Shown piece by piece: positions 1 through 64,000 of a stretch of DNA of 64,000 bases. The notes under the pieces are model-generated. The model saw nothing but the letters and a program-made list of their open reading frames with translations. It did no database searches and had not been told where the DNA came from. Both the position numbers and the translations under genes were made by a program. Each line of letters opens with the position of its first letter. The stretch's first letter is position 1. Origin of the DNA: Cunninghamella blakesleeana (lineage: Eukaryota > Mucoromycota > Mucoromycetes > Mucorales > Cunninghamellaceae); assembly GCA_017871115.1 (NCBI GenBank), contig JAFCIZ010000006.1:1240001-1304000 (forward strand), read 5' to 3'.

Positions 1-296
1 TATTATTAGTGTATATCATATATATATATTATAGTATTTAGTTAAAATAAATTATATATATTTGCAAATTCTTTTGTTTTTATCATAGTCTAGAAAAAAG
101 GAGCGGTATTATTTCCCAATGGATTCCCCTTGTGTGTACAAAAAAGGAAATGAAAAAAATAAACTTTTGGCTCAGATTTTTTTTTAATTTTTGATCCTTG
201 ATTTTTTTTCCTTCCCCTTTCTTTTTCTTTCTTTCTTTTTTTTTTTTTTTTTTTTTTTTGAATTGGAAAAAACGGTATTTCTCTTTATAATAAACT
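1..296 (+). promoter_or_regulatory. T-rich upstream region of the Sel1-repeat gene
   Basis: No coding frame is visible. A pyrimidine-rich block with a T run at about 236-259 ends some 37 bp before the ATG. Such CT/T-rich blocks precede most starts in this window and probably mark the core promoter. No defined TATA element can be singled out because the whole region is AT-rich. Confidence 0.4.
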
Positions 297-3139
297 ATGG
301 CGATGACTATGCAAATTCAATCTGATATTGTAAACTCTCCAACAGCTACATCAAATATAAGTCAACGAAGACCAACTCAAGTATCTTTAGACGATTCCTC
401 TGACTCTGAAAATGAAGATACGACACCTTATCGCCTTCATTTTATAGTTACAAATCCTGATTTACAAAGTGAAACTTCATCATTAAATACTGTTGAACAT
501 ACGAATAACGATAATGATAATACAGAACAAGAAAATAGTATAGTAAATAATAAATATAATAATACTACAGAGCATTCTAAAGAGCCAGCTACAATTACAA
601 CAGCTTCTCTAAATATAATTGAATCATCTACCAATTTGAATACCAATAATGCTCATTCTACTACAACTACTACTGCCACAACTGCTACTAATAATGATAA
701 TGACTTTGATGATAATGAAACAAGTAAAAAGGATGTAAATGAAAAAACAACTTTTGTACAAACAGACAATAGTAGCACAAGTACAACAAACATTAATAAT
801 GAAACGTTAAAACATTCAATACAAGAAACTACTGCCAATTTACAGCAGCAGCAAAATAATAACGATGAAGATAAAATAATAAATAATTCTGTATCAAATG
901 GGCTTATTCGACGTGAAACCAAAGTGCTTATTAATGATTCATTACCATCACCTGTAGCAGCGCCATTAGCAAACCTTTATACTATTCCTGATATAGAAAT
1001 TCAGCCACACCCTCAGAGAGCAAGTGTTGTGGAACCTGTTTCTACTCAGAATATTAATAGAAACGTGAAAATTGGTGATAGTATAAAAAATCATAATTTC
1101 AAGGGTGACGACGATGATCGTGAAAATATTTCATCACCACCTAAATCAATTATCATTAATACAATTCGACCTCATCAAGATCAAGATCAAACTACCTCTA
1201 CAATACCACCACCAGTACCAATAAAAGACCATTTATTGAAACAAAAAGATAATGATAATAACGATGAAAATAAAACAATAGACCAACTTTTAGTAAGAGA
1301 AGCAAATAGCGTTAATAATAGACATTCCCAATCATCATTATGTATGGAAGATACCAATAGTAATAATAATAATAATAATAATCCACGAAATAGCATAAAT
1401 ACAATTGAAAGTCATGATGATGATAATAAAAAGAGACCTTTATCCTCTTCTTCTGCAACATCCTCCTCTCAGCAACAGCAAAATATATTAACTGCCGATT
1501 TAGCCGCTAGTGGAAATACAAATAAATACAACCGTGCATCTCATAGTTTAACTAAGAGCGTCGAAGCAATTAAATTATATAGAGAGATGGCCGAAAAAAC
1601 GAATAATGTCCAAGTTCAATTAAGTTTTGCAAAATATTTATTAGAAGTGGCTGAATTGTATCGACCCGTAATTGAAGAAAATAGAAATGGAAATAATAAA
1701 GATGATTTTTTAAATAAAAAGAAGGCTTTGGAAGAAGAAGGTGTTCGTTGGATTCATTTATTATCGAAAAAGGGTGTTGGAGAAGCAGCTTATTTAGAGG
1801 CTGTATGGATGGAAGAAGATTTGCATGGTTATAAAACAAGATTTAAATTTAAAATCGATAAATTATATCAAACGGCTATACAGGCAGGCGTACCAGAAGC
1901 TTCTTACCGAATGGCTTTAAGAATGGAAAATGCTGGAAATGAAAATACTCATGATATCTTTGAATTATATTTAAAATCGGCTAATCAAAATTGTATTCAA
2001 GCTATTTATGTAAGTATATATATATATAAAGAAATGATCATTATTATTATTTTGAATATTTACAAAATTTTAATTTATTATCACTATTATTATTATTTTT
2101 TTTTTTTTGAAAAAATAGAAAATTGCTAAAATTTATTTACATGGAGAATTAGGTCAAAGACAGAATTTAAAAAAAGGGTTAGAATATTTAATGTTAGCAG
2201 TGAAAGGTGCTACAACAGAATGTAATGAACCACCCTATGTTTTTGCTTTATTACTTACTCAAAAATATTCCAAAGTTGTTATACCAAGGTAATAAATAAA
2301 ATAAATTACTATATCTGCACATATCTATATACCTATATAAATAATTTTACTAATATATAGATTAAATGTATTTTTATTATATATATATATTAAAAATAGT
2401 GAAATATTAAATCAATTTGGATCATCATCAGATGTTATTGGATTATTAGAACAAGCCGCTAATTTAGGATGTATTGGTGCAAAGAATCGAGCGGGACATA
2501 TTTATGAACATGGATCATTTGGTACACCTATGAATATAGCTAAAGCTTTTACATTATATGATGATGCAGCAAATAATGGTCGTCACTTGCAATCAATGCT
2601 TGCTCTAAGTCGATTATATAACAGAGGATGTCACGGCCCTGATGATAAAGATGAACAAATGCGATTGGAACAAGATACTTCAAATTGGTTTTTAAATAAT
2701 CCTCAAAATCAAGAAAAAGCTTTTTATTACTGTCAACGTGCTGCTAATGGTGGATTACCTGACGCTTTATATGTTTTAGGGTAAATGAATATATTATTAA
2801 TATAAAAAAATAAAAGATAAGGAGTGAATTATACAAATAAAGATAAAAAATGATAATGTTAATATTAATATATATGTTTATATGTATGTATGTATTAGTT
2901 GGTATTATGAAATAGGTTTAGGTGTACCAAGACATTATGAATATTCCATTGAATGCTATCAGAAAGCTGCAAAGAAAGGACAACTTCAAGCAAAAGAACG
3001 ACTAGCTACTACAAACAATAATACCTATAACGACCTTGAACAAAGTAATACTGATAGAAATCATCAACAAGCTTATCAAAATCATGGAAGCTTTAGATTT
3101 TCTAAAGATATGTTATTGGATAAATTTAGAAGATCTTAA
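297..3139 (+). CDS. Sel1-repeat (TPR-like) protein, possible chitin-synthase regulator
   Basis: Four exons (297-2009, 2119-2288, 2400-2780, 2899-3139) give 834 aa. The first 410 residues or so are low-complexity, rich in N, T, S, D and Q. From about residue 420 to 800 there are alpha-helical Sel1-type repeats of the form AxxxLGxxYxxGxGVxxDxxxAxxxYxxAA; a clear one near the C-terminus reads YYEIGLGVPRHYEYSIECYQ. The layout (disordered N-terminus, Sel1 array, short C-terminal tail) is that of fungal Skt5/Chs4-type activators of chitin synthase III, which act at the plasma membrane. The tail ends DKFRRS, so the prenylation CaaX box of yeast Skt5 is missing. The function beyond 'Sel1-repeat scaffold' is inferred. 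Each intron removal keeps the frame and joins a repeat. Confidence 0.85.
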
Positions 3140-4064
3140 ATTAATAATAATAATAATAGTTATTATTTACTATATTGTACAGATATATCCTTTTTTTTAA
3201 AAAAATAAAAAAATAAATAAAAAACTACATATATACATCTATATTATAAAAAATGAATAAAACGGCGAAATCTAAAATGTACGTGCGATCTTTACTAAAT
3301 TGATAGCATTAAAATCTATGTATAAATTAGTTTATGTACTAAATGCGTTATGAAAATATTTAATATATTATGTAAATATTATAAACATGAATTAGCAAAA
3401 ATGTTACGTGTTGTAATGTATTTTTTTTCCATTTTGTTATAAAGTAAGTTTTTATCCTTTTTTTTATAAAATAATTTTTATTATTAATAAATAATTTAAG
3501 TAGAATATTATCCATTATTTATAATCAAAAGCTTATTATTTTTTTTTTGTAATAGAGATATTAATGAATTCATATAGAAGCTAAAAAAAGCATAAACAAC
3601 AATTAAAATGGTTCGTATAACGTTTAAAATATTAGTATATATATACATGCATGTATGTATATAAAATTATTTTTTTTATGTACATACTATATATTTGTGT
3701 ATACCCAAATTATTTTAAAATAAAATAATATGAAATAGTGAATGATCCCAATTTATATGATAATAGTATTAATTCTTCTTTATAATCATATATAGTATGA
3801 TCAAACACATATATACAAAAAAAGGACCTTAGTATTGAATAATTTTTATATGCATTGCAGCATGATATTTGTAAACAAGCCTACCACACGTATAATGATC
3901 GTTCAATTTTAAGAGTCTTTTTTTTTTTAAAGTAAATTTACAATTTTAATGAAAGTAATTGTCGTTTAACTCTCGAATAATTAAATCAATAAATGTTTTA
4001 GATTACATAAATTCGTTTTTTTAATAGGATAGGCATATAAAATTATTTTTTATTTTTGTAATAG

Positions 4065-4099
<35 letters not shown>

Positions 4100-4234
4100 A
4101 AAATGTATTCACTAAAAATAATCGAATGTATTATAATGTATATGTATAGAAGGTATATTTGAAAAATAATAATAAAGGGAAAGAGAAAAAAAATTGCCAA
4201 AGTAAAATCAAATAAAAAGAACATTGTTGTTCGT
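3140..4234. other. Intergenic, no gene seen
   Basis: This lies between the stops of two convergent genes. Stops are dense in all frames. It contains A/T runs, scattered TATATA stretches and a (TA)n microsatellite near its right end. Both 3' UTRs probably lie here. Confidence 0.6.
4066..4096. repeat. (TA)n microsatellite
   Basis: About 15 perfect TA units lie just downstream of the stop codon of the minus-strand RNase III-like gene, probably in its 3' UTR. Confidence 0.9.
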
Positions 4235-6620
4235 TTATGACATATCTTCCAGTTGTTGATATAATAAACCAATAATTGTAAAAGCAGCCATGCCTTCTGC
4301 TGCTGTCTTTTTTGAAGCAGTGTAAACAACTTGAATTTCAAAATCATCATCCCCACCGTTAATCGAAGCAGCTGCGCCAAAGGTAACCTTTGCTATAAAA
4401 CTAGGTGTCTTGGAGCAAGTTGAAGGTTCAACTTTTGTATCACAATATCCACTATTAAGTTTTCTAGCCAAATTAATTAAATATCCTTTTGAATCATGGG
4501 GGTGTTTTTTTAAAAAATCATAATGGTTTTGTAATTGTTTTTTATCTTTATTATTTAAATGTTGTAAACATAACCTAACTTGTTTGGTTAAATTTTCCTT
4601 TGATTCATAGCTTTCATAATGTTGTTGGTGCTGCAATTGGGTGTAATGTTGAAGAAAAGAAAGAGGTGGTGAATTCATCGTCATCATAGTTGGATGTGAT
4701 AATGTAGAAGTTAAAGGTAATATAGCAGGGCTTTGTTGATCCAACTTTGTCCTTGCTATTGTTGGTGTTGGTGGTAAGAAGCAAGATTTTTTATAATCAT
4801 GTTTATCTTCATTTATATTTATTGCCATGGGATCATTTTTGGTAAAAAAATCAGTTTGGTTTAATGTATATTTTAATGATGAAATAGATGGTTCATAAAT
4901 AGATGAAGTATTAGAAGAAGAGGATGATGAGGCTGAGGGAATGAATTGATTATTATTGTTATTATTGTTATTATTGTTATTATTGTTATTATTGTTATTA
5001 TTGTTATTATTGTTATTATTGTTATTATTAAAATTCATATGTCGTTCGGGAGATTTAAATGAAACCACCGAAGAAGTAGTTGATGCTTCATCACATGACA
5101 TAGTTGAAAAATCAGAAAGTAAAGCATGAACTAAAAATTCATCTACATTTTTCTCTTCTTCCTGATTATCGTAATCCGAAGGTTGTGCTGAAACATATAA
5201 TATACCACCTGATTTTCTAGCCCGTTTACCAAGGATACCACCTGTGAGAGACTTTTTTTGTGATGGTAAGGCAGAAGAAGAATGTAAAGTAGATGGAGAA
5301 TCGTTATTATCAGACATAGGTTCATCTTTGATATTTAATCCACTTTCAGAGGTAGTTAAATGTGTAGTGGTGATGGGTTCCGCTAAGACAGGAGTAAATG
5401 CATCATCGTCATATTGGTAAAGAAGTTCTGTAGGAATGTAAATACTCTCTGATAATTGCTGCTGTTGTTGATCATTGTTGTTATTACTATATCGTTGGCT
5501 TGTACAATGAGCAACTAGTTGTTTATCATTTCGTTCATAATAATTATAAATGTCATATGTTGCTCGTATACGTGCAATTTTTTTACTTCTTCCTTGTCGA
5601 GCATGTTGAAGCCAAGGTCCATCATTAACCAGTCGATAATTGATTAAACAAAGCCATCGGGTGCCATTATTACTATTGTCAAGTCCATTTTCAATTTTAT
5701 TTCCTGAACAAGAAATATTCTGACCATTATGTGTTGATTTGACCAATAATTTTTCATATCTCTCAGTAAATGATCCCCCTTTATTAATTATCATCTGTGG
5801 AAACGAACTATATACTTCAGGTACACTTTTTTGCTGTGAAGGCGGTTCTTTAAATACATATTTAGCAAACAATGGGTGTAAAAAGGAATCCACGGTTGCT
5901 AATCCATGATGGAACGAAAGAACGCTTTAAATAAATATAAATCGATAAATATTAATAAAAGAGAGTATATGAATACATATTATTTAAAAGTGATTATTTG
6001 CTTATGTATTCATTATTAATACAATAACCCTTTTTATTATTATTTTTCATTTGTTGCTCATTATTATTACTATTGTTTATTTATTTATTTTTTCTATTTA
6101 CCCAGTAATAAAAATAAATCTTTCTGAGCTTTCATAGTTACTATCAAACAGACGATCATTTAAATTAAGTTGAGTAGATAAAATGCTTAAGGGTAGTTTG
6201 CTCATTGCTTTTAAATAGACACGTTCAAAAAGAATGGAGTTCAAATTTGAATATTTTGAATGAATGTATTTAATAAGGGATTGATAGAATGCAGCCGTTC
6301 CAATCAGACGATCGCTCTATTATCATTTTGATTGTAAATAAAAAAAGAAAAAAAATAGAATAAAAATTAGAAAATGTAGTTTATATAATTCTATTCTTTT
6401 TTTTATATATTTTAAATACTATCTGTTATACCATCAAATCAATACTCTCAACCCCAAGATATGATAATATTTGTTTATTAAAGAAAGCGGGCAGTAATTG
6501 GTGGATAAGAGCTGTCGCGTCTATAGCGTTCCCGTTTAGATCTTTTACATTAGCAAATAACGTACATATAAATTGTTGAAACTGATTTAATATATTGGTA
6601 GTAATATTATTTTCATGCAT
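4235..6620 (-). CDS. r3b2: Atypical RNase III-fold protein with two dsRNA-binding-like regions, R3B2-like
   Basis: Exons, in transcript order, are 6620-6432, 6316-6102 and 5924-4235 (697 aa). The longest open frame begins at a GTG; the true start is the ATG two exons upstream. Residues 60-165 follow the RNase III fold. DRLIGTAAF sits where the signature LEFLGDAVL belongs, and GVLSFHHGLATVDSFLHPLF matches the end of the domain (GxxLxxGLxxVxxWLxPLF). The catalytic Glu and Asp of the signature are Arg and Thr here, and the FEA glutamate is Ile, so ordinary metal-dependent dsRNA cleavage is unlikely. Residues 186-265 (with GRSKKIARIRA) and 600-695 (with TASKKTAAEGMAAF) look like dsRNA-binding domains. 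Between them lies a disordered linker with a run of about 28 Asn (4947-5030). In Mucorales, R3B2 is the RNase III-like enzyme of the non-canonical RNAi degradation pathway, and it is reported to cut single-stranded RNA. The family assignment rests on architecture, not on a search. Confidence 0.75.
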
Positions 6621-6835
6621 TTCTTCTATATAGGTTTAGTATATATGATCAAAAAACAAAGTAAAGAATATATTTAACAAAATATCGCACCAAAATAAAT
6701 TAAAAATGAAACAAGAACGGAACGAAAAAATCAGACGAACAAAAAATTAATATTTAAAAAATAGCGGAGATTTTTTTTATATGTGATCTATTAAAAAAGC
6801 ATGATAAATTAAAGTATAAAACTATGTACATATGA

Positions 6836-6867
<32 letters not shown>

Positions 6868-6878
6868 AATTTAAAAAA

Positions 6879-7799
6879 TCATTGCATTGTAAGAATTTGG
6901 AGTAAATCTTTTTTAGCTCTACCATTAAAATCTTCGATTTGGAGGCCTATTGAAGTACTAATAACGGATTTAACACGATGGCTAAATGATACAGTATTTT
7001 CATTTTGTTGAATAGTTTGAGTAGGGCAATAGACTACATTAATAGGTGTGCACCATCTTGTCATTCTAAAAATAGCATAATGAATAAACCCTTTTCTTGT
7101 ATCCCAATAAGGTGATCCCCAATAACTATCATATTTAATACCAACTGGACATACTTTTACACCTAATTCAAATGCACCTTTTTGAAATCGGATGATATAT
7201 TTATTATTTACACAAGTTCCTTCAGGGAATATAATGATGGGATTTGAAAAAGTTTGTGGGTTCATAACATGTTCTTTTAGTCTATGAAATGATAATAATA
7301 ATAATAATAATAATATTGATATCAATATATGAATTACTTATTTTTAAATATGAAAAAAAAAAAAAAACTTACTTTTGAGATAAGTACTTTCGATCGTGTG
7401 TATTACTTCTGTCAAAAGTCATTGAATTTAAATAATTTAACCCATTATTTTGTAAAAATCCTAGTACTCCATTATGTTTTGCCATGACAACTGCACCTGG
7501 ATATTGGTGAGCACTAAGTACAATATAGTCTAAATAAGATGTATGATTGGCCTAAATAAATAAATTTAGATATAGAGTTATGATCTATTAGTATAATATA
7601 AAGATAGCTAAAAATCAATCTTTATAAAAAATAATATAACCCTTACAACAAAAACATGAGGCTCTTTTAATAATGGTTTTTTGCCCTGGTAATTAGGTAA
7701 TACGCCCAGCGAAAATAATATTCCTTTACAATAATATTTGATTAAAGTTGACTATGGATATATATAATTTTTTTTCTTTTAGTAAAACTAATAGACAAT

Positions 7800-7835
<36 letters not shown>

Positions 7836-8365
7836 TTACCATCATAGGTTTGCTATCCAGAGCAAGTGCTATAGGTAAAGAAGAAAAAAAAGCAATTGTT
7901 GAAGCTGTTAAAGTTGTTAATCGAAGAGGAAAAAGAATACCATATCTAACGACTACACTTGGTATAGAGTATATTGTATCTAATATATTTTGTTTAGGTT
8001 CTGTAACTGAAAAGCATTTGGCATAATATAGCTATAGTCATAATAATAATATATAATAATAAAAGAAAGGTTATTATGTAGGTAATGTATATATATTATA
8101 TTATTGTTATAAAACTATGTTTAATAATTTTATTATAATTCGTACCAGCTCTTCTTTGGAATAGGTTGTTTTGTCTTCAGTAGTAATACTGTAAAATAAT
8201 AAAATAATATAAAATATAAATAATTTGTATTATATAATAAAAAGGTATCATACATATATATGGTTATTACTTTTTGGTATATTGTAAAGAAACTGTTAGG
8301 TCTATTTTTGAATCATCAACAGCTTCAAATTCATTTAATATTATTTGTTCTTCATGAGGAGGCAT
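6879..8365 (-). CDS. Glycerol-3-phosphate/lysophospholipid acyltransferase (PlsC family, GPAT3/4-like)
   Basis: Six exons (8365-8271, 8188-8146, 8031-7840, 7751-7647, 7551-7373, 7281-6879) give 338 aa. Motif I is NHTSYLD (NHxxxxD, the catalytic His/Asp) and motif III is FPEGTCVNN, followed by FQKGAFELG and KYDSYWGSPYWD. These follow the vertebrate GPAT3/4 pattern closely. A hydrophobic block (VVVRYGILFPLRLTTLTAS) upstream of motif I is the expected membrane segment. The enzyme would acylate glycerol-3-phosphate or a lysophospholipid at the ER, feeding phospholipid and triacylglycerol synthesis. The protein is shorter than vertebrate GPAT3 (about 430 aa), mainly at the N-terminus. Its stop lies 258 bp upstream of the R3B2-like start on the same strand. 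The exact acceptor is uncertain. Confidence 0.85.
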
Positions 8366-8982
8366 ATTTATATTAAAAAACTAAAATAAAGTAAAAAGAA
8401 AAAAAAAAGAAATAGAAAAGATTCGAAATTTTTTTTTTTCGAATTTAACTTTTTTACTTTTTGGGAAAATCGGCCAATGTACGAAGTGACTCTTTTTCTT
8501 TAAATTGAATCTGTTTTAGGAAACTTTCGCTTTATACAATAAAAAATAGTGGGTTGAATCGGTTGGAAAAAAATATGTATATATTTTTCCAAAAAATATG
8601 ACGCATACAATAATGCTAATAACAAAAGAGCAATGTTATACTTTTTTTATATTTCAAGCGTTTACTTTTTCACCACAAATTTTTAATAGATGGTTTTTAA
8701 ACATAGGAAGATGTCTTTCACCCCCAATTTTTTAAGTTAAAATAGAAAAATGTAGCAAAATAAATGAAAAAATAATATTAAATAAACCTTTATATATCAG
8801 AAGTGGTGATGACACAGTATATAAATTTATATAAAATGAGTATGCATTTCAAAAATTGCATTATCTCGTAATCTCGGAGTTTTAATATTTTTTGTTGCCT
8901 GAAAAATAAAAAATAAAATAGGAAGAAATTTTTTTTACTTTCCTTCTCTTTTTTAAAACTTTATTTTTTATTTATTATTCAA
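8366..8982. promoter_or_regulatory. Bidirectional promoter region
   Basis: This is the gap between the divergent starts of the acyltransferase (minus) and the Era GTPase (plus). It holds alternating A and T tracts and no open frame of note. No specific operator could be recognised. Confidence 0.45.
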
Positions 8983-11181
8983 ATGATATTGCAAAAGATT
9001 ATTTTACAATATGGTAAGTTTCCATTAAATATATACGTTGTTATTATTATTCATAATAAAATAGAATAAATTATACATATATATATATATATATATATGT
9101 TAATAAAATGTAATTTTTTATAATCAATAGAGACGAAATCAACCAATTCTATCAAACGATCTTATTCTATAATGCGGAGAGCAAAACAAAGAGCTGGTGT
9201 GCCTTTAGAGACTAACTCGTTTAATAAGCCTAAAGGAAATATAATTAAATCTACAAAGTCAAGTGATCAACCAATGAATGATAAAACTCCACATTTCAAT
9301 AAAAATAATTATAATCGATTTAAAGAAAGAAATCAATATGAAGAAGAATACATACTAGAAAAACGAAATATACAACAATACCAAAGTAAAAATAATCATC
9401 AGTATAACTCTCACTCTTTTGGTAAGCAATATAATAAAGAAAGAGTAACAGAAACTAATAATAATGATAATCGATGGCCAGCTACTCCACTTCTAACTAA
9501 AACACATGACAATGGATCAACGCTATCAAATCAAACAAAATTCACAAAAGAAATTATGGCAACTGACTATTTTAAACGAATCAATGAAACTAAAGCGGCT
9601 GGTATTAATGAGCGGTTGATCAAGCCAATCAAATTAGTTGAACAACCTATTGATCCACACCTATTAAAAGTCTCTATCATTGGTCCACCAAATGCTGGGA
9701 AATCTACATTAGTGAATAGGCTAGTTGGTGAAGATGTAAAGTGTTTTTTCATATATATATATATGTATCTATTTATTTATTATTACTATTATTGATATCT
9801 ACTTTTTTCACTCTCTTCCTCTTTTATTTTATTATTTTTATTAAACTAATAGATAACAATTGTTTCTTCAAAATTACATACTACTCGGGAAAGAATTTTA
9901 GCCATTTTATCTCAAGATAATTATCAAGTGGTAAGAAAGATATAAATATTTTAAAATAACAATAATAATAGTAACAATGGCAATCATATATATATACTAC
10001 AATAAAGTGTTAATGGCCATATCATTATAAATGATAGATATTTTTGGATACACCAGGAATTATTTCACCACAATCGAAAGAAAAAATGAATCGAAGTGTT
10101 ACTACATCATCGTGGCGCTCATTAGATGAAGCAGATTATGGTAATATAATTAATTTACTACTAGTAAATTATATACAAAATTAACATCATTATTGTTATT
10201 ATTCTTGGTTTACTTATTGACATATGAGGGTTTTTTTTATTACAGTACTGATTGTAATCGATGGTAATCGTACATCCGATTCATTATCAAAACAATTGCA
10301 CGAATACATGATAGATCGACTTTCAGCTTTAAATATTCCAGCCACTTTAATTTTCAATAAAGTAAATGAAATGAAATATGAAAAAACAAAGAAATATAAG
10401 ATATTAACGATATGAAGAATAAAAAGGCTAACATAATAATTTTTCTCTTTCTCTTTTATATATATCTTTAAAGATGGATATCACTACAACAGACAATAAA
10501 AAAAAATTGGAAGAAATTGCAAATAAATTTAAAAAGGAATATCCTAATTTACAAAATGTACTATATATCTCAGCATTAGAAGAAGACGGATTGGACGATA
10601 TTAAAGTAATCAAATAATCATATATATAGTATAAATGTGTAAAAATGATTTATTTTATTAATCGTAGCATATATATTGCTACTATTTTCTGGATCTTTTA
10701 TATATATAGAAAATCTTATTTGATTCTTCGAAACCTAACATGTGGTTATATCCAAAAGACTTAAAATTAGAAATGTCAGATTTAAAAAGAGTAGAAGAAT
10801 TAATTAGAGTTCAGTTTTTCAAGAGGTTACATCAATATTTGCCATACATGTTAAAACAGGTATATATATGCGTACATATATAAATATATATACTTTAAAA
10901 AATATTTTATATTTTTTAATCTTTTAAAATAATTTTATTATTGTGTTTTATTTTTAATTTTAATTTTATATTAGGAAAATGTTGGATGGACTGAATTAAA
11001 AAATGGGACACTTCGTATTGAACAAAATGTATATGTAGAAAGGGATAGCCAACATAAAATCGTAGTAGGTGCAAATGGGATGGTTATTAATCGTGTTATA
11101 GAAGATGCTCGTCATGATATTTCAAAGGCATTTAAACGGCCAATTCAATTATTTATACAAGTTAAAACCAGAAAGAAATAA
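8983..11181 (+). CDS. ERAL1: Era-type GTPase, probably mitochondrial (ERAL1-like)
   Basis: Eight exons (8983-9013, 9131-9735, 9853-9930, 10038-10140, 10246-10361, 10474-10605, 10710-10859, 10975-11181) give 473 aa. The GTPase motifs appear in order: G1 GPPNAGKSTLV (about residue 196), G2 around TTRERI, G3 DTPGI, a G4 that reads FNKV instead of NKxD, and G5 ISALEEDG. A C-terminal KH domain carries ERDSQHKIVVGANGMVI and ends in VKTRKK. Era proteins bind the 3' end of small-subunit rRNA and help assemble the small ribosomal subunit. The 190-residue N-terminal extension starts basic and Ser/Thr-rich, as expected for a mitochondrial presequence, then becomes N/Q/K-rich. In the modelled splice the G4 aspartate is replaced (NKM after joining exons 5 and 6). 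Either G4 is relaxed or that junction is slightly different. Confidence 0.9.
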
Positions 11182-11376
11182 ACTTTTTTATCATTTTATG
11201 TTGTACAGCATGGAATTTTTTGGCCAATTAAATAATGATTTTTTTTTATAAATATTTTAAATGACCGCCCTTTTCAAATTTTTTTTTCCAGCTCTCTCTT
11301 TTACTCTTTTCCCATTATTTTTTATTTATACTTTATCACTATTATTATTTTGTTATTTTGTTATCTTATTTCATTA

Positions 11377-13330
11377 ATGACAGATCAAAAAGATAAAGAA
11401 TTTGCTATTCCACAACCACGACCAAAAAAAGTAAGCAGTGATGGATTTGCAGTGCCTCCACCTCGATCTAAAAAAGCAACTAACGATGAATTTTCGGCAC
11501 CTTCTCCAAGAACAAAAAAGCAATCTTCGGCAGATCGCGACTCAGCTGAAAAAGAAACAGATACAACAAAAGATACTTTTATTGCTAAATCTAATACTAT
11601 TACTGATGAAAATAATGCCAATAATACAGAGAATAATAATAATAATGATAAGAATCAACCGCCACCACCCCCTCCTTTAAAATATAATAAACCTGACTGG
11701 GCAGGTGTGGCATGTTTTGACTATTCCTTGGAAATAATAAAAGGTGGTGTTAGTATTGATAGGATTCGTGGCCCTCGGAAAGATTTTGTTACAATAGGTC
11801 GATTGCCTTTATGCGATATACTCATGGAGCACCCTGTAAATAATAATGATAGTGATATAGGGTTATCTGTGTACATACGTGTATTTAATAAAAGAAAAAT
11901 GAATTTTAAACTGATTTATTTTTATTCAATTATTTATTTTTATTCATGCAAAATAGTCATTATCTCGATATCATGCGGTAATACAATTTAATCAAGAAGG
12001 AGATGCATTTTTATACGATTTAGAAAGTGGGTATGGAACACAAGTGAATAAGAAATCCATTGCAGCTAGGAATTATGTACCATTGAAAAGTGGAGATCAA
12101 ATTCGATTTGGTGAAAGTACACGGCTATGTATTTTTGATATAGAAAAACCTCAAGATAGTGTTGATGATGATGATGAAAATGACGATGCGTTACAATCAG
12201 AAGAAGAGATTTTATTAAAACATCGAACAAGGGCTGCGGATGTGGAACATAGCGTTGAAGATGACGATGATCAAGGTGTTAGCTGGTAAGTTTTATATTA
12301 GATATATTTATCTATCTACCTATCTATCTATCTATATTGTATAAAAAAGTAAACAAATAATGTTAAAATTGATTATATATATACTTATTATTTCTATGAA
12401 ATAGGGGATTCCAAGAAGATGCGGTTGAAGAAGATGATGGAGACGAAGATGATGGAGGTCAAAGTACAAAAAGCGACGCTCATCTATTATCTATTGAATC
12501 CGAAAAAATGGCTATTGCTGAAGCAAGTAAGTTTCTCAATAGTGATAATAATAATGTTTTTCATATACTATCATATACTCATTTTTTTTTTACAATGAAG
12601 AACGTAGACGAAAAGATTTAGAAACCATGTTTGGAGACGATGATAGTGATGAGGAACTCTATGATAAGACAAGTAAATAAAATTTATTATATATATAAAT
12701 ATATATTTACAAAAGATTGAACGTTTATATGAATCAATTTATACTTATTTTTTTATTTATAAACACAAATAATAATTTAGATACTAAAAAACGTAAAGCA
12801 ATGAAGAAAGAGCAAAAAGCGGAAACACATGATGACTTGGTTAAAAAACAATTGGAAGCAGAAATTAAGATCAATGAACTTAGAGAAAAGATTGAAAATA
12901 AAAAGTTTGAAGGTAAAATGAAATAAAAAAATAACTAAATATACGAATAAAACGACATTTTTATATACTTTTTATTTTTATTTATTTATTATATATATAT
13001 ATGTATATATATTTAAATAGATGATGAATCAAAAAAGAAAGCAAAAGACGAAGGTGATGATTTGGATTCATACATGGAAAATTTAAGCAAAACAACTACC
13101 AATTCATCAGCATCAATGTTTGCGTTACAAAAAGAATTAAAGAGTTTAGAAAAGGTATTCCGATATGTTAGATAAAAATAACATTACCAATCTATTTATT
13201 TGTATTTACAATTTTTTAATTTTAATTTTAATTTTAATTTTTAATCTTTATTTTATTTTTATATAAATGTATATATTAGGAGCATGCACGGTTAGTTAAA
13301 TTAGTCAAAATTACAAAACCTATTTTATAA
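11377..13330 (+). CDS. SLC4A1AP: Kanadaptin-like FHA-domain protein (SLC4A1AP homolog)
   Basis: Seven exons (11377-11835, 11957-12285, 12405-12526, 12601-12672, 12781-12912, 13021-13154, 13280-13330) give 432 aa. After a disordered N-terminus with PxPRxKK repeats and a proline run, residues 105-250 form an FHA domain: a GRLPLCDI strand, SLSRYHA (the phosphopeptide-binding Ser and the His) and LESGYGTQVN. The FHA is preceded by the kanadaptin hallmark PDWAGVACFDYSLEIIKGG. An acidic region and a basic coiled coil (AETHDDLVKKQLEAEIKINE) follow. Kanadaptin is a nuclear and cytoplasmic protein, linked in animals to anion exchanger trafficking and seen with splicing factors; its fungal role is not established. 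The start is the first ATG of the frame. The last exon has 16 sense codons, and its stop overlaps the convergent Nudix gene. Confidence 0.88.
13325..13330. other. Shared palindromic TTATAA: Leu-stop of both convergent genes
   Basis: Read on plus, TTA TAA is the last Leu codon and stop of the kanadaptin-like gene. Read on minus, the same six bases are the last Leu codon and stop of the Nudix-like gene. The two coding regions therefore overlap by 6 bp tail to tail. Confidence 0.85.
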
Positions 13331-14387
13331 TAAATTTTTACTTGCTAAATATTCTAAAGCCATCCAAGAGGTTTGTACACTTGGTAACATCATTTCCCCT
13401 TTTGTAATAAAACGTTTTAAATCTATTATTTGCACATCATTCACTACTTGTATACATTCTTCTAAATCTCTTTGTTTTGGCTGATCATCACGTTCAGGGT
13501 TAATACATAAATAAGGTACAAATCGATTTCTACCCCATTTTAATTCACTTATTCCATCCTTTTGCTCTTCTGGTAATAAATTAATCCATTCTCCATTTTT
13601 TAATCGTGCTTCTTCTGATAATTCATGTTTTGCTGAATCTAAAGGACTGATAATTTAAAATAATAATAATAAAATAATAGCAACCAAAGAAAAAGATATA
13701 AATCAATATAAAAAAATTGTTCTTTCCTATGTAAATATTTAACCTCTATATTTATTATGTTTATGGTTTTAATTTTTATTATTACCTTTGATGTTTTCTT
13801 CGATCAACTGAACCTGCTACACATGTATATTTCTATTAAAAAAATAATATATGAATACATAGTAAATAAATAAATCAAATAGTTATATTACTTACAATTT
13901 CATTTGTTCCTTGAGCATATTCTTTTAAAATACAAGTAGTTTTCTATTATTATAGATAAATAAATGTAAAAAAGAGTTTGTTTGAATGATCTATATTTAA
14001 TATATATATATATACGTATGTATTTACATTTATATTCATTTTTGTAATATACCTTGACTGTATCATATGTAAAGACTACAACAAAAGTAGGGTAAGGAGT
14101 ATGGTGTCCAACTACATCCCATTCAATAATACGACCATCTTTAAATTGAGTTTGACGATTCCACACTGTAATAAATCTGTTTCAAATATATATAAAAACA
14201 ATATATACATGTTAATATTTTTTGTCATATGTCATAAAAGATGAATATTTTAAATTTAATGAAAATTATAATAATAATAAAAAGGGTATAAAAAAATAAA
14301 CTACCTTTTGTGAGAAATGGTTTCTACTAATACTTTAGCCGCTGTTCCCTCAGTATTTATTTCAAGATCTGCATCCATTTCGTTCAT
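13325..14387 (-). CDS. Nudix hydrolase-like protein with a degenerate Nudix box
   Basis: Five exons (14387-14305, 14176-14053, 13943-13896, 13832-13786, 13646-13325) give 207 aa. The fold order is as in ADP-ribose pyrophosphatase-type Nudix proteins. A strand region reads RIIEWDVVGHHTPYPTFVVVF, and after it comes AGSVDRRKHQSPLDSAKHELSEEARL in place of the box GxxxxxExxxxxxxREUxEExGU. The REUxEE core reads HELSEE, so the Arg is His and the downstream Gly is Arg, while the metal-binding Glu residues of EExx are kept. The first Glu of the box is not obvious. Nudix enzymes hydrolyse nucleoside diphosphates linked to another group; the substrate cannot be read here. The C-terminus ends ALEYLASKNLL. 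The gene could be a pseudo-enzyme. Confidence 0.7.
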
Positions 14388-14716
14388 TTATGTATATACT
14401 AACGGTACTTTGATAAATAATAAATAAAATTTTTAAGAAAGTGAAAGAAGAATTTTTAATACAATGTTTAAATTTTTTTTTTTTAAAATCATGTTACACC
14501 AACATTTTAAATCCAGAATAAGCATATATTTGTCCTCCTTTTTTTTTTTTTTTTTTTTAAAATTTTCATTTTTTTCTCTCTCTCTCTTTTTCCTCTTTCC
14601 TCTTTCCACTTTTTATATATATATACATATATATATATTATTAACAGTATATAAGCATTGTTATACATATTAACTTTCTTTTATTATACTTAATATTATA
14701 TTCCTTATTTAACCTA
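14388..14716. promoter_or_regulatory. Bidirectional promoter region
   Basis: This separates the divergent starts of the Nudix-like and PSP1 genes. A CT-rich block sits at about 14536-14610 and a TATATA stretch at 14615-14640. No gene is seen. Confidence 0.45.
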
Positions 14717-15897
14717 ATGACTCTTAATAAAACGCAGGAATTGGTAAGAGAGAGGAAAATAAATACTTTTTATCATATGAATATAAATATATATAAATCA
14801 ATTGATAAAGTGAAACGTGTGGGTTGTTTGTTTTAGTATTTTTTTATCAACCATTTTTAAATATACTTTATTTTAATATAATACCCTCCTTTTTTTTATA
14901 TAAATATTTTACATTTATTCTTTTTTTATTATTCTATCTTTTTTTTCATATTGTATATATCTAGAAGCTTGATGAGCATATAGAAACGACAAACTCTTCA
15001 ATAAATTCAAAAATGACTGAAACAAAAGAAATAGAAAATAACTCAAATTTATTATCATATTTTGGAACTCAAGAAGGTATTGGATTTAATAATTATGCTT
15101 TTAGAAGACATTCAGCAGCATTCACTACTGACCTGAATAGAAAGCCTAATCCGTTAATGACAGCAACTAATCCAACTCACCCTGCTACTACTATTGCTAC
15201 TACTACAGCTACTACAACTAATATAAATACTACTCATACTTGGACTTCACCACTTTCTTCACCTCCTGCTCCTTGGAGCCCTTCTCTTTCTTCTGGATTA
15301 TCTTCTGTAGCTGCTCCGTTTCCTTTAGATAACTCAACTACCAACCCAAACCCAAACCAACAACAATCCACTCTTTCTGATTTTTATCCTGATAGGATGG
15401 CTACTATACCCATGTTCTCTGATGGATCAACAAAAATACACAATGAGCAACGTAGTATGTCTTTTTCTATTGGTAGAGATGAAATCAATAAAAACAAGAT
15501 TGATTCTTGGCCTTATTATTTTAACAATAAATCATCTACTTTATACACAATGCCCGAAGAAAACCCCGACCTTTTGCCATCTTCACCACCATTTAGTATT
15601 TCTTCTTCAAATTACTTTGATTATCAACCTCATTCTTCTTTTAGAAATAATAATAATAGTAGATTTTTTTTACAACAACAGCAACAGTATGATAATGAAA
15701 TGAATATAAATGAAAATGAAGATGAGGATTTCATGCTTTCAGCTTTTCATCGTACTAGGTCAAAATCTTCTGCTCCTGCTTTTGATATTTGGTACCCTTC
15801 TTCTACTTCTTCGTCTTCGGCAGAATCCACTAATCGTTGGCTTTATCAACCTGCTTCTCATCAATATAATCATCACCATCATCATCAGCAACAACAA

Positions 15898-15929
<32 letters not shown>

Positions 15930-17733
15930 ACAGCAACATCATCATCAACAACAACAACAACAACAACAATCAGCTTATCCATTTTCATCACCTGTGCCTT
16001 TTTTTACTCCTCTTTTATCAGGTTCTGAGCAAGATTCACTTGGTCCTTTACGTAGATTTTCGGTTCAACCATCAAATGGTCAGCCACATCTACCAATGAA
16101 AGACAGTACAAGTGATAGGTAAATTGATAATTATTTATAACCTTTTCTTCTCCTCCTTCTCATTATTGTTGTCATTGTAATCTATTTTTTTTTTATCCAT
16201 AGTCTGTTAGCCTTTTCACGTAGACATTCGGTAGCTGGTCCAACTTTAAAGAAAGAAGATCAATTTTTACAGCAAAATAGAAACAGCTCAATTCAATCAG
16301 GAAATGTTGCAAATGATCAAGGTATATTGCTATCAAGTTTAGAACATTCTATCGATGAGTTAGTTCAAACACAAACAGTAAATAAAACGTCTACTCAAAC
16401 AAGTACAACCATAGAAATAGCCTCTTCTTCATCTAATACAACTGCTTCAACTACTGCTACAAAATCTTCTTCTTCCTCTACCTCGTCATCAACTTCTATT
16501 TCACCAAAATCACCAACTACCGCTGTTGCCGCAGCAAAAGCAACAGCAGCAACACCAGTAAGTAACGAAAGTACAACTACGACCGTTACACCTATAGAAA
16601 AATCATCTGTATCACCTGTATCATCTCCCAAACCAAAATCATCTGCTTCAACAACAACAACAACGCCATTAAATACAAAAAAGGATTTATATGCGAAAGT
16701 AGCAGCTTCAGCTATTGCGGACCACACCCATCCTCCTTCTCTTCATCCTACTTCATCATCTAATACTACTTTCACTACTTTACCACTACAACAATCTATT
16801 TCTACACCTACCACTATTGGGTCGAATTTCACATTACCTAAAGGTGATGATATGGGAAAAGGCATCAAATTAGAATTAATACCAAAAGAAGCACGCTTTT
16901 TTGTAGTAGAATTTAAAGCAGGTCGATCGGACGTGTTTTATTCCGCCCTTTCTTTGAAAAAAAATGATTTAGTCATGGTGGAAGCCGATCGTGGTCATGA
17001 TCTTGGAAAAATAATGATAGACAATATGAACTTTTTACAATTTATGAAGTATATCCAGAAAAAACAATCGTCTACTTCATCATTTATAGATATTACTGTA
17101 TCACCTTCTTTATCTTTATTATCATCTACTACTACTACAGTAAATTATTCATCACAAAAAGGAAAGAAAGATGAAGAACAAGTAAAAGAGAATGAAAAAG
17201 AAAAGGATGTATTAGAGAAAAAGAATTATAATAATAATAGTAATAATAATAATGATAGTGATGATGGTGATGATGATGATGATAGACAAGAGCAAAAAAA
17301 ACAGTTAGATCAGTTTCTTCAACAGCAAAGGGAAATGCGGATCAAACGATTGTTTAGATTGGCTCGTCAAGAAGAAATCAACGTATTAATAGCCAAGGAT
17401 CAGGATGAGCAAAAGGCATTAGCAACATGCCAACAAAAAGTTCAACAACGTAAATTGAACATCAGTGTAGTGAATGCGGAATATCAATGGGATCGGCATA
17501 AGTTGACTTTTTATTTTGTGGCGGACCGTCGGGTTGATTTTCGCGAGTTGGTACGTGAACTTTTCAAATTATATAAAACGCGAATATGGATGTAAGTATT
17601 TATAATATATAAATTTATATATTTCATAACAATTTTAAATTAATTCTTATACGGATGATCTTTTTTTTTTTATTTCTATTTCTATTTTATTTTTTAAAAA
17701 AGGTGTGATGTAAATGCTGAAGTAAAGAAATGA
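14717..17733 (+). CDS. PSP1 C-terminal-domain protein
   Basis: Four exons (14717-14743, 14965-16118, 16203-17591, 17703-17733) give 866 aa. The N-terminal 600 residues are low-complexity, rich in S, T, N and P, with an H/Q tract at 15855-15970. The conserved PSP1 domain starts at about residue 620 with RFFVVEFKAGRSDVFY and VEADRGHDLGK. It is interrupted by a poly-acidic and Asn insert, then resumes with RLFRLARQEE, VVNAEYQWDRHKLTFYF and FRELVRELFKLYKTRIWMC. In yeast Psp1 suppresses DNA polymerase alpha defects and is linked to mRNA regulation; the bacterial relative is YaaT. The exact molecular role is not established. The 27-nt first exon is inferred: it splices in frame to codons upstream of the ATG at 15013, which is the alternative start. 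The last exon supplies only the final ten residues. Confidence 0.85.
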
Positions 17734-17825
17734 ATACGAAATGTAAAAAAAAATTTCTATTTTTCGAAAATCAGCGCAACTAGTATTCTTATTGAAACAT
17801 ATTAAAAAAAATTGGTTATTATCTC

Positions 17826-17861
<36 letters not shown>

Positions 17862-17879
17862 TACTACTACTACTACTAC

Positions 17880-17910
<31 letters not shown>

Positions 17911-18627
17911 TTAATTACTATTCTTTATATATTATTATTATTATTGTTATTACATTTATTACTACTATTAAGATTAGATCCGTATGAATTTCTTTTTTTA
18001 TTATATTATGGAAAATAATATAATTCTATTATTTTAAATATGTAATAACTATTGACTTTATTATTATTATCTTTATTTTGTGAGAGTATAACAACAATTG
18101 ATTGATTTCTTTTTTCTTCTTTGAGTTAGTATATATTCTTTCTTATTTAAAATAATGATCATGTGTTACTTATTACCTGATCATTCATACATTATGGGAA
18201 TTTTCAAATTGTTGTCAGATACCTTTTTATAATTGTTATTTTTTTTTTAAAAAAATTGAATATAATGATAAAAATGTTATATAATATTATGGGAAAATGT
18301 ATTATAAATATCTTTTAATACCAAAAAATAAGCAAATAAAAGCTTATTTTATTCTGGAAGATGTATAATATAATACAAATTATGTTTTATTAAATATAAA
18401 GTCTGGTAAAATAAAATTTTAATGAAGTATTCCATAATATTTTAATACAAATATATATTTATAAATAGTAAGAAACCCAAGGCATTATGAAAATAACTTA
18501 TTTAATGCACTAAAGTGCTAGTTTCACCAAAAAAAAAAGGCGGAGTTTTTTAATATAAAGCTTATTTGCTAGTTTATTTTTTTTCCACTTACGTTTTTCT
18601 TTTAAAAAACTATCACAATATATTAAA
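17734..18627. other. Intergenic with a triplet repeat, no gene seen
   Basis: This is the 3' region of the PSP1 gene and the promoter of the PPCDC gene. A GGCGGAG element at 18539-18545 lies about 85 bp before the PPCDC ATG, after an A run. The short frames on plus are made of the triplet repeat and are not genes. Confidence 0.55.
17827..17910. repeat. (TTA)n(CTA)n(TTA)n compound triplet repeat
   Basis: An almost perfect trinucleotide array switches from TTA to CTA units and back, in the 3' flank of the PSP1 gene. Confidence 0.9.
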
Positions 18628-19797
18628 ATGTCAGTTGAACGCCAATGGAATATATTGGTTGGAGCAACAGGTAGTGTAGCAAGTATTAAAATCCCTAATA
18701 TTGTTCATGAATTAAAAAAAGTAATGATATAAAAAAGTAAAGTAGCTTTTGGTTATTATATTTGTTTATAAAGTATTTATGCTCTCTCTTTTTATATTCT
18801 TTTTAAATATAGAAACCAGGGATTAATGTTAAAGTAGTACCAACCAATGCAGCTCATTTCTTTTTCAAAGACTTAGAAGTGGATGCACAAGTACATACTG
18901 ATGCCGAAGAATGGGATGTATGTAATATATATGTATATAATAATAATAATAATAATAATAATAGTATTAATGTGTAATAAAGTATTTGGGGGGTTTTTTT
19001 TAAAGAAAAGAAAGGGTTATTCATCCAGTTTTTTTATATGTGCATATTTTTATTATTATTAGTTATGGAAACAAAAGACTGACCCCGTATTACATATAGA
19101 GGTAATTGATATATGATAGTAAAAATCATCATCATAATAATGATGATGATGAAAGGAATCCTGGGTTTAATAATGTTTTACTTGATGATAGTTGCGTAAA
19201 TGGGCCGATATTATGGTTATTGCTCCTTTAGATGCAAATACTTTAGCAAAAATTGCCAGTGGTTTATGTGACAATTTATTAGTAAGTATATTTTTTACAC
19301 CAAAATAAGAATAAAATATAATAAGTGGTGATATTAATTATTATTATTATTATTGTTTTTTTAAAAAAAAGACTTGTGTATTACGTGCTTGGGACACAAC
19401 AAAACCTGTAGTCGTTTGTCCTGCTATGAATACACATATGTGGACTCATCCATTTACTGCAAAACATTTAGCTGTTTTAGAAGATGATTTTCGTTTTAAA
19501 GTCGTGGCACCTATTAGTAAATTATTAGCCTGCGGCGATACTGGTACGTAAACTGATTTTTTTTTATCACTATAATTCATGGATAAATATAACCAACCAC
19601 ACGAATATATATATGTTAATTTTTATCCTTTTATCTTTTTTTTTTTTCTATTTCTATTTCTTTTTTCTTTTTTTAAAGGTGTTGGAGGTATGGCAGAACC
19701 TGAAACGATTGCATCAAAAGTATTTGAAACGTTATCCGAAATTAAAATTCAAGAATCTGTAGAAAATAAATTGCCTGAAGGAATAGAGCTTAATTGA
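18628..19797 (+). CDS. PPCDC: Phosphopantothenoylcysteine decarboxylase (HFCD flavoprotein)
   Basis: Six exons (18628-18720, 18813-18917, 19063-19101, 19192-19281, 19372-19543, 19679-19797) give 205 aa, the usual size for a stand-alone PPCDC. Visible motifs are LVGATGSVAS (FMN phosphate loop), NAAHFF (with the catalytic His), the flavin-binding stretch APLDANTLAKIASGLCDNLL, PAMNTHMW (PXMNXXMW motif) and LLACGDTGVGGMAEP (substrate clamp with the active-site Cys). It converts phosphopantothenoylcysteine to phosphopantetheine in CoA synthesis, in the cytosol. Yeast uses a Hal3/Vhs3/Cab3 heterotrimer with long disordered tails. This compact protein carries both the His and the Cys, so it should work as a plant- or animal-like homotrimer. 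Confidence 0.95.
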
Positions 19798-19987
19798 TTT
19801 TTTTATTTTGGTGATCATTTTTTTTGGACGGAATTTGAATTTAAATGAAAAATAAAAATAAAATAATTTTTTATTTCCTCTTCCACTTCGTTTAATTTTT
19901 TTTATTTTGTATATTTTTTTCTATTTGAAATATACTGTATATAAATATATATAAAATTATATATATATATATATATAAACTATCTAT

Positions 19988-21689
19988 ATGTTTCATGCTA
20001 TTGCGTTATATGATTGTGTAGCCGATGAAGAAGGGGAACTTTCTTTTTCTGAAGGAACTAAATTTATAGATGTTATTGAATCAGCCGAAGATGGATGGCT
20101 AGAAGGCTGTATAGAAGGAACTACTCAGCGTGGTCTTTTTCCAAATAATTATGTTCGTTTAATCCCTACGCCTACTTTATCTCCAAATACAATACCTATT
20201 TCTTCTTCTAATTCTTCTTCTATTCCAGCAAAGCCTATTCCACAAGCTCATTTTACTGGTGAAAGTACAAGCGTCTCACCTTCTAATTCTGCAATGTCTT
20301 CTTCTTGGTCTGTTATATCCAATACATTACCACAACCACCTTCAGTTTCTTCAAACGTTAATTTCTTAGCATCAAATAATATAGACAGTAATAATAGTAA
20401 TAGCAATAATAACATTAATAATTATTCCTCTTTCAAAACAAATAACAAAACAAACGATGCTTTTGATGCTATTATGCAAAGCACTTCATCCATACCTCAA
20501 AATAGCAATAATTCTTCAAAACCTATTTTAACTTCTTCACGTACAACATCTTCACCACCAAAAACAACAATTTCAACACGTATGAAATCAGAAGTAAATA
20601 ATAATAATAATAATAATGTATCCATCAAATCATTATCCACTTTTAATTCTATTGATGGTTCATCATTACCATCTACTATATTATCGGAAAAAAAAGGTAC
20701 TTTTATTATTCCTCCATTAAAATCAGCCACTCCACTATCACAGCAACAACAACAACAACAGCAGCAAAATAATAATGGAAATAGAGCACGATCGTTTTCT
20801 ACCTCTTCTAATCCAACTCATGTATTAACGTCATCAACATTATCAAATGACAGTAATGCTACTACAGAATTACAGAGGCCATCAATGATTTTGCGTGGCG
20901 GCCAGGAACCTAAGATCATTAAACCTCAATTCAATGTAAAACAACCAGCACCTCTTTCACCTTCACCTCCTCCTATCTCTTCAAAGCCAGTTGAATTAAA
21001 AACAACAGGGTTCAAATCATCATGGAATAATAATGGTAATAGTGGAATCACTGGGTTTAAAATGGAAAGTAATAATATGAATCAATTATTAATGGATGAA
21101 GATGATATGGAAGAAGAAGATGGCTACCAATTAGTGAAACCTTCTCAGTTACGTAAACGTCAACAACAACAACAACAACAACAGCAGCAGCAGCAACAGA
21201 ATGATGTTTCGTATAGGGCTAATAAAAAAGAGTTTACTATATTACCTAATACTTCCACATCTTCCTCTATTATTTATCCTATTAGATCGTCATCTCCATC
21301 ATCCATAACACCTTTAGCTTCAAAATCAGTAACTCCAATATCTTCTATTAAATCGAAAGGAATAACTATTTCTTCATCATCAACAACAACTCGATTGGAA
21401 ACATTACCTTCAACTAGTACAATAAATAAGTTACCATCACGTCCTGTATCTACTGCTAACCGACGTTCTAAATCTAAACCTTTGTCATCGCCACCATCAT
21501 CATCATCATCTTCATCATCACCATCAGCAACAACGATCATAGCAAATAGATCTAATAGTACTATCAATGATACAAACTCAGTAATATCTGCTGTAAAAAA
21601 TATAAGTAGTAATACATCCTCTATATCGGCTACTATGAATAAAAAGTCAATGGTTAGTGCTAATCATAAACCAACATCCGTAATCATCA

Positions 21690-21722
<33 letters not shown>

Positions 21723-22747
21723 ATATAGTGAACGAACTTATATCCAATAATAACAATAATAACAATAATAAGACAGCAGGAGCACCAAACATTAAACCTA
21801 AACCAGCTCAATTAAATCAACAATCTAATACAAAAACACCTACGCCTCCACCACCACCACAACAGAAGCCATCACCTGAAACAGTTAAAAAAATCATTAT
21901 TAATAAAAAAGAAAGAAGTGCATCCAATCCACCGCCTATTCAACCTAAAAAGCTATTTTTAACAGAGGAGAATAATCGGTTTGTTAAACAACAACAAAAT
22001 ATATGGAATGAAAAGGATAAATTGTTAGGTGGTACACTAGAAAAAAAGACATCTACACCTATTTTACCAATAAGGAAAACGACTCTTATCACTACTAGTA
22101 CTACAAAATCAACATCGATAGTTGATACGGAAAATGAAAAGACTAACACTTATAATAATAAGGATGAAGATGATATTGTTTTAGGCAAAAATAAATCATT
22201 TGATGGGAATATGTTTGTAAATAATAATAATAACAATAAACCAATCCAGCTATTAAAAAGAGCAAGATCTTCTACTAGCCCAAATCAATTCACACGCCCA
22301 AAATGGACAGATAATAATAATAATGAAAAGGATAGCAGCAATAAAAATGGAAATACTGTAACAACAACAGCAACAAAACCTACCTTTGGTAATGGGGCTG
22401 TGCGATCACCACCACCTCCACCACCTCCAGCATCAAGACCAATAAATACCGTTGTTAATGAAAAATTAAATACATTACCACTAACATCATCGTCATCAAC
22501 ATCATCATCTAATAATAATAATCGTAGTAGATACGATAAATTGTTTGATCAAATCAATGATGATGGTTATGTAGATAATATGACAGCTAAATTAATATGG
22601 AAGAAAAGTCGACTGCCTAATGAAGTCTTGGCTCATATTTGGGATCAACAACAGTCCTCTGTAATTAAAAGTGGACTTTTGGATAGAAAAGGATTTGTGG
22701 ATGGTATGCAACAAATTGATTTATATTTATCAAAACACCAATCCTAA
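19988..22747 (+). CDS. SH3 (N-terminal) and EH (C-terminal) domain protein
   Basis: This is one uninterrupted exon of 919 aa, unusual in this intron-dense window. Residues 1-60 are an SH3 domain (ALYDCVADEEGELSF, DGWLEG, GLFPNNYVRLI). Residues 840-919 are an EH domain (YDKLFDQINDDGYVDNMTAKLIWKKSRLPNEVLAHIWD), whose EF-hand-like loop keeps D, D and Y positions. The 750-residue linker is disordered, with poly-Q, poly-N and many proline-rich segments (for example PPPPPPPASRP) that could bind other SH3 domains. EH domains bind NPF peptides in endocytosis; fungal Irs4/Tax4 have a C-terminal EH and act in phosphoinositide control. An adaptor role at the cell cortex or endocytic sites is inferred. 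No catalytic domain is present. Confidence 0.85.
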
Positions 22748-23223
22748 TTTATTTATATGTTTATTTTTTTATACTACTTCTATTTTATATGTATACTATT
22801 AAACAAAAAATATATATTTTATTTTATTCTTTTTATTATCTATTTACAAATCTTATCGGTCGTTATTGTATTATTATTATAAATAAGGTTTTTATATAGT
22901 TATTTTTGATTGAAAAGCTAGAGAAAAAAAAAGAAAATAAAAAAAAAAGAAAACGAATGGGAACCAAAAGAGGATGGGAAGAGGTGTTTTAAAATAGATA
23001 AATAATTAAATAAGGATAATACAGATAGACAACATAGCCTTTAATACCTAAAAAAGTAAAAATAATAGCATGTGAGTGGAGAGTGTAACATATTTATCAT
23101 ATCAACGAAAAAAAAAAAAAGCTTAATTTATTGATCTCATAAAAAAAAATGAAAATCACTTTTTTTTCTTTCTTTCCTCTTTCAGTTAACTTATTACTTT
23201 ATTATTTACTTTATTTTTTTAAA
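22748..23223. other. Intergenic, no gene seen
   Basis: This is the 3' flank of the SH3/EH gene and the promoter of the permease. It holds A-rich and T-rich runs, and no frame has coding character. Confidence 0.55.
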
Positions 23224-26080
23224 ATGCCATTCATAGAGAAACTAACAGATGAAGAAATAGAAGCAAGAGATGCCGAAAGGCTAAGACAGTTGGGGTATAA
23301 ACAAGAATTAAAACGTGAATTATCGGTATAATAATAAATATTTAAAATAATAAATAGTATAAATAAGACACCATATCTATTTTATTATTTTGTTTATTTC
23401 ATTTATTTATTTATTTTATTTTTGTATCTTTAAATTTGTTATCTATAAATGTATATACATGTAGTCTGTTGGAAATATGGGGATGGCTCTATCAGTAGTA
23501 TGTATATCAAGCGGATTAACTTCTTTATTTAAATATGGATTAGAAACTGGTGGTCCTGTAAGTACATCTTTAAAAAAATAAATGGGTGTATGGGTTTGAA
23601 AAAAAAGGAAAGTGCCACAAATCTTTATTTATTTATTTCTTTTTCTTTTTTTATTTTTAAATAGGTAGTTATGGTTTGGTAAGAATATAAATTAAAGTTT
23701 GTAATTAAATGGATGATTCATTTTTCTCACATAACAAAACGATGTATTCTTTTTTTTTTTAAAGGGGATGGGTTGCTGTTTCATTATTTACTTTACCTGT
23801 CGCGCTTGCTATGGCTGGTTAGTATGAGATATTCATAATAATATATGAAATATTAAATAAAACAGTGAGTAATTCATTTCTATACTCTCTCTCTGTTTTA
23901 TATTTATTTTATTTAAAATAGAAATCTGTTCAGCTTATCCAACCGCAGGTGGTTTGTATTTTTGGGCAGCTCAGTTATCAACACCAAAGTATAAGGCGTT
24001 TGCATCGTGGATGACAGGTAAAAATGAAATAAAATAAAATATGCTTTTTAATTTTTTTTAAAAAATGGTATTGAAGGTTTTGAAATTGGTTATATTTTTA
24101 TATTTGACCAGGATGGTATAACTTGATTGGTCAGTTTGCAGTAACTGCTGGGATTGATTTTGGATTAAGTTTGATGTTATGCTCTTTGATTAATGTCGGT
24201 ACAGATGGTGCTTGGACACCTACTCCTGGAGCTACAGTAGGAATTCATGTTTTGATATGTTTTTCTCATGCTTTAGCAAATTCATTTGGAACAAAAGTAA
24301 TGAAGCACATTAATAGTAAGTATATATTCACATTAAAAAAGGGTTATAGTAGTATTATTTTTTTTAAAAAAGACAGAGAAGAGTAAAAAATAATATTAAA
24401 TTATATTGTATTCGTTTCTTTTAATTTTAATTTAATTTAATTTAATTTAATTTAATTTTAATTTATAATAATGAATAAGCTATTAGTACTTTTTGGCAAG
24501 TGATTGCACCTTTAGTTATTATTTTAACCATTGCATTAAAAGCACCAACACATCAATCAGCCGATTTTGTCTTTGGTCATTTTAATAATGACTCTGGATG
24601 GGATAATATGCCTGTTTATGTTGTTTTAACGGGTTTGTTACAAGCTCAATTTACTTTAACGGGGTATGATAGTTCAGCCCATATTGTTGAGGAATCAAAA
24701 AGAGGTGAAATTTCTGCTCCAGTGGTAAATATATATACAAACATTGTTTTTTATATAAAAAATAAATAAGTAAATAAAGAGAAAAGGAAGGATAATTAGT
24801 GATCGGTAGTAATAAATAAACGATATACATGTAGGGTATAGTTTCAGCCGTCATCATTAGTGCAGTTGTTGGATTTTGTTTTATCATATCATTTTTATTT
24901 TGTATTCAAGATTTAACGGCAACTATTAACTCACAATCTGGTTTTCCTGTAATGCAAATTCTATTTGATTCTTGTGGTCGACCTGTTGCTATTTTTTTGA
25001 TGGTGTTGTTAATGGTAGCTTGGTAATATATACATATATATTTATATATAAAGAAAAAGGAACAAAGGAAATATGTAAACTTATATATGTATATACATTT
25101 AGTTGGTTTTGTGGATTTGCAAGTGTTACAGCCAATTCTCGAATGATATATGCTTTTTCTCGTGATGGCGCCATTCCTGGATCTACCTATTTACATAAAA
25201 TTCATGAAAAAACAAAGGTAAAATAATTAAATATGAATAGTTAATATTAGTATATATACATAAAACAATAGTAAATGGGTTGTTAATATTATTGAATTAT
25301 ATATAGACTCCTTTGAATGCTGTTTGGTTATCCGCTTTTATTGCTGCATTACTTGGATTACCATCTTTAGGAAATACAACTGCCTTTTCAGCTATTACTT
25401 CGGTTGCTACTATCAGTTTGTATATTTCTTATGGTATTCCTATTTTTTGTAAACTTTTAAACGATGCACAATTTAAAAGAGGTCCTTTACATCTTGGAAA
25501 ATTCTCAAAAATAATTGGAGGGTAAATTTTTAATTTTTTAAAAACAATATTATTATTATTATGATAGCATTTTAGTAATAATTTGTATTTTTTATATTTA
25601 TATTTTTAATATAGTATTGCTGTACTATGGATTATTTTTATTACTATATTGTTTGTGCTTCCTCCCGTTAGTCCCGTAACGGCAACTTCAATGAATTGTA
25701 AGTTTATTTAAATACAAAAACAGCAGCAAGAAAGGCAGTAACCATTAAAAAATTGATTTGCTTTTTTTTTTTCATCTTTTATTTTTAAAACATTCTAGAT
25801 GCTTGTTTGGCTATTGGGTTGGTGACACTAGGTGCTGGAGGTTAGTTGATTTAATTTATTTATAAATGTCTATATGTATATTAAAATGGGGAGATACATA
25901 TGCTCAGAGTGATTTTTATTTTACTTTTTTTTAATTCATTTTTATTTAGGCCGGTTCGCCATTGATGCTCGTATTTGGTTTAAAGGACCTATCACAAACT
26001 TGGACCCTGAATATGGAGAAAAACAAACAATTGAAGAAAACAAGACAGAAGCCGAAGAAGGAAATACTAAAAATCAATAA
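23224..26080 (+). CDS. Amino-acid/GABA/choline-type permease (APC superfamily)
   Basis: Thirteen exons give 526 aa: 23224-23325, 23465-23557, 23665-23678, 23765-23817, 23922-24017, 24112-24315, 24480-24724, 24835-25022, 25103-25217, 25307-25521, 25615-25697, 25799-25840, 25950-26080. The sequence follows fungal Uga4/Hnm1-type transporters: FKYGLETGGPVVMVWGW, AYPTAGGLYFWAAQLS, GYDSSAHIVEESKRGEISAP, ANSRMIYAFSRDGAIPGS, and a C-terminus with FAIDARIWFKGPITNLD. About twelve membrane helices are expected. It is likely a plasma-membrane or vacuolar importer; the substrate cannot be read from sequence. Exon 3 is only 14 nt, and the introns after exons 4 and 12 use GTTAGT donors. The start MPFIEKL is preferred over an in-frame ATG 75 bp upstream, because the extra residues are a T-tract translation. 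Confidence 0.92.
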
Positions 26081-27527
26081 TAATACTAATATTAAACTTT
26101 ATTTTAATCTTTTATTTATTTTATTTTATTTTGTATTTTTATATATAATATATTATTCATAATAAATCATTACATAAAAAAAAATAAGCTACATGTAAAA
26201 AAACTTTGAGCTTTGTTTTAAAAAGTATAATTATCGCTTAATTGAATAAAGTGGTTCTATTTTGGAGCTTCGTTACAAGAATATATCACGCTGTTTATTA
26301 AATAAGATAAAAACTCATTATTTCATTTTTTTAAAAAATAAAAAAGATAATTAAATACACCCGAATTATGCATTTTTTTTTTTTTCAAATAGCAATGCTC
26401 TTGTTATACACAAGTTGGCAGAGAGGCATCACGTACAACTCTTGATATTTAATTAAAATAATTCTTCTATATATATATATATATAGCTCTTTTTTCTTTT
26501 TAATAAAAACTATCAATATATTAATGTATGTATTTTATATATAAACAAGCTTATCCCAATTGTTCTAATAACGAGCAAATTAGTTTATAACCGGCGCGCT
26601 TAAAGCTTAGTGCTTTATATTTTTTAATTTTTTATTTCTATAAAAAAATTTGGTTATATATAGGTAACAACATTTTGATAAATAAATTTGTCATTAAAAA
26701 AAACCCTTTTAAAGTATTTATTATATCAATTCCTTGAAAAATAAAATAGAATAAAAAAAGCCGTTATTAAAATATACATGATAAATGTAAATAACCCATT
26801 TTTTTAAAGAAAATATGGTTTTTTCATGCGTAATATTGGTATTCTTAAATGATTGATAATGATTGGACGATTTGTTTTTTATTAGTCAAATTTAAAGTAG
26901 ATTGTGCTTTCTTATTTGATCTAACTCATTTAATATCTCTTGGTGAGCACAAATATTCTTGATTGATGCTTAAAAATAATTATTATTTGTTTTTGTTTTT
27001 ACCAAAAGTATAGCCAGCTTTTTCTGGTTTTGAAAAAGGAGATTGAAAAAGTAGTTAAAATGCGGTTGAGCGAGCTTCCAAAAAAAAAAAAAAAAAAGAA
27101 AAAAAAGATTTAGGTTGATCAAGATTCCGATATAGATAAGTTGAAATATAAATAAATGATACAAATATATTGATGGGTAAAGAAAATAGAGCAATATAAA
27201 ATAACAGAAAATAAGAAATGATGAAAAAAATAAAATATAGATTATAATTATAAAATTGAATCATATAAAGAAACAAACAATTTTTTTTTTTTGGAAGTTT
27301 ATACTAAAAAAATGGTTTCGGAAGAAGAAATAATTTTAAATATTATCCTATAAAAATAAAGTATGAAGGATGATACATATTTACTGTTCCTTGTTTTTTT
27401 TTTTTTATTAAAAGATATATAAAGGATGAGATATATATTTTCTTCTTTTTATTTGATCCAAATTTCTCTATTTTTTTTTGCCGACGGGCTTTCAATTTCT
27501 TCTATATCTAGACAAAAAAATTTCGAT
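26081..27527. other. Intergenic, possibly a short minus-strand exon; otherwise no gene seen
   Basis: The stretch between the permease and chorismate mutase is very AT-rich. On minus, 26893-26966 encodes a short protein-like tail (HQEILNELDQIRKHNLL), but no acceptable upstream exon could be joined to it. Long T-tract frames on minus are not genes. Confidence 0.4.
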
Positions 27528-28866
27528 ATGACTAACTCTTCTTTCTCTTCTCTTCATTCAAATTTATGGAATATGAGTAACTTTACTGATTTAGAAGATC
27601 CTTTTACTTTGGATAAATTAAGAAATACCCTCATTAGACTTGAAGATACTATTATTTTTGGTAATGTATATATGTATATGTATAAATATATTTAATAATG
27701 TTTTTATATACATTTTTTTTAAAAAAAGAATAAAGATAAAATATTAACCCATTTTTTTTTCTTGATTTTTCTCTTTTTCTTTTTTTAAGCTCTTATTGAA
27801 CGAGCTCAATTTGCTTTAAATCAATGTATTTACACTCCTGGATCTTTAGAATTTAATGGTGCTACTGGTGATAAAAGTTTTTTAGAATACTTTTTATGGG
27901 AAACTGAAAAAGTACATGGTAAATATCACTTTTCATTTTATATTTATTTCATAAAACATATTAATAAAACACAATATAGTAACACTTTTTTTTTTTGATT
28001 ATTTAACTCTATATGTTTATATGAATAGCTCGTGTCCGTCGCTATACTAGGTAAAGAAAGAGTAATAAGAAGAAAGGGAGATATAATTGTGATAGAGAAG
28101 AAGTAGTGAGAGTGAGAGAAAGGATAAAAGTAGATAGGTTTTGACAACTCTTTTTGTGTTAATTTCTTTTGTTTCTTACTTTTTTCTTATTTATTTTTTA
28201 TTGTTAGTCCTGATGAATATGCTTTTACTTCACCTCTTCCTGAATCCATCCTTCCTCCTGTTAAATATAAAAAGTTTTTAGCCAAGAATGATATTAATAT
28301 TAATGATAAGATTATGGATATTTATATAAAATCAATTGTAACGGAAATTTGTGAAGATCGTGATGATAATAACTATGGCAGTTCAGCAACAAAAGATATT
28401 GAATGTCTTCAAGCACTTAGTAGACGTATTCACTATGGTAAGTCAAAATAAAACCAAATAATAGATCTACTCATTATCTTTCATACAAAAGTAATTATAT
28501 ATGTATTAATTAGATAATTATGTTAATAATATTAATGGTTTTTAAATAGGTAAATTTATTGCTGAATCCAAATTTCGTGAAAACCCTGAAGAGTATACAA
28601 GACTTGCATTAGAAAATAATCGAGAGGCTATTAATGAATTATTAACCAACCGTGCTGTAGAATTAAAATTACTAGAAAGACTCAAACGAAAAGCATTAAT
28701 CTATGGACAAACATTAGATCAAGCAGATGAAGGGAAAAGTACTCATTTAAGAATCCCTGTACAGTTGGTGGTGAATTTATATGAAAAATGGGTAATTCCT
28801 TTAACAAAAGAAGTAGAAGTTGATTACTTAATTGAAAGAGGTCAAAATTATGCTAAAGGGGAATAA
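27528..28866 (+). CDS. ARO7: Chorismate mutase (Aro7 type)
   Basis: Five exons (27528-27660, 27790-27918, 28029-28050, 28208-28437, 28550-28866) give 276 aa, against 256 in yeast. It carries the all-helical AroQ eukaryotic pattern: LDKLRNTLIRLEDTIIFALIERAQF, LWETEKVHARVRRYTSPDEYAF, DIECLQALSRRIHYGKFIAE and an allosteric region ending LTKEVEVDYLIERGQNY. It turns chorismate into prephenate, the committed step to Phe and Tyr. In yeast the enzyme is feedback-inhibited by Tyr and activated by Trp, and the regulatory helices are present here. Exon 3 is 22 nt. An upstream in-frame ATG at 27426 would add a hydrophobic 34-residue leader; the region looks like T-rich 5' UTR, so the start at 27528 is preferred. 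Confidence 0.93.
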
Positions 28867-29167
28867 ATACATTCATATATATTTATATATATAAATATAT
28901 ATATTTTTGATATCCATTTTTTTTATACATGTAATTTTTTGATATTTTTTGCGTTTTTTTATCTTAAAAATAAAATAATGTTGACATTTCCTCGGTTGTT
29001 TTTTTTTTTTTTTTTTTTTTTTTTATTTTATTTTATTTTAAATAAAAATAATAATCTATTTTCTTTCTTTCTTTTTTCTTTTTTTTTAATATATATATAT
29101 ATATATTCCCTTTTATTATTATTACTATTACTATTAATATTTAATTATTATTTTTTAATATATAAGA
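28867..29167. other. Intergenic, T-rich
   Basis: The gap between chorismate mutase and the DOC-like gene is dominated by a T run of more than 20 bases near 29000 and a TATATA stretch. No gene is seen. Confidence 0.6.
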
Positions 29168-30789
29168 ATGCCAACTTTTGAAGAATACTCTTACAATATG
29201 GATCTTACAACATCAACAGCAACACCATACTATTATTATGAAAATCCTACTTCTATATCTAATCAATTAATCGCACCACCGCTAACACACCAAGCATCAC
29301 AACAAGAACAACAACAGCAAGAGATGCAATTTATTCCTACCATTCCTATCGCTCGTCAACGATCCTCTTTATATGAACGATCTACAACTACTCGTCATGG
29401 ACCTCCTCGTATACCTCGGTTAAGAAGACCTACACCTGATTATTCGCAACCATCATCATCATCATCATCGTCATCGTCATCTCAACGTTTTTATCATTTA
29501 AGTATTAGTTCGGCTATATCAACTACTACAGGAAGAATGCATCTACAAGATAATTGTTTAGATTCTATTGATTTAAGATCTCTTTTTGGCGATAATTTGA
29601 TCGGAGCATTACAACAAAGAGAAGGTTTAGATTATTTGGATTTTAGATTGGCCTCTCATTATAATATAAAGTATAAATATATTAAAAAGAAGAGTCTTTT
29701 AGGAGTATTTTTTTTTTAAAAAAAAATTAACCTTTTTTTCTTCATTTATTAAGTAGTTCTTATGGAATAAAAAATTATATAACCTATCATGATGGTGCTG
29801 TTTTCAGGTATATATAGATAATAGTAATAATGTTAATAATAACAATAACAATAAAAAATAATAATAATGCAACTATGCAGATAATAGTATAAATCAGCTT
29901 ATTTACTCTTCTTTTTTTTTTTTAATAAAAAAATTGGTAGTGTAATTGATAGTCAAAAGACGACAAATATGGTATTAAAATATGTTGGGCATAAAAATAG
30001 CTGTGCTGTCTCGCAAGTCATATTGAGATCACCTCAAACTGGGTAAGACTTTTATTTTTATTTTTTTAAAAAAAATATTAAACAATGATATTAAAACGCA
30101 TCGAGAAGCACTAATTTATAACTAATTATATAGCTAATCTTACTTTTTATTTTCTTATATTATTAATTATTTAATAATAGTCAGCTTCCTCCAAGTAATT
30201 TAATTATTTTTATTATTATTTTTTTTTAAAAAGAATGATAAATAAGGGTAATTTTGTTTATTGACTGTTCCTATTATTTTTTATTTTTAGGTAGGGAAGG
30301 TATGATATTTATTTCTCACCAGCCAATTCATATAGAAGGTAAACTCTTTACTTTTTTTATATTTATGTCTCTATTATGTTTTTCATCAACTTTATTTTTA
30401 TTTTTATAGATACATATCCATTTAACCATTTTACAAAGAAAGATTTTGATCAATATCAAAAAACAAACGATAATGATTTTTTAGCGGCATGGTTTGAAAT
30501 AAATAATGATCAACCAACTGTTGTTGACTTGGGTGATAGGTAAAAGAAAAAGACATGAAAAGAGTAAAAAAAAATATTTATTTTTAAATATTTTAAAATA
30601 ATGGTATAGCAAAATAATGACTTGGTAGATTAAAAATTTTAAATTTATATTATTGTTTTTAGATCTGGAAAATATATTCTGATAAAATATTTCCCAAAAG
30701 AAGCAGATATGGATAGTATAGATTTACAATATGTAGCATTTGTTGGCTATGTTGGTACACGATCGTTTACTAAAGGCGATTTATGTTAG
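29168..30789 (+). CDS. Galactose-binding/DOC-like beta-sandwich protein of unknown function
   Basis: Six exons (29168-29670, 29757-29807, 29941-30042, 30295-30338, 30410-30539, 30663-30789) give 318 aa. The first 120 residues are disordered (poly-S, Q, R-rich). From about residue 140 the protein is well ordered: SYGIKNYITYHDGAVFR, NSCAVSQVILRSPQTG, GMIFISHQPIHIEDTYPFN, WFEINNDQPTVVDLGDRSGKYILIKYF and SIDLQYVAFVGYVGTRSF. The motifs GKYILIK and IDLQYVAFVGYVG match the jelly-roll strands of APC10/DOC and F5/8C-like domains found in ubiquitin-ligase subunits and adaptors. The family is not identified. An extra 14-nt exon at 30181-30194 also fits the frame and would insert five or six residues after QTG. 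The gene converges with the small basic gene 147 bp away. Confidence 0.65.
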
Positions 30790-30936
30790 GTGTTGTCTTT
30801 TTCTTTTTAAAAAAAAATACTAAATTATTATATACATAGTGAATTTATTGCATATTATAAATGTTGACTATAATTATTATTTTCAATAGTGTTTAAATAA
30901 CGATACAATATATATATATATATATATATGGTTTGA

Positions 30937-31640
30937 TTAAATTTTATTATTGTCGTTGTTGTTGCTGTGAAGTAGGGATGCCTTTGAAACTATTTTTACT
31001 TTTTTTGTTATTGTTGAATCCTTTTTCTTTTCAATTATATTGTTGATTTTCATTTTCTTTTGCCGAATCTTTAAAGTTTCTATATAATAAGAAAAATAAA
31101 GTGGTAATTTAAAAACTATATACATAAGTGTGTGTGTACAGTTTTTTTTTTAAAAAAAAAATTCCCCAATGGAATATACAGTCTATTAATTATGGTATTT
31201 ACTTTTTAACTCTTTTCCTTTTCGTTTTTCAGATCTTCCAGAGCTATTTAATAATGCGTTAACTAAACCGACAACCAAGTTATCACTATTACAATGGAAA
31301 AGAGTAAAAGAATATATAAGTATAACTTGCAGTCATAGTTTTATTTGTGTATATATATATGTTACTTCAAAGTGGTGTCTTCGGGTGAATCTTCTTCCTT
31401 TCTCAAGTTTATATTATCCACTATTTCATAGTCATTATTAACATCATCTATTCCAAAGTGTTTAAATTCAAAACCCGTGATAAAGCGAGTATCGGTGGTG
31501 TCATAACTATAGCCATTATTGTTATCATTATTATCAATATAATCATCATCGGAGCTGTCTTCTACATAATTGTCCTGTAAATTTTTTTTTTTTGTCTTGG
31601 TTTTTTTTCTTTTTGTTATTGTTGCTTTTTTTTTTCCCAT
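30937..31640 (-). CDS. Small basic/acidic protein, three exons, unknown family
   Basis: Exons are 31640-31366, 31285-31203 and 31079-30937 (166 aa). The frame is open across both GT-AG joins, which rescues two pieces that look like noise alone. The N-terminus is Lys/Thr-rich (MGKKKATITKRKKTKTKKK), then comes an acidic D/N stretch, then an ordered segment FITGFEFKHFGIDDVNNDYEI. Next is a helix NDNLVVGLVNALLNSSGRSEKRKGKELK and a strongly basic tail. Basic-acidic patterning of this kind is common in nucleolar and ribosome-assembly factors, but I do not recognise the family and assign no function. Confidence 0.6.
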
Positions 31641-33209
31641 TGACTTTGTTAATTTGTTTAATTATATAGTGTGTATATAAAAATATTATTTGTTGAGATG
31701 GGTATAATATTTCTAATTTATTTTGTAGTAAAATAATTTAAAAAGAATGGGAGGAAAAAAAAAAAATGGAGAGGAATTTACAGTTTCTTAAAATTCACAT
31801 AATTTAAACTCAGGGATTTTTTAGTATTTAAAAAGGTAATGGTAAAAAGAAAATTGAATTTTTTAACAATCCTCTCTTTTATTTATTATTTTATTTTTAG
31901 ATGTAGTGAAAGTATTTTTTATAAAAAATTTCTTTTCACTATATTAATAACAATAAAATCCCATGTAACAGTTTATTTGAACAAGATAAAATAATTAAAA
32001 GCAACTCTTTGTACAAAAGAAGATAAACAATGCAAACATTAAAGAAAATAATAATAAACAGAATATATTTGCATATTGCCCATAGAGTTTGATTTTTTAA
32101 ATGATTTTATCTTTACTAATATATATATATATATATATATATACGTACCCTTTTCTTTTTTAACATGTACAAAAACTAGAATTGTACTTTCAACTTTAAA
32201 AAAAAGGAATCTTTAATAAATTGTATATTCAAGTTTTGGATATTTGATAAAAAAACATATAAATATAAGCTTCTAGTCGCTGGTATCGGTATATTCTAAA
32301 ACGGTATTTTACATGTTGGAAACAAAAAAAAGTTTGTGTAATGGTGGTGATGCATATGACTGTTCATTACCATTACAAAAAAAAATATTCTTGTTCAATA
32401 AAAGCAACTAAATTTGAATATATAATAGTCATTCATTTCAAGTAGATATTATATTCAAACACACAATTTGATAAAATGAAAGTAGAAACATTATATACTT
32501 ATGGAATAAAAAAGCTGGATACTAGAAAACATATATTTATTTATTTAATTGTGATAGTGGCTATAAAAATAAAATAAAAAAATTAATATGTCTTGGAATA
32601 TTAATTAGTTTGGAGTTTGACTTTATTATTATATTATTGTAAAATAAAGTGATATAATTGGCTGGAATATTCTGTTGCATGATTTTTTTTTAGCGGTCAA
32701 TCCTCTATAATTGTTATTATTATATATTTTTATATGTAATCTATTATCTTCACTGTTGATATATATTTTTTTTCATATAAAATATAAAATTTGTTTTTGA
32801 AAATAAACTATAAATAATAGAAATTTAAAAAAATTGTCATGATGTATAAATTTGTATTTTTATTTTTATTTTTAATCATTGTGTAAAGAATTTCATTTCA
32901 ATACAATTTTAATATTATTACTAATAAATTCAAACCAACTTTGTCCTATTGTAACTTGATCATCTTTTGTAATATCTTTGTCATAAAATTAATTTATTAT
33001 TTTATATATATATATATATATATTATTATTATTAAATATAAAAAAGAAAAAAGAAAATACTCGTTTAAAATGAAAAAATAAACTATGGAATAACTATATA
33101 TTAATAAAAAGGATGCTTTTGTGATATAGGCTGAGGGATGAAAAATAAAATAAAATTAATGAATACATATAAGAGAGTGATAAGAATAATGGTAAAGGAT
33201 TGAATGTAT
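31641..33209. other. 1.57-kb intergenic, no gene seen
   Basis: Stops are dense in all six frames, and there are no clear splice-linked coding segments. A (TA)n tract lies near 32120-32142 and another at 33004-33020. It could hold UTRs, a non-coding transcript or decayed repeats; nothing specific was recognised. Confidence 0.5.
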
Positions 33210-33674
33210 TTATTTTTTCTTTTTCTTGCTATCCAATTCAATAGCGGATTCCTCAGCTGTTTTCTTCATAATAGTAAGTTTCCCAATAGCATTAGCTTTT
33301 ACTGACATTTGTTTTTCAATATTTTTATTGATGGAAGCTGTTAATCTCTATTAAAATAAATTGTACAAACACATACATGTATATTAATATTGTTATAACT
33401 ATAGCCATATACTATTATTGTTGTAATATATTATTGATGATACCTTTTCTAATGAACGTTGTTTAACAAGGACGGATTGTTTAGGAGCAATAGTTCGAGC
33501 TATTAAAAAAAGATAGTAAAATACAAAAAATCAGTATTATATCTATTTAAATAATGATATGAAAAGTAATAAGCATATATAAATATATATACCTCCTTTC
33601 TTCATTTTGGTTTGTTTTTGTCGAGTTTTTTTATTTGTTGGTTTAGCAACTTTTTTTAAAGATCCTTGTGCCAT
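33210..33674 (-). CDS. UPF0390/DUF2462 small basic nucleolar-type protein
   Basis: Three exons (33674-33593, 33499-33444, 33347-33210) give 91 aa. The N-terminus MAQGSLKKVAKPTNKK, the GARTIAPKQSVLVKQ core and the helix LTASINKNIEKQMSVKANA match the UPF0390 family (human C19orf53-like), which is about 90-100 aa long. These are highly basic proteins whose function is poorly defined; nuclear or ribosome-associated roles have been suggested. The protein is too short for simple ORF calling because both introns fall within 275 coding bases. Confidence 0.85.
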
Positions 33675-34353
33675 TTTATATATAATATATCTATCAGTTT
33701 TCAAAAAAAAAAAAAAAGTAAATTGAAAGAAAGGGGATTTTTTAAAATATAAAATGCAAAAATTAAATTATAATTTTTTTTAAAACAGCGATTTTTCTAC
33801 AAGCCTCCTCTCATTGGGAACTCTGATAAAATAAAAAAGATTAGGTGAAATAATTAATCTTTATTATTATTATTATTATATGTTTGATATATAAAAAGAT
33901 ATTAAATGACTTTTATGTGCCATTTTAAGGTAGAACATGTTGGTTATCCCTATTGCGAAACTTTATTTCATTTCATTTTACTCTATGAAAATGGGTAGAC
34001 TTTTTGTTTTTTATATATTATTGTTATGTATAATATATACAATATATTATGGTAAAATAAAGTAAAAATAATACAATGATAATATATATATATTTATTGG
34101 CTCAATATATACATTAAAGATGCATTAAAATTAGGGCAGTGGTTACCAAAAAGGGCATCAGACTGCTTTTACTATAAAAATTGCCACATAATATTTCTGA
34201 GTTTTTTATATTTTGGCATTGAAAAAAAAAAAAAAAAACTTTCTCTTTTTGTTTCTTCTTTTTTATTTAAATATTAATACATTTTATTTTTTTTTTTAAA
34301 AAAAAAAAACTCTATTCTCTTTTTCTTTTTTATTTTAATTTATATAATACAAA
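33675..34353. promoter_or_regulatory. Bidirectional promoter region of UPF0390 and fibrillarin
   Basis: The starts are divergent. A CT-rich block (34238-34345) directly precedes the fibrillarin ATG. A GC-richer island at 34128-34180 is the only compositional feature. No tRNA or snoRNA fold could be confirmed by eye. Confidence 0.4.
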
Positions 34354-34840
34354 ATGGGTTTTGAAGGTCGTGGTGGTGGACGAGGTGGTTCTCGTGGTGG
34401 TTTCGGCGGTGGTCGTGGTACGTTACATTTTTTTTTTATTTGATAGATAGATTAAGATTGATAACAAAAGATCGTTTATACATTTATATATACTTTTACA
34501 TTACTGGTTAATCAATCTCTGTTTCCAACAAGTTTCATCTATTTCATTTTATTAATATGTATATTTTTTTTTTTTTAATACTTTTATTATGATCATATTT
34601 AGGCGGCGGTAGAGGTGGTGGAAGAGGTAATGTTTAATGTTGTATATGAAACTACAAACTTTTTTTTAAATATATATTCAATAGCTTATTCTAATTTTCT
34701 TTTTCTTTTCTGTTTTAATAATAATAATAGGTGGTAGCCGTGGTGGATTTGGCGGTGGAGACCGCGGTGGTCGTGGTGGATTCGGTGGCCGTGGAGGTGG
34801 ACGAGGTATATAATAATGAGACTATGAAAAAGAATTATGA

Positions 34841-34876
<36 letters not shown>

Positions 34877-35985
34877 TTCATTTATTTATTTATTTATCAA
34901 TGATTTTTTTTCCCCTTTAGGTGGTGCTCGTGGTGGCGGTCGTGGTGGATTCGGTGGCCGTGGAGCTGCCAGAGGAGGTAATTTTTTTTTTAATACCTAT
35001 ATATTTATAAAGTGGAAGAATGAATTTATAAAATTGATGATTCGTATTTATATTTATATTTTACTTTTTATAATATGAATTATAATAATTTAATAGGCCG
35101 TGGCGGTAGAGGAGGAGCCAGTGCTGGTCGTGGAGGAGCTAAAGGTGGATCCAAAACAATCATTGAACCCCATCGTCATGAAGGTATTTTCATTGCTCGT
35201 GGCAAAGAAGATTTATTAGTTACTAAAAATTTGGTCCCTGGTGAATCTGTCTATGGTGAAAAACGTATCTCTGTTGATGGTGCTGAAAACACTAAAATCG
35301 AATATCGTGTATGGAATCCTTTCCGTTCCAAATTAGCTGCTGCTGTTTTAGGTGGTATTGATCATTTACATATTGCTCCTGGTAAAAAAGTACTTTACTT
35401 GGGTGCTGCTTCTGGTACTTCTGTTTCACATGTAGCTGATATTGTTGGTCCTCAAGGTGCTGTTTATGGTGTTGAATTCTCTCATCGTTCTGGTCGTGAT
35501 TTAATTAATATGGCAAAGAAACGTACTAACGTTGTACCTATTATTGAAGATGCTCGTCACCCTCATAAATATCGTATGCTTGTTCCCATGGTCGATGTTA
35601 TCTTTGCTGATGTTGCTCAACCTGATCAAGCCCGTATTATTAGTAAGTACTAGCATTTTAAATAATAGTTATAAAAAAAAAAGAATGATAATAATAAAAG
35701 CAAAGTAATAGAAATTAAATGTTATAGATTTTAATACATATCTTTTTTTTTTATCGTTTATTTTATATAGCACTTAATGCTCATCATTTCTTAAAGAACG
35801 GTGGTCATATTGTTATTTCTATCAAGGCTTCTTGTATTGATTCTACTGTTGATGCTGCTACTGTATTTGCTCGTGAAGTAAAGAAACTCCAAGAAGAACG
35901 TGTTAAGCCTCAAGAACAATTAACTTTGGAACCTTATGAAAGAGATCACGCTGTTGTGGTTGGTCGATATGTCCGAAATAAGTAA
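34354..35985 (+). CDS. NOP1: Fibrillarin (box C/D snoRNP 2'-O-methyltransferase)
   Basis: Six exons (34354-34417, 34603-34626, 34731-34805, 34921-34977, 35097-35642, 35771-35985) give 326 aa. Exons 1-5 build a Gly/Arg-rich GAR domain (RGG repeats), followed by [20 protein letters not shown] and the SAM-binding Rossmann motif [20 protein letters not shown], then [25 protein letters not shown] and a catalytic-type Lys in ISIKAS. It methylates rRNA ribose 2'-OH with Nop56, Nop58 and Snu13 in the nucleolus. Codon use is more biased than in neighbouring genes (GGT, CGT, GCT), as expected for high expression. The GAR domain is split by four phase-1 introns. Confidence 0.97.
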
Positions 35986-36554
35986 ATTTTTGAATCTATT
36001 AGAATTTAACTTTTAACAAAAAAAAAATAGCATATCCACCCTCTCTTTAAATCATTTAGCCTATATATTTTTATTTATCATATTTGTTTCCATTGTTTTT
36101 TTTTATAATTATATTTTTTCGCATCACTTTTTTTCTCTCTACCTTTCTCTCCATCACTTTTTTTAAAAATAATCATTATATATGTTTTTAGACAATGTAA
36201 ATACTTTATTGGCTCTTTCTTTTTATTATTATTTTTAATATTCTCATTTAAATTAAAAAGATATAAACCTTTTATCATTATTTATTATTTAAATAGATTT
36301 CAATATCATTTAAATAATTATTATACATCCAATAAAATTAAAAAAAGTAATACGGATATACTTGTTATATTTTAAGAATGAATCGAATATAGCAATTTTT
36401 ACGAAAAAAAAAAATAGCGGAATTTAAATAGGATCATGATTTAAATAGGTATGAATGAGAAATAACTTTTGGTTCCTTTTTTTTTTCTCTCTTTAGTTCC
36501 ATTTTTTTTATTTTTCGCTTTTTCCCTTTTTTTTTTTTTTTTTTTTTGTTATTG
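35986..36554. other. Intergenic, no gene seen
   Basis: This is the 3' flank of fibrillarin and the promoter of the dehydrogenase. A T/CT-rich block lies at 36475-36548. A GCGGA element after an A run lies at 36417-36421. Confidence 0.55.
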
Positions 36555-38051
36555 ATGAATATATTTACAAAATCCTTGTGGACTAAATTACCCACTCGTC
36601 CTATTAAACAAGTCTCATCATTTCATAGTTCTGTAGTCAATAACATGGGCGCCAAAGTAGTAGTAACACGTCGCTTATTACCAGATAGTCAAAAACGTCT
36701 CGAAGAACAAAAAAGCTTTGATGTTTATCAATGGCCAAATGAAAATACTATGCCTCGTGAACAGCTATTGAAAGATATTAAAGGTATTTATTCGAAGAGA
36801 TTAAAGTAAAAGACAATAAAAAAAGATGTGGTGTTGATATTATTCATAAATAATAATAAATATAGGTTTCTTAATAGTAACTTTTATTTTATTATAAATA
36901 TTATATATGTGTAGGCGCTGATGCTTTGATATGTACTTTATCTGACAAAATTGACAAGGAAATATTAGAAGCTGCTGGCCCTCAATTAAAATTGGTATCA
37001 ACCATGAGTGTTGGATATGATCATATTGATATAAAAACCGCTCGTGAAAAAAATATTAAAATTGGTTATACGGTAAATATGTAATGAAAATAATAGTTAT
37101 GTAAGGATGATTAAAACATATTCATTCTAATCAGTTTTTTTACTTTATTTTATGTTATTATATATAGCCTGATGTTCTTACTGATGCTACTGCCGATTTG
37201 ACAGCTTTGTTGACCTTAGCTGCAGCTAGACATGTCAAACAAGGTATTCATGCAGTACAAAGTGGCGGTGTAAGTTTATATTATGCTAAGAATAAAATAA
37301 AAGTGCCAAAAATTAATATATACACATATAAATAATTATTCATTACGATTATGATTATTAGTGGCAAGATTGGAAACCTGCTTGGTTATGTGGACAACAA
37401 TTTACAAATAAAACATTAGGTGTTGTAGGGTTTGGTAGAATTGGACAAGCTGCAGCCCAACGCTTAAAAGGGTTTGGAATTGGTCGTACAATTTATTGGG
37501 GTAGAACTAAAAAAGAAGGCGTAGATGCTGAATTAGTTAGCTTTGATGAATTACTTAAAGAATCTGATTTTGTTGTTGTATGTTGCTCTTTAACTCCTGA
37601 CACTAAAGAATTATTTAATTATGAAGCCTTTAAAAAAATGAAAAAGAATTCTGTAAGTGATTATATACTAAATGATGTAGAGAAAAATGAAATATAATTA
37701 AAAATAAAAAATACACATAAAAAGATAGAAGGAGGAGATGTTAAATTATTAATATTTCTTTTTCCTTTTCTATATATATAGGTATTTGTTAACATTTCTA
37801 GAGGTGGTGTAGTAAAACAAGATGATCTTGCTAGAGCTTTAAAAGAAAATGAAATTTATAGTGCTGGATTAGATGTAACGGTAGTAGAGCCATTACCATT
37901 AGATGATGCATTACAATCTTTAGATAATTGTATTGTCCTTCCTCATATTGGATCAGCTACTATTGAAACTAGAGAAATAATGAGCAATATGATGATTGAT
38001 AATGTATTAGCTCTTGTAGAAGATAAAGCCATTCCTTATGAATTAAAATAA
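36555..38051 (+). CDS. D-2-hydroxyacid dehydrogenase, glyoxylate/hydroxypyruvate reductase type
   Basis: Five exons (36555-36783, 36915-37072, 37168-37269, 37362-37652, 37782-38051) give 349 aa. MSVGYDHID, the NAD(P) loop GVVGFGRIGQAAAQR, the catalytic Arg in FVNISRGGV, a Glu in TVVEPLPLDD and the catalytic His in LPHIGSAT are all present. The WYLCGQQFTNKTLGVVG-like spacing matches the GRHPR/glyoxylate reductase clade. It would reduce glyoxylate or hydroxypyruvate with NAD(P)H. The first 30 residues (MNIFTKSLWTKLPTRP, basic and hydroxylated) look like a mitochondrial presequence, while the second Met (36645, MGAKVVVTRR) is the usual cytosolic start of the family. Dual targeting from two starts is plausible. 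Confidence 0.93.
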
Positions 38052-38206
38052 ATTGAATAAAACTATTCTTTTTATTTATTTAATATATACATTCTTTTTA
38101 TTTATTGATTCAATTAAATTATTAAACAAAAAAGTTTAATTTTTTTTAAAAAAAACTTAAACACGTTTAGTTATATATAAATAACGATTGTTATATAAAA
38201 ATAAGA

Positions 38207-38489
38207 CTATTTAATAAATGGACATTTTTTAGCTTCTGGGTCGTTTTTATCAAGTTTTCCCTCAGCATCGAATTTCATTGGATGACCGCCAGTGGCTAAT
38301 TGATGAAGATTACTAGCATCGTGATTAAGTTGCTGACGTTCTGTATCATTTGGAGTCTATATATTAAGTATTCACTTTAGTATGTAGAATAAAAATAAAA
38401 AAATAGTCTGGAGAAAGATTCAATGATTTTTTAGTTACCTTTTCAGCTTTTTCAACTAATTGTTCAATTCTGTTTCTTGAGCTTTCCAT
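38207..38489 (-). CDS. Conserved-looking small protein, 66 aa, unknown function
   Basis: Two exons (38489-38439, 38356-38207) give 66 aa, starting MESSRNRIEQLVEKAEK and ending DPEAKKCPFIK. The join is a standard GTAACT...TAG intron and keeps one open frame. It is hydrophilic, mostly helical at the N-terminus and proline/glycine-containing after it, with one Cys near the end. There is no signal peptide or membrane segment. The ordered composition without homopolymers argues for a real gene. The family is not recognised. Confidence 0.6.
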
Positions 38490-39326
38490 TATTACGTATA
38501 AGGATTATTATTTTTTTAAAAGATAAAAGAAAAAAGAAAAAAAGAATTCTTTTTTTAAATGTGAAATTTATATAGAAAATAAAAATATGAAACTTTTCTA
38601 AATTATTATGCATAAAACAAATCTGCAATTTTCCCACTGGTGAGACCTTGCATTTCACCATATATAAATAAATATATATATACGATTTGGTATCTTTTTG
38701 AAATCGGTTTAAAATAATATTTTAATATAATCTATTTATTTATTTTGTCATTGATCGTCATATAAATATCATATAATAATAAAGGGAGATTAAATTTACT
38801 ATATAAAACGATAACCCATAAAATATTCAATTAAAAAAAATATGCATGGGTTTAATGCATTTAAATGATATCATTTGTTAATAACTATATTTAGATGATA
38901 AATCCTTGGTCTTTTTGATCATTTTACTCTCCTAGTAAGCTGATCATAGTAATAATTGGAATTATATTATTTTCAAGAAAAGTATAATGTAGACTTCAAG
39001 GTATATTTGCTGCGTTACCTTCGGTAAGCAGTAAATACTCTTTTTTACCCTTTTTTAAAAAAAATAAAAAACTTGAAGCTCGGTGTTATTATTTACCGAT
39101 AAAAATTATTACATATGTTCTACTATTATTTTTTTAAAACATAAAATGTCAATGATTTTAATATTTGCATGCTACATTTTTTTATGTGATAAATTCATAC
39201 TAGGCCAAAAAAAAAATTAAGCACGTAAAATAATTCAAATTTAAATTCCGGCGTTTTTAAAAAAAAATTCGCGAAATTTTTTTTGTACGCTTCTCTTTTT
39301 TTTTTAAGAAAATAAACTTTTTCTAA
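38490..39326. promoter_or_regulatory. Divergent promoter region upstream of FANCD2
   Basis: No gene is seen. The last 80 bp hold the GC-richest elements, including the TTCGCGAA palindrome, followed by a T run immediately before the ATG. Confidence 0.45.
39268..39275. promoter_or_regulatory. TTCGCGAA palindrome, candidate E2F/SBF-type site
   Basis: The core CGCGAAA resembles the fungal SCB (CRCGAAA) and metazoan E2F consensus, 52 bp before the FANCD2 ATG. These sites drive G1/S transcription, which would suit an S-phase repair gene. The assignment is by motif alone. Confidence 0.35.
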
Positions 39327-41431
39327 ATGACAAATAGCTTTGTTGAACTTTCAACAGCTATAGGTTGTCAATTTAATGAAGACTCCAATTCTATAACCTT
39401 CAGTAATATATACATATTCTAAAATAATGCATTATAGTAATAGTAATGTTAATTATAATAATATCAAAAGTCTCATATAGCAATATTTTTCTATCTATTT
39501 TTTTTTAGTTGTTGAACCCTCACTTTTTAGACGACAACTCACTCTAAAATTAAGGAACGATCCCAACTATCCTAACAATTTATCACAGTTTATCGACGAT
39601 TTTCAAAAATATACAGAAAACTCGACTTCTTTAAGGCAATGCTTACTTTCAGCCAGACTTTCTGATGAACTAACACTCACGAATAAGTAATATATATACA
39701 CAAAGCTAAAGAAAAAATAAGGGGTAGCAGTTTTTTATATATATGTAGACTTGGATAAATCTAATTTAATATCAATGTATATTTCTTTGTTGTTTAGATC
39801 TACTTCTGTAGATAGTTTATTCAAAACTCTACTTGCCATTGATATTTTACAACCAACGATGATCACAAATCTATTAGAACGATTGCCTGAATTTTATGAC
39901 GAATTAGAACAAGAGTAAGCTATATAGATTAAATACGTGTAAAAACTTTTGATAATTATTAAACCGGAATTGTATATGTTAATTTTTTTTTAAAAAAAAA
40001 CTTATATATGTATAGTAATTCAAGTTCATGTACAGCGAGACTCATACTTCATCAATTACGCTGGCTAGATTATATAGTAGAACCGCAGCAGTTGACAGGA
40101 ACTTTAATTGAAGTAAGTGAGATTGATTAAAAAACAATAAAAAAATATTTATCAATATGCAGAATTTTTAAATTAAATGTATACATATATATAAAATAGA
40201 TTATTCAAGTAACACCAACAGAAATTCAGCATGAAATTATTACTTCTTTACCAGACATTTTGAATGATACCGAACATAAAGTATTTTTCATATATATATA
40301 GAAAGCATTAACTATTTTTTTTATCTATATGCATGATATTTATTATTATTATTATTTATCTTCTATTTAGCCTATGGTTGTATTTTTAAAAGAATGGATG
40401 CAAGAGAATCCTGATTTGACGGTTCCTATTTTAGATGCATTTTCAAATTTAAATCTTCATTCTGAACAATTGGTAAATATTTATAAATGTAAATATTATT
40501 ATTCTATTTTTATATATTGATTACCTATTACCGGTTTTCTATTGTTATTATTATTTATATTTTAATATAGGATGATGTACGAAGTATGGTTTTAGATAGA
40601 TTACAATCAGCAGATCTTGATGATTTAGCGATTATGATCAAATTTTTATTACAGACTGTCACCCCTCAAACAATTGATACGGTAATTTCCAATCAATGCT
40701 TTTATGTATATATATATATGCACATATCTTAAATTATCATTTTGATAACTCATCATCATGTTATTATTATAATTATTTAGACCATTTTAGATATTAGAAA
40801 TAATCTTGATCTGAAATCATTAGGAAAAATACAGCAATCTGATCCACAACTCCACACACAGCAAACTCAGCAGCAGCAAAAAGCTCCTCAGTCTCCTACT
40901 GCATTGATTTTAGGTATGTATCATGATTTACTAGTGGAAATACTAACAATTATAATAATATCAATAACAATAATAACTTTATAATTATATTTATTAATCT
41001 TAATTTTTTTCTTTTTATAGAATCTATCAAGTTAGGGCTTCAATTCCATAAATTTGTTTGTGATGCTTGGGTGAGATCATTAACAGCTCTAGAATCACAG
41101 GTAAAAACTGTTGCAGTCTTTTTCTTAAATAAATAAACAAACTAACAAATATGTTTAATAATAATAACGTGGTTATGCTTTTTTTTATTATTATTAGAAA
41201 TCTCATAAAATAATAGATGTACTAGTACTTTTTATTCTATACTCAATGGCTTCCATGAAAAAAAAGGCCGAGCAAGTATTAAGAAGAAAAATTATAGCTG
41301 GGCAAATAACTTCACAACTTATTAAGGAGACTTTAATATACCACGATAAAAGCTTATCTATGTAAGTTAACTCTCCACTTAATTATATACTTATACATAT
41401 ACATATATATATATATATGGTCATGCTTTTA

Positions 41432-41470
<39 letters not shown>

Positions 41471-42904
41471 AATTTATCTTATAGGTATATACCTTCTATC
41501 ATATCACTAACAGAATCATTATTAAGATCATCAAATCAACATACAGTATTAGCTTTGTGCGCTAAAACAATTTATATTAACATTTATAAAGCAAGCGATG
41601 TTTATAATCGTCAGGTAATTAATCAATATTTATATATAAATGTATGCTATTGATTTATGATCTTTATTAATTGTATATATATGTATGAATCTAATATTTT
41701 TAGGAAATCATTGGCTCCCTTGTTACCCATATTGGAAGTGGTTTAATATCCTTTTTATTATTATAAATTTTACTAACAATTCCTATCATAAGGTTTAATA
41801 TTTTCCTTAACTTTTTATTTTTTATTTTTATTTTTTTATCAACACAATGAAGAAATGGACACTGCACTTGAAGTTCTTCTTAATTTAGCTCAAGAAAATA
41901 CAGCATTAGTATCAGTTTATAATGTGTTTATTAAAGGAATACTGGATTATATCGACAACCTCTCACTATCTCAAATTCGTATACTGTTTGACATATTTAG
42001 TGTTTTGGCTCTTAAGGTAATTGGTAAAATAATAATAAAGACTTTATTTTTTGTTTTCTATTTTGAAATCCAATGACCAAATACTTACAAGACTTTAATA
42101 TTTATGATATATTTATTATTATATTATACAAAATAGGATAATAATCGTTATAGTGGAGAGTCTAGCTTATGGTCAGATATACAAATTGTGCTTCGTAAAC
42201 AACTATCCAATCCACGTTTAAAGTATAAGAAAATTGGTATTTTGGGATGCTTGGCTGCAGTAAAAATACTTGGCTCTCGTGAACTATGCAAACAATTTTC
42301 AAAATCTGGTGAATCAAGTTCTCAAAGTAAGATATAATTTATGATTTTCTTTTTTACAAAATTATTAACATAATGATCCAACCACTAATATAATTATTAA
42401 ACATGTATTTATCAAGGACATCAAAATGCTGATACTATTGATCGTCATCCAATACTTAAAGAAGCAGTTAATCTCGTTGAAATGATTACTCGAAGTTGTT
42501 CCGAATATCCTGTAAGTATCACTATATATATTTGTTTAATTTTTTTTTAACTGATTCTTATAAAATTATGTTTATACTCAAATATTATTTTCTATTTTAT
42601 TTACGAAGATATGTATGAGTATGTTTTATGATGAATTGGCAAATCTCATGGAAAATAGTGATATTGATGATCGATTTAAAAACTGGGTTCAAGATAGCTT
42701 TACTACTGATTTTATTGATACTTATATTGTTGAACATGAATCATGCAGTCAATTAGAATCAACTTTTGATAATCTTCAATCGATTGGTATAAAACCAACC
42801 ATGGTATTAGATATTAATGGATCGGTAAATATATATAAATATACATGCTTTAATATTATGTTATAGAAATTATCATTATAATTAAAATGTTTATTCATTT
42901 TTCT

Positions 42905-42969
<65 letters not shown>

Positions 42970-45900
42970 TATATCCATAACTATTATAGAGCGCTGAAGT
43001 TGCTTTAAAGATATACTCTTTACTTCAAAACTCCAAAGAAAAGAAACAAAGAGAAAATGCTATTGTACTCTGTTCCATATTTAATCTCCTACAAAGTTGT
43101 GAAAAAGCTTTTAATAATGGATCTTTAGAAGGTGTAGACGCCTTATTAGGTTGCGGCATTATATTATTTGATTTAAATGATATAGAGGTATATAATAATT
43201 CAAAAATTGATATATGCAAATAATAATAAAGTATAATTTTAATCAAGGTCGTATTAATACCATACTTTTGGGTTTTTATTAATAGAATACCCTTGATAAC
43301 TGGCAAACTTATGAAGCTGATGATGCATGCTCTATGATATATGTAACAATTAATTGGTAATAGGAAAAGGGAAAATGGAAAGAAACAAATTGATGAAGAT
43401 ATAGAAGATTACCCATGCTTATTTTTTTCTTTTTTAGGTTACGTGAGATGCTCAACTGTTTTTCTATTACAATTGAAGATGAAGATATTCGTAGAAAGCT
43501 TATAACTCGACTTAAACATATAGTAAAATTGGAATCTATACTAAACACGATCTTACCACATACATCCAACTTTGTACCAATAGACATACAATCATTATTA
43601 TCACCTTTTCAAGATTTTAGAGAAAATCGTTCTTTACACATTAAATCCCAAAGTAGCCTTCGTATTAGATCAAATTCATTAACTCCTGGTGAAGATAATT
43701 CAGATAATGATAGCATTATTCAACCATCATCAAAACGAGATTCAACTAAAACATATGCTTCTAAATTTGAAACTGTAGATAGTTTAAGACCTTTTATGCG
43801 TGGTTTAAAGGTAGTATACATATTGCTATGAAAGCTAGATGAAGCTATTAATATATTAATACTTATAAAATTTATATATATATATATATATTTATACTAT
43901 AGATTCAAAGTCTAGCTATATTGGGAGCTATTACTACTAATGATAGTGAAGACTTAAAGCTTGAAGTAAGATATATATATGCATATATGTGAACACAAAT
44001 ATGGAGTATATAGCAATGTCATATAATAGCTAACTTCATATTTTTAATAATATAGTATCAAGATATAAATTATTTATTACAAGACATTAATAGAAAACTT
44101 GATGATAAAATTGTACCACCTCCTGTAAATTTCTTTGGCAAGAAAAAAGTATCCCCTTCTAACAATAAATATGATAATATAAATCCTGATACATTTACCT
44201 ATATGCCTAGCCAAGAATTAATGCATTCGGTAAAAATAAATGATGTTAATAAGAATAATGATATGAACAATAAAAATACTGTACTAATAATAATATTAAC
44301 ATTCTTTATTTATTAATTTTTATTTTAATTAGATGATAGTATATCTACCAAAAATTTTACAGGTATTAGAAACTGCTTATGAAGATCTACTGGACACCAA
44401 CACTCAAGCTGGTCGTATTGAAAAGGTATTTCTTTTTTTTTTTTTTAAAAAAAAAAAAGAGATAATAATAATAATAATAATGATAATTACACATATGTTG
44501 GTATTATATATTTATGTATTAATTTATTTTTATTTTTATTTATTATTATTATTTAAAAAATTATACAAAATATATAGGGTTCTGAAGGGTTAGCATTGTG
44601 TATATCATTAGTCATAGATATATTATACAAATTATTTGGGTGGTCAGAATTATCTAGTCCTGAAAATCAAAATATATTAATGGTAATATACATTAATATA
44701 CAAAAATATCGAAAATACACTAAGATTCATTAGATGTACGTATTAATCTTTTTTTTTTTCTTTCAAATATATATAGGGATTAATTGGAACATTATCAGAA
44801 CAAATGTCTGCTGAAAGATCCAACATAAGAACAGTCAGTGAGCAATTTAAAGAAGCGTTTAGATATTTATCAAATTTTGAAACTAACATCCCACAAATGA
44901 AATCGGTTATTATATTATTTAAAACTTTGGAGCGAATTATGGAATTATCTTGCAACAATGAAATTTTCAAAGATGATGCTATGAAAGTCGTACAAGATAT
45001 ATTATCGAGAGATTGGTTTGATTGGAGAGAAGCTAAAGTAATCTTACATAATAATACTCACATATATACTTATAGAAAGATAAAGTACAGTTACTCATAT
45101 ATTTATTTTTATTATTTTATAAATTACAAACAAACATAATACGATATTTTAAAATGTAGAAAGATATCCCTTACTTGGTTGAAAAAGGAATTGAACTTAG
45201 CGACGATCCTCTTCAGACTTTAATAAACTATGTGAATCTAGTATTACCAACGTTTGATAAAGAAGGAAAATTGGAAGAGTATCCGTTATTAAAATCTGAA
45301 ACGGTTGTAGCTTTTTATCAGGTACTAAATAAAATATAATAAATAATAAAAGGACGGAAAATAGATATAAAGAAAAAGACAGCAGATAAATTAAATTACG
45401 TGTCTAACTTGTATATACTTATTTATATGTAAATAGGCAATAATCAATCAAACTGTTAAATGTATTAGCTTATTGGAAGAAAGAGATGATGATGATGAAG
45501 CTTTATTGGTCCGAACATACCAAATTGTGCAATTATTTGAACGTATCACAAATTATGTCAAAGTTAAAGAACAACGTGCTTTATTTGGAATCTTACTCAA
45601 AACCAGTAAATCATTTATTGAACAGTTTACTAAGCATAGCATTCCATTTTTTTCAAGAATATTTAAATATCATAAAGATTATATTGCAAATATCTTTCGA
45701 TTATTCCAAATTTCTACAAGATTATTACAGGTAAATAACTATGTATTTATAGACATCGTATCATTTTTTTTATTTTCAATTTTATAAATAATTTGTATTA
45801 ATTAATAATTATTACTTGAAAAATCACTAGATCATGTGCTCTCATGTAAAAATTAACAAAGATGTTCAATTAGCTACTTATGTACCACCATTAAAAAAGG

Positions 45901-46889
45901 TTCTGGAAGTAGTTATTTATCAAGTAAAAATATTATTAACCGAAAATAATGCGCCCACTGAAGTATTCTTTTTAGGTATATATATTCTTTTACAATACAT
46001 ATGTATAAAAGGCAAATGAATGTGACAATCACAAATTTCGAACATCTATACTAATAATTATTTATTTTATATTATTTTTTTTATAGGTGCTTTGAAACAT
46101 CGTGATCTTACGGGTGCAACAGTGTCATCACAGGTAAACAATAAAAAAACAAAACAAAATGTTTTATTTAAAATACAAAACTCAAAATAGAATACTTGTA
46201 TTCACATGTATTATATTTATTTAATTTATTATTATTAGATTCCAAAGGAGTTTTCTAGTGATTCTGAAGATGAATTATCGGACGATACTACCACCGTTCA
46301 ACAATCAGCAACTAAGAACACATTAAATCCATCACAATTATCATCATCTAAAAATACAAAAAAGCAAAAAAATACAGCATATTTACCACCTAAAAAAAAG
46401 GCAAAGACTGCGGATCTCGATGTTGAATATAGAACTTCCAGTCAAATACCTTCTAGCATGGATGAAGATTCTGAAAATGAAGATAACCACATAATTGAAC
46501 TGAACTCTGAAGAGGAAGATGACGATATTGAAGAAGAAGAAGAAGACGAAGACGGTGATGTTAAAATAGACCTAGAGAATAACAAAAAGCGATCTAAAAG
46601 CCCAATGAAATTCTCAAGTTTTAATAAATTTTTGGATGAACAGAGTCAACCTAATAACAAAAATACAATGTCAAATATATTCAGTAGTAGTGAAGACGAT
46701 GATTCAATAGAAATAAATAATAGTAAAAGCCAATCTACAGTTAGTAGCCATGATAGCTATGATAGTAATAATGACCAACATCATTCCCCAAGTAAAAAAT
46801 TAAAACCATTTGATTTGACAAGTAAATCACCTAAATCAAAAAAACGTAGTTATGGTTTAGGCATGACAAGAAAAAGACCAAAACAATAA
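39327..46889 (+). CDS. FANCD2: FANCD2 ortholog, Fanconi anaemia interstrand-crosslink repair protein
   Basis: Twenty-nine exons give 1539 aa (human about 1450): 39327-39402, 39509-39686, 39798-39914, 40016-40112, 40200-40280, 40371-40472, 40571-40681, 40781-40913, 41021-41100, 41198-41361, 41485-41614, 41704-41745, 41846-42016, 42137-42326, 42417-42511, 42609-42824, 42990-43187, 43286-43356, 43438-43810, 43903-43965, 44056-44229, 44333-44425, 44578-44682, 44777-45037, 45160-45321, 45437-45730, 45831-45975, 46087-46133, 46239-46889. Family hallmarks are LERLPEFYDELEQD, LILHQLRWLDYI, VPILDAFSNLNL, IKFLLQTVTP, THIGSG with DTALEVLLNL, KGILDYIDN, LLQSCEKA, LTRLKHIVKLE, GWSELSSPENQN and FRLFQISTRLLQ. 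FANCD2 pairs with FANCI, is monoubiquitinated and clamps DNA at crosslinks in the nucleus. Lys415 (YKASDVY) lies in the region of the ubiquitinated lysine. The tail (from about 1325) is acidic, then basic, like a nuclear localisation region. Exons 12 and 13 are joined by a U12-type AT-AC intron. Confidence 0.93.
41746..41845 (+). other. U12-type AT-AC intron within FANCD2
   Basis: This 100-bp intron starts ATATCCTTTT, the minor-spliceosome donor consensus. It has a perfect U12 branch site TTCCTTAAC at 41803-41811 and ends CAACAC. Removing it joins HIGSGL to NEEMDTAL in frame, matching the family spacing. A GT-AG reading (donor GTTTAA at 41741, acceptor at 41852) keeps the frame but deletes four residues of the conserved block. 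The branch-to-acceptor distance (about 35 nt) is longer than usual. Confidence 0.8.
42909..42965. repeat. Compound (TA)n(TG)n microsatellite in FANCD2 intron 16
   Basis: About 15 TA units run directly into about 14 TG units, inside the intron between 42824 and 42990 and about 25 bp from the 3' splice site. Confidence 0.9.
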
Positions 46890-47259
46890 AAATAAAGTTT
46901 AAAATGTATAAGCAACTTATAAAAGGGCGCGTCTAAAAAAAAATATTTTATTATTCATTTTATAAAATTTAAAAATCAAATAAAATAAAGAGTATATATA
47001 GTACAGCGATTGTTTCATAATATATATACAAGCCAATTTAAGAAAAAAAAAAAAAAAAAGGAATAATATAATAATATATAAATAATAAATAATAATAATG
47101 AAATTCAGAAATATTAGTAATACATAAATAATGTTGTAAATAAAAATAGTAATAAAATATATAAATGGTACGTAGGAGAGGGAATAATAAATAAATAAAT
47201 ATTGATAAAATGTGTATAGGTTATTCAAAAAAGGGTCTTTATAAGAGATTTAATATCAT
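46890..47259. other. Intergenic between convergent FANCD2 and SREBP-like genes
   Basis: This is 3' UTR territory for both genes. It holds A runs and the GC-rich hexamer GGCGCG near 46925, with no gene. T-tract frames on minus are spurious. Confidence 0.6.
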
Positions 47260-48751
47260 CTAATTAAATCTTTTTTTGATACCAGTTCTACGGAATTGAA
47301 TTTTGGTCATGAATGGCAAAATAAATAAGTAAGTAACCAAAAGGCAATAGAACAAAAATCGTACGATGGGCCTAAAATGGAAATATAAAAATAGTTGTAA
47401 AAAAAAAAAATAGAAATGAGTTCAATGTTTTCACAAGTAAAAATGCAAATCTTTTTTAAGGAATAATATTTTACCAATAATCAGACCAGGACCAATTATT
47501 TTCAACCGATGATGGAGCCATAAATTTAGAATTACGATGCTGTCTCCATACAATAGACGACTGATTTGTTGAAGAGCCGGTAAAGAAAGTTAATCCAAGA
47601 AAGACGGAAAGTAATTTAGTAGGTGACGAGGAAGAAGAAGTTGATGATGTGCAAGTAGAAGAACAAGGAGATAAAGATGATGAGGATTTTCTTTTATTTG
47701 TTTGAGAAGAGCGACGACGTCTACGTTGGCGTTCTTCAGGAGACATCATAGCAGCACGTTGAGCAGCACGTTCTTTCAACATCCTTTGATGATTAATTCT
47801 TTGTTGCTGTAAAGCCAATTTTCTTTCCTTAATGCGACGTTCCTTTTCCGCCTGATCGAATTTTTGTTTATCCACTAAAAACTGTTCTAATAAAGGTTCA
47901 CCATTAGGTAAAGCTTGAATCATTCTTTGTAACATTTCATTTTCTTGTTTTAATAATTGTTGTGAATATTTTAAATATTTAATATATTCTGTGGCCTTTT
48001 GTAAAATGGTAGCTTTATTTAATTTGCGAGCGACAGGAATTCCATCTTCTTCTTCTTCTATTAAATCTTCATCATCATCCATGGATCGGGACTCATCACT
48101 ATTATCTACATCTCTACATAATGCTGGTACCACCTGTTGTAATTCTTTAATTCGATCATTGATGTTATTTCGATATCTTCTTTCAATGGCATTATGGGCT
48201 ACTTTTTTGAACGGTAAATTTGGTTGTTGTTGTGATTGATTTGATGTCATACAGTCGTATTCGTCTTCATCATCTTCACCTTCTTCTTTAATAGTTTCCT
48301 CGATAGGTGATATAGGATGAGTAAAATGCATCATATTGGAAATACAGGATGATGTAGGCGATAAAGAAGAAGAGGAAGAGGAAGGAGAGGGAGAGGTTTG
48401 AAAGGAATGGATAGTTGTCGACGATCCAGTTGATAAGGAAGTTGTTGGTGTAATAATATCATCAGATGGTATTAAAATAGAACCCATATCATATATATCT
48501 GTAAAAGGAGGCTGAGGCGATATATTAGTAATAGGTGGTGAAGTGGATGATGATGAGGAAGAGGATGAAGTAGAAAAGATCATATCGTTAGCTGTAAAAC
48601 AATCTTGTTGTTGTTGTGGCGGTGAAGAAGAATTGGATAAAGTTGCTGGTGTTTTAGGCATGGTTGGGTTTTGAAACCAGGATAACATGTAATCATTTTC
48701 ATCATGAAGGAAGTTTTGATATTGACAATCATAGAAGGGGCTGATATTCAT
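47260..48751 (-). CDS. Short SREBP-like bHLH-leucine-zipper membrane transcription factor
   Basis: Two exons (48751-47475, 47371-47260) give 462 aa. Residues 185-265 are a bHLH region: AHNAIERRYRNNINDRIKELQ carries Tyr193, the SREBP-specific tyrosine where most bHLH proteins have Arg. The loop has an acidic insert of about 25 residues, followed by KLNKATILQKATEYIKYLKY and a leucine zipper. A basic coiled region follows, then two hydrophobic segments (380-392 LLSVFLGLTFFTG and about 429-447 VRFLFYCLLVTYLFILPFM) flank a loop of about 38 residues. This fits a hairpin in the ER membrane with both ends cytosolic. Only 15 residues follow, so the long C-terminal SCAP-binding region is absent. SREBPs sense sterols or oxygen and are released by proteolysis. 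The second hydrophobic segment appears only after the intron is spliced. Confidence 0.85.
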
Positions 48752-49712
48752 TTTTAAAAAATAAGGTTGTTTTGTAGGTAAAAATAATAAAGTGTAAAAA
48801 ATAATAATAAAATAAAAAGAAAAGAGAAATAAAAATAAATAAATGAATAAATAAATATATATATATTTATATGGAAAGATTAAGGAAGGTTCTTGTTAAA
48901 AAAAAAAAGTTCTAAGGACTGATCATTATAGAAAAAAAAAATTTTTTTTTTTATTTCATGTCAAGTAAAAAGTGGCATGTTCTCTATTGTCCAATCAAAT
49001 TATAGGATCCTGCAAATTTCTCTACTATTTTTGAAAAAAAAAATGGCCTGACTTTGTTTAAAATAATCTATTAGTATTTCCGTAAATAATAAAAGAAATA
49101 AAAAAAAAGAATATTGGTTAATAAGCTTTTTATATAAATATATTTATTAATATAACACACATTTAGATACTTTGTAAAAATAGGGTGATATTTTTTCCTT
49201 GCTTTATAAGTATATTATCTACTTTATTAGGTCAATCCATATTAACATATGAAAAGTGTGTTTATAATTATAAAAATATAAAGTTTATATATAAATATAC
49301 ATAAAGAAGGGAATGCGATATTATATTATTCATCAATAAAATCAACGTTTATTAAATATAGTATTAATTTATGATAAAACATGCATTTATATAATGTACA
49401 GTATTAAAGATGTATCCATAACTGAAAGGAAAAGTCAAAGTTAAAAAAAATGAAAATTGAATCCTTTTAATTTTTTGAAAAAAAAAAAAAAATCGCGGGG
49501 ACTGGCTTGGTGCTGAATTCTAAAATAATAATAATAATATTATTATTTTTCACCTTTCAAATTTTTTTTTTTTCTTGTCCCTTTAAACTTTTTTTTATAC
49601 ATATAATAATCAATCTCATATATATATATATATATATATAAATATTTAGATATTTAATAATAATAACAATAATAACAATAATAACAATAATAGTAATAAT
49701 AGTATTATAGAT
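48752..49712. promoter_or_regulatory. Divergent promoter region of SREBP-like and mitochondrial RRM genes
   Basis: No gene is seen. A CCAAT box (TCCAATCAAA) lies at about 48989-48998 and a GC-rich TCGCGGGG at about 49493-49500. The rest is A/T runs and (AATAAC)n-like repeats at 49655-49695, immediately before the RRM start. Confidence 0.4.
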
Positions 49713-50989
49713 ATGTCATTCCGATTATTAAATCATTCCCTCCGTTTACAATCCAAAGTGAAATCAATCCCTGTATATGCTTCAAAATGTTTATATACAA
49801 CAACTCAACCTTCAACCACCAAAATCACTGAAAACGTAACAAAAAAGTTTATTGGTAAAGAAATATATATAAATAAAAAGAAATGGGTCATTTGAATAAT
49901 ACAAGTGGATTAATATGAATAAAACTAAAATAAAATGGATATTTATTATTATTATTATGTTTATTATTATATATACACTAGCCCAAGCCAAAAAAGGACA
50001 TGATAATTCTAAACGTTTTGGTATTCCTTCAAAGCTCGTTACTATTGACGGATTACCTATTACTGCTACAGCTGAAGATGTTAAAAAAATGGTACGAGAA
50101 GCTATTACTGATGGTGATAAGTATATGCGTGAAGGTAAATAGATATGTATTGAAAAAAGAGATTATTTAGCCTTATTTTATTTTTATTTTTACTAATTAT
50201 GGGTATATCTGTCAAAAAAAATTATATTGTTCTTTTATATTAAATAGCCGTATTTTGTCGTAATTTTGAATTTCGATTTAATGGACGTTGTGTTGTAATG
50301 ATGGATTCTATTGATAATGCTCGTAAATTAATTGAATATGGTAATTTTAGAATGATTGGTGGTAATTCTATTTCAATGAAATTTGTAAGTAATATAAATG
50401 AATTATTCAACTTGTATAATAATAATAATAATATTGATCATATCGATTTCAATTATTATTACCATTATTACATTATTTGAATCATAGACTAAAACAGATA
50501 CAAGAGATCTCAATGAATTTATGAATAAACAAAGACGTCGTGAATTAATCTCTGTTACTGACGCTACAAGTGCAGCTGGTCGATCTGTAATATTCACTGG
50601 TTTACCTCCAAAAACAAGAACAGATCAACTTTTGGGTATTTTAAGATCAAAAAACCTTTTTCCTAGAGAAGGTACATCCAACACTGTTATACCATTAAGA
50701 ACGTAAGTATAATAAAAATAAAAATAAAAATGTTATGTACATAAAAGGAAAAGAAAAGGGGAGGGAAAAAAAAAGGGATGATCATTTTATTATTATTATT
50801 ATTATTAAGCCATCATTTATTTTTAATTTATTTTATTTTAGTAAGGAACAATCAACGGTAGCTAAATTTTTAATTAAATTTGACAATGAATCTGAAGCCT
50901 GGCGATGCGTACGATCATTCCATAATACAATCTTCACTTTAAAGAAATTTAAAACAGATTACAGATTATCAGTCTCTGTTGCTTATTAA
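49713..50989 (+). CDS. Mitochondrial RRM-type RNA-binding protein
   Basis: Five exons (49713-49854, 49982-50134, 50248-50384, 50488-50702, 50842-50989) give 264 aa. The first 45 residues are basic, rich in Ser and Leu, and lack acids (MSFRLLNHSLRLQSKVKSI), a clear mitochondrial targeting type. Two RRM-like halves follow. The first has KLVTIDGLPITATAEDVKKM with CVVMMDSIDNARKLIEYGNFRMIGG, the second RSVIFTGLPPKTRTDQLLGILRSKNL with AKFLIKFDNESEAWRCVRSFHN. The RNP aromatic residues are only partly kept. A role in mitochondrial RNA handling is inferred from targeting and fold; the specific family is not recognised. Confidence 0.75.
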
Positions 50990-51424
50990 GAAAAAAAAAA
51001 TGTTTTTTTTAATGTAGAATATAAATTATATAACTTTTTTTTTGTATAGATTAGCTTTTTTTTTTTTAAGAATATCATGATAAATTAATAAAATTATATA
51101 ATAAGAAAGGAAAATAACGTGGTAGTAATAAAAACGTGGGATTCATCTTTATTCTATTGTTTAAAAAAATATCATATGCTTCAGAACAACCAAAAAAAAG
51201 ATCGGCTCTTTAAATAATTTCGCTTTATATTAAAAAAAATTTTCATATGATTTCGATCAATTATTTAATTCTCTTTCACACTTTTTTCTTTTTTTTTTTT
51301 TTTTTTCTTTCTTTCTTTCTTTTTCATATATAAACATATATAAATATATATATACTTTTTTTATATATTATAAATATATATAAAAAATATTATATAGATA
51401 TAGTTTATATATATTTATAATTAT
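50990..51424. other. Intergenic, T-rich
   Basis: This is the 3' flank of the RRM gene and the promoter of the PAS gene. A T/CT block at 51273-51323 and TATATA repeats at 51325-51415 lie just before the ATG. No gene is seen. Confidence 0.55.
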
Positions 51425-52579
51425 ATGACCACAAACAACAATACACATTCCTTTGACGCATGCTCTTTACGTTCTTCCTCTTTATTAATTGTACACCATG
51501 AGCAGCAAGTTATTGTCACAGCCTCAGACGAGTTATTTGACTTGTTAGGTTATCATTCAGGACAGTTATTAGAGAAACCTTTATCATTACTATCCTTTTC
51601 AACCAAAACTGGGAAACGATGTCAACGTTTAAAGATTCAACACGCTAAAACAAAACAATGGATAAAGCTTCAAATATGCATTCACCACGACCCTTTTTCA
51701 ACCTCTTCAGGTTTAGATTATTGTCTTGTTGCCTTAACAAATGAAACTATGAATTCTTATGACAATGATCAATATCGTGTACAAAAAACAACAGCTACAA
51801 CTATTAATACTAATGTGAACCTTATTGGTTTAAATTCTTATGGAACAATTATTCATGCTTATCCTACTTTTCCATTTCCCCAGTCAACATCACGTCAATT
51901 ATTAGGTAGACCTATTATGGCCTTTGTACATAATGACGATATTCCTCCTCTATGTCAATTGTTAAGAAAATGTACCAGTGGAGAATTATATAGCAATACT
52001 TGTCAACGCCATGAAGAAGCATTGAGCGAAGCAACATTATCTATTCGATGGCTCTATTCTTGCTTAGATTCAAATCGATATGAGTGGATGCAATTAACTG
52101 TAGTCAATCCTTCAGTTTATCATCAAGTGCCTTCATTATCCGGGCAGCCTATTTGCTTACTTCGACCTATTCATTCTTTGAATAAAAATAAAAAATCAAC
52201 ATTACTGCCATTGCCGTCATTCATATATTTATGGGATTCAATAGAAAATGGAAAATTATACTGTCATGAATTTATAAATCATGTTATACTATCTTTAACG
52301 CAGTTGGTTTATGATTTAATTCCGTCAAAATTAATCACTACATTAGATCGGCGTCACCATCATTCATTCATGATGATGCCTCATAAAAAACTGATAACAA
52401 TAAAAGAAAACAATTTATGTAATTCTTTTATGGGTGCTTATTCGGATTTATCAACTACCATTTTTGATTTTATTTCTACCATTATCCATACTCATATTCC
52501 CAATGCTTGGTTACCTGATCCGAACTCTTTTGACTTTTTAAAACCCATTCTACCTCAAACAAAAACTCCCTCACCCTAA
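51425..52579 (+). CDS. Tandem PAS-like domain protein without output domain
   Basis: This is a single exon of 384 aa. Residues 15-105 form a PAS fold (VIVTASDELFDLLGYHSGQLLEKPLSLL with a PAC-like QWIKLQICIHHD). Residues 130-245 look like a second PAS (LIGLNSYGTIIHAYPTFP, LLGRPIMAFVHNDDIPPLCQLLR, YEWMQLTVVNPS). No GATA zinc finger, kinase or bHLH is present, and the flavin motif of LOV domains (GRNCRFLQ) is absent, so it is not a white-collar photoreceptor. The C-terminal 100 residues are unlike any domain I know. PAS pairs sense ligands or mediate dimerisation; a regulatory partner role is inferred. Confidence 0.7.
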   Translation: MTTNNNTHSFDACSLRSSSLLIVHHEQQVIVTASDELFDLLGYHSGQLLEKPLSLLSFSTKTGKRCQRLKIQHAKTKQWIKLQICIHHDPFSTSSGLDYCLVALTNETMNSYDNDQYRVQKTTATTINTNVNLIGLNSYGTIIHAYPTFPFPQSTSRQLLGRPIMAFVHNDDIPPLCQLLRKCTSGELYSNTCQRHEEALSEATLSIRWLYSCLDSNRYEWMQLTVVNPSVYHQVPSLSGQPICLLRPIHSLNKNKKSTLLPLPSFIYLWDSIENGKLYCHEFINHVILSLTQLVYDLIPSKLITTLDRRHHHSFMMMPHKKLITIKENNLCNSFMGAYSDLSTTIFDFISTIIHTHIPNAWLPDPNSFDFLKPILPQTKTPSP

Positions 52580-53091
52580 AAAAACAAAAGCTATTTTTTT
52601 TATGATACGTTTATATATATATATATTTATATATACATATATAACTATATGTTTTATTTATTTATTTATTTTTTTGAACTTATGAATTTTTTTTAAAACC
52701 AAAATATTTATTTATGCCTTTTATATATACCCTTTATTCACTCCTTTTTTTTTTTTAATATAAAAAAAAAGTTTATTTATTTATATGATGATCTTATTAT
52801 TATTTTTATTACGTATTATTTTTTTTACTTATTTTTTTTTTGTTAATATTAAAAATAAAAATTTATTTTGCATGTTGATATTATATATCTATATGTATTA
52901 TGTATGTATAATTTTAACTTTTTAGAAAATTTGATATATGGCATGGTTTTTATTCATGTTGTATTTTTATTGGCTGATGTTTTTTTTTATTCTCCGCATT
53001 TTTTTTTTTTTTTTCAGAAAACCCATATTTTTTCTCTTCTTCCTCTTTATATTTCTATTTTCAACTTTTGATAAAAATAAAAATAATAGTT
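52580..53091. other. Intergenic, T-rich
   Basis: It contains long T runs and TATATA stretches. The frames on plus consist of T-tract codons and are not supported as genes. This is the 3' flank of the PAS gene and the promoter of GET2. Confidence 0.6.
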
Positions 53092-53317
53092 ATGTCTGAA
53101 TTGACAGAACAAGAAAAAATCCAAAGACGTAGAGAAAAACGTCAACAAAGGATATTAAATTCAGCTGGTGATCGTCTTAGTAGAATTACTGGAACTGCTT
53201 ACCGTAAATTATAATAATAGTCATAATAGTTCACTTTATTATTTTGATATATATATATATATATACATTTAAAAAAAAAAGACGCACTAGCCTTTCATTT
53301 TATTCACCTTTCATTAA

Positions 53318-53348
<31 letters not shown>

Positions 53349-54600
53349 TATAGCTCATCGTGAAACACCAACACCTTCACCAACAACATCATCCTCTTCT
53401 ATAAATAAAACAGACACTAAACATGATATAACACGCTCAAGATCTTCTTCACCTGGAGTATTTCCACAACCAACTACTTCCTCTGAAGGAATACGATCAA
53501 GACATGCACCTCCTATTTCAACACCTTCTTTATCAACGGCAACAACAACATCATATCTCGATGAAGATCCAAGTGAAGCTTTAGGAGCACCTCAACCATT
53601 AGATCCATTTAACATGTTTAATATGTCCACACCAACGGGAGGATTAGGACAAGGTAATAATGGGGAACTTGGCCCTGATATCAATGAGTTATTTGCTCAA
53701 GGCGGATTTCCTTTAAATAATCCTTTGTTTGCAAGTATGCTTCAAAATGCTGCCGGTGGTAATCCTCCAGCATCATCATCATCAAATATATCTTCTTCAA
53801 CTGATCCTTCATTAAAATATTGGAACATCTTTCATTTGTTATCAATGATGTTATTGGGTTTTTATGCTATTTATTTGGAATGGAGTACAATGGGAATGAA
53901 TCGATTGGCTTTATTATTACAGTCTAATTCTGGTTTATCGTATAGTGGTATTCATGTTGTAAGTGATTTTTTAATTAAAAAACATCAATGGAAAGAAGGG
54001 AGAAAAAAAAAACACGGAAGGAACAAAGAGCAAAAATTAATAAAGGAAAAAGAAAACAGGAAAAGAAAATAAAAATAACTAATGAAAGAGAAGAAAGGAT
54101 AATGATAATCAGTGGAGGAAGGGAAAACGAAATAAACAAAGGAAAACAAAAAATAACCAAGGAAAGACAAAAAATCACTTGAAGAGAAATATATCTGATG
54201 ATTTTTCTTTTCATCTTCTTTATTTTATATACATATATAGCCTTTATTTTGGTATTTTGTTACAATTGAACTATGTTTACAATCGGCCAGATTATTTTAT
54301 CAAAAGGTAAGTGAACTCGTTATTATGATATAAAAAAGGATATTGAAATAATAGATGATTATCATAATTAACGTTATAATTTTTTTTTATTTACTGCATA
54401 ATAATAACAATTATAAAAAGGGAGGGGTAGCAACCAATTCAACTTTAGGTGCCATAGCAACACAATTGCCGCCACCATTTAATAATATAATCATGGTTTT
54501 ACTTCGATATCGACTTATTTGGTCATGCTTAGTACAAGATTGTTGTGTTTTAGTATTTATAATTGGATTTGCTCAAGTTGTATCAGCATTACTAGTCTAG
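53092..54600 (+). CDS. GET2: Get2/CAML-type subunit of the GET tail-anchored-protein receptor
   Basis: Four exons (53092-53203, 53354-53958, 54241-54306, 54421-54600) give 320 aa. The N-terminus MSELTEQEKIQRRREKRQQR and RLSRITG match the Get2 cytosolic motif (acidic, then an RRRxKR cluster), which captures the Get3 ATPase. A disordered P/S/T-rich linker follows. Three hydrophobic segments come after it (about residues 200-218 IFHLLSMMLLGFYAIYL, 240-258 FWYFVTIELCLQSARLFY and 298-318 VLVFIIGFAQVVSALLV), giving three ER membrane helices as in the family. With Get1 it inserts tail-anchored proteins into the ER. Intron 2 (282 bp) is the longest in this gene and strongly purine-rich on the coding strand. 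Confidence 0.9.
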
Positions 54601-54714
54601 GGAAATTTTACCGAGTCATATATACTTTTTTAGACCTTTTTTTTAATAATTCCGCTTTATTTTTTTAATTTTTAAATTTCTTGATTTTTTTTTAGAAATA
54701 AAGCAAAGCATGTT

Positions 54715-54763
<49 letters not shown>

Positions 54764-55764
54764 TAATAATGATAACACATAATGCTTTATAAACAATACA
54801 AATCATATGTACTTACTGTTAAACGGATAATAGTCTAGATTATTTTTAAGTAATGAAATTACATACGTAATAAATTAGTGTGTAATAAAAATTCTTAAAA
54901 CGATATTCAATAAGGCAATAACGTCTTGATCACCAAGATTTCATGCTAGTATTTTTTTGACATTTGCCAAGATGTGATAGAACAGGTAAATATTTGGCCA
55001 TATTATATAAACATCTAAATACAAAACTGCGCATGAAATAAAACAAATACATTAAAAATAATTATTTTGCACGGATTTCTGCGCCGCAAAATTAGGTTCA
55101 TTATAAAGTAATTTTTACATTCGCCAAGAACCACCATTTTTAACTTTTAGCATTCATAAAAGTGTCTTTTTAAGTAATCTTCACTCATTGATTACTCTTT
55201 TAAGAACAGTCTTGGCAGAATAAACATAAAGCCACAGTAGGACAAGTAGCGTTTACCCGTTCTCTTTTATTAAAAGAAGTTTAAAAGGATTATCATGTGA
55301 CTGGATTTTAATGTGGGGGGAGGGGAGGAGAAACATATGAGAACTTTATCATTCATTTTTTTTAAAATTAAGTTTAAGTAAAATAAAATTGCGATGAAAT
55401 AAAATAGAAATATGTGTATAATAGTAATTATAATAATAATAATAACAGCGGGGCCATGTAGTAATATGAAATGAAAAAACGAATAAATAAATAGTATATA
55501 TATTAAGTAAAATAGTACTACTAAATATCTAAATTTATATATATTCTTAATTTATTTTAAAATGGTATATTTTTATAATAAAAAGCAGGATTTGGTTAAT
55601 TATAAATTATAAATGAATCCAATCAAAAAAGTATAAATAGCTAATTTTTTAAAAAAAGGAGTTTCAATTTCCAGCTTTTCTTTTTTAATCAATCTTTTCT
55701 TTCATTTTTTTTTTTTGTTCTTCTTTTTCTTTTCCTTTTTTTTTTTTTATCAAGTATTTCTTTT
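54601..55764. other. 1.16-kb intergenic, no gene seen
   Basis: It holds an (AAT)n tract near the left end, a G-rich stretch GTGGGGGGAGGGGAGGAG at about 55311-55328 (STRE-like AGGGG cores) and a CT/T block at 55675-55750 just before the next ATG. No coding frame was found. Confidence 0.5.
54721..54772. repeat. (AAT)n microsatellite
   Basis: About 13 perfect units are followed by two interrupted ones (AATGATAATAATGAT), in the 3' flank of GET2. Confidence 0.9.
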
Positions 55765-58700
55765 ATGTTCTCACCCCCACAAAAGTCTTTAAAACAATCT
55801 TTATTAACTGTTTTTGAAAACCCTCAAGAATATAGTGCTGATATTTGCTTCACTTTTGATGAAAAAAAAATATGGGCCCATAAAGGTAATTTAATATATA
55901 TATATATATTTGTATATATATTAAAAGTATACTTTTAAAGAAATATTAAGACTATTTTTTTTTTTTTTTCTTTTTTTTCTTTTTCTTCTTTCAGCATTGT
56001 TAATTACTCGCGTACCAAAAGACTTTTGTAAAAAAGCATTATCCCAAATACATGAGGATTCAAATGAAATAATCACCAATAATACTGTATCCTCGTTGAT
56101 CCCTTATGAAAGCTTTGTTCAACTATTATGCTTTTGGTATACAGCTGATTTTTATATAAAAACTACCACACCTAATTCAGATTTATCAGCTCAAGTTGTT
56201 AAAGATACAAAAAAAGTCCGTGAATCTATTACTCTTTTGGAAACTAATTTACAATTATCACTTTTACCTTTATCAACAGAAGGTTTATCAGATGAAGATC
56301 AACTTGTTTCTGATTTATCGGCTATGCGACGTAATCAATATCATTGTGACGTTATGGTTAATATTTTTAAACCAACGAACACTAATACTACAACTACTAC
56401 AACCACTACTAAAAAAATAAAAAATAAAAAAAAGTCGACACCTCCTTCTAAAATCAAAAAATATACAACAAAATTAACAAATGAGCAAAATGATATACCA
56501 AGTATTTTAAATAAAAGTTTGACAATTACGGATGATGATGGTGATGAAGAAAGTGATGATCATACAACAAATGATATCAATAATAACAATAACAATAATA
56601 ATAATAATAATCCACCACCTCAGATGATTACTTTTCCTGTTCATCGATTTATTCTTGCATCAAGATCTTCTTATTTTCATTCGTTACTTTATGGCGGTCA
56701 AGTTTGTAAAGCTACCAACTCAACTGTCTTACTTCCTAATGATTTATTTACATCTGTAATCTTGGATATCATTATTCATTATTTTTACACTGATCAATTG
56801 CAAATACCACAAATCCCTATAGCAAACAATACAACTCTCACTTTTCAAAAGCAAATTGATAGTAAGAAATATTCTCTTAAAAAATTACAAAAAGTATATC
56901 ATGCAGCGGAATACCTCGGCCAGATTGATTCTCTATGCAATGCTTGTCTTTATCAAATGGAAATACTCTGTCATCAGTTTAAATGTACCTGTCAATATTG
57001 TGCTATCTTGTTACCTTCTATGCTAGCCTTTGCAAATAAAAATCAGTCTTCGGTTGGAAATCTTCGTTCCATCATCTTGGCTTTATACACCGACCCTATT
57101 CAAGCCATGCCTCCTCTTTGGTCTCAAAAAACTTTTGCTCTTTTAATATTGTCTCACTTAGAAAGTGATATTACTACTACATCAACATCAGTAGATCATG
57201 GTTATTTTATTCTTCCCCCTTCGTTACAAGCTTTATTTTATCCATCTTCTTCCTCCTCCTCTTCTTCTTCATCTAATTCTCAATCCAATATTATAACTAA
57301 TGAAGAAAACAATAAAACAACAGCAATGTCAACCTCATCTCCTAAGGATAACAACATTAATAATAATACACTTGCAAATAGTAATGAAAATAGCCATCCT
57401 TCAACCATAACTACCTCTTCTACTTCTTCTTCCTCAACTAAACCATTACCATTGGACTCTTTACTTGTTGATTTAGTATCAATGACGCTGGCTTGTATTA
57501 CCAAACATAATGCCATACATGTTCTACATTCTATTCATTTATGTTTATCTAAAATAAGAAGTGCCGATCCTTTTCCAACCTGGTCTCAGCCTTCTTTAGC
57601 CATTATCAATGCTATTCTTCACCATACTATTGCCATGGTCTCTTCAAATTTTGATTTTTATTGTGTGGAATACCCTATTCTTTTATCTTGTGTAGATGGT
57701 ATTGGTGGCGCTTTCTCTGTTGATTTCTTGGGCTTTTTATTAAAACGAGTATTAAATGATGGTATTCAAGATTCTAATGCCGCTACTTTATATCAAGGGA
57801 TTGTAAGGGATTTAATTGGTCGACAGGAAGTAGTTAAAAATGTAGCTGTGGATGATGTTTTGACAGAAGCGCGTCAGCAATGTGCGGATTATCTTAGCCA
57901 TCGATGGATTGGAGTTAAAGCACAAGGTGGATTTCAATCTATCGATAAAGATATTTTAAAAATGCTGGCTGAAGGTAAATAAAAAATGAAAATCTAAAAT
58001 AGGGTAAATAATAAGGCTAAATTGAACCTTTTAATTTTAAAACTAACCTTTTTTTTTTTTCTTTCTTTTCTTTTTCTTCTTTTTCTTTTTTTTCTTTTTT
58101 TTTTTTTTAAAATAATAATAATAATAATAATAATATTAGATATTAATGTACCTTATCGGACACTTTCAAAACCATTGGAATCAGAATTCTCAGCTATATT
58201 TGGTTTCAAACCTAAATCTAGTAGTAAGTATAAAGCCACTACTCCAGATATAAGTGTTACAGAATTTAATGGAAAACAGTTCAAGTCATCGACTGTAACG
58301 AGTGGATTAAATGAATTAGCAGAAACAACTACAAAATCAAAACGGCGTTTATCATTAGGTTCATTGAAATATCCTAGATCCTTATCATCATCAAAAAATA
58401 ATATTAATACACGGGCTAGTATTGATTTAGTTCCAACTGATCAAAATCAACAATTAAATACTTCTTCTTCAAGTTTAGATACTGATGAAAGACAAAGTTT
58501 ATCTGATAATGAAGCATTTACCAATTCTAAACATACACACCATCGTCATTTATCATATCAATCTAAAAGAAGATCTTATATTTTATCACGTGATTCATCT
58601 TCTTCATCTCTGACTGATGTTCTATTACCTACTGATACACCTACCTCATCCTTTATACCATCAACAACCTCCTCTCCAAATAATAATAACAATAATAATA

Positions 58701-59404
58701 GTAATAATAGCCAACAAGATGAATTGAATTCATCTAACCAGAATAATAATAACTACTCCACTACGTCTACTACCAACTATAATAATACCAATCATAATAA
58801 TAATAATAATAATAATAATATTAATAATAATAATGATAATAGTAGTAATTCTAATTTAACCTCCACTTCATCACCCCCTCCAAGAAGATCACGCTTAACT
58901 TTTGAATTACCAGAAACACCTATTCGTGCTAAATACACTACACAAATCCCATCCAAATCAAGTAAACGATCATCCAAACATAAATACAGATGGGGTTTAG
59001 GTGGGGGATCTAATCAAAGTGCTAGTGATTCAGATGATGAAGAAAATCAAATCTTAATGCCAGTCATAGGTGCAAAAGTGGAACTACTTCGAAGACCTTT
59101 ACCAACATTAGGCAGAATTAAATTTATTGGTCATGTGGAATTTTCAAAAGGAACTTGGGTTGGTGTTGAATTAGAAAGTCGATGTAAGTTAAATTTATAA
59201 ATGTATATATAAATAAGGTTTACATAAGACAGTTAAATAATAGATAGCATGGTTAATAATAATACATATGTATATTTATTTAAATTAGTGGGCCAAAACG
59301 ATGGATCTGTTGATGGTATTCGTTATTTCCAAACTGATCCTCAAAGAGGAGTATTTGTTAAAATGGATGGGTTAAAATTAATTGCTGGGCCATTGAAACC
59401 ATAA
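55765..59404 (+). CDS. BTB/BTB/CAP-Gly multidomain protein
   Basis: Four exons (55765-55885, 55995-57974, 58140-59183, 59289-59404) give 1086 aa. A BTB-like N-terminus (YSADICFTFDEKKIWAHKALLITR) is followed at about residues 152-340 by a clearer BTB/POZ domain: YHCDVMVNIF, an Asn-rich insert, then FPVHRFILASRSSYFHSLLYGG and a BACK-like helical stretch. A long disordered S/N/T region leads to a C-terminal CAP-Gly domain (about 1005-1080) with GRIKFIGHVEFSKGTWVGVELES and GQNDGSVDGIRYFQ. The last replaces the GKNDG motif with GQNDG. CAP-Gly binds tubulin or EB-protein tails (EEY/F), and BTB recruits Cul3 or dimerises. A microtubule-linked adaptor role is inferred. Confidence 0.85.
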
Positions 59405-61813
59405 TCTTGCATATATATTTTTTTATTCTTTTTTCACTCTTTATGATTTATGTTTAATAATTATTATGATTTTATATTTTTATCCTATTTTTATTTATGA
59501 TATATGATACCTTTTTTTTTTCACCTTCCTCTTTCTCTTCACTTTATTTCTTTTTTTTAAAAAAAAAAGTTATAGCAATAATTTTTATATGTAACTTGTA
59601 TGAAACTTTCAAAAAAAAATATTCACAATTAATCAATGACAATAAATTACAATTTTATTTTGTTCACAACTTTATTACTTTTTTGTGTTGTTTATTTATC
59701 AATCTTTTTTTAATAAAGTTTATATTTTGTATTAATAATTCAATTTCTGTTCGTAATAAAATTTAAATACGTTTGATAAATGCTTTTATTTATACCATAA
59801 AATGATGGGGAGGGGAGAGTGGAGTGGAGGGGGAATATAAAAAAAGGAAACTCAGTTTTTAAATCTGATAGAGGATTTTGTTATGCATACACTATGTAGG
59901 CTTTTTGTAGGTAGTCCCCATAAAAGGAAATTTCTGTCCATTTACCTTAATCTACCTTAGTTATTATAAAATTGAATCAAACAGAGAGATGAAGAAAAAT
60001 AGATATGTGTAACACTATTTAAATTTTTTTATACAACATAAATTTTTGAGTTCATTTATTAATTTTTCAAACTAATTATATTTTTCATACTATAAGTAAC
60101 CTCTTTCACCGTAAAAATCATTGTATTTATTGTTTCATATTTTATGTGTATATTATAGTCTAGTAATCTAATTTATTAATAAGTTAAGGTAATCCTGTGT
60201 ATACTTTTCTTCAAAAAATAAGCGGAAATTTAATTTATAATTTTTACCAAAAAAAAGAAATCAATTTTTTTTCTTTGCCCTTTTTTTTTTTTCATGGTCA
60301 TTTATTCTCTTTATTTACTTTAAATCTATACTCATTGGAAATAATAATAATAATGATATCATTATTTAGACAATAAATAAAAGTGTAAATTCTTTATTAA
60401 ATACAAGAAAAGAAATCATACCAATTTTTATGAATATTTGTATTATCTATGAACTTCTGGATATAACTAAAAAAATTATCAAGTCAAGAGAAGAAACAAT
60501 TTGGAAACGTTGAACATCAAAATATACTTTTTTCTTTTTAACTTATTTATAAAATAGTAGCAGTATAGCGGTAATGACGGTAGTAGTTATGCTTATTTTA
60601 TATTGGCAATTTTATTATTTTCTTTAGTAATTACTCTGTTTTTCTTATTTTTCTTTTTATTTTCAGGAACTTGAAACATATAGTAGCCAATAGCACAACC
60701 ACTATATAATATAAGAAAATTCAGCATATAATAATAAAAACAATAATGAATCAGTAAATTAAAAGTCTCTAGCTAAAAGATTATGATATATACCTGGATA
60801 TAAATTTAAAAAAAACAGCGGCCTGGTGTATTATTTAAATATGTATATAAATTTACCAAAGCGTGTAAAGATATTTACGTTCCCTAATAATAAATGAAAG
60901 TCATATCAATCATCCATCTAGTATTTTGCTTATTTCTCAGTATTAAAGAAATTTAACTACTATTGATAAATTATTCGAACCAATTTTTTTTCTTATTCAT
61001 AATTGCAATATTCATCTTATTCTGAAAAAAATTACTTTTGGATTATATTGTTATTATTTTAAATACTTGCTCTTTGGCTAAAATATTATTTAACCTTGCT
61101 ACCTTATATATTATGCTACTGGACCTTTATATATACATGTATTATATTACCTTTATTAGATCTAGTCAACATGAATGTCGTTTTGTGGATTCTTTTTTTA
61201 TTTTATTTGTAAATAATAATAATGAAAACGCAATATATAACTATAGCTCACACGCTATACCTATGATGATTCTGTCATCTCACCAATTTTGAAACTCGGC
61301 CAGCTTTTAATATATATAAATAAGTGATAAGACTATTATTTGAATTTCCATAAACAAAAAAAAAATAAGATTATTATAGAAAATATTCCATTACTTAATA
61401 CTAATAAATGCATATTAATCCATGTATTTTTTTATTTCTATTTAAATTTTAATTATTCAACAATACACGTCTTTTTTAAAAAAGAAAAAATATAGTTCCA
61501 TTCAAATTTTTCAAGATAAAATGTATTAATCAAAGGAAATTATTTGATATTTACTAACAAATGAAGTTTTTCTTTCCTGTCCAATTGCCAAATATGCATA
61601 CTATTTTTTTCTATTTTTATATTTAAACAAGAATAATAATAATAACAATTAATAATACTAGTTAACCTTATTATTATTATTATTATTATTATTATATTTT
61701 TTAATATATATATATATATTTAAACTAGGTTAAGCGGATATTCGACAGTAAGAGGTTTTAACATAAATTTACATAACTAAGTAATATTAATAATCAACAA
61801 ATATGAACCTGTA
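59405..61813. other. 2.4-kb gene-poor stretch
   Basis: No convincing gene is visible. On minus, three short segments (60880-60854, 60823-60795 and 60701-60614) can be joined by GT-AG introns into an open tail (WPLFFLNLYPVVVLLATICF), but no start exon was found. G-rich strings (GGGGAGGGGAGAG) lie at 59808-59832, and a GCGGA element at 60222-60226 follows an A run. A CCAAT motif lies at about 61580. Confidence 0.4.
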
Positions 61814-62042
61814 ATGATGGAATTAGTATCAATCTGGTTGAATAATGTGAACCTTGTCAAGGATTATTTGACTACCTTATTTGGAATAGGAAGCATGTAC
61901 ATATGTAGATACTTGAAGGTAATAGACTGTAATTGAAATATACATTTTCCATTATTATTGTTAATCATTGTTAATTGCATTTTTTTTATTTTATTTCTTG
62001 TGTATGTTTTTTTATTAGCTTAAATCCGAGAGTAAGGATTAG
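61814..62042 (+). CDS. Possible small spliced ORF, 42 aa
   Basis: Exons 61814-61918 and 62019-62042 join at GTAATA...TTAG into MMELVSIWLNNVNLVKDYLT then a hydrophobic stretch (LFGIGSMYICRYLK) and the tail LKSESKD. It is a single-pass-like small protein. Non-homopolymer composition in an AT-rich stretch is the only support; there is no known family. It could equally be part of a 5' UTR of the MFS gene. Confidence 0.3.
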
Positions 62043-62328
62043 ATTTTCTGATACAAAACATGATAACCCTTTATCGTTTGGCTGATTAATCCTTTGTCGG
62101 AAAAATTATTCCCCTTGTACGATCTAACTTTTGGTTCAGATGATTTTTTTTAAAGGTAAATCAAATCTAATACTTATATAAATTTGTGATCTGCTGGATT
62201 TTAATATTTCACTATAAAAAAAGTAACTTTATTTAAATTCAAATATATAATTTAACCTTTTTTTTTTTTCCTTTTTCCTTTTTTCTTTATTTTCCTTTTT
62301 CTCTTTCTTTATCCAACAATATAGATTA

Positions 62329-63899
62329 ATGACGATGGATAGGGCTAATGAAGAGCCAATTGTTAGAATAGATAACAATATACCCAGAGAAGAATCCACC
62401 CAAACTATTACTGTACATACCGAAGAAATATCAGTAACCAATGATAATAATGACAGCACAAGTTATAAAAGCAATAACAATACAATTAGTGATGATTCCG
62501 AACAAGAAAAAATGCAAAAATATACACATAAAGAAGGTCTTTTTCATAATCCTAAAGGATGGCTTGTGGTAATATCTACTTTTTTGGTTAATTTTTTTTG
62601 TTTTGGTATGATTTTTGCGTAAGTGTTATTTCCAAATATGTTGTATTATTTGCTAATTTTTTTTAATTAATTATCCGTATTATTTTATATTTTGTATTTT
62701 CATTTTATTGCTACTGCTACTACTATTATTATTATAAATAGTTGGGGGAATTTTCAGCAACTATATCTTCAAGTATACGCTGGCCAAACAGATACATTTA
62801 AAATATCATTTGTTATTACTTTAGCCTCATCAATCTTACTTTCAAGTGGAATATTTTTTACACCTGTTATTCAATTCTTAGGATACAGAGGAACTATGCT
62901 CATCGGTACAGTTTTAGCTCCATTGGGGATTATCTTGTCCAGCTTTTCAACAGAACTCTGGCATATATATTTATCACAGGGAGTAGTTTTCGGTATTGGG
63001 TGTGGTTTAGGTAAATATATATTCATAAAATAATATCTTTTTTTTTTTTTCCTATAGCATCATATCAATATATTTAAATAAATATTATTTCTTCTTGAAT
63101 TAGTATTCGCTCCTTCTCTTGCTTTACCTTCACAATGGTTTGAAAAAAATAGATCGCTGGCTACAGGTAAACACACACATATATATAGTAACTGTGTAAT
63201 TATAAATGTAGTAATGTATGCTGATATTTTTTTTCCTTTTTTTTAAAAAAAAATTATATTAAAAATATTAATATAATATAGGACTGGCAGTTGCTGGTTC
63301 CGGATTAGGTAAGCAAAGTTTCTCCTTTTGTATATGAGTGTATTATATTCATATATATGCGTATGCGTTGATTGGTTAAAATAAACTTTTTTATTTATTT
63401 ATTTTTTCTTTTCTTTTTTTTAAAGGTGGACTTGCTATATCGCCAATGTCGCAAAGCTTGATTGTATCAATAGGATATCGGAATGCAATTAGGACAATTG
63501 GAGCCATGGGGTTTGGTATATTGATTATTTCAACATGTTTAGCCTTTTCTAAATACCTTCCTGGTGGTGTAAAAAGAGGAAAAGTATCTCGATTAGTTAT
63601 TATCGATACAACTATTATTGATCGTAATTTTTTATTAGTCTGCGCTTATTGTTTCTTTATACCTTTTGGCTATTTAGCTCCTTTCTTTTTGGTACCACAA
63701 TATGTTTCTTACCTTGGAGGGAGTGCTTCTCAAGGTGCAACGCTAGTTTCTATAATGTCTGCTATGAATTCAATTTGTCGGATTGTAATGGGCTTTATTG
63801 CTGATCGAATGGGAAAATTCAATACTATGGTTACATGCACTTTTCTTTCAGGTAATATAGTATATATAGGACGAATATAATTGGGCGTATCAATAACAA

Positions 63900-63940
<41 letters not shown>

Positions 63941-64000
63941 CTATATAGGTCTCTTTTCAATGCTTATTTGGCAATTTTCTTTTACACTCAACACTTATAT
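62329..64000 (+). CDS. MFS transporter, monocarboxylate-transporter-like (3' end beyond window)
   Basis: Exons 62329-62618, 62742-63010, 63104-63166, 63282-63308, 63426-63851 and 63949 onward give about 375 aa before the window ends. A hydrophilic acidic N-terminus is followed by HNPKGWLVVISTFLVNFFCFG, AWGNFQQLYLQ, then GYRGTMLIGTVLAPLGIILSS, FGIGCGLVFAPSLALPSQWFEKNRSLATGLAVAGSGLGGL, a central loop, and MGFIADRMGKF (the GxxADRxG loop of the second half). These follow fungal MCH/MCT proteins. The substrate is probably a small organic acid or other monocarboxylate-like solute at the plasma or organelle membrane, but yeast Mch members show that the true substrate can differ. Exon 4 is only 27 nt. 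A second Met lies two codons downstream of the chosen start. Confidence 0.88.
63902..63937. repeat. (TA)n microsatellite in the MFS gene intron
   Basis: About 18 perfect TA units lie in the intron between 63851 and 63949, close to the 3' splice site. Confidence 0.9.

Follow-up and report, generated by a model that had tools for sequence, protein, structure and literature searches.

The FANCD2 gene of this Cunninghamella genome very probably contains a functional U12-type AT-AC intron, which would be excised by the minor spliceosome; this reading is based on the genome sequence and on homologous proteins. The intron was assigned to the U12 type because both defining signals, a donor RTATCCTT (here ATATCCTTTTT) and a branch site TCCTTRAC (here TTCCTTAAC), are present, although the short spacing typical of such introns is not. 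Its AT and AC ends join the coding frame. The typical distance of 10-20 nt between branch site and acceptor is not a defining feature, and in FANCD2 34 nt follow the branch motif. The FANCD2 intron adds a new member to an intron class already described. The window analysed, a stretch of 64,000 nt with a G+C content of 26% (C6:1240001-1304000), belongs to a genome of 31.9 Mb in 12 contigs.

Table 1. Features of the FANCD2 intron, its gene and the minor splicing system. Positions are those of the window unless a contig is given.
Feature	Location	Strand	Details
FANCD2 gene	39327..46889	+	29 coding exons, 1539 aa; model read by hand, single open frame
Exon 12 (EIIGSLVTHIGSGL)	41704..41745	+	gene model and homologue alignment
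AT-AC minor (U12-type) intron in FANCD2, very probable	41746..41845	+	100 nt, phase 0
Donor ATATCCTTTTT	41746..41756	+	read directly; CCTTTTT complementary to AAAAAGG at the U11 5' end
Branch site TTCCTTAAC	41803..41811	+	read directly; branch A presumably 41809 or 41810
T-rich stretch, branch site to acceptor	41812..41839	+	71% T across 41812-41845
Acceptor CAACAC	41840..41845	+	AC ending at 41845 in frame, AC ending at 41843 out of frame
Exon 13 (NEEMDTALEVLL...)	41846..42016	+	gene model and homologue alignment
GT-AG alternative, rejected	41741..41852	+	starts GTTTAATATC, ends AATGAAG; in frame
U11	C2:1639526-1639710	-	Rfam 70 bits, cut-off 39
U6atac	C1:4202773-4202882	+	Rfam 54.5 bits, cut-off 33
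U12	C1:4536842-4536941	-	Rfam 38.2 bits, below the gathering cut-off of 53
AT-AC introns accepted			L004, L006, L007, L008 (FANCD2), L009, L046, L049, L053
GT-AG minor introns accepted			L047, L057

Direct reading gives ...GGAAGTGGTTTA as the last bases of exon 12 and AATGAAGAAATGG (AATGAAG) as the opening of exon 13, and the junction reads HIGSGL|NEEMDTAL. The boundaries, donor, branch site and terminal AC of the original prediction were correct to the base. Its in-frame join of HIGSGL to NEEMDTAL is confirmed as a phase 0 junction, the same as in the FANCD2 protein of Cunninghamella echinulata. Counted from the second A of the branch motif (41810), the intron continues for 35 nt. At its 3' end stands a tandem ACAC; splicing at the first AC would break the frame, and splicing at the second preserves it. 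Within the window the pattern ATATCCTT-N30-60-TCCTTRAC has a single match; over 100 dinucleotide shuffles the mean was 0.01. The 34 nt following the branch motif are 71% T and 79% pyrimidine, but the T excess is small, since the genome is AT-rich and in the other 27 introns of the gene T makes up 31-67% of the final 36 nt. The window has ATATCCTTTTTT also at 3185 (+) and 54343 (-), with no branch-like motif near either; these sites are due to chance, or else are minor introns with weaker branch sites.

The gene model contains 28 introns, one AT-AC and 27 GT-AG. The sites of the latter were picked by eye; all these introns start with GTA and end with AG, and the model is in agreement with the public protein. 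The gene had been predicted to be FANCD2, and this holds: the first 808 residues of the model, submitted to Pfam, match PF14631 (FancD2) with 585.6 bits (E 2.8e-175), and the best homologue of the full model, FANCD2 of C. echinulata (P0001; Mucorales, Mucoromycota), is identical in 1504 of 1544 aligned positions (97%). Adjoining FANCD2 is an open frame of 426 aa (47471-48751, - strand), which by eye has the look of a bHLH (SREBP-like) transcription factor.

The original prediction made the intron dependent on the presence of U12-class snRNAs in the genome and proposed to search for four of them. In Rfam searches of the genome three were found, namely U11, U12 and U6atac, so that the host does have minor-class snRNAs; the fourth, U4atac, was not found. 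The U12 match has 100 nt against the 151 positions of the model, and its 3' stem-loop is mostly gone. It retains UGCCU, AAUGAGUAAGGA and the Sm-like AAUUUUUUGA, and beside the branch-pairing segment it carries AAGGAUAA in place of the Rfam consensus AAGGAAAA. Duplex prediction matches the donor to both U11 and U6atac, and the branch site to U12. The criterion by which the minor system is considered present in the available part of PMC10639083 includes the presence of two or more minor snRNAs.

Four pattern searches of the genome produced 10, 1, 17 and 3 sites (20 distinct), and the corresponding backward patterns 0, 0, 2 and 4; thus the last search, with a shorter gap, was not above chance. 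Sites were accepted if the flanking frames joined. Acceptance was not blind, as the candidates were viewed by eye before the frame was considered. Ten strict-consensus minor introns were recognised, nine of them outside FANCD2 (seven AT-AC, two GT-AG); the search for other AT-AC introns that had been suggested with the prediction thus yielded seven, recognised by pattern and frame. Hand-joined exons (10 sequences for eight genes, L047 excluded) were scanned against Pfam. Five of the eight genes have matches above the cut-off (Brr6_like_C_C, zf-TFIIIC, protein kinase, importin-beta N and HIT), whereas the joined exons of L004, L006 and L053 have none, and the ends of these introns rest on the open frame. 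Joining at AC and not at AG raises the Brr6_like_C_C score of L007 from 55 to 72.2 bits and the zf-TFIIIC score of L009 from 49.6 to 58.3 bits. Genes in the set are presumably CDK7-, IPO9-, FHIT- and DCTN3-like; the gene containing L047 is presumably dynactin p22-like. Both L047 and L057, the latter in the HIT-domain gene, combine GT-AG ends with a minor-class donor and branch site.

The other ten distinct sites were set aside. L051, L052, L056 and L059 have neither A nor G at position +1 (the frame test covered L056 only), L005 has no open junction, the sole open junction of L011, L012 and L014 is at gap 0, and L013 duplicates L012. L010 has open junctions, yet no recognisable protein.

All ten accepted introns start with RTATCCTTTTT, though the searches demanded just TATCCTT. 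The six other RTATCCTT sites of the same searches, which include two copies of one sequence, all lack this extended donor; on both strands of the window TTT follows 63 of 409 CCTT sites. The donor segment CCUUUUU is complementary over its whole length to AAAAAGG, at the 5' end of U11. Six of the ten branch sites have an A directly before TCCTTAAC. This A can pair with U12, because the latter has AAGGAUAA and not the consensus; the count of six in ten lends weak support to such pairing.

The gap of 35 nt had been considered unusually long. It is real and lies beyond the range given in reviews, but it is not exceptional in this genome. From motif end to intron end, the eight AT-AC introns have 34, 46, 23, 34, 11, 10, 36 and 36 nt, and the GT-AG introns 49 nt (L047) and 35 nt (L057). 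Thus the spacing is 23-49 nt in eight of the ten minor introns, exceeding both the 10-20 nt of PMC8199999 and the optimum of 11-13 nt of PMC3584512 (both as given in the available parts), and 10 and 11 nt in the other two, which have the same branch motif. Within this small set of ten, long spacing prevails. The eight long stretches contain 48-72% T, and are not clearly distinguished from the ends of the major FANCD2 introns.

Of the ACs that lie 10 nt or more beyond the branch motif, the first serves as acceptor in seven of the eight AT-AC introns. The FANCD2 intron departs from this, bypassing an AC at 32 nt and using that at 34 nt. L046 skips an AC at 3 nt. In both GT-AG introns the acceptor is the first AG, with ACs skipped at 3, 6 and 14 nt in L047 and at 6 nt in L057. 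L006 and L053 have other in-frame ends, of which the nearest in-frame AC was chosen; hence they provide no independent support for scanning, and without them the first AC is used in five of six introns.

Three other readings of the intron and one of its role have to be weighed. If the major spliceosome removed an ordinary GT-AG intron at 41741-41852, with the U12-like motifs present by coincidence, the reading frame would be kept as well, and THIGSEMDTAL would stand where the AT-AC splice gives THIGSGLNEEMDTAL. However, four residues would then be missing. Of the 87 homologues, all aligned, 84 have 15 residues across the junction stretch, as does the AT-AC model, and one of these, the C. echinulata protein, has the identical junction. 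The exceptions have 10 (Circinella minor), 16 and 18 residues, and the Circinella protein (P0005), annotated with a similarly short junction THIGKMDVAL, speaks for the GT-AG ends. Automatic gene finders rarely allow AT-AC introns, and thus the public C. echinulata protein may be based on transcripts. With a profile of 85 homologues, from which P0001 and P0005 were excluded, the AT-AC protein scores 1600.1 bits and the GT-AG protein 1584.1 bits, a deficit of 16 bits. Compared with solved FANCD2 chains, of which the best-matching are presumably human, the local piece reaches 112.8 bits with an ungapped junction; if the GT-AG ends are used, there is a four-residue gap and the score is 103.6 bits, 9 bits lower. 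Moreover, the donor would be GTTTAA, against GTA in the 27 other introns of the model. An ordinary GT-AG intron is highly improbable. Equally improbable is a U2-dependent AT-AC intron, handled by the major spliceosome. Such introns exist elsewhere, and the long spacing and the T-rich stretch resemble major introns; however, their donors are ATAAGT-like, whereas here donor and branch site have the full minor consensus, are complementary to U11 and U12 of the same genome, and recur in nine further introns.

Another possibility is that the long spacing is only apparent: the branch would lie at a weaker site closer to the acceptor, and TTCCTTAAC would serve as a decoy or helper. The branch position was deduced from the motif, and the scoring covered strict TCCTTRAC matches; a nearer site would also suit the optimum of 11-13 nt (PMC3584512, available part). 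On the other hand, there is no second TCCTTRAC downstream of the motif (the last copy in each intron was taken), and the two introns with short gaps, of 10 and 11 nt, have this motif as well. A nearer branch site is rather unlikely. It is also unlikely, and slightly more so, that the chief role of the intron is that of a regulatory switch limiting the amount of FANCD2 protein. Retention would lead to an in-frame stop after GLISFLLL, and minor introns are described as switches in animals (PMC3728624, available part). However, a stop can occur in any intron, and minor splicing is not increased in proliferating Rhizophagus cells according to the available part of PMC10639083. The preferred reading is a U12-type intron with its branch site at TTCCTTAAC.

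Recognition by U11 and U12 followed by exchange for U6atac is the known minor pathway. The available part of PMC3584512 describes the same steps. In the FANCD2 intron, U11 would pair with CCUUUUU of the donor, and U12 with UCCUU-AC, with one A left over as the presumed branch nucleotide; then U6atac (AAAGGA) would displace U11 at the donor. After lariat formation, the second step would use an AC downstream of the branch. The acceptor, usually about 35 nt beyond the branch, would be located by a scan that stops at an early dinucleotide, not by a fixed spacing of 11-13 nt, and this dinucleotide would match the first base of the intron, A with AC and G with AG. As one branch motif precedes acceptors 10 to 49 nt away, the acceptor in this genome is probably located by such scanning with matching of the intron ends. 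A wider proposal, possible but tentative, is that in Cunninghamella, and perhaps in other Mucorales, scanning (commonly over about 35 nt, to a matching AC or AG) replaced short fixed spacing, together with donors of full U11 complementarity, the short U12 of basal fungi and the possible absence of a U4atac gene.

Rhizopus oryzae and Phycomyces blakesleeanus are Mucorales. Minor introns of both the AT-AC and GT-AG subtypes are reported from these two species in the available part of PMC2846911; they share with the present genome the placement in Mucorales and both subtypes, and differ as species. Mucorales are thus already known to have minor introns. Among the matches listed, no title or opening of an abstract reports minor introns in Cunninghamella, a minor intron in a fungal FANCD2, or long branch-to-acceptor spacing in fungal minor introns. 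With the U12-type AT-AC introns of animals and plants the FANCD2 intron shares the ATATCCTT donor, the TCCTTAAC branch site, the AC end and the position of a single minor intron amid major ones. It differs in having 34 nt, whereas the available part of PMC8199999 gives 10-20 nt. The T-rich stretch may be a further difference, since the available parts of the reviews (PMC8199999, PMC3584512) give no polypyrimidine tract, which is typical of the class but does not define it. Rhizophagus irregularis, with 205 predicted minor introns, is likewise an early-diverging fungus with a minor system; however, it has all four minor snRNAs (PMC10639083, available part), whereas here U4atac was not found. 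The same source gives minor introns for Rhizophagus and Basidiobolus and, in that part, no convincing support for Ascomycota and Basidiomycota.

According to the available part of PMC4133162, in U12 of all basal fungi the third stem is atrophied and the last stem short, and U4atac was undetected in Lichtheimia and present in one copy in other basal fungi. Hence the short U12 is already known, and a loss of U4atac would not be general. Lichtheimia corymbifera shares with the present genome the shortened U12 and the undetected U4atac, whereas the other basal fungi differ from it in their reported U4atac copy. In Apophysomyces, U6atac is present, and U4atac and U12 were not found (PMC5604411, available part).

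The search of the present genome for U4atac with Rfam RF00618 gave no matches at E 0.001 or at E 10 (48/1325 candidates scored), and a stem pattern gave no sites. A 17-base stem-II pattern with at most two mismatches gave 92 sites, compared with 90 for the reversed control. One of the 92 (L015) is U6atac itself, four repeats of one C11 sequence were excluded, and 87 were inspected. The first 29 (L016-L044) contain a Sm-like motif in six cases and a stem-I motif in none, 18 of the other 58 contain one of the two motifs, and none of the 87 contains both. The missing matches are no proof that U4atac is absent from the genome. U6atac retains the segment that would pair with U4atac, and thus a diverged U4atac is likelier than its replacement by U4. 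Net of monomers, human U4 folds with this U6atac at -3.8 kcal/mol and with the consensus U6atac at -3.6, and human U4atac at -16.9 and -15.6 kcal/mol, respectively. CENATAC (PF14968) had no matches in the genome, and the control was equally silent.

Minor introns are described as requiring an acceptor near the branch, best at 11-13 nt. The occurrence of the same branch motif with acceptors at 10-11 and at 23-49 nt provides a natural set for probing 3' splice-site choice by the minor spliceosome. Gene finders limited to GT-AG may mis-annotate genes with such introns, and FANCD2 of Circinella minor is possibly a case. Its annotated junction is five residues short at the same intron position, a hint that this species may have the same AT-AC intron, mis-annotated with GT-AG ends.
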